NCBI GenBank assembly: GCA_012718915.1
Contig: JAAYBI010000112.1
Coordinates: 1 to 64,000 of the forward strand
Origin: Clostridiaceae bacterium
GTDB taxonomy: Bacteria; Bacillota; Clostridia; Saccharofermentanales; Saccharofermentanaceae
Direction of reading: 5' to 3'
Length of the DNA: 64,000 bases
Below the pieces are notes generated by a model. It saw only the letters and a list, made by a program, of their open reading frames with translations. It made no database searches and was not told the DNA's origin. Below, in pieces: positions 1-64,000 of this stretch. Every line of letters starts with the position of its first letter. Within the stretch, counting starts at the first letter, position 1. A program made the translations under genes and the position numbers.

Positions 1-110
1 AGGCGTCGGTGAAGGCGTCGGCGTAGGCGTCGGCGGAGGCGTCGGTGAAGGCGTCGGTGGAGGCGTTGGTGAAGGCGTCGGTGTGGGCAAAGGCGCAAAC
101 ACCGCTTTAA
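1..110 (-). repeat. Pro-Thr/Ser-Pro coding tandem repeat
   Basis: A low-complexity tract built from 6- and 12-base units of the type ggcgtc/ggtgaa. On the minus strand it reads as alternating PTP, SPTP and PPP. It forms the extracellular tail of the kinase and continues past the window edge. A shorter block of the same kind lies near 316-336, just before the beta-repeat domain. Such tracts usually act as extended wall-spanning linkers and are prone to slippage. Confidence 0.85.
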
Positions 111-2070
111 GTGTCTCATCCTGATTTGGCATCTTGTACACAAATTCCGAATTCGTGCTAACGACTACATTAGTAGAATTCACCCAGTATTTAAATTCGA
201 AACCAGCCGCAGGAAATGCACGCACAGTAACATCAAGGCCCTCCAGATATATACCGGTACCTTCTACTGTTCCGCCGCCATCGGTAACAACATTGAGTGC
301 ATATGGCGCAGGGGTCGGTGTCGGCGTCGGCGTACCGCCACGTTGAGCATCCTCCACCGTACCGACATATAGCTTAATTGAAGATCTTCTTGCTACCGGT
401 GTACCGGCAACCGGATCACTTAACAATACATACTGCTCGTTCTTTCCAAGCAACATAGCCGCTTCTGTATATTCGATTTGACCAATCAAAAGTGTTTGGT
501 CACTGATAAGTTTTTCGGCCGTCTCCATGGTAAGATTAGTCAACTGAGGCACCTCGACCGTCTCTGTCTCTTTGCTGTAGACCAGAACCACGGGAGATCC
601 CGGTACGACCGCCGTACCTGCTGCAGGCTCCGTTCGAATAACCTGACCTTGAGGATAGCTGTCCGTTACTTCGGGACGAGTAGATACTATGAATCCTTTC
701 GCCTTAAGCAACGTCACTGCCTGTTCAAGATCCATTTCTCTATATTCTTCGATGATGATCATGTCTTCGGGAACACTGACTTTGAGTATGAGCGAAGTCA
801 TTTTACTCGTCTTCTTGATCTCAGTGCCGGCAACCAAATTCTGATCAAAGATGACATTCTCTGCAAAACCCGAACGCTTTACATATTCAACTTCATATTG
901 CTCGAAAGACTGCGATTCAAACTCTCTCAGCACTTCCGTTATCGTTCTTCCGGTGTAATTACCAACGACAAATGTACTGTTTTCCGGCATGTCTATACTG
1001 TCTGCAATAGTCTTCATAATTAATGCAACAACACCAATCAATATGCCGATGATAACCGCTACTAAAAGAACGACAAGAACCACGTCTTTGACTCTTGATG
1101 CTCTTCTTCGGTCAATAGAACGCTCGATATCTCTGATTTTGCCATAACTGGGTTCTTGACGAATGGAAGAAACCGGTGCCGAAGGCTCCTCCGATCTTTT
1201 ATGACTGACCACACCGTATGCACCGGATGGGTCAACCATTAACGCATCCAGCTCAGCAACAAAATCACGAACAGAAGAATACCGATATTCCGGCGATTTT
1301 TGCATGCTCTTTTGAATAATGGCATCCAATCCGGCCGGAATGCCGGGTACATAAGCAGATGCAAAAGGAACCGGCTCTTGAAGATGTTTGACCGCAATTG
1401 CAACGGGTGTATCCCCGTCGAAAGGCAAACTTCCGGTCAGCATCTCAAAAAGCATTACGCCTAATGAATAAATATCAGATGCAGGTCCAACCAAAGCACC
1501 TCTGGCCTGTTCGGGCGAAAAATAGTGCACGGAACCAAGTGCACCACCGGATGTCAATGTGATGGTATTGCTGGTAGCGGCTCTTGCAATGCCAAAATCC
1601 GCAACTTTTGCAATGCGGTCCTTAGAAATCATTATGTTATGAGGCTTGATGTCTCTGTGAACAATACCGTTCTGGTGCGCATGATCTAGTGCCAATCCAA
1701 CCTGAATGGCTATCGGTACCGCAATTTTCCAGTCTAAATGACCATTCTGATTGATCAGGTCCTTGACGGTAATACCTTCAACAAATTCCTGAACCATATA
1801 TCGGAAGCCGCCCTCTTGACCAATACCTAATACTTTAACAATATTGGAATGAGATAATGAGGCCGACGCCTTAGCTTCCGTGTCAAATCTCTTGATGAAT
1901 TCCGTGTCAGAAGAATACTCAGCCTTCAAAATCTTGATTGCTACGCGTGATCCGGAAGATAAATCCGTCGCGAGATATACATTGGCCATTCCGCCGCTGC
2001 CAACTAAGCGAACAATGCGATATCGTCCACCAAGAACCATTCCCTCAGGGCCGTTGCTATTTACACTCAT
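1..2070 (-). CDS. prkC: PASTA-domain Ser/Thr protein kinase, C-terminus cut by window edge
   Basis: Membrane eukaryotic-type Ser/Thr kinase of the PrkC/PknB/Stk family, which senses cell-wall fragments and phosphorylates cytoplasmic targets. The frame is open for 690 codons from the ATG at 2070 to base 1, so the end is missing. Seen: glycine loop GSGGMANVY (residues 24-32), VAIK lysine 46, HRDIKPHN with catalytic Asp140, DFG Asp158, a basic stretch, one membrane helix (about 330-353), then three PASTA-like repeats (about 362-432, 434-502, 505-575). After a short PT linker comes a beta-rich repeat (about 590-655) with a WVNS core like the InlB B/Flg_new_2 family, then Pro/Thr/Ser repeats to the edge. 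The extra domains are unusual for this family. It overlaps the PP2C gene by ATGA, the classic kinase-phosphatase pair. Confidence 0.95.
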   Translation of the reverse strand, partial: MSVNSNGPEGMVLGGRYRIVRLVGSGGMANVYLATDLSSGSRVAIKILKAEYSSDTEFIKRFDTEAKASASLSHSNIVKVLGIGQEGGFRYMVQEFVEGITVKDLINQNGHLDWKIAVPIAIQVGLALDHAHQNGIVHRDIKPHNIMISKDRIAKVADFGIARAATSNTITLTSGGALGSVHYFSPEQARGALVGPASDIYSLGVMLFEMLTGSLPFDGDTPVAIAVKHLQEPVPFASAYVPGIPAGLDAIIQKSMQKSPEYRYSSVRDFVAELDALMVDPSGAYGVVSHKRSEEPSAPVSSIRQEPSYGKIRDIERSIDRRRASRVKDVVLVVLLVAVIIGILIGVVALIMKTIADSIDMPENSTFVVGNYTGRTITEVLREFESQSFEQYEVEYVKRSGFAENVIFDQNLVAGTEIKKTSKMTSLILKVSVPEDMIIIEEYREMDLEQAVTLLKAKGFIVSTRPEVTDSYPQGQVIRTEPAAGTAVVPGSPVVLVYSKETETVEVPQLTNLTMETAEKLISDQTLLIGQIEYTEAAMLLGKNEQYVLLSDPVAGTPVARRSSIKLYVGTVEDAQRGGTPTPTPTPAPYALNVVTDGGGTVEGTGIYLEGLDVTVRAFPAAGFEFKYWVNSTNVVVSTNSEFVYKMPNQDETLKAVFAPLPTPTPSPTPPPTPSPTPPPTPTPTPSPTP

Positions 2071-2822
2071 AAAGACTCCTTGGCTTCATCCGGTGTGCAA
2101 TCCACCAGAATAACTGTAATATTATCGCCGCCGCCGGCATCATTTGCCGCATCGACCAACTGCTTAGCACACGCACTCAAATCTTTGTGTTTTTTCATAA
2201 TTTTGCGAATACCTAATTCATCTACGTACCCGTAAAGGCCATCAGTGCACATCAGAATCAGGTCCCCTTCTGAAACATCAAAAGAGTAAGTGTCCGGCTC
2301 CATGTATTCATTGACGCCCAACGAACGTACAAGCACATGCCGTTTGGGATGATTCTGTGCTTCTTTCTCAGAAATTGAGCCGCGATCTACTAATTCCTGA
2401 ACCAGCGTGTGGTCTACGGTCAGTCGCTCTAAACCTGAACCATGCATGAGATATACTCGACAATCGCCGATGTGAGAGATATATAATCGCCAATCCTTAA
2501 GCACAGCCAGAGTGAGTGTTGTACCCATGCCGCGATATTCCTTATTGTCGAGCGACTGAAGATAAACGCGAACATTAGCCTTTTCTATCGTCTCGCACAA
2601 TACATTCTCAATCTGAGAAACAGACATGTCATGTTCCAATTCTCTCGGAAGCGTTGAAAGCGCAAATTCTACCGCGGTTCGACTGGCAATTTCGCCAACT
2701 GCGTGACCACCCATACCATCCGCAACGACAAACACCGTACTGTCGCCGACGCTGAGAATAGCATGAAAATCTTCGTTATTCTGACGAACCTTACCTTTGT
2801 CCGTCGCACTGGCAAATCTCAT
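2067..2822 (-). CDS. stp: PP2C-type Ser/Thr protein phosphatase
   Basis: Metal-dependent PPM/PP2C phosphatase (PrpC/Stp) that reverses phosphorylation by the neighbouring PASTA kinase. 251 residues, the normal single-domain length. Motifs in order: ATDKGKVRQNNED at the N-terminus (metal-binding Asp), VVADGMGGH (about 32-40), SHIGDCRVYL, CTDGLYGYV and the C-terminal GGGDNITVILV. Its TGA overlaps the kinase ATG (ATGA), and its own ATG overlaps the rlmN stop in the same way, so the three are probably translationally coupled. Cytoplasmic; no membrane segment is seen. Confidence 0.97.
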   Translation of the reverse strand: MRFASATDKGKVRQNNEDFHAILSVGDSTVFVVADGMGGHAVGEIASRTAVEFALSTLPRELEHDMSVSQIENVLCETIEKANVRVYLQSLDNKEYRGMGTTLTLAVLKDWRLYISHIGDCRVYLMHGSGLERLTVDHTLVQELVDRGSISEKEAQNHPKRHVLVRSLGVNEYMEPDTYSFDVSEGDLILMCTDGLYGYVDELGIRKIMKKHKDLSACAKQLVDAANDAGGGDNITVILVDCTPDEAKESL

Positions 2823-3856
2823 ATTGTCTCCTGCATACCCCTGCGAAGTTGGCCGCAGGCTGCCATAATATCTGAACCCATCTCACGTCTGAGTGTGACG
2901 GTCATTTTGTTCTTTTCTAAAACTGACATAAATGACTTGACTCTATCCTTTGAGCTCTTCTTGTATAGACCGCCGGGAAACTCATTAGCCGCTATCAAGT
3001 TGATGTGACAATGAATCCCGCGAAGCAGTACGGCCAGTTCCCGGGCTTGTTCGTCCGAATCATTCACCCCTGACAATAAAGCATACTCAAAAGTAATTCT
3101 TCTTCCTGTCTTATCTACATATTGTCGGCAGGCATCAATGAGTTCTTTAAGAGGATACCTCTGTGCAATAGGCATCAATTGTCGACGCAATGTATCATTG
3201 GGCGCATGCAATGACACCGATAGATTAACTTGCATACCAATACACATGAATTCTATCATCTGAGGAATCAGTCCGCAAGTTGAAACCGTGATGTGTCGAG
3301 CACCAAGATTCAGACCATTCTCATCATTTATCCTTTTGAAAAATAGTTTTAATTGTTCAAAATTGTCGAACGGCTCCCCTATACCCATGATAACGACGCG
3401 AGAGATTCGCTCATTTACAAGCATTGCCGGTATAGCCACTTGTGCCAACAGTTCTCCACAGGAAAGATCTCTGCCAAATCCGGCTTTGGCAGACGCACAA
3501 AAACTACAACTCATTTTGCACCCGGCCTGAGAAGAAATACAAACCGAAAGACCCGTTGAATAGCGCATCAGAACGGTTTCGATTCGATGGCCGTCATGCA
3601 ATTCGAACAGCCATTTTTTCGTCCCGTCTTTTTGAGAAGTCTTTTCGTCGATGACTCTGAAGCTATCGGTAATAAAATCATCCCGTAACGCTTCACGAAT
3701 GTTTTGCGGAAGATTCGTCATTCTCTCAGGGTCAACAATCCCTTTGCCAAACCAATCGAAAACTTGCTTGGCTCGGAATGAAGGAAAGCCTCGTTGCAGA
3801 ACCCATAGTCTCAAATCATTAATATCATTATCCATGATAAATCGTTTGTTGCTCAT
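2819..3856 (-). CDS. rlmN: Dual-specificity 23S rRNA/tRNA adenine-C2 methyltransferase
   Basis: Radical-SAM enzyme that methylates C2 of A2503 in 23S rRNA and A37 in some tRNAs. The [4Fe-4S] cluster motif is GCKMSCSFC (CxxxCxxC). The family's GMGEP loop appears as GIGEP, and the conserved C-terminal cysteine is in AACGQL. I chose the ATG at 3856 (345 residues) because it has a GAGGCG ribosome site and an exact ATGA overlap with the rsmB stop. An in-frame start at 3895 would intrude 43 bases into rsmB. It lies inside the rsmB-rlmN-PP2C-kinase chain, a conserved Bacillota order. Confidence 0.96.
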   Translation of the reverse strand: MSNKRFIMDNDINDLRLWVLQRGFPSFRAKQVFDWFGKGIVDPERMTNLPQNIREALRDDFITDSFRVIDEKTSQKDGTKKWLFELHDGHRIETVLMRYSTGLSVCISSQAGCKMSCSFCASAKAGFGRDLSCGELLAQVAIPAMLVNERISRVVIMGIGEPFDNFEQLKLFFKRINDENGLNLGARHITVSTCGLIPQMIEFMCIGMQVNLSVSLHAPNDTLRRQLMPIAQRYPLKELIDACRQYVDKTGRRITFEYALLSGVNDSDEQARELAVLLRGIHCHINLIAANEFPGGLYKKSSKDRVKSFMSVLEKNKMTVTLRREMGSDIMAACGQLRRGMQETI

Positions 3857-5235
3857 ATTATTCGCCTCATTTTCGCAATGAAAAATCCATCGCACAGATC
3901 TTTATCGGGATAGAAAGTAATCATGCCGTTTCTTGCGTCTTCTGATCTATTTTCATCGCCTTGAATAAGCTGATCCGGCAAAATGTCTCCTAAATCCGTC
4001 GAACAAAAACTGCCATCCGTTTTTTCGAGAAAGTATGCCACGACTTCCTGGTTTTCAAGAGGATTGATGGTGCATGTGCAGTATATCAGCGTCCCCCCCG
4101 GTTTCACAAACTCCGATGCTTTTAATATCATCTCCCGTTGTAAAGGCAATAACGACATAATACTTTCGTAGTTCGCCCGAAGTCGAATATCCGGTTTCTT
4201 ACCCAACAATCCCAAACCGCTGCAAGGAACATCAATCAAAACTACATCATAGTGCAATGCCCATTCCGGTCGATATTCAATCAGTTTCAAAACGTCCGAA
4301 GAATATGTTGTCACATTCTTAATGCCCAGACGTTCGAGATTCTCATCGATAAGCTTCGTTCTGGATACGTTGAGATCCACTGCAGCGATTGATGCCCGGT
4401 CACCACTCAATTCAGCTAAATATGTTGTCTTTCCACCGGGCGCGGCGCACAGATCAAGTATCTGATGCATAGGCTTTGGTTCTGCTATAACGGCTGCCAT
4501 CATCGGCGCTTCATCTTGTACCACGAAGTATCCGTTTTCGTATGCTTTAAGATCCCGCAGCGCATTTTCACCGAGAGAAATTCTGATTGAATCCGGGGCG
4601 AAATAGCCGGGTTCAGCTTCAACTTGTTCTTCCTTCAAATAATCAATCAAGGTATTCGGCTTAATCCTGAGTGCGTTAGCTCTCACCGAAATCGGTCGCT
4701 TTTCGAAATACGCTTGGGCTATTTCTTGCGCACGCTGTTTGCCGAACCATTTGATAAATAGCCCGCTGACCTCTTTGTTGAGTGCATATCTGACATAAAA
4801 AGGACTTTTTTCGTAATCGGAAAGGATGGCCTCTCGTCGTGAAGCGAGGGATCGTAATAACCCATTTACGAGACGAACCGCCCCGGGATTGATTTCTTTT
4901 TTGGCTATTTCAACAGACGTGTTAACGGCAGCGAATTCCGGAACTGAATGAGAAAACAATAATTGCCAGACGCCCATTCGAAGTATAACCCGACATTTAG
5001 CATCCAAGTCCTTATTCTTATCCGTCAATCCCTTGTCAATGTAATAGTCCAACGTCACGGTGTATGTCAAAACACCATAGAACATTGCGCCGAGAAAAGC
5101 CTTATCTTGACTCGATACTTCTCTGTGTTGTTCAAGAAATGAAGCCAGAACCAGATTGGAATAGGAATCGCGGTAATATACATCGTATAAAAGCCGAAAA
5201 CATATCCGGCGAACACTCAGTGAATCAGCAGTCAT
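3853..5235 (-). CDS. rsmB: 16S rRNA (cytosine-967-C5) methyltransferase
   Basis: RsmB/Sun methylates C967 of 16S rRNA using SAM. At 460 residues it is typical: an N-terminal NusB-like helical domain (about 1-140), a linker, then a Rossmann methyltransferase domain. Motifs: ILDLCAAPGGKTTYLA (SAM binding), DVPCSGLGLLGKKPD with one catalytic Cys, and YCTCTINPLENQ with the second. Its ATG shares a base with the fmt stop (TAATG), so translation is probably coupled. Confidence 0.97.
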   Translation of the reverse strand: MTADSLSVRRICFRLLYDVYYRDSYSNLVLASFLEQHREVSSQDKAFLGAMFYGVLTYTVTLDYYIDKGLTDKNKDLDAKCRVILRMGVWQLLFSHSVPEFAAVNTSVEIAKKEINPGAVRLVNGLLRSLASRREAILSDYEKSPFYVRYALNKEVSGLFIKWFGKQRAQEIAQAYFEKRPISVRANALRIKPNTLIDYLKEEQVEAEPGYFAPDSIRISLGENALRDLKAYENGYFVVQDEAPMMAAVIAEPKPMHQILDLCAAPGGKTTYLAELSGDRASIAAVDLNVSRTKLIDENLERLGIKNVTTYSSDVLKLIEYRPEWALHYDVVLIDVPCSGLGLLGKKPDIRLRANYESIMSLLPLQREMILKASEFVKPGGTLIYCTCTINPLENQEVVAYFLEKTDGSFCSTDLGDILPDQLIQGDENRSEDARNGMITFYPDKDLCDGFFIAKMRRII

Positions 5236-6203
5236 TACTCTTCACCAAAAACTTCCGACACGGTGTAATTATGTGCGCATTCTTCAGAGAACATTCGCCG
5301 GCAGGATTCCGGCTGGATGCAGGATAGACACAGAACACCCTGTCCGCAAGCAACTGCGAGAACATCTTTATGCGCACACAGAATAGTCCCGGGTTTTGGA
5401 TCAGCAACATGACTCCGGTAATCACATAATATCTTGCATTGATCAGACTCCACGTAAGAACAGTGAACCTTTAGCATGCGTCCCTTATATGTTGTATATG
5501 CTGCGGGCCATATACTAAATGCACGAATTTGATTATGTATCTGCATCGAAGTTAAAGACCAATCAATGCGGCCCTGTTCTTTGGTTATTGGAGGAGCATA
5601 AGTTGCAAGCGAGTGATTCTGAGGGACAGGCACGATCTTGCCTTCCAAATAATCAGGCAACGTATTAAGGAGAAGTTCTGTACCTAGAACAGATAGTTCA
5701 TCCATAAGCATAGCGGCGTTAGTATCAAGACTGATGGGCATTTCAGCAACAGCTACAATATCTCCTGTATCCATACCTTCATCCATTCGCATGATCGTCA
5801 CACCGGTTTTTTCTTCGCCGTTATAAATAGCCCATTGGACCGGAGCCGCACCACGATATTGAGGAAGTAACGACCCGTGAACATTAAGGCAACCGAATTG
5901 GGGAACTTTCAGGATGTTAGCGGGAAGTATCTTGCCATAAGCTGCGGTGACAATCAAATCCGGCGCTAATGAAGTCATTAATTCTTCGGCTTCCTGCCCG
6001 CGAATCGAAGCCGGTTGATATACCGGAATGCCCAGAGATTGAGCAGATTGCTTGACGGCAGGCTCAACCAGATGAAGCTTCCGTCCCGCAGGCTTATCCG
6101 GCTGCGCGAAACAAGCGACAACGTTGTAGCCGGAACGACATAAGCCTTCCAGCACGCGAGCAGCAAAAGCGGGCGTTCCCATAAAGATAATTCGCGTATT
6201 CAA
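5235..6203 (-). CDS. fmt: Methionyl-tRNA formyltransferase
   Basis: Formylates initiator Met-tRNA with 10-formyl-THF. 322 residues. Shows MGTPAFAARVLEGL at the N-terminus and the catalytic NVHGSLLPQYRGAAP segment, followed by GMDTGDI; the C-terminal tRNA-binding domain is present. The start is TTG at 6203, overlapping the def stop (TTGA), with a GGAGGT-like ribosome site inside the end of def. The def-fmt order is conserved: formyl groups are added by Fmt and later removed by Def. It lies downstream of priA and upstream of rsmB. Confidence 0.97.
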   Translation of the reverse strand: MNTRIIFMGTPAFAARVLEGLCRSGYNVVACFAQPDKPAGRKLHLVEPAVKQSAQSLGIPVYQPASIRGQEAEELMTSLAPDLIVTAAYGKILPANILKVPQFGCLNVHGSLLPQYRGAAPVQWAIYNGEEKTGVTIMRMDEGMDTGDIVAVAEMPISLDTNAAMLMDELSVLGTELLLNTLPDYLEGKIVPVPQNHSLATYAPPITKEQGRIDWSLTSMQIHNQIRAFSIWPAAYTTYKGRMLKVHCSYVESDQCKILCDYRSHVADPKPGTILCAHKDVLAVACGQGVLCLSCIQPESCRRMFSEECAHNYTVSEVFGEE

Positions 6204-6664
6204 GTTGTCTCTTCGACCTCCACCAGTTTATCGACAAAGAGTACACCTTCCAGATGGTCATATTCATGGCAAATACATATTGCTAATAATCCCTCGGCTT
6301 CTAGTTCGAAACTCTCACCCTTACGGTTCTGTGCCTTGATGATTAGTTTTTCAGGACGTTCCACGGTACCGCCACGCTCAGGCACAGATAAACAACCCTC
6401 TGAGCTCATGACTTTTCCCTCCGAACTCACAATTTCCGGGTTCACAAACTCTAATAGACCATGTTCGTCACCAACATCAACAACAAAAACACGCCTCAAG
6501 ATTCCTACCTGAGGAGCAGCCAAGCCAATACCACGATTTTCGAAGGACATGGTCTCAATCATATCATCAATCAACTCAGAGAGACGATCATCAAAAACCG
6601 TCACTTCTCTGGCCTTTTTTCGTAAAACTTCATCGCCAATGACGCAAATATTTCGCAGTGCCAT
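6200..6664 (-). CDS. def: Peptide deformylase
   Basis: Metalloenzyme that removes the N-formyl group from nascent proteins. 154 residues, normal for the family. All three motifs are visible: GIGLAAPQVG, EGCLSVP (metal-binding Cys) and HEYDH (two His ligands and the catalytic Glu). The third motif has Tyr where Phe is commoner, a conservative change. An AGAGGT site precedes the ATG. It follows priA by 27 bases and overlaps fmt. Confidence 0.97.
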   Translation of the reverse strand: MALRNICVIGDEVLRKKAREVTVFDDRLSELIDDMIETMSFENRGIGLAAPQVGILRRVFVVDVGDEHGLLEFVNPEIVSSEGKVMSSEGCLSVPERGGTVERPEKLIIKAQNRKGESFELEAEGLLAICICHEYDHLEGVLFVDKLVEVEETT

Positions 6665-6691
6665 ATTAATACCTCTTTCTTTGGTTCTATT

Positions 6692-9031
6692 TTACCATAT
6701 GGGATCAATATCCATAGTTATTTTAAGTCCTGAGTCTGAATATTGCTCAGCTACTGCACGAAAAATCTGCGCTAAAGTACTTTTGTTTTTGGCTTTTATG
6801 TTCAAGCAAAAACGATATCGATCTCTCACACGATAAATAGGAGCCGGCCCCGGTCCGAATACATCAACACTCAATTCGACGCGTTGGGATTCAACCAGTT
6901 GCTCTACGAAACTCTTGATTTCCTTGGTTTTAGAAAATCCTTGCTCTTCATTTTCGGAGGACACAATCATTGTCCCCATTGCCAAAAACGGCGGGTAATG
7001 CATACGCCTTCTGAATTCAATCTCATTTTTGAAAAACGCTTCGTAATTCTGAGACGCAGCACAAATAATCAAATCGTCTTCAGGCTGGTATGTCTGTATG
7101 AAAACCCGTCCTGCTACTTCACCGCGGCCGGCACGTCCGGATGATTGCGTAATCAACTGAAAGGCCCTTTCACCGGCCTTAAAATCCGAAGCACGAACCA
7201 GCATATCCGCACTGATAATTCCCACTACCGTAACATCCGGAAAATCGTGTCCTTTCGCAATCATCTGGGTTCCGATCAAAATACTTGCCTCATGTCTTCT
7301 GAAAGTATCGAGCAATTTTGAATGCGCGTCTTTGAGTGCCGTAGTATCTTGATCCATTCTGAGTACTTTTTCTTCCGGAAATGCCTTGGCAACAGCTTGC
7401 TCAAGTTGCTGAGTACCCATCCCCATTTTCGCTTGCATCGGACTTTGACATTGCGGACATAATTCCGGAATTTTCATTGTTTGCATACAATAGTGGCAAA
7501 TCAGAAAGGGTTTTCGACCTGGCGTAGAGTGGACCGTCATTGAAACCGAACAGTGGGGGCACATAATGCTCTCGCCACAAGAGCGGCACAAAATGAAGCT
7601 CGAATACCCACGTTTATTCAAAAACAGTATCACCTGTCGACCACGAGATATTTCTTCTCTCATCGCCGCCATCAAAGGTTCCGAAATAACCGATCGATTT
7701 CCTCTTCTCAGTTCTTGTCGCATGTCCACAATGTTGACCTTAGGCAGACGAGCCTGATTAACCCGTTCTCTGAGTAATAATAGCTTGGTGTAACCCTTAA
7801 CTGCTGAATAAAAAGTCTCCACCGCAGGAGTTGCTGATCCTAAAACCAATCGGGCACAAAGCAGTTTCGCCCGCATTCTTGCGACATCACGCGCATGATA
7901 TCTCGGGTGTGTCTCGGATTTATATGAGGTATCATGCTCTTCATCAACAATGATCAGCTGAAGATCTTTCATCGGCGCAAATACTGCCGATCGCGCACCG
8001 ATAACTATGCGAGTCTTTCCCCTGCGAATGCTGTCCCACTGCTCAAATCTTTGTTTGGGCGTCAGTCGACTGTGAATCACTGCCGGAACATCGGAAAACC
8101 TTGCCGACACCCACCGAATCATCTGTGGAGTGAGCGCTATTTCCGGAACTAAAAACAAGACACTTCCGCCTTTTTTCAACACTTCCGCCGCACAATGTAA
8201 ATAAACCTCGGTTTTGCCGCTTCCGGTTACGCCGTATAGCAAAAACTCAGAATACTTATTCTTATGTGTAAATAATTCGTTGGGCTCACTATTAATATCT
8301 TCCGGCTTTGTATCACAAACAAGCGGATTGATATCGGTGCCGATTATCTCTTTGATTGCTAACGCCTGGGCAGCCGCGGGAACATGAGGTTCTTCGTTAT
8401 CCTCATCCGGCTCGACAAGTGCCGTGATTTTCTCATCCGAAGATGATGATTCGTCAATCAATTCACTCGCAGAATTCCTATCTCGAACAATTTCAATCAA
8501 TCCTCTGTCGCGAAGCGAGTGTATCGGCGACACAGAGACCGATAAAGCAATCATAATCTCCGAAACGGGAGATCGCTTACATTCCAGCAACAATTCCAAA
8601 ACACGAATCTGTGGAAGGCTCGGCAAATCTCCTTCATTTAAAGCTTCAATTGCTTTATCTTCGTCTATTAATACTGCAGTATTTCTCGTAGGAGTTTTCT
8701 TGTCTGAAACATATGCCGGAACCATTAGCCGAATGACATCACCATACGTGCATGCATAACGCGTCCGAACCGCCTCAAGTAATGCAACCTGATCCGAAGC
8801 CAGTACGGGCATTGGATCTATAACATCGATTAAGAACTTGAGCTCGTCAGAAAAAACGCTTTGATCAGAAATTTTAATGACAAGTGCGACAACACTTCGA
8901 TTAGATCTTCCGAAAGGCACGTGAACATACTGTCCGACTTGAATCACTGACAGCTTATCGTCCGGGACCTTATAATCGAATATTCGATCTATCGCAGGCA
9001 CTGCCTCGCGCAAAACGACCGATGCAATCAT
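6692..9031 (-). CDS. priA: Primosomal protein N', replication restart helicase
   Basis: 3'-5' superfamily 2 helicase that reloads the replisome at stalled forks. 779 residues. An N-terminal DNA-binding region is followed by Walker A GVTGSGKTEVYL, the DEEHD box, and a zinc-binding insert with paired CxxC motifs (CRSCG, CPHC, CHYC, CPQC), then helicase motifs TQMIAKGHDFP and GRAGR. A stretch at about 185-265, just before Walker A, is acidic and low in complexity, longer than usual. It sits between polC and def, and a GGGGG ribosome site precedes its ATG. Confidence 0.97.
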   Translation of the reverse strand: MIASVVLREAVPAIDRIFDYKVPDDKLSVIQVGQYVHVPFGRSNRSVVALVIKISDQSVFSDELKFLIDVIDPMPVLASDQVALLEAVRTRYACTYGDVIRLMVPAYVSDKKTPTRNTAVLIDEDKAIEALNEGDLPSLPQIRVLELLLECKRSPVSEIMIALSVSVSPIHSLRDRGLIEIVRDRNSASELIDESSSSDEKITALVEPDEDNEEPHVPAAAQALAIKEIIGTDINPLVCDTKPEDINSEPNELFTHKNKYSEFLLYGVTGSGKTEVYLHCAAEVLKKGGSVLFLVPEIALTPQMIRWVSARFSDVPAVIHSRLTPKQRFEQWDSIRRGKTRIVIGARSAVFAPMKDLQLIIVDEEHDTSYKSETHPRYHARDVARMRAKLLCARLVLGSATPAVETFYSAVKGYTKLLLLRERVNQARLPKVNIVDMRQELRRGNRSVISEPLMAAMREEISRGRQVILFLNKRGYSSFILCRSCGESIMCPHCSVSMTVHSTPGRKPFLICHYCMQTMKIPELCPQCQSPMQAKMGMGTQQLEQAVAKAFPEEKVLRMDQDTTALKDAHSKLLDTFRRHEASILIGTQMIAKGHDFPDVTVVGIISADMLVRASDFKAGERAFQLITQSSGRAGRGEVAGRVFIQTYQPEDDLIICAASQNYEAFFKNEIEFRRRMHYPPFLAMGTMIVSSENEEQGFSKTKEIKSFVEQLVESQRVELSVDVFGPGPAPIYRVRDRYRFCLNIKAKNKSTLAQIFRAVAEQYSDSGLKITMDIDPIW

Positions 9032-9059
9032 TTAGCGTTCCCCCTTAAGCAGTATTGTA

Positions 9060-18878: not shown

Positions 18879-19445
18879 TCAGATCTCCAAGAGATCCTTC
18901 TCTTTCGCCTCGCAAGCTTTGTCCACTTCCTTGATATATTTGTCGGTAATCTTCTGAATCTTATCTTCAAAATCAGCCAACTCATCATCGGTCAATTCTT
19001 TCTTCTTATTGTGAGCACGATATTTGTCGATACCATCACGACGAATATTTCGAACAGCTATCTTGGACTCCTCGCCGTATGTATGCACTTGCTTAACTAA
19101 TTCTTTTCTTCGCTCTTCTGACAATATCGGAAAAACCAGACGAATCGTCTTTCCGTCATTGGAAGGATTTATGCCGATATCAGACATTTGAATTGCTTTA
19201 TTAATCTCCTTGAGTAACGAAGAATCCCAAGGCGTTATGGTAATAACACGCGGCTCCGGAACTTGAACGTTTGCAACCGAATTAATCTGTGACTTGACAC
19301 CATAATAATCTACAGTAATACGATCCAACACATGCGGATTCGCACGTCCGGCACGCAAAGCGTTGAAATTCTCCTGCAAATTACTCATGGTCTTCTTCAT
19401 CTTCTCTTCGTAATGTTCATAATCATCTTTGGTAATCGTAATCAT
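18879..19445 (-). CDS. frr: Ribosome recycling factor
   Basis: Releases ribosomes from mRNA after termination, together with EF-G. From the ATG at 19445 the product is 188 residues, the usual RRF size; this start has a perfect AGGAGG site 6 bases upstream, whereas the in-frame start at 19469 lacks one. Conserved segments: LRAGRANPHVLDRI, YYGVKSQINSVANVQVPEPR and the C-terminal DDELADFEDKIQKITD helix. It follows pyrH by 35 bases, the usual order, and is followed by a strong terminator. Confidence 0.98.
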   Translation of the reverse strand: MITITKDDYEHYEEKMKKTMSNLQENFNALRAGRANPHVLDRITVDYYGVKSQINSVANVQVPEPRVITITPWDSSLLKEINKAIQMSDIGINPSNDGKTIRLVFPILSEERRKELVKQVHTYGEESKIAVRNIRRDGIDKYRAHNKKKELTDDELADFEDKIQKITDKYIKEVDKACEAKEKDLLEI

Positions 19446-19480
19446 AAGTAACCTCCTCGTTGATATCACAAGCTATTGAC

Positions 19481-20188
19481 TTATTGTACCAGAGTCCCGA
19501 TGTTTTCGCCTTTGACAATTCTCAAAATATTTTCAGGATCTTCCATAGAAAATACCATAATAGAAGTCTTGTTATCTCTACATAGTGCTGCAGCTGTAGC
19601 ATCCATCACCTTCAAATCGAGTTTAAGCACTTCGTCGTGAGAAACCTGATCAAAACGTTTGGCATCCGAGTACACATTGGGGTCTTTGTCATAAATTCCA
19701 TCCACCATTGTCGCCTTGCAAAAAATATCGGCTTCGATTTCGGCCGCGCGTAATGCTGCTCCCGTATCTGTCGAAAAAAATGGGTTACCCGTACCACAAG
19801 CAAAGATAACAACGCGCTTCTTCTCAAGATGGCGAACTGCTCTCTTACGTATATATGGCTCCGCCATCTGACGAATCTCCACAGCAGACAAGACGCGGGT
19901 GACGACACCCTTCTGCTCAAGCGCATCCGATAGTGCCAGAGAATTCATCATCGTCGCAAGCATGCCCATATGATCCGCGGTAACGCGATCCATTGATTCA
20001 CTGGTGCGCCCTCTCCAAAAATTTCCACCACCGACAACGACAGCAATCTCCACACCTAAATCAGCAACATTTTTAATCATTTGACTGATATTCTTAAGAA
20101 CCGTATCATCGATTCCGACTTTCTTCTTGCCGGCAAGTGCTTCTCCGCTGATTTTCAATAATATACGTTGGTAAACTGGTTTATCCAT
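19481..20188 (-). CDS. pyrH: Uridylate kinase
   Basis: UMP kinase of the amino-acid-kinase fold, feeding pyrimidine nucleotide synthesis. From the ATG at 20188 (GGAGGT site 5-6 bases upstream) it has 235 residues. Motifs: [34 protein letters not shown] and the C-terminal [12 protein letters not shown]. The terminator after tsf lies upstream, so the pyrH-frr pair is probably transcribed by readthrough or from a weak local promoter I could not define. Confidence 0.98.
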
Positions 20189-20240
20189 TTTGACCTCCAT
20201 CTGGCAATTGCCCTAATACATTCTAAACGTTTGTACGCGT

Positions 20241-20276
20241 AAAAAAAAGCCATCGGTCAAAAAAACCGATAGCTTT
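20241..20276 (-). terminator. Intrinsic terminator after tsf
   Basis: Minus-strand hairpin AGCTATCGGT / ACCGATGGCT (one G-T pair) with a T-rich loop, followed by eight T residues. It closes the rpsB-tsf unit, about 60 bases after the tsf stop and 53 bases before pyrH. Confidence 0.85.
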
Positions 20277-20336
20277 CTGTGATTGATTAACTTAACTTAA
20301 GAGATATAAATCGATTGGAATTGAAAAACAGTACCA

Positions 20337-20987
20337 TTACTTAATCTGCTTCATGACTTCTTCAGCGAAGTTCTCTTCCTTCTTCGCAAGGCCTTCACCC
20401 ATCTCGTAACGCGTAAATCTTCTGATCGAAATATTCTCACCGATTGCCGCAATCATTTCTTTAACGAGAATCTCAATTGTCTTGGAATCATCTTTAACGA
20501 ATTCCTGCTCAAGCAAACAATGGTCTTTGTAGAACTTACCCATCGAACCTTCGACAATTTTGTCAACAATTTTCTCAGGCTTTCCTTCGTTAAGCGCCTT
20601 ATTGCGAATAATCTCTTTTTCTTTCTCAAGGTCCTCGACCGGAACTTCATCGCGAGAAATCCACTTCGGATTTGCTGCCGCAATCTGTAAGCCCAAATCG
20701 TGGACAAAGTTACGGAATCCTTCGTTTTTAGCCGCGAAATCAGTCTCAATATTGACCTCAAGCAAGACACCAATACGTCCGCCGGCATGAATGTAGGAAT
20801 CAACAATACCTTCAGCTGCAATACGACCGGACTTCTTGGCAGCAGAAGCTATGCCCTTCTCACGGAGCCATGCGACCGCCTTCTCAACATCGCCGTTGGA
20901 CTCTTGTAAAGCCTTTTTGCAATCCATGATGCCCGAACCGGTCAACTCTCTTAATTCTTTAACTTGTGATGCAGTAATCTCAGCCAT
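20337..20987 (-). CDS. tsf: Elongation factor Ts
   Basis: Nucleotide exchange factor for EF-Tu. The conserved N-terminal UBA segment reads [19 protein letters not shown], followed by AVAWLREKG and the core [17 protein letters not shown]. At 216 residues this is the short form, with a single core subdomain, rather than the roughly 300-residue form of E. coli. GGGAGG precedes the ATG. It follows rpsB by 49 bases. Confidence 0.97.
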
Positions 20988-21036
20988 ATAATATCCTCCC
21001 AGATGAATTATTTGTGATTCAAAACAACCTCAGCTA

Positions 21037-21801
21037 TTATGCTTCAGCAACTTCGGATAGTTCTTCAATATCAACGGCAACTTCTTCCTCAGCCGCTGCT
21101 TTAGGAGCATCCATTTGCTCGCCTTGCTTTGCTTCGATAACCGCATCAGCCATCTTGCCGGCGATTAACTTCACAGCGCGAATAGCATCGTCATTACCCG
21201 GAATAACATAATCTACTTCTTCAGGATCACAGTTGGTATCTACGATAGCAACAACCGGAATACCCAGACGTCTGGCTTCGGCAACTGCCAAATGCTCCTT
21301 CTTGGTGTCAACAACAAACATAACGGCCGGTAAACGAGTCATACCTTGGATTCCGCCGAGATTCTTCTCAAGCTTATCTTTTTCAAGGCGAAGTTTTGCA
21401 ACTTCTTTCTTGGTTCTCATTGAAAATGAACCGTCTTCTTCCATCTTCTGAAGTGCATTCAAACGTGCAATTCTCTTACGAATGGTGGAAAAATTTGTCA
21501 GAGTACCACCTAACCAACGATTGGCGATGTAGTACATTCCACAGCGCTGAGCTTCTTCAATAATGGAATCCGACGCTTGCTTCTTGGTACCGACAAACAA
21601 GACAGTACCACCGTCCATTGCAATCTGACGCATAAACATATATGCTTCGTCTGCCTTTCGAACAGTCTTCTGAAGATCAACGATGTGAATGCCGTTGCGC
21701 TCCGTGTAGATGTACTCTGCCATCTTAGGATTCCAACGACGGGTCTGGTGTCCGAAATGAACACCTGCTTCAAGTAATTGCTTCATAGAAATAACCGGCA
21801 T
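21037..21801 (-). CDS. rpsB: 30S ribosomal protein S2
   Basis: Small-subunit protein needed for S1 binding. 254 residues. Recognised from [19 protein letters not shown] at the N-terminus, [23 protein letters not shown] and the C-terminal [17 protein letters not shown] with an acidic tail. A strong AGGAGG precedes the ATG. It heads the run, with a promoter and an approximately 80-base leader upstream. Confidence 0.98.
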
Positions 21802-22142
21802 AAACTTTCCTCCTGTTTAACTTCCATGGGTGCATATGTTACCGAATGGCACAAAAGGGATGCCCCATGTGTTTTTTAGCCTTTCGATACTATCATGACC
21901 GCCAAAAAATAGCAAGTGAGCTGATTCATATTGTTCCGGCTGATCGATAAATGCGATTTCCATACGGTAACTTAGATATTGCATGATCTGCGATATATTT
22001 GTCACACCGGTTAAGGGCACCAGTGCATGTGTCCTTATTCTATATCTCCTCAAACATATACCCTGAACTCTCAAAACAGGCATGACGGCAAAATACAAGC
22101 CATTCACATCTAGACCGCTACGCATAACAATTGAAAAAATTG
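21802..22142. other. Intergenic region between rpsB and the HEAT-like gene
   Basis: 341 bases. It contains the rpsB promoter and leader. A 102-codon minus-strand open frame (21817-22125) covers most of it, but it has no ribosome site I can see, runs straight through the rpsB promoter and resembles nothing I know, so I do not call it a gene. A 9-bp perfect inverted repeat (arms 22124-22132 and 22138-22146) lies at the end of the HEAT-like gene; it lacks a T-run, so it is at best a weak terminator. Confidence 0.5.
21887..21915 (-). promoter_or_regulatory. Extended -10 promoter of rpsB-tsf
   Basis: On the minus strand -35 TTGCTA (21910-21915), a 17-base spacer and -10 TAGTAT (21887-21892), the latter preceded by TGA, which makes an extended -10. 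Transcription would begin near 21880, giving a leader of about 80 bases with a GGCA/TGCC hairpin before rpsB. A leader bound by S2 is known in some bacteria; here that is inference only. Confidence 0.6.
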
Positions 22143-22760
22143 TTATACAAGCTGTATTTTAGATATCTTTCCAAGCAATGAATTTTCTGCGATATCTATA
22201 AGTCCCGGCCATTTAGATTTCTTGCATTCTTGTAGGAAATCTTTAGTTACCTCTTTGGGCCAGAGTTGCGCTGCAGCAGCAATGTAACACCTGGGAGTAA
22301 TTATTTGACCTTCATTCTCTACATATGGTGATATGCCTATAATTATCTTTTTTATGTCATCATTATTTGGAATTATCTTTTTATAGAATAAGGCTGCACA
22401 ACAACCACTTATTTGCATGTCATTACCTTTGTCTATCGATTCAAAAAGGAAACTTAAATTTATTCCGTTGATGTTCTCTAACATGAAAATTGCAAAAGCA
22501 AGTTCTTTATATAAAACTGTGTGTTCGTAATCCTGATTAATGAATTCTTTAATTAACGGTAAACCTTCGATACAGTTAGTCATGCCTATAGCCTTAATTA
22601 CCTGGCATTGAGTATTCCAATATTGCGGTTTCTTCATTACTTGAGTTAATGCATTGAGTAGATGGGGACAATAGCCGGTCAATTTGTTTTTAATGATTTT
22701 TTTAGCCGCTGTTGCGATTCTCGGAGAGGAACCCGATTCTAATTCTTTAATGTAATCCAT
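22143..22760 (-). CDS. HEAT-repeat-like protein of unknown function
   Basis: 205 residues from the ATG at 22760, chosen for its GGGGAT site 6 bases upstream; a TTG at 22772 is possible. The sequence is all helical by eye, with repeated helix pairs such as HLLNALTQVMKK, QVIKAIGMTNCIEGLPLIKEF and CYIAAAAQLWP, resembling HEAT or Armadillo repeats. No enzyme motif, signal or membrane segment is seen. It is richer in A/T than the flanking housekeeping genes, which may indicate transfer. Related small HEAT proteins occur as immunity or scaffold proteins, but I see no toxin next to it. Confidence 0.7.
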   Translation of the reverse strand: MDYIKELESGSSPRIATAAKKIIKNKLTGYCPHLLNALTQVMKKPQYWNTQCQVIKAIGMTNCIEGLPLIKEFINQDYEHTVLYKELAFAIFMLENINGINLSFLFESIDKGNDMQISGCCAALFYKKIIPNNDDIKKIIIGISPYVENEGQIITPRCYIAAAAQLWPKEVTKDFLQECKKSKWPGLIDIAENSLLGKISKIQLV

Positions 22761-22772
22761 TTTAATCCCCAA

Positions 22773-23156
22773 TATGTTTATTGTTTGACTATTACGTATA
22801 CCCCGGAAATTGTTCTATGGGCAGAAATTTTGTTTATACGTCAGATTATCACTAACCACATACGTAGAAGTTACAACAACCGTGTTTCCAGAAATATCAA
22901 AATTTAACTGCTTCATATCCATTTATGTATTCCCTGACAAAACTCGAACGCAACGCTTGCTCTTCATATCTTACCTCAAGATTGCAGAAATATAAAATTT
23001 TTTGTCCAATTGACAATCATACTCTTTGATCTATCTCTTCTAAATAGTACTAATGACAGTTCGTCAATTGATATGCTTATATAAACTTTTGTCTTTTAGA
23101 GCGATTGTATAAGCGTTATACTTATTAAAATTATGAAGTAAGGCGGTTAATCGAAA
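22773..23156. other. AT-rich divergent intergenic region
   Basis: 384 bases between the HEAT-like gene (minus) and the M20 peptidase (plus). Apart from the possible 35-residue ORF it shows no RNA gene or repeat. A plus-strand TATACT at about 23117 could be the -10 of the peptidase promoter, but no convincing -35 was found. Base composition is clearly more A/T-rich than on either side. Confidence 0.5.
22815..22922 (-). CDS. Possible 35-residue small protein or gene remnant
   Basis: A short open frame, ATG at 22922 to TAG at 22815, beginning MDMKQLNFDISGN and continuing with a beta-strand-like alternation of V, T, S and Y. An AGGGA sequence lies about 7 bases upstream, and an in-frame TAA immediately precedes the ATG. 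It lies 54 bases before the HEAT-like gene on the same strand. The amphipathic strand pattern looks more protein-like than random, but it could equally be the N-terminal remnant of a broken gene. Unrecognised. Confidence 0.3.
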   Translation of the reverse strand: MDMKQLNFDISGNTVVVTSTYVVSDNLTYKQNFCP

Positions 23157-24494
23157 ATGCAAATATCTCCGGAAAAAACCATTCAATTTGAAAAAGATCT
23201 CTCACTTCTTATCGCTGCTAAGAGCGTCAAATCCGATCCTGTCGATTGTGCGCCATATGGAATAGGTACGCTTAATGCGCTTGAGGTCATGTTTGAGATT
23301 GCTGGTCGAAATGGTTTTAATTGCAAAAATTTGGATGGACGTGTTGGTTATATTGAATGGGGTGAAGGCTCCGAATACATCGCAATACTTTCTCATCTTG
23401 ATGTCGTTCCGCCGGGTCCACTGTCAGACTGGTCGACGGACCCCTACACGATGACCTTAAAGAATGGTTATTATTTCGGACGAGGCATCGTTGATGATAA
23501 AGGCCCGGCAATGGCCGCTCTCTATGCTATGATCGAATTAAAAGAAAGCGGATATCGTCCTGCTTGTCGAATCCGATTGATACTTGGTCTCGACGAAGAG
23601 AATGGTTCGAGTTGCGTTCAACATTATCTTGAACATGAACCTGTACCAATTTTCGGGTTCACTCCGGACGCAGATTTTCCTGCTATATTTGCCGAAAAAG
23701 GAATTCTTCAAATTGATATATCCGATATCGGCCATCCTGAAATAAGAATATCCGGCGGCGACGCAGCGAACATGGTACCCGCCTATTGCGAAGTAATCTT
23801 CTCCTCAAGTCAACAATCACAAAGATATATCGGAAAATCCGCCCATGCGTCTACTCCCGAAAAAGGTGACAACGCCATTATCAAAGCGATTGCGAATTTA
23901 GAGACTTCTCGGAAATCTTCACACCCAATTTTATCTTTTATTGATCAAGAATTTATAGTCAAAGATGCGTGCAAAAATCTTTTCAAATCGGTAGCATCTG
24001 ATTTTTCGGGCGAATTAAGCGTCAACATCGGAATGATTGAATTAACGCATGACAACTCTCATTTGGTCATCGACATACGATATCCGGTCACAGAAGACAG
24101 CGATCATATTCTCTCATGCATTGAGGCCGCGCTGAATCAAGAGACCACTCAACTATCAATTAGGAGCCATCTCTTGCCGTTACATATAGAACGAGATTCC
24201 GTACAAATGAAAGCATTGTTAAAAGTTTACGAGTCGTTCGCGAGTCAGTTTGAATGCGATGATAAGAGCAATCCCATATATATCAAGCATACTCAACATC
24301 CTGTCGAGCCTATTACTATCGGCGGCGGCACTTACGCTCGAAGTATGCCAAATATTATTCCTTTTGGACCATATTTGCCTTGGGAAAAATCGACTTTGCA
24401 CCAGAAAAATGAGTGTTATGGCAGGAATAACCTGATTACGTTAATCGGAGTCTACCGTGATGCAATCCGAGCTCTGTCAAATCTAATCAACTAA
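23157..24494 (+). CDS. M20 family dipeptidase (PepV/Sapep-like)
   Basis: Zinc aminoacyl-dipeptidase that finishes intracellular peptide breakdown. 445 residues, typical of PepV. Metal and catalytic motifs: SHLDVVPPG (His80, Asp82), GRGIVDDKGP (Asp113/114), LGLDEENGSS (Glu147 catalytic, Glu148) and FTPDADFPAIFAEKG. C-terminal metal ligand region: ITIGGGTYARSMPNIIPFGP. A lid domain lies between. The AAGGCGG site is about 10 bases before the ATG. It stands alone on the plus strand and ends at a terminator shared with the convergent NlpC/P60 gene. Confidence 0.93.
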   Translation: MQISPEKTIQFEKDLSLLIAAKSVKSDPVDCAPYGIGTLNALEVMFEIAGRNGFNCKNLDGRVGYIEWGEGSEYIAILSHLDVVPPGPLSDWSTDPYTMTLKNGYYFGRGIVDDKGPAMAALYAMIELKESGYRPACRIRLILGLDEENGSSCVQHYLEHEPVPIFGFTPDADFPAIFAEKGILQIDISDIGHPEIRISGGDAANMVPAYCEVIFSSSQQSQRYIGKSAHASTPEKGDNAIIKAIANLETSRKSSHPILSFIDQEFIVKDACKNLFKSVASDFSGELSVNIGMIELTHDNSHLVIDIRYPVTEDSDHILSCIEAALNQETTQLSIRSHLLPLHIERDSVQMKALLKVYESFASQFECDDKSNPIYIKHTQHPVEPITIGGGTYARSMPNIIPFGPYLPWEKSTLHQKNECYGRNNLITLIGVYRDAIRALSNLIN

Positions 24495-24524
24495 TAGTAA
24501 TTATGCTTTGTTGCAAAATAAATA

Positions 24525-24567
24525 TCGACCCCCTGAACCTTCGGCTCAGGGGGTCAATTCTATTTTT
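24525..24567. terminator. Bidirectional terminator between the M20 and NlpC/P60 genes
   Basis: A perfect 10-bp inverted repeat GACCCCCTGA/TCAGGGGGTC (arms 24527-24536 and 24546-24555) with a CC-TTC-GG loop region. A T-rich run follows on the plus strand (aattctattttt) and a weaker one on the minus strand. It separates two convergent genes and probably stops both. Confidence 0.85.
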
Positions 24568-24577
24568 CAATTTTGAC

Positions 24578-25906
24578 TTATATAAATCTGCGAATAGAAG
24601 TAACTGCATTCATTGAAAAATTCGTTAGTACGACCTTCTTGTTATTACTCGAAGCATGAACTAACATCCCGTCACCAATATATAGTCCAACGTGATCAAC
24701 CACGCCGTCACCGGAATAATCATAGCAAATGACATCACCGGCAACCATGCTATCCGAAGATACGGGTGAGCCTAAAGCCGCAATACGGGCTGACTGATGC
24801 GGAAGACTGTAATTATAGTAATTCGCATAGACATAAGAGACATAACCTGAGCAATCGAAACCGCTCACAGACATTCCGGTGTATACGTAAGGAACACCAA
24901 TAAAGGACTTAGCGTATGTCGCAATGTCGCTTGTTGATGGATCCGCAGGAGTCACCACAGGAGCCGCCGTCGGAGAGGGTGGCGGAGCAACCGGATCCGT
25001 GTTATTCGGGTCAGGCTCAACGGTCGGAGGAACTTGAGGTGCAGAAACCGGAGACTGCGACGACACGAGACTCGAAAGAACATAGGTATCCTTTACCGTA
25101 CGATACCAACCATTACTCGTCTTTGCAATGACATCAATAGCATCTCCGGAAGATAAGGATTTAATCAACTGATATTCTGTTCCCGGACCAGAACGAACAT
25201 TCACGGTTCCGACAGCGTAAAATTTACCGGAAAAAGCGGATTCCGTAACTGCAGGTTTGGGTGTAGGCGTCGGTGTCGGACTTGGAGTAGGCGTTGGTGT
25301 TGCGATAAATTCAGAAGAAAGAAATGAACTGACTATATAACCCTCTGACAAATCATCCATTTGTATTCTGGACCAAGAAGAACCAATTCCAACTTGCATA
25401 ACGTGATCCGAGTAATGAAGTGTCGCAATTATTTCAGCATCAGCCGATGGAAAACTACGGACATTCAGCTCACTGACAGAAACATACACAATCGAATTAT
25501 CAAGAACAAATTCTGACAACGCCAGCAATTCTTCCGGTATGCCATTATCCGTTACCGATTCCGTAATAACAAATGTATTCTTTTCAACAAGTCGGTCTAC
25601 AGAAGAATACATATCCGGAGACGCGGTTAGTGATGAAATTAGATATGCATCGCCGTCCGCTGAACGTGAACTAAGATCATCTATATTCAAATCAAGAGAG
25701 GAAAACTCAAGTTCTTCACTTGCAGCATTTACAGGAACTTGGAAGACTATGTCCGAACGGTGTCCGACTCGAAAAAACGGCACCAAAGACATCAACACCG
25801 ATGCGGCCAAAACGATTGCCGATAATCGTAAAAAGAGAATCGGCAAAGATAGACGAATAGTTTTTATGGATATTCTTCTCTCGAAGTACAATTGTTGCTT
25901 TTTCAA
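24578..25906 (-). CDS. Membrane-anchored SH3/NlpC-P60 cell-wall endopeptidase
   Basis: Probable gamma-D-glutamyl-diamino-acid endopeptidase acting on peptidoglycan outside the membrane. 442 residues from a TTG at 25906, chosen because GGAGG lies 6 bases before it. Layout: short basic N-terminus, one membrane helix (about 22-45), a stalk, SH3b domain 1 (about 138-198), a PTPTPSPT linker, SH3b domain 2 (about 228-285), a Pro-rich linker, and the NlpC/P60 domain with Cys352 (FDCSGYV), His405 (VDHVGLYIG) and His417 (VHAS). All three catalytic residues are present. The Pro/Thr linker matches that in the PASTA kinase. Confidence 0.93.
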   Translation of the reverse strand: MKKQQLYFERRISIKTIRLSLPILFLRLSAIVLAASVLMSLVPFFRVGHRSDIVFQVPVNAASEELEFSSLDLNIDDLSSRSADGDAYLISSLTASPDMYSSVDRLVEKNTFVITESVTDNGIPEELLALSEFVLDNSIVYVSVSELNVRSFPSADAEIIATLHYSDHVMQVGIGSSWSRIQMDDLSEGYIVSSFLSSEFIATPTPTPSPTPTPTPKPAVTESAFSGKFYAVGTVNVRSGPGTEYQLIKSLSSGDAIDVIAKTSNGWYRTVKDTYVLSSLVSSQSPVSAPQVPPTVEPDPNNTDPVAPPPSPTAAPVVTPADPSTSDIATYAKSFIGVPYVYTGMSVSGFDCSGYVSYVYANYYNYSLPHQSARIAALGSPVSSDSMVAGDVICYDYSGDGVVDHVGLYIGDGMLVHASSNNKKVVLTNFSMNAVTSIRRFI

Positions 25907-25918
25907 AATTTCCTCCAA

Positions 25919-26218
25919 CCAAGGCTTTTACTATATTGAATAATTCTTCTGTACTCAAAGCCCAGCTTGACGTAATCATTATAATACGAAATGATGCAGT
26001 AAAAAAGGCTTGCCTCAAATTTGTAACATTTAAGAAAATACAACATTCGAGTTTTATCTAATATTTCTTTTATTTCGAGCTAATTTTTTACATAACGAAA
26101 CGTTTTGCTTATTCGTTCACAGCAAAAAAGTGATATTTTGCTCCATGAATGTCAGGCAAATTTATTAATAAATTTTATTTGATATTCCGCAATTTGCCAC
26201 AATTGCACAGATTTTCAC
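25919..26218. other. AT-rich intergenic region upstream of the NlpC/P60 gene
   Basis: About 300 bases between the rpsA terminator and the hydrolase gene. A minus-strand TATAAT (25978-25983) is a plausible -10 some 70 bases before the start, but its -35 is poor. I see no coding frame, RNA gene or clear repeat. The length and A/T richness suggest a regulated promoter, which I cannot define further. Confidence 0.4.
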
Positions 26219-26257
26219 TAAAAAAACTACCCCAAAGAAGGTCTCTTTGGGGTAGTT
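26219..26257 (-). terminator. Strong terminator after ispH-rpsA
   Basis: Minus-strand 14-bp perfect stem (arms 26244-26257 and 26225-26238, core ACTACCCCAAAGA) with a 5-base loop, followed by a T-run. It lies 25 bases after the ispH-rpsA stop and ends the RpiR-HutP-cmk-ispH/rpsA unit. Confidence 0.95.
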
Positions 26258-26282
26258 CGTTAATCAAAGTATTGTCGATAAA

Positions 26283-28406
26283 TCAGTTTTCTGTCACTTC
26301 TTCAGCTTCAGAGGCAATGTCTTCCGCGACAGTCTCTTCAACTGCATCGGTATCCTTATCGGTATCCTTGATCAATTCAGAAGAGCTGTCAACGAGAACA
26401 GGTTCTTGATCAGAATTATCAACGTCATCCGAAACCATTTCTTCAGAGTTATGGGGGTTGATTGCTTCAACATCCTTGATGCTGATACTGATACGACGAG
26501 TCTCATTGCTGACATCCAATACACGAGCAACAACTTCCATGCCTTCCGCAAGCACATCTTCAGGCTTGTTCAGGCGAACATCCGATATTTGAGAAACGTG
26601 ACAGAGTGCATCAACGCCCGGCTCAAGTTCCACAAATGCCCCAAACTGGAACATGCGAACGACTTTGCCATGCACAATACTTCCGACAGGAAATCTCTCT
26701 TCGACGTTGTGATACGGATCATTTTCTGCACGCTTGTAACCCAATGAAATACGCTTCTTTTCAGAATCGAAATCTTTAACGTAGACAGAAATTTTGTCGC
26801 CGACAGTAACAACTTCGGACGGGTGACGAATTCTCTGCCAAGACAATTCAGAAACGTGAACCAAACCGTCTACACCGCCGATATCAACAAAAGCACCGAA
26901 ATCGGTAAGGCTTCTGACAACACCCTGGTACTCGGCTCCGACTTCAATCGCAGCCCAAACTTCATCTGCCTTTTCCTTACGTTGACTATTGAGAAGTGCT
27001 CGACGTGAACCGGATACGCGCAAACGTCTCTTGTCCGGATCGAACTGTGTTACAAGAATCTCAATGGTCTTGCCTTTGTATTGATCCAGATCGTTGACGG
27101 TGGTCAAATCGAGTTGCGTTCTGTGAATATAGATATCAACGCCGCCGAGATTGGCAATAACGCCGTCTTTGACAACATTAGTAACCTTAACTGTCACCGG
27201 AGTCGCATTTTCGAAGGCTTCTTCAACCTGTGCTTTGTACTTGCCAAAATCAACATGCGCTTTAGAGAGCAGTATCTCCTTCCCCATATCGGAATTACGT
27301 ACACTGCGAACAAATACTTCTATCTCTGTATGGGCATCTATTGCTTCATCCAGATCAAAATCAGGGTCGTTGGCAAATTCGTGGCGGGGAATACGTCCCT
27401 CGGACTTGTCATGAACGTCTACGTATACAAACTCATTGTCTGCAGAAGTAATCGCTCCCCTAACCGTCGCATTCTTTCTGAGTTGTGGAATGTTGTCGAT
27501 GTAATCACCAAAATTGATGTCGGTTTGTTCCTGATTGGCCGTAGCCTGGTCTTCACTCATTGTTTGGATAACCTCCCTGATAATACAATCTGGCGTTGAC
27601 GCTCCTGCCGTCACTCCGACAACAATGTCAGAATTTGAGAATATTGGATTCTCAAGAACCTTATTGATGTCTTGAGCGTCTGCGACAAGGAACGTGTTCG
27701 CGCAACGACTCCTACAAATATCGAAAAGCTTCATGGTATTCGAACTTCTCTCAGAACCAATGACAATCATACAGTCTGAGGAGGCCGCTAAGTCAGAAGC
27801 TTCACGCTGTCTGTTTTCAGTCGTACTACATATTGTATCAAAAAACTGTTCGTTTGCAATTTTATTATTGGCATTTTGTCGGATTTTCTTGTATTCCGAT
27901 GAAGAAAATGTTGTTTGAGAGACCAAAATAGTATTTTCAGGCTCAATTTCAAGCAAATTAAACTCTTCATTGTTTCCGACTACCGTCACATGATCGGATG
28001 CTTCTCCACGAATTCCCTCAACTTCAGGGTGGCCTTTTTTCCCTGCAATAATGATTTTTCTGCCTTTTTGAGATTCATCCTTAACAATTTTGTGGATTTT
28101 TTTCACAAAAGGACACGTGCAATCTATAATTTTACAATTGATCGCCTCTAACCCTTGCTTCACCTGAGGCGTGACACCATGTGCCCGAATAATGACGACG
28201 CTGCCGGATTCAATTTCATCGACTGAATTAGCCAAATACATCCCGCTTTCTAATAGCTCATTAACAACAAAGTCGTTATGCGTTATTTCGCCGAACATAT
28301 AAACCTTGGTGTCCGGTTGTGTTTTTGACAACACCGAGTATGCGGTCTTGACTGCTTGATCGACGCCGAAACAAAATCCTGCATTCTTCGCTAATTTTAT
28401 AATCAT
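26283..28406 (-). CDS. ispH: Fusion of HMBPP reductase (IspH) and ribosomal S1 domains
   Basis: Bifunctional protein, 707 residues. Residues 1-280 are IspH, the last MEP-pathway enzyme, making IPP and DMAPP. Its three cluster cysteines are Cys12 (GFCFGV), Cys98 (CTCPFV) and Cys193 (TICSTTENRQ). Residues about 313-640 hold four S1 RNA-binding domains, the last two with classic DFGAFVDIGGVDGLVHVS and FGAFVELEPGVDALCHVS segments, followed by an acidic tail. Such IspH-RpsA fusions are known in Clostridia. The ATG overlaps the cmk stop as ATGA. It is the last gene before a strong terminator. Confidence 0.97.
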   Translation of the reverse strand: MIIKLAKNAGFCFGVDQAVKTAYSVLSKTQPDTKVYMFGEITHNDFVVNELLESGMYLANSVDEIESGSVVIIRAHGVTPQVKQGLEAINCKIIDCTCPFVKKIHKIVKDESQKGRKIIIAGKKGHPEVEGIRGEASDHVTVVGNNEEFNLLEIEPENTILVSQTTFSSSEYKKIRQNANNKIANEQFFDTICSTTENRQREASDLAASSDCMIVIGSERSSNTMKLFDICRSRCANTFLVADAQDINKVLENPIFSNSDIVVGVTAGASTPDCIIREVIQTMSEDQATANQEQTDINFGDYIDNIPQLRKNATVRGAITSADNEFVYVDVHDKSEGRIPRHEFANDPDFDLDEAIDAHTEIEVFVRSVRNSDMGKEILLSKAHVDFGKYKAQVEEAFENATPVTVKVTNVVKDGVIANLGGVDIYIHRTQLDLTTVNDLDQYKGKTIEILVTQFDPDKRRLRVSGSRRALLNSQRKEKADEVWAAIEVGAEYQGVVRSLTDFGAFVDIGGVDGLVHVSELSWQRIRHPSEVVTVGDKISVYVKDFDSEKKRISLGYKRAENDPYHNVEERFPVGSIVHGKVVRMFQFGAFVELEPGVDALCHVSQISDVRLNKPEDVLAEGMEVVARVLDVSNETRRISISIKDVEAINPHNSEEMVSDDVDNSDQEPVLVDSSSELIKDTDKDTDAVEETVAEDIASEAEEVTEN

Positions 28407-29104
28407 AAGATGTCCTTATCATGCGCATTCTCTAATATTGACTTCGGCAAGCATCCGAGCAGAGCCAGCAAGGTTTCCTGGGGGGTGTTGGCAGTCGTAT
28501 CAATTTCGATAGCGTCCGAGGTCTTTTTCAAAGGGGCAAAGGCACGATTCGAATCTTGCTCATCACGATATTCCAGATCAGCCATAACTTCTTCAATCGT
28601 CATATCATGGACACCTTTGCTAAGCATCTCCTCAAGCCGACGCTTTGCTCTCTCTCGAATATCAGCGGTAAGGAAAAATTTGAAATCGGCATTCGGCAAA
28701 ACATAACTTCCGATGTCTCGCCCATCGAGAACAACATTCTTCTCTCCTGCAATTTGCCGCTGCATATCAACCATTCTCTCACGCACGATTCTGAAACGAG
28801 ACACATCTGACGCGGCTTGTGAAATGCCGGGCAAACGAATCCTATCCGTTACGTCAGCTTTATTAAGAAATACTTTCTGCGCTCCGTTTACAAAAACAAT
28901 TTCGATATCTATAGAATCCATGAGCTCAGATATCGCAGACTCGTCCTTAGTAGAAACATTATTATCGACCGCATACAGTCCGCACGCTCGATACATGGCT
29001 CCGGTATCTAAATATAATATTCCCAGTTTTTGCGCAACAGAACGTGCTAAAGTACTTTTCCCTGACCCGGAAGGCCCGTCTATTGCGATTTGAAAATGCT
29101 CCAT
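28403..29104 (-). CDS. cmk: Cytidylate kinase
   Basis: Phosphorylates CMP and dCMP using ATP. 233 residues. P-loop DGPSGSGKSTLARSVA, then LDTGAMYRA, VVLDGRDIGSYVLPNAD and the lid RERAKRRLEEM. It overlaps ispH-rpsA by 4 bases. The cmk-ispH-rpsA order is conserved in Clostridia. HutP-family and RpiR-family genes lie just upstream on the same strand with gaps of 14 and 9 bases, so the four are probably one operon. Confidence 0.97.
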   Translation of the reverse strand: MEHFQIAIDGPSGSGKSTLARSVAQKLGILYLDTGAMYRACGLYAVDNNVSTKDESAISELMDSIDIEIVFVNGAQKVFLNKADVTDRIRLPGISQAASDVSRFRIVRERMVDMQRQIAGEKNVVLDGRDIGSYVLPNADFKFFLTADIRERAKRRLEEMLSKGVHDMTIEEVMADLEYRDEQDSNRAFAPLKKTSDAIEIDTTANTPQETLLALLGCLPKSILENAHDKDIL

Positions 29105-29118
29105 GGCGTCCCCCTTAA

Positions 29119-29538
29119 CTAAATGGCTCGATGCCCCAGACCGATAGCAATTTCGTTGAGATGCAGAAGTCCGATTCCGAAATACAGACAGACGCTGATG
29201 TGATTGTTATATCTTGCTATTCCAATCTTGCCGCCAACATTTAGTCCGATTGCTTTTGATGTGATTTGAGAAATTGCTTCACGCGCTGCACCGGCAATCG
29301 CTCCTTCTTCGCTATGAGTGTTAGTAATGACACCCTCCCTTTGCGCTGCGACGATGCATCTCTCGATTATTTTCGACACAGAGGAAATAAATTCCCCGCC
29401 AAAATCCGCAGCTGCGGCTTTTATTTGCACAGACTGAAGGTTCGATTTAAGCTCCGTCTCTTCCTCCCGACTAATCGCGAGGGTCATTCGAATCGCTGCG
29501 GTTGAAGTTATTTTGCTGTCCGGAATGTTATCTTTCAT
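29119..29538 (-). CDS. HutP-family protein, role unknown here
   Basis: 139 residues from the ATG at 29538 (a GTG lies one codon earlier; GAGG precedes). HutP of Bacillus binds RNA and histidine to antiterminate the hut operon. This one matches the clostridial branch: AAADFGGEFISSVSKIIERC, EEGAIAGAAREAISQI, IGLNVGGKIGIARYNNHIS and a C-terminal GLLHLNEIAIGLGHRAI. No hut gene is near. By eye the two His of the Bacillus metal/histidine site (RESHALYHATM) align with Gly residues here, so the ligand may differ. Always beside cmk/ispH in my recollection of Clostridia, which hints at a housekeeping role. Confidence 0.8.
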   Translation of the reverse strand: MKDNIPDSKITSTAAIRMTLAISREEETELKSNLQSVQIKAAAADFGGEFISSVSKIIERCIVAAQREGVITNTHSEEGAIAGAAREAISQITSKAIGLNVGGKIGIARYNNHISVCLYFGIGLLHLNEIAIGLGHRAI

Positions 29539-29547
29539 CACTTTGCC

Positions 29548-30480
29548 TCACTCATTGTTGGCGACCTCATCTGTAGGTCGATCATTAGTATCCTTACTCT
29601 TATCGTAAACTTTATATTCATCCCAAAGCTTCTCAAGCGCCTCGAAGGTTTGCTCAATGTGTTCACGACGATGCATTCCGACAGCAACGATCAGCGCATT
29701 GATGAGCGACAGAGGGGCAATCAGTGAATCGACAAATGATGCCATATCCGATCGCGCGAATAATGCGACATCTGCGTGTTGCGACAACGGTGTGTCGGCC
29801 TTGTCCGTGATTGCAACAACGGACGCACCGCGCTGACGCGCATACTGCATGGACTGAATCGTTCTTGTTGAATATCTGGGGAAACTGATTCCGATAAACA
29901 AGTCCCCCGGACCGATCGGAAGCACCTGTTCAAAGACTTCATTGGCACTACTGGTGTGAATGTGTCTGACATCGTCGAATAACAAGGTGAAATAAAAATG
30001 CATAAACGAGGACAGGGGCGAAGAACTTCTCAGACCCATAAGATAAATCTTTTTTGCTTTGAGAATCATTTGAACCGCATCCGCAAAAGCCTTTTCATCG
30101 ATATGTTCATATGTATGTTTGAGATTCTCTATATCCGTCTGTACGATAGATCGCAGTAATTGCGCATCATCACCGAAGCGTTTCGACGCATTGAGTCTCT
30201 GAAGGTATGTCAGTTTTACTTTTAACTCTTCTTGAAGGCTCTTTTGAAAATGAGGATAACCTTCAAATCCGAGCTCCATAGAAAAACGAACTACCGTAGA
30301 TTCACTGACTCCGGTGTGTTCGCCGATTTTCGCAGCCGTCATATACGCTGCCCGCTCATAATCCGACAAAATAAAGCGAGCGATAGACTTCTGTCCCTTG
30401 CTCATTTTGGGCATTTCTTGCTCTATTTGTTCAACTATACTCTTGTAGCTCGATTCTTGGTCATTCTTGACCTTGGACAT
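29548..30480 (-). CDS. MurR/RpiR-family transcriptional regulator
   Basis: 310 residues. N-terminal HTH (about 20-95) with the helix AAKIGEHTGVSESTVVRFSMELGF and a C-terminal SIS sugar-phosphate-binding domain (about 130-270) containing YLMGLRSSSPLSSFMHFYF and GDLFIGISFPRYSTRTIQS. Members usually sense phosphosugars and control sugar or cell-wall-sugar use. Its target is not evident, since the downstream genes are HutP, cmk and ispH-rpsA. A GGAGG precedes the ATG. It is the first gene after the terminator of the carboxyltransferase unit, so it must have its own promoter. Confidence 0.92.
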   Translation of the reverse strand: MSKVKNDQESSYKSIVEQIEQEMPKMSKGQKSIARFILSDYERAAYMTAAKIGEHTGVSESTVVRFSMELGFEGYPHFQKSLQEELKVKLTYLQRLNASKRFGDDAQLLRSIVQTDIENLKHTYEHIDEKAFADAVQMILKAKKIYLMGLRSSSPLSSFMHFYFTLLFDDVRHIHTSSANEVFEQVLPIGPGDLFIGISFPRYSTRTIQSMQYARQRGASVVAITDKADTPLSQHADVALFARSDMASFVDSLIAPLSLINALIVAVGMHRREHIEQTFEALEKLWDEYKVYDKSKDTNDRPTDEVANNE

Positions 30481-30513
30481 ATCATTTTCCTCCGTAGAAT
30501 GTCATTGAATATG

Positions 30514-30519
30514 ATTATA
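30514..30519 (-). promoter_or_regulatory. Candidate -10 of the RpiR-HutP-cmk-ispH/rpsA operon
   Basis: A perfect TATAAT on the minus strand, 34 bases before the RpiR start. The -35 at the expected distance is poor (CACAAA); a TTGTCA lies 21 bases away, which is too far for a normal promoter. Position between a terminator and the first gene of an operon supports it. Confidence 0.4.
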
Positions 30520-30540
30520 CACGTTCGCGTAAAAAATTTG

Positions 30541-30582
30541 TGACAAAAAATGAAAGCCATCTCTCGACGACTTTCATTTTCG
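30541..30582 (-). terminator. Terminator after the 5S carboxyltransferase gene
   Basis: Inverted repeat AAAATGAAAG/CTTTCATTTT (arms 30571-30580 and 30547-30556) with a partly paired 14-base loop; on the minus strand it runs into TTTTTTG. It follows the 5S gene stop by about 20 bases and ends the ileS-to-5S unit. The symmetry of A and T runs means it could also act on the plus strand. Confidence 0.75.
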
Positions 30583-30599
30583 CGAACTAATAATAATGA

Positions 30600-31991
30600 T
30601 CAGACCGGTTGATACGCACCGTCAATGCTTCCCGCAACATTATCGATTCCATGCAAACGCAATCTGCGTTCTTTAAAAAATGTCTCTGCAACTTGCGGGA
30701 ACATGGCCCATGTCAATACGTCTTCATCCTGTTCCATATATTCTGCCATTTGAGCTCGCACCTTATCCAATTCGGGCTCAATTTGATCAGCCGGGCGTCC
30801 TGTAATCTGTAATTCATCTCCGAGAATCTTCGACAGAATTTCTTGACTGATCGTTGACGGGGTCTTACCATACTCGCCCTTAACGAGTGCCTTGGATTCT
30901 TTGGGCACCATTTTGTAACGTTCTTTGGTAATGACATTCATGACCGCTTGAGTACCGACAATTTGAGAAGACGGCGTGACCAACGGCGGAAACCCAAAAT
31001 CTTCACGCACTCTAGGCACTTCGTTAAGTACTTCAAGTAAGAGATCCTCTTTTCCGGCCTGCTTCAACTGAGAAACAAGGTTGCTCAACATACCACCCGG
31101 GACTTGATATTTGAGCGCATTAACATCAACGCCTAAAACCTTGGGATTTAATAATCCTGAAGCGATGTATTTGTCGCGCAGTGTGTTCGCATAAGCTGAT
31201 ATCTCTGAAAGCAAGTCCAAATCCAAGCCTGTATCGTATTGAGTACCCTGTAATGCAGCGACCATCGGTTCTGTTGCCGGTTGAGATGTACCCAGTGCCA
31301 AGGGAGATAATGCACAGTTAATGGTGTCTACTCCGGCCTCAACGGCCTTTAAATAAGTCATAGAACCAGATCCGGAAGTATAGTGTGTATGTAATTCGAT
31401 CGGCAGTTTCGTCGCACTCTTGATGGTCGATACTAATTCATAGGCTTCATAGGGCAATAACAAACCCGACATGTCCTTGATGCAAATTGAATCAGCACCC
31501 ATCTCTTCTAATTCTTTGGCCTGACGCGCAAACAATTCATTTGAATGGAATGGACTTGTTGTATAAGCAATAGCCGCCTGAACATGACCACCGGCTTTCT
31601 TGCAAGCTTTGGTCGCTCGTTCAATATTTCGATAGTCATTAAGAGCATCAAAAATACGAATGATATCGATACCGTTTGCAATCGACTTCTCCACAAAATA
31701 ATCAACGACATCGTCCGCGTAATGCTTGTATCCGAGGAGATTCTGTCCCCTTAACAGCATCTGCAACTTTGTATTTGGGCAAGCCTTACGAATTTTTCGA
31801 AGGCGCTCCCAAGGATCCTCGTTTAAGAAACGCACGCAAGCATCAAAAGTTGCGCCGCCCCAACACTCGAGTGCGTTGTAACCCACTTTGTCGAGTTTAT
31901 CGAGCATCGGCTCCATATCTTCAAAGCTCATTCGTGTTGCAATTAATGACTGATGCGCATCACGAAGAATAGTTTCTGTGATTTTTACCAT
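30600..31991 (-). CDS. Biotin-dependent carboxyltransferase, 5S/OadA-like subunit
   Basis: Pyruvate/oxaloacetate carboxyltransferase domain, 463 residues, like transcarboxylase 5S and the oxaloacetate decarboxylase alpha N-terminus. TIM barrel starts ETILRDAHQS with metal Asp11; Lys172 in CIKDMSG matches the carbamylated lysine; His201 and His203 in IELHTHYTSG are metal ligands. It ends without a biotin domain, which is encoded separately by the next gene upstream. It would move CO2 between pyruvate/oxaloacetate and biotin. No membrane beta subunit (OadB/GcdB) is present, so a soluble transcarboxylase with the 12S-like gene is more likely than a sodium pump; this is inference. Confidence 0.9.
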   Translation of the reverse strand: MVKITETILRDAHQSLIATRMSFEDMEPMLDKLDKVGYNALECWGGATFDACVRFLNEDPWERLRKIRKACPNTKLQMLLRGQNLLGYKHYADDVVDYFVEKSIANGIDIIRIFDALNDYRNIERATKACKKAGGHVQAAIAYTTSPFHSNELFARQAKELEEMGADSICIKDMSGLLLPYEAYELVSTIKSATKLPIELHTHYTSGSGSMTYLKAVEAGVDTINCALSPLALGTSQPATEPMVAALQGTQYDTGLDLDLLSEISAYANTLRDKYIASGLLNPKVLGVDVNALKYQVPGGMLSNLVSQLKQAGKEDLLLEVLNEVPRVREDFGFPPLVTPSSQIVGTQAVMNVITKERYKMVPKESKALVKGEYGKTPSTISQEILSKILGDELQITGRPADQIEPELDKVRAQMAEYMEQDEDVLTWAMFPQVAETFFKERRLRLHGIDNVAGSIDGAYQPV

Positions 31992-32003
31992 GAGATCCTC
32001 CTA

Positions 32004-32420
32004 TTATGCGAAAGAAACCAACGGAGTACCCGCATTTACGGATGCACCTGACGATACGTATACGCCTTCGATAACGCCATCTGCATCTGCAACGATTTCA
32101 TTTTCCATTTTCATTGCTTCCAGCACCATTAATACTTGACCATGCTGAACCGTCTGACCTGCCGATACACTTACCGAAAGAATTGTCCCTGGCATCGGTG
32201 CCGGTAACACACGTCCCTTAATAGCGTTGGCAGAAGCCGGTTCAGACTTCACCGGAGCGGGTTCAACACTAGGGGCAACCGGCGCGGAGACCTTGGGCGA
32301 TTCTGATACTTCTGATACGGGCGCAACAGCGACCGGTGCTGTATTCATCAAGGAACCGGTCTCCTCTACTTCGACTTCATACACTTTTCCATCTACTTTG
32401 ATTTTGTAAAACTGACTCAT
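32004..32420 (-). CDS. Biotin carboxyl carrier protein (1.3S-like)
   Basis: 138 residues. N-terminal strand region (YKIKVDGKVYEVEVEE), a Pro/Ala/Val-rich flexible linker (about 28-65), and a C-terminal biotinyl domain with EAMKM; Lys104 is the biotin site. This size and layout match transcarboxylase 1.3S or the gamma/BCCP subunits of decarboxylases. GGAGGT precedes the ATG. It lies between the 12S-like and 5S-like genes and would carry CO2 between them. Confidence 0.93.
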   Translation of the reverse strand: MSQFYKIKVDGKVYEVEVEETGSLMNTAPVAVAPVSEVSESPKVSAPVAPSVEPAPVKSEPASANAIKGRVLPAPMPGTILSVSVSAGQTVQHGQVLMVLEAMKMENEIVADADGVIEGVYVSSGASVNAGTPLVSFA

Positions 32421-32468
32421 CGTTTACCTCCGAAAATATTCTTAGATCATTAGTTCACAAAAATTGTA

Positions 32469-33953
32469 TTAGACTTTTTCCGCCATCGGGTACTCCAACA
32501 ATAGAACATCCAAAGTACTTATAATTCTTGCCCTGGATGACGACGGAAGAATAATTTCATCAATATGTCCCTCCGAAGCCGCAGAATCTGCAGACGCCAC
32601 TTCAGAACGGAATTCTTCGATAAGCTCGGTTCTGGCGGTTATTGGATCTTCACTTTCCGCGATTCTATTTTTCCACAGAATTTGAACCGCCGGATCCGGA
32701 AGAAGAACAGAAACTTCAGCACTCGGCCATGCAAACACATAATCAGAACCGAGCATTTTGCTGTTAAAGCAAACATATGCGGTTCCAATCGAAGGTCCGA
32801 CGATTAGTGATAATCTCGGAACTCGACAGGCGCAAAGAGAAGATACGAAGGACGCCGTGCGATCGAGAATATCAGATTTCTCGGTGCCAACTCCGATTTC
32901 AAAACCTTCTGCATGGCTCACGAAGATAATCGGCATACAAAATGAATCGCAAATGCGAATTAACTTCTCCGCCTTGTACATGCCGTCTCTGGATATCCGA
33001 GCCGATTCATTTCCGATCACGCCAACCGGAATACCGTCCATGAAAGCCATCGCTGCCACAATATCTGTTCCGATATGTGTATATATTTCTTCATATTTGC
33101 CGCCGTCAACAATCTCTTTAATGATTGAAGATGCCGGTACCGTTCCATCCGCGATATCGATTGCATACTTGTCGAGGATATCTGAGGAACGATTCGGAGA
33201 ATCCGATACTTTAGCGGATCTGGAAAACACTCTTTTCAGACCGGATCGAACAGGAATATACGATAAGTAAGATTTAGCCTTAAGAATACACGAGTCCTCA
33301 TCCGGCATAATCGCCGAAGCAACACCGGTATCCTTGTGCATCTGTGCTGACCCGATCGAAATATTATCGTCAGAATTCGAAGGGTATAGGATTGGACTGT
33401 TGAGAAATATATCGCCGCCATTTTCATTCATAATCAGGAAATCAGACTGCGAAGCAGCGACTGCTAAGCCGCCGGGACAATGGCCAAGTATGACCGATAG
33501 TATAGGAATGTTACGACGCGCTTTGGTCAGCGCAGTAATGACACCTGCCAAACCCTCGAGAGCAGCGACGCCCTCTTCAATACGCGCACCACCTGTGCTA
33601 AACATCATAACGAACGGGGCTCCAACTTTAAGCGCTGATTCAATCGTTCTTATGATCTTTCCGGCGTGGACGTAACCGACCGAGCCACCGTACACTGTAG
33701 CATCTTGTGAAGCTGCGTATACTAACCGCCCATTTATGGTACCATACCCGCAAATGACCCCATCGCCTTGAGTCGGCTCGCGATTAAATAAATCATTCCT
33801 AAGTCTCGATTCAACTGAACTGTTAAATTCCGCAAAAGAATTCGCATCAAATAATTGATTAATCCTTTGGCGTGCAATACAGTCTGATCGACTGTCTATT
33901 GCTTTAACCTTTAATTCTTGAATCTGCTGTTCTACTCGTTCTTTGGCAGTCAC
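32469..33953 (-). CDS. Acyl-CoA carboxyltransferase, 12S/MmdA-like subunit
   Basis: 494 residues with two crotonase-fold halves. The first oxyanion motif appears as STGGARIEEGVAAL (about 119-132). The second reads GPSIGTAY where the family usually has RKAYGGAY; SKMLGSDYVFAWPSAEV follows as expected. The C-terminal IDEIILPSSSRARI matches the family. It would transfer CO2 between biotin and an acyl-CoA such as methylmalonyl-CoA or acetyl-CoA. It is more divergent than typical MmdA, so the acyl-CoA is uncertain. It starts with GTG directly abutting the scpB stop, implying coupling. Confidence 0.85.
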   Translation of the reverse strand: MTAKERVEQQIQELKVKAIDSRSDCIARQRINQLFDANSFAEFNSSVESRLRNDLFNREPTQGDGVICGYGTINGRLVYAASQDATVYGGSVGYVHAGKIIRTIESALKVGAPFVMMFSTGGARIEEGVAALEGLAGVITALTKARRNIPILSVILGHCPGGLAVAASQSDFLIMNENGGDIFLNSPILYPSNSDDNISIGSAQMHKDTGVASAIMPDEDSCILKAKSYLSYIPVRSGLKRVFSRSAKVSDSPNRSSDILDKYAIDIADGTVPASSIIKEIVDGGKYEEIYTHIGTDIVAAMAFMDGIPVGVIGNESARISRDGMYKAEKLIRICDSFCMPIIFVSHAEGFEIGVGTEKSDILDRTASFVSSLCACRVPRLSLIVGPSIGTAYVCFNSKMLGSDYVFAWPSAEVSVLLPDPAVQILWKNRIAESEDPITARTELIEEFRSEVASADSAASEGHIDEIILPSSSRARIISTLDVLLLEYPMAEKV

Positions 33954-34664
33954 TTAATCACCTCTTTCAAGAGAAGTTTTATTTAAATCCTCTATGGGAT
34001 TTTGCTCTTCTTTAATAGTGTAATCGGGAGATGCAATATTGTCGATTGAAATTTGTCGTTTATATTGTGTTCCGGCCGCTTTTTCCAGAGAATCTTCTAA
34101 ATCACGAATGGTTTGGTACATTAAAAGGTCTAAAGCAGGCAATTCTCTTGCAGATTCAATGCCGAACTCAAGTAAAAATTGCTGGGTAGTTTCAAACAAC
34201 GTCGGACGACCGGGTGCATCCAAAGAACCGCACTCGCATATCCAACCCCGCTCCAATAATCTGGATACGATACTGTCGCTGCTCACGCCGCGAACCGCTT
34301 CGATTTGAGCTCTTGTAACCGGCTGATTGTATGCGATTACGGCAAGCGTTTCGTATGTTGCTTGAGACATAGGCGGACGACTTCTGGGCTGAAAATATCT
34401 CTCAAGAACGGACTTCATCTGTGGTTTAGTGCACATGATGTACTCATCTTCCATTCTCCGAATACTCAGCCCACCCCAAGGATTATTGGAATATTCCTTA
34501 GAAAGTCGATCGATGGTCTGAGCGATAATTTCTTTGTCCACTCCGGTGACTTCCTCTAATCTCGAAAGAGAAATCGGATCGCCGGAAGCAAACAATAAAG
34601 CCTCGATAGCCGCAGGAAGTTCCTGAACCGTGATTGAAAAGTCATTTTTCGGATTTGCATCCAT
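33954..34664 (-). CDS. scpB: Segregation and condensation protein B
   Basis: Winged-helix kleisin-partner that with ScpA and Smc condenses the chromosome. 236 residues. Recognised from PAAIEALLFASGDPISLSRL, LAVIAYNQPVTRAQIEAVRGV, LLERGWICECG and GRPTLFETTQQFLLEFGI. GGAG precedes the ATG. It follows scpA by 26 bases. The C-terminal approximately 60 residues are less conserved. Confidence 0.96.
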   Translation of the reverse strand: MDANPKNDFSITVQELPAAIEALLFASGDPISLSRLEEVTGVDKEIIAQTIDRLSKEYSNNPWGGLSIRRMEDEYIMCTKPQMKSVLERYFQPRSRPPMSQATYETLAVIAYNQPVTRAQIEAVRGVSSDSIVSRLLERGWICECGSLDAPGRPTLFETTQQFLLEFGIESARELPALDLLMYQTIRDLEDSLEKAAGTQYKRQISIDNIASPDYTIKEEQNPIEDLNKTSLERGD

Positions 34665-34690
34665 CGTATGGCGCTCCTTCTTTGTTTAGA

Positions 34691-35512
34691 TTAATGCGGA
34701 TCAAAAACAGAATCTTCCGGCGTCGTCGACTTTCTTTCGATTAAGATGACATCGAAAGGTTTGTCTTGTGTTGCCAAAATCTTATTACCCCGCAGCAACT
34801 CAAGAATCGCAAGAAAACCCACAACACGTTCGGTTTTATCAACGGACGAAGACGGAAATAATTCGTGAAAAAAGCATTTGCCACGAGACATTATGCTGGC
34901 CCAAACGGTTCTCATTTTTTCTCTCACCGAGATTTTATCTCGTTTTAATATATGCGTAATCTTCGAGGCTAAATCCGCAAATCGAACTTCATTGCGTAGC
35001 GCGACCTGTCTTACGGCATCCGAAAAATGATTTGGATCAAATTCTTGAGGCGGGGCTTCAACCTTAATATCAAGCATCTTAGGCGTTGATGGCAGCCGAA
35101 TATATGTATCCGAATAGTTTTCGAATCTTTTTCTCAAATCCGATGCCATTACCTTACATCGACGATAATGAAGCAGTCTTATGACAAGTTCTTCTCTCGG
35201 GTCATCGCCTTCAGCCGCGTTCGACTGAGCGATTTTCCCCGGCAACAGCATTCGGGATTTGATATGAATTAAGGTAGCCGCCATGACCAGAAAATCTGAA
35301 GCAACCTCCATGTCGAGACGGCTCATTTCTGAAAGATATGCCATGTATTGATCTGTAATCTCAGTAATAGGGATATCGTAAATATCAATGTCGTTTTTTT
35401 CGATGAGATGGAACAGCAAATCTAAAGGGCCTTGGAACTCGCGGATTTTTAGTTCCGGCGCCCCGTTTTGCCCAACTTTAGTTTCGCTTGGAATCATCAC
35501 ATCCGTACGCAA
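34691..35512 (-). CDS. scpA: Segregation and condensation protein A
   Basis: Kleisin subunit bridging Smc heads. 273 residues if the start is the TTG at 35512, which has GGGGT 5 bases upstream; an ATG at 35497 is the alternative. Motifs: FQGPLDLLFHLIEKNDIDIYDIPI near the N-terminus, MAATLIHIKSRMLLP, and the C-terminal winged helix FLAILELLRGNKILATQ. It directly follows trpS with one base between. scpA-scpB adjacency is the standard arrangement. Confidence 0.95.
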   Translation of the reverse strand: MRTDVMIPSETKVGQNGAPELKIREFQGPLDLLFHLIEKNDIDIYDIPITEITDQYMAYLSEMSRLDMEVASDFLVMAATLIHIKSRMLLPGKIAQSNAAEGDDPREELVIRLLHYRRCKVMASDLRKRFENYSDTYIRLPSTPKMLDIKVEAPPQEFDPNHFSDAVRQVALRNEVRFADLASKITHILKRDKISVREKMRTVWASIMSRGKCFFHELFPSSSVDKTERVVGFLAILELLRGNKILATQDKPFDVILIERKSTTPEDSVFDPH

Positions 35513-35513
35513 A

Positions 35514-36503
35514 TCATACCCCTATTCTAACCGCACTACGGACTTCCTGCATGGTCTTTTCTGCCTTAATTCTTGCTTTATCAGAACCGGCGACAATAAT
35601 CTGTTTGAGATGATCTTCATTCTCCAGCAACGTATTTCTCTTTTCGAAAATGGGCGTATGGAATTCTGCAATTTTCTCCTGAAGGAGTCGTTTGCAGGCT
35701 ACGCAACCAATGCTGCCTCCCTTACATGAGCTTTCAATTTCGGGAACCATCTCTTCATTGAACACTTTGTGAAAAGCATATACCGTACATACATCCGGAT
35801 GACCGGGATCATCTTTGCGAATGCGCGCAGGATCCGTAATCATGCTCATGACTTTTTTCTTCACCTCATCCGGCGTATCGGCTAATGCAATGGTATTGTT
35901 GTAGCTTTTACTCATCTTCCGGCCATCCGTGCCCGGCAAGACCTTAGCTTTAGTTAATAATGGCATTGGCTCGGGGAATACTTCTTTGCCGTATATATAG
36001 TTAAAGCGACGAGCTACTTCCCGGGTAATTTCAAGATGGGGCAACTGGTCTTCCCCGACCGGAACGAAATCCGCCTTGTAGATCAGGATATCAGCAGCCT
36101 GAAGTGCCGGATAGCCAAGGAATCCATAGGTCGCGATGTCTTTTTCTCCCATATTTGCCATGAGGTCCTTATAGGTCGGGCATCTTTCCAACCAGGATAG
36201 CGGCGTGTTCATACCCAAGAGCAAAAAGAGTTCGGCGTGCTCTAACACCGATGACTGCAAGAAAAGCGTGGACTTATCGGGATCTAGTCCGACGGCTAAA
36301 AAATCTGCCATGAGACTCAATGTGTTTTCTTTTAATTTCTCGGTATCGGCATAACCTGTAGTAAGTGCATGCCAATCTGCAATAAAAAAATGACAATCAT
36401 ATTCGTCCTGCAATCGAACCCAATTTTCGAGCGCTCCGAAATAATTACCAAGATGAATGTTGCCGGTCGGACGTGTGCCGGAAAGAATGATTTTTTTGCT
36501 CAT
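35514..36503 (-). CDS. trpS: Tryptophanyl-tRNA synthetase
   Basis: Class I synthetase charging tRNA-Trp. 329 residues from the ATG at 36503, chosen for its GGAGG site and the family-typical start MSKKIILSGTRPTG; a longer in-frame start at 36590 would overlap the M50 gene by 60 bases. Motifs: GNIHLGNY (HIGH equivalent), a Trp-binding FIADWHALTTG, and GRKMSKSYNN (KMSKS). It lies between the M50 protease and scpA. Confidence 0.97.
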   Translation of the reverse strand: MSKKIILSGTRPTGNIHLGNYFGALENWVRLQDEYDCHFFIADWHALTTGYADTEKLKENTLSLMADFLAVGLDPDKSTLFLQSSVLEHAELFLLLGMNTPLSWLERCPTYKDLMANMGEKDIATYGFLGYPALQAADILIYKADFVPVGEDQLPHLEITREVARRFNYIYGKEVFPEPMPLLTKAKVLPGTDGRKMSKSYNNTIALADTPDEVKKKVMSMITDPARIRKDDPGHPDVCTVYAFHKVFNEEMVPEIESSCKGGSIGCVACKRLLQEKIAEFHTPIFEKRNTLLENEDHLKQIIVAGSDKARIKAEKTMQEVRSAVRIGV

Positions 36504-36529
36504 GCTGCCTCCGTTATTGTCTGTATTAA

Positions 36530-37273
36530 TCAGAACATCAGTCGGTAAATAAAATCGAACAACACTCCGATCGGTTTTGTAATCAACCACTCAAATGGCG
36601 TGCGAATGAAATTCACCAGCGTAATAAGAGGACTGACCCGAAGAAAAAAGCCCATCATAATCAATGCAAAAAATGCCATGGAGAAATATTGTTCATAACG
36701 GTGAAATTTTTCGCGATATTTGTAAGGTATAAGTGTCTCCAGCACATGAAATCCATCAAGAGGAGGTATCGGTAACAGATTAAATGCCATAAGCAAAAGA
36801 TTAAATTCAAACAAATATGATAATAACATCGTTGAAGTCGCATATATAACCGGCGGATTCGAAAATGAAAAACCCGCATTAAACCGAAGCATAAGAAGAG
36901 TGATAACGTTAAATAAAAAGCAAGCAATAAATGCCGATAAAAAGTTAGCAGTCACGCCGGCAAGACTGACTATTCTAATTGAAATCGAACGGTTCTTAAA
37001 TCTGGTCAAACGAGAATAGTTTACTTGAACCGGTTTGGCCCAACCAAAACCAACCAAAAGCATCATCAGTGAACCGATCGGGTCGAGATGCGCAAGCGGA
37101 TTCATCGTTAATCGCCCTTGAAGCCTCGGCGTATCATCTCCGAGCTTAACCGCTGAAAATCCATGCATGAACTCATGAATCGAAAGCGAATACGACAACA
37201 CAAGAAATATTACCATGCCATGTAAAATCATTTCCTGAAAACTGAGTCCCGAATTAAGAAGCGTTCTTATCAT
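36530..37273 (-). CDS. Site-2-type membrane zinc protease (M50, YwhC-like)
   Basis: 247 residues with about five to six hydrophobic helices. Zinc motif HEFMH in SLSIHEFMHGFSAVKLGDDTP, followed by GRLTMNPLAHLDPIGSL, and the late-helix NLLPIPPLDGFHVLE with the Asp ligand. No PDZ domain, so it belongs to the short peptidase-M50 family often found near trpS and scpA in Clostridia. Substrate unknown. Conserved placement beside scpAB is known for many Bacillota. Confidence 0.92.
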   Translation of the reverse strand: MIRTLLNSGLSFQEMILHGMVIFLVLSYSLSIHEFMHGFSAVKLGDDTPRLQGRLTMNPLAHLDPIGSLMMLLVGFGWAKPVQVNYSRLTRFKNRSISIRIVSLAGVTANFLSAFIACFLFNVITLLMLRFNAGFSFSNPPVIYATSTMLLSYLFEFNLLLMAFNLLPIPPLDGFHVLETLIPYKYREKFHRYEQYFSMAFFALIMMGFFLRVSPLITLVNFIRTPFEWLITKPIGVLFDFIYRLMF

Positions 37274-37283
37274 TGTGTCTCCT

Positions 37284-40200
37284 TTACACCTTGGTCAGGA
37301 ATAGCGTACACGACTCGCCATTAATATCCCAATCCTTACCCTGAACCGAAACGTCCATCGTCAACTCAACTGCAAGTACATCGGACGCGATGATGCCCAT
37401 GTTATTATTGATGACCGCAGATAGTTTATCAGATGCTTTGAAATAGACTCTGATGCGGTCTGTGACCTCAAAACCGGATTCTTTTCTCTGAGTCTGAATC
37501 TTAGATACCAGTTCTCTTACAAATCCTTCCTCGATTAAGTCATCGGTCAATGTGGTATCGAGCGCAACGGTGTAATCTCGTTCAGACTGGGTCGATAAAC
37601 CTTCCGGCTGAACCGTCTCGGGAATCAAGTCTTCCGGCGCAAGCTCAAATATTTCACCATCTACGTTGACAGAAACGAAATTTCCGGCTTCAATCGCCTT
37701 CATCGTCTCTCTACCCGGCAATGCAGCGATTGCTTCGCGCGCCGCGTTCAGCTTTGCACCCAGTTTTTTACCCAGAGTTCTCAGCTGAGGCTTAAAACGA
37801 TAGTCAACCAATGCCGAGGCATCCTTAACAAACTCAACCTCGCGAATATTCAGTTCTTCCTTAATAATCGACAGATATTCTTCTTCCAAAGACTCCGGCG
37901 TGACCGCGTAGATTTTTGAAAGCGGCTGACGATTCTTGATAGCCGCTGTGTTTCTGCAAGCTCTTCCAAGATATACAATTTGTTGAGCCACATTCATTTG
38001 CGCCTCAAGCTCGGGATCGATCATCGAAGAATCAACCGTCGGATAATCAGACATATGAATGGACTCATGCGCATTTTTATCAACGGAGCGAACCAAATTC
38101 TGATAGATAGCTTCTGTCATATAAGGTACGAATGGTGCCGCGAGCTTGGAAAATGAAACGAGAACATGATACAGCACCATATATGCATTAATCTTATCCT
38201 GCGTCATCTCACTGCCCCAGTACCGCTCTCTTGAGCGGCGAACATACCAATTAGACAGCTCGTCTACAAAATTCTCCATGAGACGAGCAGAACCGGTGAT
38301 GTCATAACCACACATGCGAGTATGCACCTCACCTATTAAAGTGTTAAGTCTTGAAAAAATCCAACGATCCATGACACCAAGTGTCGATGAATCAAGCGTA
38401 TGCTCTGTCGGATTAAATTGATCGATGTTTGCATACATGACATAGAATGCATATGTATTCCAAAGTGTTCCGATAAATTTCCGTTGAACTTCGGACACAC
38501 CGGCATCCGAAAAACGACTCGGCAACCAAGGTGCATTTGCACTGCAGAAATACCACCTTGCGGCATCCGCGCCCTGCTTGTTGAGAATATCCCAAGGGTC
38601 AACCACATTGCCCTTGTGTTTACTCATCTTGATGCCATCTTTATCTTGAACGAGTCCCATGACGATGCAGTTTTCGAATGGCGATTTGTCAAAAAGCTGT
38701 GTGCCGATCGCAAGCAATGAATAAAACCATCCGCGAGTCTGATCCAAAGCCTCAGAAATAAACTGCGACGGAAAGTGATTCTCAAAAAACTCTTTGTTCT
38801 CAAATGGGTAGTGATATTGAGCAAAAGGCATAGCACCGGAGTCAAACCAACAGTCGATGACCTCAGAAACGCGAGTCATTTGATCTCCGCATTTGTCGCA
38901 ACGAATATGAACTGCGTCAACATAAGGTTTATGCAACTCAATATCATCCGGACAATCATCGGACATAGCTTTGAGTTCTTCTATTGAACCGATACAGTGT
39001 TTGTGACTGCAGTCGCATTCCCAAACCGGAAGCGGTGTTCCCCAATAACGTTCCCTGGAGATACCCCAGTCGACAACGTTTTCGAGAAAATTACCCATAC
39101 GGCCGTCACGAATGGTCTCGGGGTGCCAAGCAACCGACCGATTGGACTCAATCAGCGAGTCGCGAACCTTTGTCATGGCAATAAACCACGAGGATCTCGC
39201 ATAATAGATCAAAGGGGTATCGCATCTCCAACAGAATGGGTATTCATGCTCATAGAGATGTTTCTTAATAAGTTTTCCCTCTTGATTCAATCTCTTGATC
39301 AAGAGTGGATCTGCATCTTTTACAAACATGCCTGCAAATTCTTCTGCCTCAGGAGGAAGTGTACCGTCTTCCAATACCAGTTGTACAAAAGGCAAGTCAT
39401 AATTTCTTCCGACACGAGCATCGTCATCACCAAACGCGGGCGCGATATGGACAATGCCGGTACCGTCATTCATCGTAACATAGGTATCCGAAGCCACTCG
39501 AAAAGCGGTCTTCCCACTCTCGGAAACCGATGCGGCCGAAAACGGAAAAAGCGGTTCATAAGTCATACCGACTAAGTCGCTCCCGGAAAAACGCTCTTCT
39601 ACGACAAAGTCCTCGAAAAGCAATGGCGCCAACACGCCTGCCATGTAGTAACGAACGGTCTTGTCTGTGCCGTCCAGATCTTTGTTAACCGCGATCCGAA
39701 CATATTCTTCATCAGGGTGAACACAAAGTCCTACATTAGAAGGCAACGTCCAAGGGGTCGTTGTCCATGAAGCAAAATACACATCTTCTTTTCCGGTCAG
39801 CTTGAACCGTACATAAACTGAATTCTCAGTCACATTGCGATATCCTTGGGCCACCTCATGACTCGAAAGCGCCGTACCACATCGTGGGCAATAAGGAACG
39901 ATCTTGTGCCCTTTATAGAGCATGCCCTTATTCCACATGGTCTTAAGTGCCCACCATTCCGACTCGATATAATTATTCTCATAGGTGACGTATGGGTTCT
40001 CCATGTCTGCCCAAAAACCAATTCGATCGGACATCTGTTCCCATTCATCTTTATATTTCCACACGGACTCCTTGCACTTCTTAATAAATGGTTCCACACC
40101 ATATTTCTCAATTTCCGGTTTGCCATTGATGCCGAGCATCTTTTCAATTTCAAGTTCTACCGGTAGACCATGCGTATCCCATCCGGCCTTAAACTCAACA

Positions 40201-40436
40201 CGCTCACCCATCATGCCGCGAAATCTCGGAATAACATCCTTGATGACTCGTGTCTTGATGTGTCCGAAATGCGGTTTTCCGTTGGCCGTCGGCGGACCGT
40301 CGTAAAGCGTGAAAGAGGGCGTGCCATCTTTTGGCGCTCTGATCGAGCGATTCCGAATATCATTGGCCTTCCAAAAAGCCAGAATATCCTTTTCACGTTC
40401 CACAAAATTCATATCCGTCGAAACTTTGTCGTACAT
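37284..40436 (-). CDS. ileS: Isoleucyl-tRNA synthetase, type-2-like
   Basis: Class I synthetase charging tRNA-Ile, with editing. 1050 residues. HFGH (56-59) is the HIGH motif, GWDTHGLPVE follows, the editing domain begins near TTTPWTLPSNVG, and KMSKHKGNVVDP is the KMSKS motif with His in place of the last Ser. The YNNYIESEWWALK and KIVPYCPRCGT segments and the absence of a C-terminal zinc finger fit the eukaryote-like IleS2 form, which is often mupirocin-tolerant; that last point is inference. It heads the operon running to the 5S gene. A strong promoter lies upstream; no T-box is seen in the approximately 50-base leader. Confidence 0.97.
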   Translation of the reverse strand: MYDKVSTDMNFVEREKDILAFWKANDIRNRSIRAPKDGTPSFTLYDGPPTANGKPHFGHIKTRVIKDVIPRFRGMMGERVEFKAGWDTHGLPVELEIEKMLGINGKPEIEKYGVEPFIKKCKESVWKYKDEWEQMSDRIGFWADMENPYVTYENNYIESEWWALKTMWNKGMLYKGHKIVPYCPRCGTALSSHEVAQGYRNVTENSVYVRFKLTGKEDVYFASWTTTPWTLPSNVGLCVHPDEEYVRIAVNKDLDGTDKTVRYYMAGVLAPLLFEDFVVEERFSGSDLVGMTYEPLFPFSAASVSESGKTAFRVASDTYVTMNDGTGIVHIAPAFGDDDARVGRNYDLPFVQLVLEDGTLPPEAEEFAGMFVKDADPLLIKRLNQEGKLIKKHLYEHEYPFCWRCDTPLIYYARSSWFIAMTKVRDSLIESNRSVAWHPETIRDGRMGNFLENVVDWGISRERYWGTPLPVWECDCSHKHCIGSIEELKAMSDDCPDDIELHKPYVDAVHIRCDKCGDQMTRVSEVIDCWFDSGAMPFAQYHYPFENKEFFENHFPSQFISEALDQTRGWFYSLLAIGTQLFDKSPFENCIVMGLVQDKDGIKMSKHKGNVVDPWDILNKQGADAARWYFCSANAPWLPSRFSDAGVSEVQRKFIGTLWNTYAFYVMYANIDQFNPTEHTLDSSTLGVMDRWIFSRLNTLIGEVHTRMCGYDITGSARLMENFVDELSNWYVRRSRERYWGSEMTQDKINAYMVLYHVLVSFSKLAAPFVPYMTEAIYQNLVRSVDKNAHESIHMSDYPTVDSSMIDPELEAQMNVAQQIVYLGRACRNTAAIKNRQPLSKIYAVTPESLEEEYLSIIKEELNIREVEFVKDASALVDYRFKPQLRTLGKKLGAKLNAAREAIAALPGRETMKAIEAGNFVSVNVDGEIFELAPEDLIPETVQPEGLSTQSERDYTVALDTTLTDDLIEEGFVRELVSKIQTQRKESGFEVTDRIRVYFKASDKLSAVINNNMGIIASDVLAVELTMDVSVQGKDWDINGESCTLFLTKV

Positions 40437-40490
40437 TTGGTTTCCTCACTTATTTATAAATAGCTTTACTCATATAAAATCCGAATTTTA

Positions 40491-40520
40491 ATTATAGGGA
40501 TTTCGAGCGTCCTATGTCAA
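40491..40520 (-). promoter_or_regulatory. Near-consensus promoter of the ileS operon
   Basis: Minus strand: -35 TTGACA (40515-40520), an 18-base spacer, -10 TATAAT (40491-40496). Both hexamers are perfect. Transcription would begin near 40484, giving a leader of about 48 bases, too short for a T-box. A 10-base inverted repeat GGGATTTCGA/TCGAAATCCC has one arm (40497-40506) in the spacer next to the -10 and the other at 40559-40568; it could be an operator. Confidence 0.88.
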
Positions 40521-40580
40521 CTCAAAAGCCTTTGTGTTGATGGCTAAATGATCGGTCTTCGAAATCCCCGGACGTCAAGG

Positions 40581-41204
40581 TTATTGGCGAGCCTCAACAA
40601 TATATGCCGACTCAATGTCCGACGTATGAATGGCTACCACACCGGGATACTTCGAAGCTGCTTCTGCAAAAGGATCCGGATAGCCGTTGCGGTCTGACCC
40701 CATATGAAAACGAATCATCGCGAATTCTTCTTCTTTTAGTCGAATATAACTCTGAATCAGATAACATGATTTCTCTCCGTGACCGATAGGAAGCGTGTCA
40801 TTGATAGCCCATACTTCTTTCTCAACCCAGTTTGCGACCGGCTTGCCATACGGGCCCATCTTGGTGCCTTCCTTGACGTTTTTGGTCTCCCGGACATAGA
40901 AATTGACCTTGCAAAGATCGTGAAGCAAAGCCGTAATAATCACCGTATCATCCGGTAAATCCAATAGTCCGGACGACACTTTTCCTGCCAATAGCCGGTA
41001 GACATTCATACTGTGTTCAGCCAAACCACCCTCACAGGCCAAATGATATTTTGTCGAAGCCGGAGCAATGAAGAAGTCGGACTTATTCTCAATCCAATCC
41101 AACAAACGGTCCATGCCGGGACGCGAGGTTTTTCGAAGCAGCTCCAAAATAGTCTGCTTGTTGCTCTCGATTCTGTCTTGGGTCAACCCTTCAAATTCAC
41201 TCAT
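40581..41204 (-). CDS. HD-domain phosphohydrolase of unknown substrate
   Basis: 207 residues from the ATG at 41204, chosen for the AGGAGG site; the in-frame start at 41282 lies within the upstream gene. HD motifs: CEGGLAEHSMNVYRLL (His), ALLHDLCKVNFY (HD pair), and a later GHGEKS His. Such proteins hydrolyse nucleotides or related phosphates. Its start overlaps the end of the pseudouridine synthase gene by 8 bases, suggesting co-translation. No other domain is seen. The substrate cannot be inferred. Confidence 0.88.
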   Translation of the reverse strand: MSEFEGLTQDRIESNKQTILELLRKTSRPGMDRLLDWIENKSDFFIAPASTKYHLACEGGLAEHSMNVYRLLAGKVSSGLLDLPDDTVIITALLHDLCKVNFYVRETKNVKEGTKMGPYGKPVANWVEKEVWAINDTLPIGHGEKSCYLIQSYIRLKEEEFAMIRFHMGSDRNGYPDPFAEAASKYPGVVAIHTSDIESAYIVEARQ

Positions 41205-41958
41205 AATATCCTCCTTGGTCTGAATCGGCTCGTTCTTCGGCGAATAATCGCCAAGGCCAGTGATCGCCGAGCGGTAATTCAAACGTTAATCTCTCTTTGC
41301 TTGTCGGGTGATCGAACGCCATTTTGTAAGACTCAAGGCAAATATCGCCCGGCCCGGGTCGGTCTTCACCATATTTTCGGTCTCCGATAATCGGAAAACC
41401 GGCTTCGGATAATTGCAAGCGAATCTGATGGGTCCGTCCGGTCTTCAAATGAATTTCTACCAAAGAAATCGAATCCTTACAAGATAGCATGCGATAATCC
41501 AACTCAGCTTCTTTGGCGTCTTTTTCGGAAAGATTATCCGTCAGACGGGCCCGATTAACGGAAGAGTCCTTGATGATTATGCCCTTGAGCGTGCCTTTTT
41601 CCGGTTGGATAGCCCCATTTAAGCATGCGCGATAGTATTTCTCAACCGTACGGTTACGGATCTGCTCGCTGATTCTGGATGCCGCTTTGGTGGTCTTGGC
41701 AATCAACATCAGCCCGGCGACGGGCCGATCCAATCGGTGAACCAATCCCAAATATACATTGCCCGGTTTATGGTATTTATTCTTGAGATATTCTTTGAGA
41801 ATCGTCAGCATGTCCGGGGCACCGGTCGCGTCTTCTTGAGACAGTATGCCGGCCGGCTTATATGTCATCAGTATGTGGTTGTCTTCGTACAAGACTTTGA
41901 CGCCGAAATTAATGTTTTCCAATCGACTCTCCGTTCGACCATCGTGCCACTGAACCAC
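41197..41958 (-). CDS. RluA-family RNA pseudouridine synthase
   Basis: Isomerises uridine to pseudouridine in rRNA or tRNA. Catalytic Asp in LVHRLDRPVAGLMLIAKT, plus YYRACLNG and the RTHQIRLQLSEAGFPIIGDRKYG motif. There is no N-terminal S4 domain, so this is the short catalytic-only form. The start is uncertain: the annotated GTG at 41958 overlaps the methyltransferase gene by 50 bases, and a TTG at 41922 with GGAGAG nearby is a good alternative. Target site cannot be assigned. Confidence 0.92.
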   Translation of the reverse strand: MVQWHDGRTESRLENINFGVKVLYEDNHILMTYKPAGILSQEDATGAPDMLTILKEYLKNKYHKPGNVYLGLVHRLDRPVAGLMLIAKTTKAASRISEQIRNRTVEKYYRACLNGAIQPEKGTLKGIIIKDSSVNRARLTDNLSEKDAKEAELDYRMLSCKDSISLVEIHLKTGRTHQIRLQLSEAGFPIIGDRKYGEDRPGPGDICLESYKMAFDHPTSKERLTFELPLGDHWPWRLFAEERADSDQGGYYE

Positions 41959-42817
41959 AGGGCAGAATTATATCCATTTTAGATGCGGGAATCCCCAGGT
42001 CCGCCGATACGACCTTACCTCCATGTTTGGGCTTAACCGTGAGTCTCAAAATGTCTTGCATGACTGCTGACGATAATCCCGTCGTATAAGAATTGAGTAT
42101 AAAAAATAAAGCCTGATCACTCAGAAGCGCAACACATTTCTCCACTAATTCATAAAGTGCATCTTCCAGACGCCATAGTTCTCCGGACGGCCCTCTTCCA
42201 TAGGCCGGAGGATCCATAATGATACCGTCATATGTACGATTGCGTCTTAATTCTCGTTCGACAAACCGATTGCAATCTTCGGCAATAAAACGTACATAAG
42301 CCTGATCGAGAGATGAAGCGTGAATGTTCTCCTTGGCCCTGGTGATCATACCCTTAGATGCGTCCACATGAACCACCTCAGCCGCGCCCGCAGCCGCACA
42401 AGCCAGAGTCGCTCCGCCGGTATATGCAAACAAATTCAAAATGCGTGGTTTTCTTCCCGCAATTACTGCGGAACGAATTCTGTCGGCACAATAGTCCCAA
42501 TTGACAGACTGTTCCGGAAAAAGACCGGTATGCTTGAAGCCCGTCGGCTCAATAATAAACTCAAGCGGGTGATTCGAAAGCGGATATCCGACTCGCCAAG
42601 TGGAAGGAATCGGTCGTCTTTTCTTCCAATGACCGCCGCCGCTCTCACTGCGTATATAGATGGCATGGGGCTCCGTCCATACATCCGAGTTCGCCGGCTT
42701 CGGCCAAATCGCTTGAGGATCGGGTCGCTGAAGAATAATATCGTTCCATCGCTCGAGCTTCTCCCCGCCTCCCGCGCAAAGTAATTCATAATCTGTAAAA
42801 CGATTTGCTATATACAT
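41909..42817 (-). CDS. Class I SAM-dependent rRNA methyltransferase (RlmK/RlmI-like)
   Basis: 302 residues. N-terminal substrate-binding region, then a Rossmann domain with ILNLFAYTGGATLACAAAGA (SAM motif I), VVHVDASKGMITRAKEN, and the catalytic-pocket motif IMDPPAYGRGPSGE. The DPPAYGRG motif is typical of RlmI/RlmK-type 23S rRNA methyltransferases; no PUA domain is seen, so the exact target is unknown. The ATG follows an extended -10 promoter. It heads a three-gene RNA-modification and HD unit. Confidence 0.88.
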   Translation of the reverse strand: MYIANRFTDYELLCAGGGEKLERWNDIILQRPDPQAIWPKPANSDVWTEPHAIYIRSESGGGHWKKRRPIPSTWRVGYPLSNHPLEFIIEPTGFKHTGLFPEQSVNWDYCADRIRSAVIAGRKPRILNLFAYTGGATLACAAAGAAEVVHVDASKGMITRAKENIHASSLDQAYVRFIAEDCNRFVERELRRNRTYDGIIMDPPAYGRGPSGELWRLEDALYELVEKCVALLSDQALFFILNSYTTGLSSAVMQDILRLTVKPKHGGKVVSADLGIPASKMDIILPCGSVARWSNGESIGKH

Positions 42818-42846
42818 GCCATATTCCTTTCGCTAAAACAAATATC

Positions 42847-42855
42847 ATTATAACA
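42847..42855 (-). promoter_or_regulatory. Extended -10 promoter of the methyltransferase-RluA-HD unit
   Basis: TGTTATAAT on the minus strand: perfect TATAAT (42847-42852) with an upstream TG, 29 bases before the ATG. The -35 region is poor, which extended -10 promoters tolerate. A short TGCC/GGCA hairpin lies just upstream. Confidence 0.5.
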
Positions 42856-42899
42856 AAAGAAGTGCCTGCAAGGCATGCCGGAAGTGATTTTCGCGATAG

Positions 42900-44321
42900 T
42901 TAATCCTTTTGCGAATTATCGTCCGACGGGATGGTCTCTTCGAAGGACGGTTGAAGTATCTCAGCAGAATCGCCCGGGCTCGTATTCGCCTCAACGTATC
43001 TTAATACGAAAGGGACTTCCTTTCGGTGGCGATACCAGCGAATAAACGCCAATGTAGCAGCAACAATCCGAACAACGGCAACAACTCCAATTGCAGCTGT
43101 CATTGCCTCGCGATTCTCACCTAATACGTTGTATATGAAGACACCCAAATACGGCATGATAATATTCGAGACCAAAATGAGACTACTGTAAAGCGCAATA
43201 GACAGGGTCTTGTTTATCGGAGGAATAACCTCCAGCAAACACAAGAGCAAAGAGAACTGAAATGCACTGAAAGCCGAACTTCCGATACTCTGAAAAATGA
43301 AGTACGTCCATACACCCGGCTTTAGCGGCATAAGCAACGCAAAAAACATAGACAAACAACAGAAAGCAAATCCGGCCGCACCAATGAAAAACACAAATTT
43401 GACACCCTTTGTTGCACCCAATCGGCTCCATGTGCCGAGCATGATGAACTGGGTCCCTGCGCACAAAACCGCAATCAAGCTCAACTGGAGTTCATTGAGT
43501 TTCAAATAGTAAAACTGAGCTTGAAAGTAGATGGACCAATCCATTTGCCATCCGGCATAAACAAGTAATGCCACGACCAGGAATCCGAGAAAAGAACGGT
43601 TTGTAAATAGAGTGCGCGTCGTAATAAAGAAGTCTTTCAACGAGTATTGCGGAATATCACCGGCTCCGCTGTATGGCACTCGCTTGAGTAACATAACTTG
43701 ACCAAAAGCCAGAGGAAGAGCCAAAAAGTAATACACTTGATGAACAAGAATTTTGCCGCTCCCCGATACCAAGGTTAATATCCCTCCGAAAATAAGAGGA
43801 AATACGATGCCAACCGCCGTATTCATCCGTGTTCGGTGGGCATAAATATTGTTACGTTGATCCGGCATGGCAACGTCGGAAAAAAATGATTGCCACGAAG
43901 AGTTATAAAGTGACATCGGAAAATTGACCATGACCAGCATAAGAATTAATACCCAGACGGCATTACCGGCCCAGAACGCAATACTTCCGACGATAACATA
44001 CATGCTACCCAAAAGAAGCGTCGCAAAGATAACCATATTGCGTTTATTCTTCATTCTGTCTGTAATGATTGCAAAAGGTATAAGACAAGCCAGCCCAACC
44101 AGAGGTGGTAATGATGCAATTAAACCCAATTCCCTTGAGGTTGCACCCAATCTCGACGCATATAGATTATTGTTGTTGTGGCACATAGTAATAATAATAG
44201 AATACAGAACACCCTCAATCGCAAATAATCTGGCCAACCGGGAATCGCCTCTCATGGTTTGCATTGCATTTATTCTTACTTTTTGAAAATGATTTGAAAT
44301 GGACCTGGCTACTTTATTCAA
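42900..44321 (-). CDS. MFS transporter, substrate unknown
   Basis: 473 residues with about twelve hydrophobic helices. A cytoplasmic loop IITDRMKNKRNMVIF after helix 2 matches the MFS loop signature in weak form. It starts with TTG and GAGGTG 6 bases upstream. The N-terminus (about 35 residues) is basic, and the C-terminal tail is acidic and cytoplasmic. It resembles the general drug/sugar MFS branches but nothing identifies its substrate. It is flanked by an RNA-modification unit and divergent from a DUF2156 gene. Confidence 0.88.
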   Translation of the reverse strand: MNKVARSISNHFQKVRINAMQTMRGDSRLARLFAIEGVLYSIIITMCHNNNNLYASRLGATSRELGLIASLPPLVGLACLIPFAIITDRMKNKRNMVIFATLLLGSMYVIVGSIAFWAGNAVWVLILMLVMVNFPMSLYNSSWQSFFSDVAMPDQRNNIYAHRTRMNTAVGIVFPLIFGGILTLVSGSGKILVHQVYYFLALPLAFGQVMLLKRVPYSGAGDIPQYSLKDFFITTRTLFTNRSFLGFLVVALLVYAGWQMDWSIYFQAQFYYLKLNELQLSLIAVLCAGTQFIMLGTWSRLGATKGVKFVFFIGAAGFAFCCLSMFFALLMPLKPGVWTYFIFQSIGSSAFSAFQFSLLLCLLEVIPPINKTLSIALYSSLILVSNIIMPYLGVFIYNVLGENREAMTAAIGVVAVVRIVAATLAFIRWYRHRKEVPFVLRYVEANTSPGDSAEILQPSFEETIPSDDNSQKD

Positions 44322-44391
44322 CTAAACACCTCAATTAAATCGAATTGGTTAACATGATACTTGCAAGCGAAAAATTGTCACTGATGCTATC

Positions 44392-44419
44392 ATTATCTAC
44401 AAGAAAAATAAAGATACAA
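44392..44419 (-). promoter_or_regulatory. Candidate promoter of the MFS gene
   Basis: Minus strand -35 TTGTAT (44414-44419), a 16-base spacer, -10 GATAAT (44392-44397), about 70 bases before the TTG start. Both boxes are imperfect. The region is AT-rich, so chance similarity is possible. Confidence 0.4.
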
Positions 44420-44557
44420 TACAAACAACGATTATGTTAAAAGAAACGATACAAAAAGCTGATATACTGACAAAATACCGATAAAATATGAGATAATGAT
44501 ACGCGGTTTGACTTGTGAAAATAAGCTATCACTATCGCGATACTCAAGGAGAAATCT

Positions 44558-45475
44558 ATGCCGGACTTGCCGATCTTTAAAGAATTATGTGTTGAAGCGC
44601 GAAGCGAATATGAAAAGTACTATCAGCTGTCTCAGACACACATCACCGACTTAACCTTCAATTGCCGCTATGCTTGGGATAATGTATTTTGTGACAAATA
44701 CGCTATCATCGAGGATTGTTTTGTCATGATTTCAAACGGCGGTTGCTTTACTCAACCCCACATGCTCATGCCTTTGGGCGAGCTTGATGGCAACAAACTC
44801 GGAAGAATACTCGAAATAATGATTCCGGTTTTTAACGATCGAGGTTGGTCGCTGAGAATTATGGGTATCGACGAAGAAAAAATTGAACTTTTTGATCGAC
44901 TCGGGTTTGAAAAGGTTTCTTTTTGCTTCAGCAACAATAATTCGGACTACCTTTATGATGCGGATGCATTAAGGACACTTTCGACAGACGATCTGCGCAA
45001 AAAACGCAGTCATTTCAATCGATTCTTGAGGCTTTACCCCAATTACGATTATCAATCTCTCGGGCGTAACGATATGACGGATTGCCTGCTCTTAGTTAAG
45101 AACTGGAGCAACGAAAAAGGCATTGATGTTACTGATGTCAAGAATAGTGACTACCTCATGATTAAGCGTCTCTTTGACAATTTTGATTCCCTTGATATCC
45201 GTGGCGGTGTTATTCGGATTGACGGCAAGGTAGCCGCCTTTTCCATGGGTAGTTTCGGAAACCACGAAACCGCATATATTCATTTCGAAAAAGCGGATAT
45301 CGCATATGACGGCGCTTATCCCGCCATTAATAAACTGGTTCTTGAAAATGCCTATCCGGATGCCAAATTTGTTAACCGTGAAGAGGATTTAGGCATTCCG
45401 GGACTTCGCAAATCCAAACGCTCATACTATCCGATCCGGATGATTAAGAAATACGGATGTCAAATTATTGTATAA
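44558..45475 (+). CDS. DUF2156 protein (lysyl-phosphatidylglycerol synthase C-terminal-like)
   Basis: 305 residues, two GNAT-like halves with no membrane helices. The family resembles the soluble catalytic part of MprF. Recognised from the N-terminal YQLSQTHITDLTFNCRYAW, the LRKKRSHFNRFLRLYPNYD segment, IRIDGKVAAFSMGSF and the C-terminal NREEDLGIPGLRKSKRSYYP. Function of soluble DUF2156 proteins is unsettled. AAGGAG precedes the ATG. It stands alone, 132 bases before the response regulator. Confidence 0.9.
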   Translation: MPDLPIFKELCVEARSEYEKYYQLSQTHITDLTFNCRYAWDNVFCDKYAIIEDCFVMISNGGCFTQPHMLMPLGELDGNKLGRILEIMIPVFNDRGWSLRIMGIDEEKIELFDRLGFEKVSFCFSNNNSDYLYDADALRTLSTDDLRKKRSHFNRFLRLYPNYDYQSLGRNDMTDCLLLVKNWSNEKGIDVTDVKNSDYLMIKRLFDNFDSLDIRGGVIRIDGKVAAFSMGSFGNHETAYIHFEKADIAYDGAYPAINKLVLENAYPDAKFVNREEDLGIPGLRKSKRSYYPIRMIKKYGCQIIV

Positions 45476-45556
45476 TATGGGTCAAATTTTGCCGTTTATT
45501 CATTAATTTCGACAACAATAACGGGCTGCGATTATGTTTTTTTATTATAAATCGAT

Positions 45557-45562
45557 TATAAT
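45557..45562 (+). promoter_or_regulatory. Candidate -10 of the two-component operon
   Basis: Perfect TATAAT about 46 bases before the response-regulator ATG. No good -35 is at the right distance, which fits an activator-dependent promoter such as one controlled by the regulator itself; that is inference. Confidence 0.4.
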
Positions 45563-45607
45563 GTTATGCGATAAGCCATTTTCTGACAAATTAAAAGGGG
45601 AACAATC

Positions 45608-46297
45608 ATGCCAGCATCACCTCACATACTAATCTGCGATGACGATCCGGTTGTACACGAATCTTTGGGCCTCTATTTCGAGAATGAGCACTTTACTTAT
45701 TCGAGCGCTTACGATGGCAAAGAGGCTCTGGTTCACGCAGTTTCTGACCGCCCTGACTTGATTATTCTGGATTTGATGATGCCTGAGAAAACCGGCATTG
45801 AAGTTTGCAGAGAGCTTCGCAAGACAATGTCCACTCCGATTATCATCCTGACCGCAAAAGGCGAGGAGATTGATCGTGTGTTGGGTTTGGAGCTTGGCGC
45901 AGATGACTATATCGTCAAGCCATTTTCTCCCCGGGAGGTTATTGCAAGGATTAAGGCCGTCCTTCGCCGTATCAGTGAGCCTCAAGAGAGTGTTGCGGTT
46001 ATTCGATATGAAGGTCTCGAGATTAATCTTGATAACTATCAGGTAAAAGTCAATAACGAACTCGTTTCCTGTACACCCAAAGAAGTTGAGATTCTACATC
46101 TCCTGGCTTCACACGTGGGGCAGGTTATGGATCGCGAGCAGATTCTTTCTCTGGTCTGGGGCTATGACTATTTCGGAGATACACGTACGGTTGATACTCA
46201 TATTAAGCGCATTCGCCAAAAAGTCACCTATGAAGGCGCACCTTGGTCGCTGGTGACCGTATATGGCGTCGGCTATAAATTCGAGGTCACTTTCTAA
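45608..46297 (+). CDS. OmpR/PhoB-family response regulator
   Basis: 229 residues. Receiver domain with acidic pocket Asp11-Asp13, phospho-acceptor Asp55 (ILDLMMPE), conserved Thr and Lys (LTAKG, ADDYIVKPFSP); C-terminal winged helix (about 130-228) with LVSCTPKEVEILHLLASHVGQ and GDTRTVDTHIKRIRQK. It is closest in feel to PhoB/WalR-type regulators. AAGGGG precedes the ATG. Its stop shares a base with the kinase ATG (TAATG), so the pair is coupled. Confidence 0.96.
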   Translation: MPASPHILICDDDPVVHESLGLYFENEHFTYSSAYDGKEALVHAVSDRPDLIILDLMMPEKTGIEVCRELRKTMSTPIIILTAKGEEIDRVLGLELGADDYIVKPFSPREVIARIKAVLRRISEPQESVAVIRYEGLEINLDNYQVKVNNELVSCTPKEVEILHLLASHVGQVMDREQILSLVWGYDYFGDTRTVDTHIKRIRQKVTYEGAPWSLVTVYGVGYKFEVTF

Positions 46298-48096
46298 TGT
46301 TCCGCAGTGTTTTTCTGCGCAGGATCCTCTTAATTGTAATGATTACCCTTCTGTTCTCTGCTTTATTGTCGTCCGGACTTTTTTTGCTTGCGTCTGCTCA
46401 ATATTCCAGAGCAGACCTACTGAATACGACATTCGAGAGAGCCGAAAATCTTTCAATATATCTCAATACCCACGCCGACCAAATTCATTCGCAATCGGAT
46501 GTCAGCGAGTACTTTCTTGAGTACGATCTATTTTCTTCATACGTCTTGATTTATGACAGCGACGGCAATTTAATGACGCAGTCGAATGAAGTCTCCGATT
46601 TTGATACGAGTATTTTGATCCCGACCAAATTGCACGTCGAGGCAAATTGGCTCAATAACTCCGATTACGTTTATCTTCAAGATGTCTTGCCGTTGGGTCA
46701 ATTTCTCGATCAGATTATTATCGTTCAAACTCCTCTCTACACCAGTGGGGAGCTTTCGGCATATGTTGTCGTCGCGACGCCTACTCAAGAATTGTCTCGA
46801 TTGCTGACGGATTTTCTTAATATTCTGCTTCTCTCAACCCTATTTGTTGCATTAGCCATGCTAATGCCGGTCTATTTTGCAACAATGCGACTGGTATTGC
46901 CTTTGAGAAAAGTAACAACAATTGCTCAAGCCATGGGGCAAGGCGATTTTTCGATTCGAGCGGATTCCAACGCTAAGGGGGAAATCGGAGAGCTCGCCAA
47001 ATCATTCAATGATTTATCCGATCGCTTGTCTAAGTCCATTACAGATTTGACCGTAGAGCGCAACCGTCTTCGCGAGATTTTCGATGTCATATCCGAAGGC
47101 ATTGTGTCGGTCGATACTAAATTGCGCCCACAATACACAAACCCCGCTATTAAGACACTTTTTGAGAATGCCCGTCGGAAAAACCTCTTCACGGAAAGAC
47201 TTCAAATCATTCCTTTCGAGGAGATTTGGGATGACATGAAGCAATGTATCAGCGAAAAGCAAACCATCGAGAGAACCATCAACGAAAAAGAAAACTCGTA
47301 TCTTTCGACCATCGTTCCGACATTTGACAACGAAGGAACGATCATCGGTGCGACCGGATTTTTTCGAGATATTACGGAATCAGAACGATTGGAGCAAACA
47401 CGGCGAGATTATATTGCGAATGTATCTCACGAGTTGCGTACGCCATTGACGGCACTTCGCGGACTGGTAGAGCCGCTGGCTGACGGCATGGTGCGCAGCG
47501 AGGCGGATCGAAAGCGCTATTACGGCATCATTCTCCACGAGACGATGCGTCTTTCACGACTGATCGACGACATGCTCGAGCTCTCAAGACTACAGGCAAG
47601 AACGCTCGCCTTCAGGACCTTCCCGTTTGACTTGAATGCATTGCTCAAGGAGATTGAGACCAAATTTGAACCGGTTATGAATGACGCCGAACTGCATTTT
47701 CGTGTAGAATTCAAATCCGGCAAGTTGCCGACGGTTATGGGCAATCCGGACCGCGTCGAGCAAATACTCATTATTTTGATGGATAACGCCAAAAAATACA
47801 CTCCCCCGGGTGGATCTATCACGATTTCTACCGGGTTCGACAATGACAACAATCAGGTTCTGGTATCCGTTATTGATACCGGACAAGGTATTCATGAATA
47901 CGATATCGATCATATCTTTGACCGCTTTTATAAGGCCGACCGTGCTCGCGGAAAGAAAGGTACCGGGCTTGGACTGTCTATTGCGCGCGAGTTACTCAGT
48001 TACATGGGCGAGACCATTTCCGTGACCAGTGAATACGGAGAGGGCACCACTTTTACCTTCACTCTGAAGCGCGTCCAAGGTACGGTTTGGTATTAA
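46297..48096 (+). CDS. Membrane sensor histidine kinase with HAMP and PAS domains
   Basis: 599 residues, partner of the preceding regulator. Layout: helix 1 (about 9-32), an extracytoplasmic sensor domain of about 135 residues, helix 2 (about 172-196), HAMP (about 196-250), PAS (about 253-360), HisKA with phospho-His378 (NVSHELRTPLTAL) and HATPase with the N box DNAKKYTPPGG, DTGQGIHEYD and GTGLGLSIARELL. The layout matches PhoR/WalK/ResE kinases. The signal sensed cannot be read from sequence. Confidence 0.95.
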   Translation: MFRSVFLRRILLIVMITLLFSALLSSGLFLLASAQYSRADLLNTTFERAENLSIYLNTHADQIHSQSDVSEYFLEYDLFSSYVLIYDSDGNLMTQSNEVSDFDTSILIPTKLHVEANWLNNSDYVYLQDVLPLGQFLDQIIIVQTPLYTSGELSAYVVVATPTQELSRLLTDFLNILLLSTLFVALAMLMPVYFATMRLVLPLRKVTTIAQAMGQGDFSIRADSNAKGEIGELAKSFNDLSDRLSKSITDLTVERNRLREIFDVISEGIVSVDTKLRPQYTNPAIKTLFENARRKNLFTERLQIIPFEEIWDDMKQCISEKQTIERTINEKENSYLSTIVPTFDNEGTIIGATGFFRDITESERLEQTRRDYIANVSHELRTPLTALRGLVEPLADGMVRSEADRKRYYGIILHETMRLSRLIDDMLELSRLQARTLAFRTFPFDLNALLKEIETKFEPVMNDAELHFRVEFKSGKLPTVMGNPDRVEQILIILMDNAKKYTPPGGSITISTGFDNDNNQVLVSVIDTGQGIHEYDIDHIFDRFYKADRARGKKGTGLGLSIARELLSYMGETISVTSEYGEGTTFTFTLKRVQGTVWY

Positions 48097-48150
48097 TCTG
48101 TAACCGCATAGACTTTTAAGAATTATTAACACTTTAGAGGAGTTATTTTC

Positions 48151-48882
48151 ATGACCGATAACCCATACCCGGAGTCTTTCGAAAAAGGCATCAGAGTCAA
48201 CAAATTCATTGCTTCTTCCGGCTATTGCTCGAGAAGAAAAGCCGACGAACTCGTTGCTCAAGGCATAGTTACCATCGATCATTTGACCGCCGGTCCCGGC
48301 GACCGGGTGATGCCGGGGCAAGTGGTCCGAATTAGCGGTGAACCGATCCTTCCTGAAGAAGACCTGGTTTACATAGCTCTTCATAAGCCCGTCGGTGTCA
48401 CTTGTACGACGGATACCTCCGACCCGGATAATATCATAGTCTATTTGGGTTTTGACAAAAGGATTTTTCCCATCGGGCGATTGGACAAGATGTCTACCGG
48501 CCTCATTTTGTTGACCAATGACGGTGCCATTGTCAACAAGTTATTGAGAGCTGAATATCATCACGAAAAAGAGTACAAAGTCGAGGTGGACCGGACTATT
48601 GATGATCATTTTCTCAAATCCATGGCTTCCGGTGTTCCGATTCTTGACACCGTTACCGCTCCTTGCGAAATAAAGCAAGACGGTCTCCGAATATTCACGA
48701 TCATACTCACCCAAGGTCTTAATCGTCAAATCCGTCGTATGTGTGAGTATCATGGCTACCGCGTCGTCCGCCTGAAGCGCACTCGTATTATGAATATCAC
48801 GCTCGGAAACTTGCCACTCGGCGAGTGGCGTTATCTGAAACCTAAGGAGTTACGCGATCTGAAGCATCTTCTCGGGCTGTAG
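48151..48882 (+). CDS. RsuA/RluB/RluF-family pseudouridine synthase
   Basis: 243 residues. N-terminal S4 RNA-binding domain (about 15-70: IRVNKFIASSGYCSRRKADEL) followed by the catalytic domain with YIALHKPVGVTCT, the catalytic Asp in GRLDKMSTGLILLTNDG, and GLNRQIRRMCEYHGY. The length and the CTTDTSD insert resemble RluF, but the exact uridine cannot be fixed. GAGG precedes the ATG. It is 54 bases after the kinase and convergent with the GH2 gene. Confidence 0.93.
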   Translation: MTDNPYPESFEKGIRVNKFIASSGYCSRRKADELVAQGIVTIDHLTAGPGDRVMPGQVVRISGEPILPEEDLVYIALHKPVGVTCTTDTSDPDNIIVYLGFDKRIFPIGRLDKMSTGLILLTNDGAIVNKLLRAEYHHEKEYKVEVDRTIDDHFLKSMASGVPILDTVTAPCEIKQDGLRIFTIILTQGLNRQIRRMCEYHGYRVVRLKRTRIMNITLGNLPLGEWRYLKPKELRDLKHLLGL

Positions 48883-48927
48883 TGCCGAGCATATGATCAT
48901 CGTTAATGATTTGCATCTCATCAACGA

Positions 48928-51900
48928 TTACATCCCGGGTTCTTCACGATTCATTCCGGTAATGGGCTCAAAAACAAATGTTGCTTCCTGCGTATTGCTG
49001 CTGTTGGGGTGTTTGGGGCTCTTGCCCGTCCTCTCGATTTCCTTTTGGTAGAAATCCAGAAACAACTCATAACCATCTTCGACGGGAAGAGTTTCTGTGT
49101 GCGAATTATCGTCAATATCTTCAGGCGAATATGGCGTCGCCGTGAAAGAGAAATGGCTCTTGTTTTCTTTCTGAATAAGGACACCATCACCTTTTTCCGA
49201 TGTAACAGCCAAAAATCTGACATCCGACCGAGCGCCGCTTTCCGACGGCCGATCATAAAAATGAACCAATTCCATCGGTGTCGACCGATATAAGCCGACA
49301 GGACATGATTCTTTTCGATCCGGATAAGACTCAATGGGACCTCTTCCATACCATACGATTTGATTTGCCGTATTAGGCGCGCCCACTCGAAAACCGTACC
49401 GAACAGGATCGAACCTCGGTCTAAAAGATAAAGTGATCTCAAGTCGTCCCGTCGGACGCAATCTGTAAAAAATCAATATCGGATCTCTCATGATGGGAGA
49501 ATGATATTCAGATAAGACGGTGAAGTCTTCTCCATCGATTTCGTATCGTAGTTTCTTGAACTCGATTTCTCGCTGAATCGATCGCCAATCGGTTTCTTTT
49601 GAAAAAACAGTCGCCGACAGGACATAAGACTGATCGGAGCGATCCAAGTTTGTCGCTGCTCGATAGAAGCTCGGGAAGAATTGACCGTTTAAGCATTCGA
49701 CATCATGGCAAATCAATGCGCAGAGCGCACCCAGATTTTTATTGAAATGAACAACTGTATCTCCGGCCCTCGCGATAATGAGCGATGGCGTCGCAGATAA
49801 TCGGATATCATTTTGACTAGTCATTTCATCGTAGGAGATGACCGCAGGCTTGTTATTGTATGATTCAACGGGATTATAGTGATCATCAAGAATCTCCTGA
49901 TAAAATCCGATTTCATCACCTTTTTTATATATATCCGTATCCTTAGCCATAGACAATCGCAAGTGCAATACCAGTTCTTTTGAAAGTGCTCTTTCAGCAA
50001 TTTTAGTCAGTTTGGGTTCTGAGGCCAAGTATTCTTTTGAATATAGATCGTTCACTTTGAAGGGAAGCTGAACTTTTCGGTTTTCAAATGCCTTTAGCGG
50101 CGGCATGATTCCCTTACCACCCTTAATTTTGAGGCCTCCAAGCATGAGCTTCCACTCCACTTCGAGTTCTTCTGTCGCGCCAAAAGCCTGTGTGTTATAG
50201 ATTGTCATAAGCGATGCATCTTCGGGTGAACCGAAAACTCGAATCGTCTCACATTGTCGCTTAATCTCCGAATAAATCGGATGCGGTTCCCGAAATGCAC
50301 TGACAATCCCTTGTGCGATCGGCATGTCATTCTTTGAGCTGTCTTCGGAAATATCCACTTGATGGATGACTCTAAACGCTTTCGTGTCTCCGGAATGAAC
50401 ACCGCGCCCCTGTATACCATCAAATAAGCGCTCGTTCGAATGCAATTTCGACATGCGGTACTTGCGATCCAAGCACAGATCTTGCCACGAACCGAATAAT
50501 AAACCTGCTTTTCCGGGCATCGGCGCCAGATCCGATATCCCGGCGTTTTTATTCTCATCATAGATGAACCGCGTCGGATCCATTTGAGTCCATCTGGATT
50601 TATGTTGCTCGACGCTCGAATAATGGTGTGCATATTCCGGCCGCCAAGCAATGATACAGGGGTGTGAACGGTTCGAAAGAATGGTGTCTTTCATGTGAGA
50701 AATAACCGAAGAACAAATGACATACATACCCATCTGATCGCAAAGACTGAAAAAATCCGATCCGAACGGGATGCCTCTGAGAATCACGGTATTGAGGTTC
50801 GCCTTCTTCATCAGAAGAATGTCCGTTTTCATTTGATCGATACTCACACTTAATCCGCTGACGGGATCAAATGCATAATACTCGACCGCTTTGATTTGGA
50901 CCGGAACGTCATTAATCGATAGTGACTGATCCGCAGCCCGGACCGTGCGAAAGCCGATGCGACGCTTCTTAATATCAATCAATCGATCCTGGTCATCCAA
51001 TACTTCAATAATCAAATCGTATAGTACAGGTGTAGCGTGCGTCCAAGGAATAACACCGGCGACGGTTATTTCGTTCTTAAGTGAAACGGACTGATTCGGT
51101 CCGATGACGGCCGGATTGCTATCTTTGACCGAGCATCTCAGTTCAGGCAAATTGTATATGTCGTATTGTTCCTGCGCGCGAACGATTCGAAATCGCTGAC
51201 GAATTGCAGCCGATATCGACATCCGATTAAGAAAAAGCATTTCCGAAAAAATCTTTGCGCCGGAAACATCATCGGCATGTAATTCTGATTCGCCGGGGAT
51301 TTCTGCTTCCGACTTATCGTCCTCAGAAGTGACTTTATTCTTAACTTTCTTCAGTGATCCGCCGAGAAACCAAGAAAAAGTCAGATTCAAATCCGAAAGC
51401 TCTATAAGCGGCTCGCAAATAATCGATGGCATACGATAAATGCCCGAAAAACCAAATGTCCCCGGGTGAAAAGAATGCGGCATATGAGGCATCGAATCTA
51501 ATCGATAAACCAGTATTGTCAATAAATTCCGGCCGGGCGCAATCTTGCCGGACAGTAACAACTTAGAGCTCGCATGAACGGACGACGATTCAGCGATAAA
51601 TCGGCCGTTGACATATACCTCAAACCGACCACAGATGCCCTCGGTCAATAGATAAACCGCCCGCCGCAAATACGCCTCAGTCATATCAATCCAAACCCGA
51701 TATACACCGACATGATCCAGAAGTTCAGACGCTGCAACGCCTGCAATCTTATCCTTAAAAGACACCGAACTCTTTGCCTTTTTATTGGCGGGCAGATAGG
51801 ATAGTTCGTTAGGGTATCCGTAACCCTCTTGCTGCCAAACCGAAGGTACTCGAATACTTCGCCAGCGACTGTCATCATAAGCCGGATCAGCAAAATCTAC

Positions 51901-52062
51901 CGGGAGCATATCCCGCGTCTCGGCGAAAAGAAAACGCCAAAGAGGAACATCTAAGCGCCACGGGGTCGGTGTCAGCCCAAACAGAGGCTGCTGACGATGC
52001 ATAAATATATCGTCAACGCTGACATATGAATAAAATTGATCCGGCATGCTCTTCCAGTTCAC
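48928..52062 (-). CDS. LacZ-like GH2 protein, probably catalytically inactive
   Basis: 1044 residues, starting with GTG (GGAG 7 bases upstream). The beta domains match beta-galactosidase: N-terminal PSVWQQEGYGYPNE, VYVNGRFIAES, GFSGIYR, and a C-terminal small-chain domain with VWYGRGPIESYPDRK and RPSESGARSDVRFL. The central barrel (about 380-600) is degenerate: the acid/base segment, normally W-S-x-G-N-E, reads WRPEYAHH (473-480), and no Glu exists between 504 and 543 where the nucleophile motif should fall. HEHH-type metal and substrate residues are also absent. No signal peptide. It could be a carbohydrate-binding or regulatory pseudo-enzyme, or have a changed active site. Confidence 0.85.
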   Translation of the reverse strand: MNWKSMPDQFYSYVSVDDIFMHRQQPLFGLTPTPWRLDVPLWRFLFAETRDMLPVDFADPAYDDSRWRSIRVPSVWQQEGYGYPNELSYLPANKKAKSSVSFKDKIAGVAASELLDHVGVYRVWIDMTEAYLRRAVYLLTEGICGRFEVYVNGRFIAESSSVHASSKLLLSGKIAPGRNLLTILVYRLDSMPHMPHSFHPGTFGFSGIYRMPSIICEPLIELSDLNLTFSWFLGGSLKKVKNKVTSEDDKSEAEIPGESELHADDVSGAKIFSEMLFLNRMSISAAIRQRFRIVRAQEQYDIYNLPELRCSVKDSNPAVIGPNQSVSLKNEITVAGVIPWTHATPVLYDLIIEVLDDQDRLIDIKKRRIGFRTVRAADQSLSINDVPVQIKAVEYYAFDPVSGLSVSIDQMKTDILLMKKANLNTVILRGIPFGSDFFSLCDQMGMYVICSSVISHMKDTILSNRSHPCIIAWRPEYAHHYSSVEQHKSRWTQMDPTRFIYDENKNAGISDLAPMPGKAGLLFGSWQDLCLDRKYRMSKLHSNERLFDGIQGRGVHSGDTKAFRVIHQVDISEDSSKNDMPIAQGIVSAFREPHPIYSEIKRQCETIRVFGSPEDASLMTIYNTQAFGATEELEVEWKLMLGGLKIKGGKGIMPPLKAFENRKVQLPFKVNDLYSKEYLASEPKLTKIAERALSKELVLHLRLSMAKDTDIYKKGDEIGFYQEILDDHYNPVESYNNKPAVISYDEMTSQNDIRLSATPSLIIARAGDTVVHFNKNLGALCALICHDVECLNGQFFPSFYRAATNLDRSDQSYVLSATVFSKETDWRSIQREIEFKKLRYEIDGEDFTVLSEYHSPIMRDPILIFYRLRPTGRLEITLSFRPRFDPVRYGFRVGAPNTANQIVWYGRGPIESYPDRKESCPVGLYRSTPMELVHFYDRPSESGARSDVRFLAVTSEKGDGVLIQKENKSHFSFTATPYSPEDIDDNSHTETLPVEDGYELFLDFYQKEIERTGKSPKHPNSSNTQEATFVFEPITGMNREEPGM

Positions 52063-52095
52063 GTAATTGCTCCGATAACTACAGAATTCTCATTC

Positions 52096-52104
52096 ATTCT
52101 ATCA
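52096..52104 (-). promoter_or_regulatory. Candidate extended -10 promoter of the GH2 gene
   Basis: TGATAGAAT on the minus strand, about 34 bases before the GTG start and just after the terminator of the upstream gene. The -35 is poor. Confidence 0.4.
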
Positions 52105-52149
52105 CGCGAACTTTATAAACATATATCACGGACGTTTCATTTTCAAGTT

Positions 52150-52197
52150 AATCAAATAAAAATATAGGAGCGAACGCGTGGGGCACGTTCGCTCCTT
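52150..52197 (-). terminator. Terminator after the FnIII-repeat lipoprotein gene
   Basis: Minus-strand 10-bp perfect stem GGAGCGAACG/CGTTCGCTCC (arms 52186-52195 and 52167-52176) with a 9-base loop, followed by TATATTTTTATTT. It lies about 85 bases after the lipoprotein stop and separates it from the GH2 gene. Confidence 0.85.
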
Positions 52198-52278
52198 GAG
52201 GGGCACGCTTGCTATTCAACGCAACTCGCCGTTCTCCTGAGCGAGCTCTATGACGCAAGGCCATCCATTGATGGTGAT

Positions 52279-53622
52279 TTAGGTAGTGGGAATCTGCACA
52301 GGCACTGCGTTTCCGGCAATCTTGTCATCTTGACCGTTATACAGTGCGGTGACGCTGAAGTAGTAAGTAACACCCGGTGAAAGTTTATTAGCATCTATAG
52401 AATAAGAGCTAACGTTCCTATCTGTGATCCATGCTTCATAGCCATCTCCCGGATAAGCCGGATTCGAGTTTTTATCAGACATGACCACTTTATATCCGTC
52501 AAAACGCTCGTCTGAAATCGTGTTCCAAGTGACTAAAACCTTACCGGTTTCGGCGTTATATGAAGCACCAACTGATGGGACCGGGAAATCCGGTGCCGGT
52601 GTAGGGCCTACATGAGTCTCAGGAATGGTTACCGCTACTGCGTTACCGGCAATCTTGTCATCTTGACCTTCATACAGCGCGGTGACGCTGAAGTAGTAAG
52701 TCACATTCGGTGATAGTTTTTCAGGTTTTATAGAATAAGAGCTAACGTTCCTATCTGTGATCCATGCTTCATAGCCATCTCCCGGATAAGCCGGATTCGG
52801 GTTTGTCGAAGACATGACCACTTTATATCCGTCAAGACGCTCGTCCGAAATCGTGTTCCAAGTGACGACGACCGTAGTTCCGTTGTATGAAGCACCAACT
52901 GACGGGACCGGGTAATCCGGTGCCGGTGTAGGCTCGACATAAGTTCCCGGCATTGCTACTTGTACTGCATTTCCGGCAACCTTAACACTATGATCCGCAT
53001 ACAATGCCGTCACGCTGAAATAGTAAGTCACTCCAGCCTGCGTTTTTCCTCCGACATCGCCTCCGTTGTAGCCTTGATTAGGCTTAATCAGATATGAGGT
53101 CTGCGAAGCATTTGTAATAAATGCGGCATATCCGTCTCCACTGTATTTAGGGCTCGAATTGTTCTTGGACATAACGACCTTGTAGCCGTCGAAATCGGAC
53201 GCACTAATCGCATTCCATGACACAAGAACACCTTCGCCGGTTTGTACTGCATTAACGACCGGTGCGACATGTCCCGAAGGATCCACCGGCTGCGTCGGCT
53301 TAACCGTAGTCGGTTTAACCGTAGTCGGCTTAGCCGTGGTCTCCGTTGTCGTCGGTGGGACCGTCGTGGATTCGATTGTCGTTTCCGGAGTCGTTTCCGG
53401 AGTCGTCTCCGGCGTTGTCTCAGTAGTCGGTTTCAGAGTGGTCTCAATCGTCGATTCCGTAATCTTAACCTCTTCTTTAATGGACTCCGCTTCAGAAGCA
53501 TTAATTTGAAGTTGCAACAATTCACCTTTGTCTTTTTGATAATTCTTTTCACAGGCCGATAACAGGAATGAGAAAGAAATCAAAAAGGATAGTGTCAGAA
53601 TCAGTGAGCGTTTGATTTTCAT
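52279..53622 (-). CDS. Secreted lipoprotein with three fibronectin-III-like repeats
   Basis: 447 residues from the ATG at 53622 (GAGG 7 bases upstream). Lipoprotein signal peptide with lipobox LLSAC and Cys24. Then a short charged stalk, a Thr/Pro-rich tract (ETTPETTPETTP and TVKPTTVKPT type, about 60-120), and three FnIII-like domains of about 100-111 residues, each with WNxIS, FDGYKVVMS, GDGYxAxIT and VTYYFSVTALY. Domains two and three share long stretches of identical DNA. No catalytic motif. It is probably a surface adhesin or carbohydrate-associated scaffold; its place between GH2 and GH3 genes supports a carbohydrate role, as inference. Confidence 0.9.
   Translation of the reverse strand: MKIKRSLILTLSFLISFSFLLSACEKNYQKDKGELLQLQINASEAESIKEEVKITESTIETTLKPTTETTPETTPETTPETTIESTTVPPTTTETTAKPTTVKPTTVKPTQPVDPSGHVAPVVNAVQTGEGVLVSWNAISASDFDGYKVVMSKNNSSPKYSGDGYAAFITNASQTSYLIKPNQGYNGGDVGGKTQAGVTYYFSVTALYADHSVKVAGNAVQVAMPGTYVEPTPAPDYPVPSVGASYNGTTVVVTWNTISDERLDGYKVVMSSTNPNPAYPGDGYEAWITDRNVSSYSIKPEKLSPNVTYYFSVTALYEGQDDKIAGNAVAVTIPETHVGPTPAPDFPVPSVGASYNAETGKVLVTWNTISDERFDGYKVVMSDKNSNPAYPGDGYEAWITDRNVSSYSIDANKLSPGVTYYFSVTALYNGQDDKIAGNAVPVQIPTT
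52399..52466 (-). repeat. Copy 1 of an identical 68-base repeat inside the FnIII gene
   Basis: 68 bases identical to 52732-52799, with a 333-base period that equals one 111-residue protein unit. Similarity continues beyond both ends with scattered differences. Confidence 0.9.
52732..52799 (-). repeat. Copy 2 of the identical 68-base repeat
   Basis: Matches 52399-52466 exactly. The pair points to a recent tandem duplication or gene conversion between FnIII units two and three; unit one (about 52970-53270) is clearly more diverged. Confidence 0.9.
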
Positions 53623-53747
53623 AATGTATCCTCTCTTTCTTGTCTCGTCCATCAGTTTCGCGTGACGGGGGTACGCATGATGGGCGCTGACGACGATTCA
53701 TAAATAAAATATTCGAAAACCGTTCGTCGATTCATCGTTACAAGGCT

Positions 53748-53776
53748 ATTGTAACACCTTGTTTTTATTTTGGCAA
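53748..53776 (-). promoter_or_regulatory. Promoter of the FnIII lipoprotein gene
   Basis: Minus strand -35 TTGCCA (53771-53776), a 17-base spacer, -10 TACAAT (53748-53753). It predicts a leader of about 120 bases. A 7-bp inverted repeat GTTACAA/TTGTAAC (about 53737-53755) overlaps the -10 and could be an operator or a transcript hairpin. Confidence 0.65.
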
Positions 53777-53806
53777 CTGTTTATTCATCATTTGTTTATA
53801 TTTTGT

Positions 53807-56281
53807 TCACTCTTTGTTTTTGTTTGCTTTTTGTTGATCCAATTTTCGGTTTCTTTTCTTGTTTTCACTTAGTGCACGAACACTTTCTTTCAGTCCCTTT
53901 ATGGGCTTGCCGTTCATCATGGTGATCAATCCCTCGAAAAACGCCTTGGAAATTTTGTTGTGAGAGAAACTGACAAATGAGCGAAGCGGCATGTCTCGAA
54001 CCATAGCTTCCATCATTCGTATCTGATCTTCTCTGGGATCGAGTTTGTATTGCTTGTTGTGAATTCTGCGAACGAAGAAACTTAAGACGCGTCCCACAAA
54101 GGTATCGGATATGTCCGTCAGTGTCGAATTAATGGTATGGGATCCTTTGACAGGATGGTCCGTCAGATTCAGAGGATGGTCAAACAGCGACTCAAATGCG
54201 GACATATCTATGTCAAGGCCATTCGCGGTTAATGCGTAATAATCAGGAGCTCGGTCCTTATAATCCGGAATCTTTAAATTATTGTCCGATGAAAATACTT
54301 TGATGTCGGAAGACAGTCTGATATCTCGAGAAGATGCACCAATCTGAATCCGGTAAACGCCCTCTTCGACAGACCAACTCTTTGTTAAAACATTATAAAA
54401 CGCAAAATCCTGATACAGAACTTCGAATTCAAATTCCTGAGTCTCTCCCTTAGCGATGAGTTTCTTATCAAAGCCCTTCAGCTCATGAATCGGTCTAAAG
54501 ACACTTGAACCCGGAGCCGATATGTAAAGTTGTACAATCTCTTTGGCGTCGAAAAGACCGACATTTTTGACTTTCACGCTGACATTAAGGTGATCCGAGT
54601 GAGACAAGGTACTCTTAGACAGTGACATAGACTCATAGTCAAACTGCGTGTACGACAAACCATGTCCGAAGGGAAACAAGACATTTGTCCCGGATGTATC
54701 ATAATATCGGTATCCGACATAAACACTCTCTCGATACTCCGAAAACAATCTTTTCCCAAAATAGTTGTAACAGGGCGTATCCGATAATTTGGACGGAAAC
54801 GTCTCCGCCAGCTTACCGCAAGGTACGCTGTGTCCGAACAATAATGAAGGAATTGCTTCTGCACCCTCCTGCCCCGGTAAATATGCCATCAAAACAGCCT
54901 TTACTTTATCAATCCACGGCATCGCGACCGGTGCGCCGGCGTAAATGACGACGACAAGGTTCGGATTAACGGCGGATAATTTATCGATGAGTCGATTATG
55001 ACTTTCCGGAAGCATAATATCCGTTCGGTCAAATGCCTCCGACTCATAAGACTCCGGCAAGCCGACAAAAGCCACAACAACGTCGCTCTTGGTTGCGGCT
55101 GACAAAGCCTCATCCAGAAGTGATGCATCGTCGGATTCTTCTTCAAGATGATAACCGGCAGCGTAAATGCAACTTCCGCCGACCTTTTCAAAACCGTCAA
55201 AAGCGTCCGTGATACGAGTCGGGTTGATTCTTGAACTGCCACTGCCCTGATATCGCGTTTTCATCGCAAATTCACCGATAATTGAAATGCTTTGAGTCTT
55301 ATTCAGCGGCAGAATTTGCTCGTTTTTAAGCAGGACAAATGACTCCATGGCCGCCCTTCGGGCAATATCCCGACTGGATTCATACGGACTGACTTGACCC
55401 TTTGGTATGGCCCTTGCCTTATCCGCCAAACGAGCCAATCGCTCTACGGAAGTATCCAAATCTTGAATTTTGAGTGCTTTTGACTTAACCGCCTGAACAA
55501 TCCGCTCGTCATTTTCGGCAGCCGGCCCCGGCATTTCTAAGTCTAAACCGGCGGAAATTGCCTTGGGGCGGTCATTCATCGCCGCCCAATCGGTCATGAC
55601 CACACCGTCAAAACCCCACTCTTCGCGAAGTATTTCCGTCAGAAGACGCCGGTTTTCACATGAGTAAGTGCCGTTGATCTTGTTATACGAACACATCACC
55701 GTCCAAGGTTTTGCCTTCTTGATCGCCCGCTCGAAACCGGCCAGATAGATCTCCCGAAAAGCGCGCTCATCGATAATTGAATCGTTGATGAAGCGTGCAG
55801 TCTCTTGATTGTTGGCGGCAAAATGCTTAATGGACGTACCCACACCCTTTTCTTGAATGCCTTGGATTAAAGCCGCTGCCAGTTCTCCGGCAACGTAAGG
55901 ATCTTCAGAAATATATTCGAAATTACGACCACAAAGCGGGGATCGCTTAATATTCACCGCCGGTCCCAGAACAACGTCAACACCCTGATCTCTGCTTTCG
56001 AAAGCAATCGCGCGGCCTATCTCTTGCAATAATTCCCGGTCAAAAGAACTGGACGTCGTACAAGCCGGAGGAAAGCAAGTCGCCTTGTGACTGTTGCCCA
56101 GCCCTCGACCCGCATGCTCTCCTTCTTGCTTTCGAAGTCCGTGCGGACCGTCAGCAACCGTGACTTCCGATATTCCCGCATCCTTTATCTCCTTAGTATG
56201 CCAAAAATCCAGGCCGGAACAGAGCGAAGCTTTTTGCTCCAAAGTCAACTTTCGAAAACGTTCCTTACTCGAAATATCCAT
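53807..56281 (-). CDS. GH3 family beta-glucosidase
   Basis: 824 residues without a signal peptide, so probably cytoplasmic. GH3 barrel with VADGPHGLRKQ, GRNFEYISEDPYV, SIKHFAANNQE, and the nucleophile Asp in VVMTDWAAMND; then the alpha/beta sandwich (GSGSSRINPT, VVVFVG-type core) and a C-terminal FnIII-like domain (LFPFGHGLSYTQF, VSVKVKNVG). An extra tail of about 125 residues follows, rich in charged residues and ending with a Lys/Asn run. It probably releases glucose or related sugars from imported oligosaccharides. It lies upstream of the FnIII lipoprotein. Confidence 0.94.
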   Translation of the reverse strand: MDISSKERFRKLTLEQKASLCSGLDFWHTKEIKDAGISEVTVADGPHGLRKQEGEHAGRGLGNSHKATCFPPACTTSSSFDRELLQEIGRAIAFESRDQGVDVVLGPAVNIKRSPLCGRNFEYISEDPYVAGELAAALIQGIQEKGVGTSIKHFAANNQETARFINDSIIDERAFREIYLAGFERAIKKAKPWTVMCSYNKINGTYSCENRRLLTEILREEWGFDGVVMTDWAAMNDRPKAISAGLDLEMPGPAAENDERIVQAVKSKALKIQDLDTSVERLARLADKARAIPKGQVSPYESSRDIARRAAMESFVLLKNEQILPLNKTQSISIIGEFAMKTRYQGSGSSRINPTRITDAFDGFEKVGGSCIYAAGYHLEEESDDASLLDEALSAATKSDVVVAFVGLPESYESEAFDRTDIMLPESHNRLIDKLSAVNPNLVVVIYAGAPVAMPWIDKVKAVLMAYLPGQEGAEAIPSLLFGHSVPCGKLAETFPSKLSDTPCYNYFGKRLFSEYRESVYVGYRYYDTSGTNVLFPFGHGLSYTQFDYESMSLSKSTLSHSDHLNVSVKVKNVGLFDAKEIVQLYISAPGSSVFRPIHELKGFDKKLIAKGETQEFEFEVLYQDFAFYNVLTKSWSVEEGVYRIQIGASSRDIRLSSDIKVFSSDNNLKIPDYKDRAPDYYALTANGLDIDMSAFESLFDHPLNLTDHPVKGSHTINSTLTDISDTFVGRVLSFFVRRIHNKQYKLDPREDQIRMMEAMVRDMPLRSFVSFSHNKISKAFFEGLITMMNGKPIKGLKESVRALSENKKRNRKLDQQKANKNKE

Positions 56282-56311
56282 AATCCCCTCGATACAACAT
56301 TATTATTTTTT

Positions 56312-56317
56312 ATTATA
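56312..56317 (-). promoter_or_regulatory. Candidate -10 of the GH3 gene
   Basis: Perfect TATAAT on the minus strand about 31 bases before the ATG. A TTGAGC lies 19 bases upstream, slightly too far for a standard promoter. Confidence 0.4.
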
Positions 56318-56413
56318 TTCGAATCCCGAGCAGATCGCTCAATTATTCCGAAAGCGACAAAATAAGAATGAAAACGCGCAATTTTCTGTTACTCTTTTGT
56401 CCTTTGAGAATAG

Positions 56414-57916
56414 TTATGCCCGCTCCCACATCATTCCCGCTAAAGCCCAAGCCGTCAATTCACTCAGAGACGGATGAATGACCATCGAATCCAATACCGG
56501 CTTGATGGTGCCCATTTGCTTGCAGGCATCTTTTAATACGACGTTGGTCTTTCGCATAAATAAATTCCGATGCTCCGACTCTTCCGGGCGACATTGATAG
56601 CCACTGTTCATCAGATAGACAAATGGCTGGACTAAAATTGCGGCATGCGGGCCGACTATATGCGCGCCCAAAATTTTCTTATCCTCGTTAACGATGATTT
56701 TTACAAATCCATTATCAAGACTCTCGGAATCATAACCCATTGCGGAACCGGCAGCCACGTCTGAGTAGTGATTACGTCCGACCCAAACCTTGTACCCTCG
56801 ATTTTGCGCTTCTCTCTCGGTCAAACCGACATGAGCCACTTGCGGCCAGGTGAATACCGCCCAAGGTACGCTGTTATAATTCGCAGACACCTTCCGGGAA
56901 CCGAACAGATTTTTTACGAGAATCTCCGCTTCATAATTCGCCTTGTGCCGAAACTGATAGATCCCGTTGACGTCACCGATTGCAAATATATTTGGCGCAG
57001 AAGTTGATAAATAATCATCCGTTTCAATCCATCCGCGTGCATCGACCGTAACACCTGCTTTTTCAAGTTGCAACGTGTCCGCATTGGACTTCAGTCCCGA
57101 GGCAATCAATATCTCTTCTGCCTGAATACTGCTCCGTTGACCGGAATAACTGTCCTCAAGAACCAACACTTTACTATCCGAGCCTTTTTCGACAGATATC
57201 GCCTGATGATGGGTCAGAACTTCGATTCCCAGAGATTTATATTGCTCTTGAACAAAAAGACCAATTTCTTCTTCTTCCGTCGCCAAGATTCGACTCTTCA
57301 TTTCAACGAGTGTGACCCGTGTACCGAAAGCCGAAAAAATGTGTGCAAATTCCGCACCAATGGCGCCCGCGCCCACTATGATTAAAGATTTCCAAGGCTT
57401 CTTCGGATATTTATCCCCAAAAAATGACTCTGTGGTTAAGATATCTGCGCTCTCAATGCCGGCAATCGGAGGTATAAATGTCCGCGCACCCGGTGCAAGA
57501 ACAAATCGCTCCGATTCAAATTCTGCAACGACTTTATTCTCCTGATCCACCACTTCCATAGAGCGTGTTCCGGTAAAACGACCTGTTCCGACAAAAACAT
57601 CCAGATTGCGAATTGACTTCATGCCGTCTTGTATCTGCCGGCTGTAATTGATTTTTTGCCACATGCGATCCGATATCATGGTCCAATCGACTTCCGGAGA
57701 GGCGAATTTGAGTCCGACCCGGTTAGATTGTTGCGTCTCACGAATCAAATCCGCAGGAAAAACAAGCATCTTTGAGGGAATACAGCCTCTCGTCAGGCAT
57801 GTGCCTCCGAACTTAGCTTTCTCAACCAATGCACAAGACAAACCCTGGGCCAAAGCGGTTTCTAAGACCACTAAGCCCGCACCGCTACCGACAACCACCA
57901 AATCGTATCGCTTCAT
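56414..57916 (-). CDS. Class I pyridine-nucleotide disulfide oxidoreductase
   Basis: 500 residues from the ATG at 57916 (AGGAGG 9 bases upstream; an ATG at 57925 overlaps that site). FAD motif VVVGSGAGLVVLETAL, redox-active pair in FGGTCLTRGCIPSKM, NAD(P) motif VGAGAIGAEFAHIFSAFG, FAIGDVNG, and a C-terminal dimer domain with IHPSLSE (catalytic His-Glu). The family covers dihydrolipoyl dehydrogenase, mercuric and mycothione reductases. The N-terminal LTRGCIPSKML pattern resembles the mycothione-reductase branch. No lipoyl-complex or mer genes are nearby, so the substrate is unknown. Confidence 0.9.
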   Translation of the reverse strand: MKRYDLVVVGSGAGLVVLETALAQGLSCALVEKAKFGGTCLTRGCIPSKMLVFPADLIRETQQSNRVGLKFASPEVDWTMISDRMWQKINYSRQIQDGMKSIRNLDVFVGTGRFTGTRSMEVVDQENKVVAEFESERFVLAPGARTFIPPIAGIESADILTTESFFGDKYPKKPWKSLIIVGAGAIGAEFAHIFSAFGTRVTLVEMKSRILATEEEEIGLFVQEQYKSLGIEVLTHHQAISVEKGSDSKVLVLEDSYSGQRSSIQAEEILIASGLKSNADTLQLEKAGVTVDARGWIETDDYLSTSAPNIFAIGDVNGIYQFRHKANYEAEILVKNLFGSRKVSANYNSVPWAVFTWPQVAHVGLTEREAQNRGYKVWVGRNHYSDVAAGSAMGYDSESLDNGFVKIIVNEDKKILGAHIVGPHAAILVQPFVYLMNSGYQCRPEESEHRNLFMRKTNVVLKDACKQMGTIKPVLDSMVIHPSLSELTAWALAGMMWERA

Positions 57917-57992
57917 GTCAACCATCCTCCTCGATATATTGCATTTTGGTTCATATACTATTTAGTGACCCGACTCCTATATAGATGACAAA

Positions 57993-58706
57993 TTATCGCT
58001 TAAGCAATCGAAGCTCATTTTTGTGTTCGTCAGAAACGCGATAACTCTCAATCGCCTTTTGAATCGTTTTATTATGCGTAAAATTATCAAGTGCACCTTG
58101 TCGAATGACTTCGATGGCCGCTTCATATTGTTTTGCCAATGCCGTTGCGAAATACCACGCCGACATCATATTGACATAGTACTCATTAGAACGAATAGCG
58201 GCAACCACGCGGAGATGATCGGATTGGAAATGCTCACCTAAATAGTACGTCATGAGCATCTCGATAGCGAAACGAATCGTATAGGGATGATTATTCTTCA
58301 TCCATTTCTGAATTTGCTCATACAGCTGCGTCGTATGACGCCTGAACACTTTGGGCCGCATCGAATCTGACGTTGACCAGTTATCCACATACGGCAAAAA
58401 ACGATCTATGGCTTCGATACAACCATCGTAATCCTTGATATTTTCAATGAGATAAGCATGTAAATTATTCTCCTCCAAATATACGTGCGGCAATGCATTC
58501 ATGAAAAGTTGCGCCGGACTTTCGCCGCCCGGTTCAACGGGTTCAGACATATAGAGTTCTTTGGCCAATGAACGAAGTTTCGGCGCGCGTATTCCGATAA
58601 TTTGTGTGGGATTAACGCTTGGGATCAAGGGTGTCACAAAACTCTTGTACTCCAAATCTTGCATCGAGATAAGTCTCTCTCTGACCATGTTAGATATCGA
58701 GTTCAT
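57993..58706 (-). CDS. AlkD-like DNA alkylation repair protein
   Basis: 237 residues from the ATG at 58706, with GGAGGT 6 bases upstream; the longer frame from 58811 overlaps the CPBP gene and is not supported. All-helical HEAT-like fold, with IGIRAPKLRSLAKELY near the N-terminus, YVDNWSTSDSMRPKVFRRH (the WxxxD-type active-site region) and FAIEMLMTYYLGEHF. AlkD removes bulky or cationic alkylated bases without base flipping. It follows the CPBP gene by 32 bases. Confidence 0.9.
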   Translation of the reverse strand: MNSISNMVRERLISMQDLEYKSFVTPLIPSVNPTQIIGIRAPKLRSLAKELYMSEPVEPGGESPAQLFMNALPHVYLEENNLHAYLIENIKDYDGCIEAIDRFLPYVDNWSTSDSMRPKVFRRHTTQLYEQIQKWMKNNHPYTIRFAIEMLMTYYLGEHFQSDHLRVVAAIRSNEYYVNMMSAWYFATALAKQYEAAIEVIRQGALDNFTHNKTIQKAIESYRVSDEHKNELRLLKR

Positions 58707-58738
58707 CGTCTGACCTCCAATTCGATTCGAAGAATTGA

Positions 58739-59533
58739 TTATAACCCTGACAAGTAAAACGGCATCGCGACAATGAATGTCGAAAGATTCATCAGGCCAT
58801 GAATCGTCCACGCAGGCAATAAACTGTCACAACGTTCTGTAATCCAATTAAGAACCAGCCCGACACAAAATAAACCACACAAGGCCAACGCGAGAAGCAA
58901 CGGATGAAACCAATTTCTGAAAAATACCAAGTGGTACAGCGAGAAAATCACCGCGGATATTAGCGACGCATTATTATAACTTAATCGATTTTTGAGTCGC
59001 CGAAGAATGAAGCCACGAAAGAAAATTTCTTCAATTACCGCATTAACTATAGGAATATACAGCGCAACGACAATTAACTGATATGCATTCGCATTGGTTC
59101 TGCTCCGAATTTCACTAATAATACCTTCCACATTGAATGCGGTAGCCAGCGGTGCTGCTAATATCCCGACCAGTATTAATATCGAAAATGTAGGAATAAG
59201 CAATTGTCCGAAAAGACGGCGTGCGGCCCTGCTCTCTACCTTGAATTTCAGCCAAGACATATCCCGAACGATAAACTTCCCGCAAAAAAGCGGCAAAATC
59301 ATAAATCCTAAAAACTTCACGGCAGACTTTATCGGATAAGACAGATTGAATATCCTTGAAGCGATGACATAAGAAATGAGCGCAAATAGAATAACAAAGA
59401 CATCCGCCCGTCCGAAAAGCCTACTGCGCAAAGATATATCAGAAACCGCAGGCGAGTCGACGCCCATCCCGGTCCGTCGATCATGTGAGTGATGCAACAT
59501 ATCAAGTTTATCGCCGGCATTTGAATTATTCAT
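58739..59533 (-). CDS. CPBP-family intramembrane metalloprotease
   Basis: 264 residues, about seven to eight hydrophobic helices. Abi/CAAX motifs: VIEEIFFRGFILRRL (EExxxR), SAVIFSLYHLVFF (FxxxH) and IHGLMNLSTF (HxxxN/B-type). Members act in protein processing, bacteriocin self-immunity or membrane-protein turnover; the substrate here is unknown and no bacteriocin gene is seen. It overlaps the upstream gene by 8 bases, implying coupling. Confidence 0.92.
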   Translation of the reverse strand: MNNSNAGDKLDMLHHSHDRRTGMGVDSPAVSDISLRSRLFGRADVFVILFALISYVIASRIFNLSYPIKSAVKFLGFMILPLFCGKFIVRDMSWLKFKVESRAARRLFGQLLIPTFSILILVGILAAPLATAFNVEGIISEIRSRTNANAYQLIVVALYIPIVNAVIEEIFFRGFILRRLKNRLSYNNASLISAVIFSLYHLVFFRNWFHPLLLALALCGLFCVGLVLNWITERCDSLLPAWTIHGLMNLSTFIVAMPFYLSGL

Positions 59534-60266
59534 CTTGAACGTCCTTGTGACTCAACATCTTGTTATCTGAAAATAAGGTTAATATCTCTCTATTCTGAGC
59601 CAATTCACGCCGTCTGTAAAACGGAGCCACAATACGCATATAAAAGCCGGAGCGATTCTTGGCATAATAATACGCCAGGAGCGTCGCTGTGAGCATCGAA
59701 CCGATGAGTCCCATCAATATATCAAGCATAGTATCCGAAAGCCCGCTCACATTGGATTGCTTCCAGCTCTGCATATCCGACAAGAAGATCCGGTCGCAAA
59801 CATATTCAAAAAACTCCCAAAAGATCAACAACAACATGGCCACGCCTATCATAAAAACGGCCATCACGAACGGGTGTATATCATATCCTTTGCGATTATT
59901 TTCGGGAATGAGACGATAAAACAACAACACAGCCAGCAAAGAAAAGAGCATTCCGAAAAGAACATGTTGAATCGAATCATAGTGTTCAAAGCGCTTGTAC
60001 AGGAATAAATAGCGACCAATCGTCTGACTGCTGATCATACTTGCGGAAATAAGCATTTGCATACCCGGCGGATTTCTCATCGAAGCAATCCTCGGTAATA
60101 ATATTTGAACAAATACGTAGAGACATAAGGCGGCGACACCTACTTTTGCCTCAAATATTTCATCCCGAAAATATAACGCAATGGCTCCGACAGCCGTCCA
60201 AAGGACCACTATCCAGAACAAAAGCCCGCTGGCCATACTTGTTTTGTTAATTTCGATATCGCTCAT
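59526..60266 (-). CDS. DUF2238-like multi-pass membrane protein
   Basis: 246 residues from the ATG at 60266 (GGAAG nearby); the longer frame from 60350 has no good ribosome site. About six hydrophobic helices. Polar residues within helices, YDSIQHVLFGML, FWEFFEYVCDRIF and DTMLDILMGLIGSML, match the spacing of the DUF2238/YjdF family. Function unknown. The conserved D/H/E/D residues in the membrane hint at a metal or proton site, which is inference. First gene of a minus-strand unit with CPBP and AlkD. Confidence 0.8.
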   Translation of the reverse strand: MSDIEINKTSMASGLLFWIVVLWTAVGAIALYFRDEIFEAKVGVAALCLYVFVQILLPRIASMRNPPGMQMLISASMISSQTIGRYLFLYKRFEHYDSIQHVLFGMLFSLLAVLLFYRLIPENNRKGYDIHPFVMAVFMIGVAMLLLIFWEFFEYVCDRIFLSDMQSWKQSNVSGLSDTMLDILMGLIGSMLTATLLAYYYAKNRSGFYMRIVAPFYRRRELAQNREILTLFSDNKMLSHKDVQDE

Positions 60267-60372
60267 ATCTTCCGGATAGCCCACCTTATTGATCTTTAGA
60301 GGAGAGAATTTGACTTCAACATTAATTCGTGTAATATTCAGCCACAACATGGCATTATCGGCAAATGATGAA

Positions 60373-60378
60373 TATAAT
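60373..60378 (+). promoter_or_regulatory. Candidate -10 of the ABC exporter operon
   Basis: Plus-strand TATAAT 77 bases before the ATPase ATG in the divergent region. No convincing -35 was found. Confidence 0.3.
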
Positions 60379-60454
60379 GATTATATCTCAAAAATTCATG
60401 CGTGGCGTATGAACCATATGAGAAAAAATCACGAAGCATATGAGAAGGATATTT

Positions 60455-61096
60455 ATGCTTATTGTAAAAGACATCTATAAGTCCTACAAAAAGGAAACCG
60501 TTTTATCCGGCATCAGCTTTGATGTTGATGCGGGTAACATCATCGGTATCAGCGGCGCAAACGGCGCCGGCAAGACAACTTTAATCAACATTATTGCTTC
60601 CGTGCTCGAGCCCGACAAAGGCGAGATTACTCTTAATAATATATCTTTATCGGATCGGAGCGCTTACCGCAACCAAATCGGCTATGTACCTCAATCCATC
60701 GCTTTGTCATCGCGACTCAGTGTATATCGCAACCTCGAATTCTGGGGCGCTATCCGTGGGTTAAGAGGATTAGAGCTGAAGCAAGCCATCGAATCCGCAG
60801 CCGAGCAAAGCAACGTCAAAGATTTTCTGAAAAAGCCGGTCGGACAGTGTTCGGGGGGCATGGCCAGAAGAGTTAATCTTGCAGCGGGCATCATTGGAAA
60901 TCCTTTTCTGATCTTACTCGACGAACCGACTACCGGTATCGACGAGATAAATCGGGATATCATTCTTGACTCGATTCGAACACTCCGTAATTCGGGTCGA
61001 ATCGTTCTGATGGTCAACCATTACGCCGATGAGATGAGAAATCTTTGTGATCGCATTATCCAAATTAAGGCAGGTGTGATTCACGATGCTCCGTAG
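60455..61096 (+). CDS. ABC transporter ATP-binding protein
   Basis: 213 residues from the ATG at 60455 (AAGGA 5-7 bases upstream; the in-frame ATG at 60440 is less likely). Walker A SGANGAGKTTLIN, Q-loop GYVPQSIALS, signature CSGGMARRVNLAAG, Walker B LILLDEPTTGID, and H-loop VNHYADEM. All nucleotide-binding motifs are intact. Short exporter-type ATPase. It overlaps the first permease by 11 bases and should power both downstream permeases. Confidence 0.95.
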   Translation: MLIVKDIYKSYKKETVLSGISFDVDAGNIIGISGANGAGKTTLINIIASVLEPDKGEITLNNISLSDRSAYRNQIGYVPQSIALSSRLSVYRNLEFWGAIRGLRGLELKQAIESAAEQSNVKDFLKKPVGQCSGGMARRVNLAAGIIGNPFLILLDEPTTGIDEINRDIILDSIRTLRNSGRIVLMVNHYADEMRNLCDRIIQIKAGVIHDAP

Positions 61097-62261
61097 GCTG
61101 TTAATCTATTATTTGCGGGAGTCGATAAATATCAAGACCGCATTATTTCTCTTACTTGTCATACTCCTTGCCGTTTTCAGCAAAAGTCTGGTCAGTTTTG
61201 ACGATGAGGGCAAAGCGCGCCTCTACGAACCGCTGGACATCTCTTTCGTTGACAATGACGACAGTATCATTTCAGATGTCATTGAGACCCAATTCGCTGA
61301 TTTACAAGCGATCGGCAAGGTACACATGGATACCATGGATCGAGCTCAAGAACGTCTTGCCGACAATGAAATTCTTCTCATCCTTGAAATGCCCGAGAAT
61401 TTTTATGAACAGACCACGTCCGGCGAGTCCAGAGATAGAGTACGCATTTGGCTCAACGAGCAAATGCCGGCCGAAAGTAATTTATTTGCAAGACTTCTCA
61501 ACCACGCCGTCGATAGTTTTACTTCCGTTCAAGCTTCGCTATACGCTTATCAGGAAGAGTTGTCACTGATTGTCGATGATGAAGAAGTATTCGATAATTA
61601 CAGTCGAAATGCAACTTGGGAAGTCGCTGCGCGAATGATCAGCCGCAATGAACTTCTTAACGTTGAAAAAGAAGCCCGAATGCGCCAATTCTGGTTTGTT
61701 GTTGCTTCACTTAGCAGTCTGTTTGCAATGCTTCCGGCTCTCCTGGTCTTGATGCTCGCGCAAAATGAGATCAAGAGCGGTCAGCATCGTCGTTTGATGG
61801 CCGCGAATGTATCATGGTGGAAGGTTCACTTGTCAAAAGTTTTGATTGGTATGCTCTGGCTCATCACCGGGCTGATACCTGTGTTCATCGCGCTCTCCTT
61901 CACGCTTCCTCAACTTCGCTGGTACCATCTCTTTATAGCAATCATTCCTTTATATCTTTCGGTATCCTTTTTGTCCCTCGCCCTGGCATTTCAAAGTAAT
62001 AATTCTGAGGCTACCATGTTGACCTGTTGGATGATGATATTAACGTTTTTATTGATGGCAGGAGGAATTTATCCGACTCAACTTCTGCCCTCTTGGATTC
62101 AAGCGATTCAAAAATTTTCGCCGGCATATTATTCATTCTCACAAATATACGAGACACTCTACGAGCGATCGGTTCCGAGTCTTCTTTACATATACTCTGT
62201 CATCATAGTTATCATCTCCTTTATCATCAGCGGTCTGTCGTGGAAAAGGAGCAAAGTATGA
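61086..62261 (+). CDS. ABC-2 type permease, subunit 1
   Basis: 391 residues. ABC2_membrane_3 layout: one N-terminal helix (about 18-36), a long extracytoplasmic domain (about 40-205), then five or six helices (about 212-385). The external domain starts with PLDISFVDNDDS, the standard first strand of this family. It pairs with the next gene as a probable heterodimer. Substrate unknown; relatives export drugs, peptides or lipids. The stop overlaps the next ATG as ATGA. Confidence 0.92.
   Translation: MLRRLLIYYLRESINIKTALFLLLVILLAVFSKSLVSFDDEGKARLYEPLDISFVDNDDSIISDVIETQFADLQAIGKVHMDTMDRAQERLADNEILLILEMPENFYEQTTSGESRDRVRIWLNEQMPAESNLFARLLNHAVDSFTSVQASLYAYQEELSLIVDDEEVFDNYSRNATWEVAARMISRNELLNVEKEARMRQFWFVVASLSSLFAMLPALLVLMLAQNEIKSGQHRRLMAANVSWWKVHLSKVLIGMLWLITGLIPVFIALSFTLPQLRWYHLFIAIIPLYLSVSFLSLALAFQSNNSEATMLTCWMMILTFLLMAGGIYPTQLLPSWIQAIQKFSPAYYSFSQIYETLYERSVPSLLYIYSVIIVIISFIISGLSWKRSKV

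Positions 62262-64000: not shown

Follow-up and report, generated by a model that had tools for sequence, protein, structure and literature searches.

What is a LacZ-like protein for, once both of its catalytic glutamates are gone? The question is raised by a gene on the minus strand of the 64,000-nucleotide stretch of a Clostridiaceae bacterium contig analyzed here (the window). A first-pass annotation had described LacZ-like beta domains flanking a barrel stripped of both catalytic residues, and had proposed either a conserved pseudo-glycosidase or an enzyme with a relocated active site. LacZ is molecular biology's reference enzyme, and a dead form kept under constraint across a whole family, with parallel loss in a sister family, offers a test case for the passage from enzyme to binding or regulatory protein. 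Comparative sequence analysis and structure prediction suggest that the gene probably encodes a fixed pseudo-beta-galactosidase, the product of a core gene of its family, whose role would be in binding or regulation, without hydrolysis.

Domains and predicted transcription of the LacZ-like frame

The open frame of 1044 codons reported earlier was recovered in full, from 48928 to 52062 on the minus strand, with a GTG start, no internal stops, the stop codon included in these coordinates, and intact orthologs. Seven nucleotides before the GTG lies a Shine-Dalgarno-like GGAG (52070-52073, minus strand), by its sequence a plausible ribosome-binding site. Farther upstream on the same strand are a sigma-70-like promoter, TTGAAA-17-TATGTT (52118-52146), whose 9 of 12 matching positions are reached at least as often in shuffled sequences, and an intrinsic-terminator-like hairpin of 13 pairs with a T-rich tail (52166-52196), which stands between this gene and upstream genes for a lipoprotein and a family 3 glycoside hydrolase (GH3). 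With a hairpin resembling a terminator and a site resembling a promoter ahead of it, the gene is probably transcribed as a unit of its own. No signal peptide is apparent, and the protein is therefore probably cytosolic.

The LacZ-like flanking domains described in the first-pass annotation, small chain included, proved to belong to a complete five-domain LacZ architecture according to Pfam, the predicted model, and fold search. All five domains are encoded on the minus strand. Domain 1 (residues 1-225, 51388-52062) is a sugar-binding jelly-roll, with Pfam GH2_N matching residues 42-215, and domain 2 (residues 226-372, 50947-51387) is Ig-like, with PF00703 matching residues 307-372; the model bears out both. 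Domain 3, the shortened barrel (residues 373-606, 50245-50946), was delimited by alignment and models. Domain 4 (LacZ_4, residues 607-750, 49813-50244) and domain 5 (the beta-galactosidase small chain, residues 751-1012, 49027-49812) were assigned by Pfam and the model. Bgal_small_N (E = 1e-39), LacZ_4, GH2_N, and GH2 all score above their curated cut-offs, while for Glyco_hydro_2_C only model positions 3-76 of 302, the first quarter, match the window protein. A phmmer search against PDB gave a similar picture, with matches to LacZ in its N-terminal domain, its small chain, and the beginning of its barrel. Since the Pfam GH2 cut-offs are passed, domain-based surveys may assign a beta-galactosidase to many Clostridia of rumen and gut that lack one.

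AlphaFold2, run on 73 aligned sequences, gave a model with pLDDT 79 and pTM 0.79. Compared with solved LacZ structures, it matches along the whole chain (VIA Z 30-31, rmsd 3.1-3.6 A over 850-876 residues), and Foldseek also returned a whole-chain match to LacZ, at E = 3e-64. The protein shares with E. coli LacZ, Thermotoga maritima 6sd0, and Bacteroides thetaiotaomicron 3bga the same five domains, the whole-chain fold, the Bgal_small_N domain, and many structural invariants, of which 58 are retained.

Loss of the catalytic residues and of the nucleophile strand

We used MAFFT to align the window protein and 33 orthologs with E. coli LacZ (MG1655) and with six true LacZs from the window's own order. 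The six true LacZs keep E416, H418, E461, M502, Y503, E537, H540, and W568 without exception. In the window protein and its 33 orthologs, these residues, together with D201 and H357, are substituted or deleted, apart from L018, which alone among the orthologs has Glu at column 416. The window protein also lacks H391; His occupies that column in most orthologs of genus g4 and in L008 and L048. In a larger alignment of 79 sequences, where the window protein is joined by 78 full-length GTDB orthologs, the acid/base column E461 holds Glu in none, and the nucleophile column E537 is empty in all. Of the Mg2+ ligand columns, E416 holds Glu in one sequence and H418 is empty in every one, while the W568 column is Gly throughout. 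Neither alignment, therefore, places Glu at either catalytic position.

Local readings made earlier stand as well. The string WRPEYAHH is found at residues 473-480, and its first five residues (473-477, 50632-50646, minus strand) occupy the position of the LacZ motif W-S-x-G-N-E461, where orthologs have no conserved Glu. Orthologs from beyond the window's genus have not kept E476, the Glu of WRPEY; their equivalents read WSMTGK, WSFAPL, WGFSEF, and others. Residues 504-543 are indeed free of Glu, flanked by E503 and E544, and the missing HEHH and SHYP elements are replaced by YYAF and RGIP.

The nucleophile region is deleted, not merely substituted. In the alignment, E. coli LacZ residues from about 505 to 560, which comprise strand 7 and the nucleophile E537, have no counterpart, and a short joint (residues 512-519, 50506-50529, minus strand) spans the deletion. 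The barrel measures 234 +/- 3 residues in the family versus 296 +/- 10 in true LacZ; about a fifth of the catalytic barrel is lost. After strand 8 comes a conserved segment of roughly 45 residues, specific to the family and mostly absent from true LacZs (residues 529-572, 50347-50478, minus strand), with the consensus DLCLDR...FETIxGRxRF...YKWIHHADL. Compared with active LacZs, then, the protein has lost the catalytic glutamates, the Mg2+ site, and strand 7, and carries this extra segment. Because both catalytic residues were looked for and are absent, it does not belong among the active LacZ enzymes.

Structure prediction agrees with the alignment. The modeled barrel has predicted strands 1-4, a short and weak strand 5, and strand 8, with strand 7 missing, so that by alignment and model alike it is not a complete (beta/alpha)8 barrel. 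Predicted alone (pLDDT 71), its top matches are LacZ barrels, at Z of about 16 over 160-170 residues. The pLDDT of residues 541-580 is a modest 45-63, which leaves the geometry of that segment uncertain. When a barrel profile was searched against PDB, LacZ matches ended near position 87 and those to other GH2 proteins near 140, with none extending beyond among the best 60 matches. That the protein might be a catalytically normal GH2 enzyme, its glutamates overlooked through misalignment, is highly improbable: E476, E503, and E544 do exist in the window protein, but none is conserved in orthologs, which rules out a missed catalytic Glu, position 537 is a gap throughout the alignment, and the model lacks the strand.

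Conservation and proposed reuse of the altered barrel

Orthologs with the same losses occur, by our own count, in 113 of the 115 genomes of the window's family; the two genomes without one are G011, which is 78% complete, and G154. When 58 relatives were searched, full-length orthologs without internal stops turned up across the family, which consists mostly of rumen and gut bacteria and is probably Saccharofermentanaceae in GTDB. Names in the genome records include Saccharofermentans, Mageeibacillus, MAGs from rumen, horse, and ruminants, and Ruminococcaceae strains YAD3003, YRB3002, KHP2, and AB4001. A profile restricted to the barrel was run over 188 genomes of the order, 115 of them from the family. 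Nearly all family matches span the whole barrel at E < 1e-60, and the few that are fragments include several at contig ends. In the order's other families no match is better than 1.9e-22, and that one stops at position 86, where a match to an ordinary LacZ would be expected to stop. Among 391 genomes sampled from the class, whole-barrel matches were confined to the window's family, and among 299 genomes sampled across the phylum, the window's own genome aside, this barrel type was not found at E < 1e-26.

As a base rate, in a sample of 51 LacZ-type ORFs drawn for the most part from the class's other families, 49 have both glutamates, the two exceptions being a contig-edge fragment and L206, which is described below. 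Elsewhere in the window's genome a single further GH2 barrel turned up, at C37, and it retains a WSIGNE motif. One genome, G007, encodes both the pseudo-LacZ (L018) and a true LacZ (L057) with complete catalytic residues. In the phylogenetic tree, L057 is the true LacZ nearest to the dead clade, on a long branch.

Among orthologs, dN/dS computed by the NG86 method was 0.03-0.09 for 16 pairs. For the window protein and its closest congener it was 0.064 overall and 0.054 in the barrel, the latter a rough value since dS is saturated there. Barrel identity is 0.43 within the family versus 0.46 among true LacZs. Of the protein's domains the altered barrel is one of the best conserved; domains 1 and 5 are also well conserved. 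Low dN/dS, identity near that of true LacZ, and near-constant length together indicate a barrel that is constrained, not eroding. A decaying pseudogene or an assembly artifact, the least probable reading of all, can be rejected. One of the 79 GTDB loci holds a broken copy (L110, in two frames), but the other 78 keep a single full-length frame, those of the four strains named above among them, and both the low dN/dS and the presence in nearly all family genomes argue the same way. The earlier statement that this is not a decaying pseudogene therefore holds. Because nearly every species of the family keeps the gene intact, the protein almost certainly does some other job than catalysis by LacZ.

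Where that job might be done is suggested by the placement of residues peculiar to the dead form. The family has 180 columns with at least 95% invariance that can be aligned to E. coli LacZ; in comparison with 14 true LacZs, 40 of these columns hold a residue never found in the true enzymes. The known LacZ active-site positions used for this test include the 794-801 loop. Within three residues in sequence of these positions lie 12 of the 40 lineage-specific invariants and 9 of the 140 others (permutation p = 0.0004), a comparison that is partly conditional in that the two forms must differ near the active site. Residues 805-829 (49576-49650, minus strand), the counterpart of the LacZ 790-816 region with its 794-804 active-site loop, carry invariants found only in the dead form. 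Drift would predict variable residues, so the invariant ones near the old active site speak against it, and their clustering is the chief reason to propose a reused site at the mouth of the old one.

We consider it most likely that the protein is a cytosolic pseudo-glycosidase in which the mouth of the old active site has been put to new use, for binding, for regulation, or as part of a scaffold. A LacZ-type protein would have lost the GH2 double-displacement machinery, nucleophile strand included; its outer beta domains would remain as a LacZ-like scaffold; and the shortened barrel, the conserved new segment, and the domain-5 loop may together form an altered site for a ligand or partner where the active site used to be. 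We infer that the altered region binds something and that binding is its function, whether the specific role be binding as such, regulation, or scaffolding. Of the two proposals made in the first-pass annotation, the conserved pseudo-glycosidase is upheld and the relocated active site now appears less likely.

An enzyme whose active site, whether hydrolytic or otherwise, had arisen anew at another place in the altered barrel would account for a barrel as constrained as that of true LacZ and for its strongly conserved polar residues (Y395, K488, Y501, D511, D528, R533, R553, H567, D570, Q584, R591, and H594). However, the nucleophile strand is deleted, the barrel has no invariant Glu, and D511 is the sole lineage-specific invariant carboxylate among the LacZ-aligned columns; the last two points in particular make such an enzyme rather unlikely. 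We consider about equally doubtful the possibility of a structural scaffold or partner protein that acts through protein-protein contacts, for example with the neighboring GH3, and in which the barrel is mere packing. Domains 1 and 5 are well conserved, as this would predict, and in a second dead lineage (below) the barrel drifts while domain 1 does not, but the barrel of the window's own family is not relaxed.

The genomic context bears on the same possibility. Upstream of the pseudo-LacZ gene in the window, and on the same strand, come the gene for a repeat-containing lipoprotein (52279-53652) and then the GH3 gene (53807-56281). The nearest NCBIfam model to the GH3 is exo-alpha-(1->6)-L-arabinopyranosidase, at 759 bits, below the cut-off of 1300. 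At 22 of 80 loci the gene directly upstream, in the same orientation, encodes a GH3, and in the window the GH3 gene is the second one upstream, which favors a partnership. In the largest genus, however, the neighbors are mostly not GH3 and include HppA, an NAGPA-domain protein, and, by sequence resemblance, YchF and others, and the window gene has terminator-like and promoter-like elements of its own; operon partnership with GH3 is thereby weakened as the main explanation. A cluster of neighbors that resembled a second GH3 turned out to be membrane pyrophosphatase instead. As the neighbors vary, context does not name a pathway. The lipoprotein has three imperfect FN3-like repeats of about 95 residues each after a Thr/Pro-rich stretch, and a homolog occupies the same place in the congener.

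The pseudo-LacZ is a pseudoglycosidase in that it descends from a glycosidase family and has lost its catalytic residues under purifying selection; that it also works like one is what lost catalysis and conservation, read from sequence, would lead us to expect. Reviewed examples of pseudoglycosidases are klotho (GH1-like), YKL-39 (GH18), and CyRPA (GH33) (PMC7828330). Like the pseudo-LacZ, these have a glycosidase fold from which catalysis was lost, and they are kept for binding, but they are animal or protozoan proteins of other GH families (PMC7828330). The pseudo-LacZ, unlike them, is a bacterial, probably cytosolic GH2 LacZ with a partly deleted barrel, near-universal in its family. A literature search found no GH2 or LacZ pseudoglycosidase, which is not proof of absence.

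A second dead LacZ lineage in the order

Another family of the same order yielded 13 dead LacZ proteins, in a lineage that includes L060/L142, L142/L164 from G041, L165-L169, and L170-L173, and also L156, L157, and L163. In the tree they form their own clade beside the true LacZs of their own family and apart from the window's clade. A single origin of both dead lineages, suggested by the shared change of W568 to Gly (GSWQD versus WDWVD), was rejected outside the barrel (AU p = 1e-4); from barrel columns alone, joint monophyly is not rejected (AU p = 0.31).

The second lineage resembles the window's in that active-site residues have been lost on a LacZ body and the barrel is shortened. It differs in its separate origin outside the barrel, in a variable and poorly conserved barrel (identity 0.32, length 234 +/- 24 residues) that drifts while domain 1 stays conserved, and in a higher dN/dS of 0.14-0.20. 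Its gene shares a locus with pnp in seven genomes, in five of which it lies directly downstream of rpsO-pnp, and proC and ftsK are near it in several.

A broader proposal, which we hold only tentatively, is that a LacZ enzyme became a core protein of the whole family, that its rebuilt barrel, now without the nucleophile strand, detects a ligand in the cytosol or performs a chemistry for which GH2 enzymes are not known, and that the LacZ scaffold has turned non-catalytic at least twice in this order. Repeated loss of catalysis, if true, would imply that the LacZ body is useful for something apart from catalysis.

L206:901-3225 (minus strand), from a third and more distant family, encodes a 775-residue LacZ from which most of the barrel has been deleted in frame; full-length LacZs are present in sister species. 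L223 (in G563), 64% identical to L206, aligns over the same span with a frame of 729 residues.
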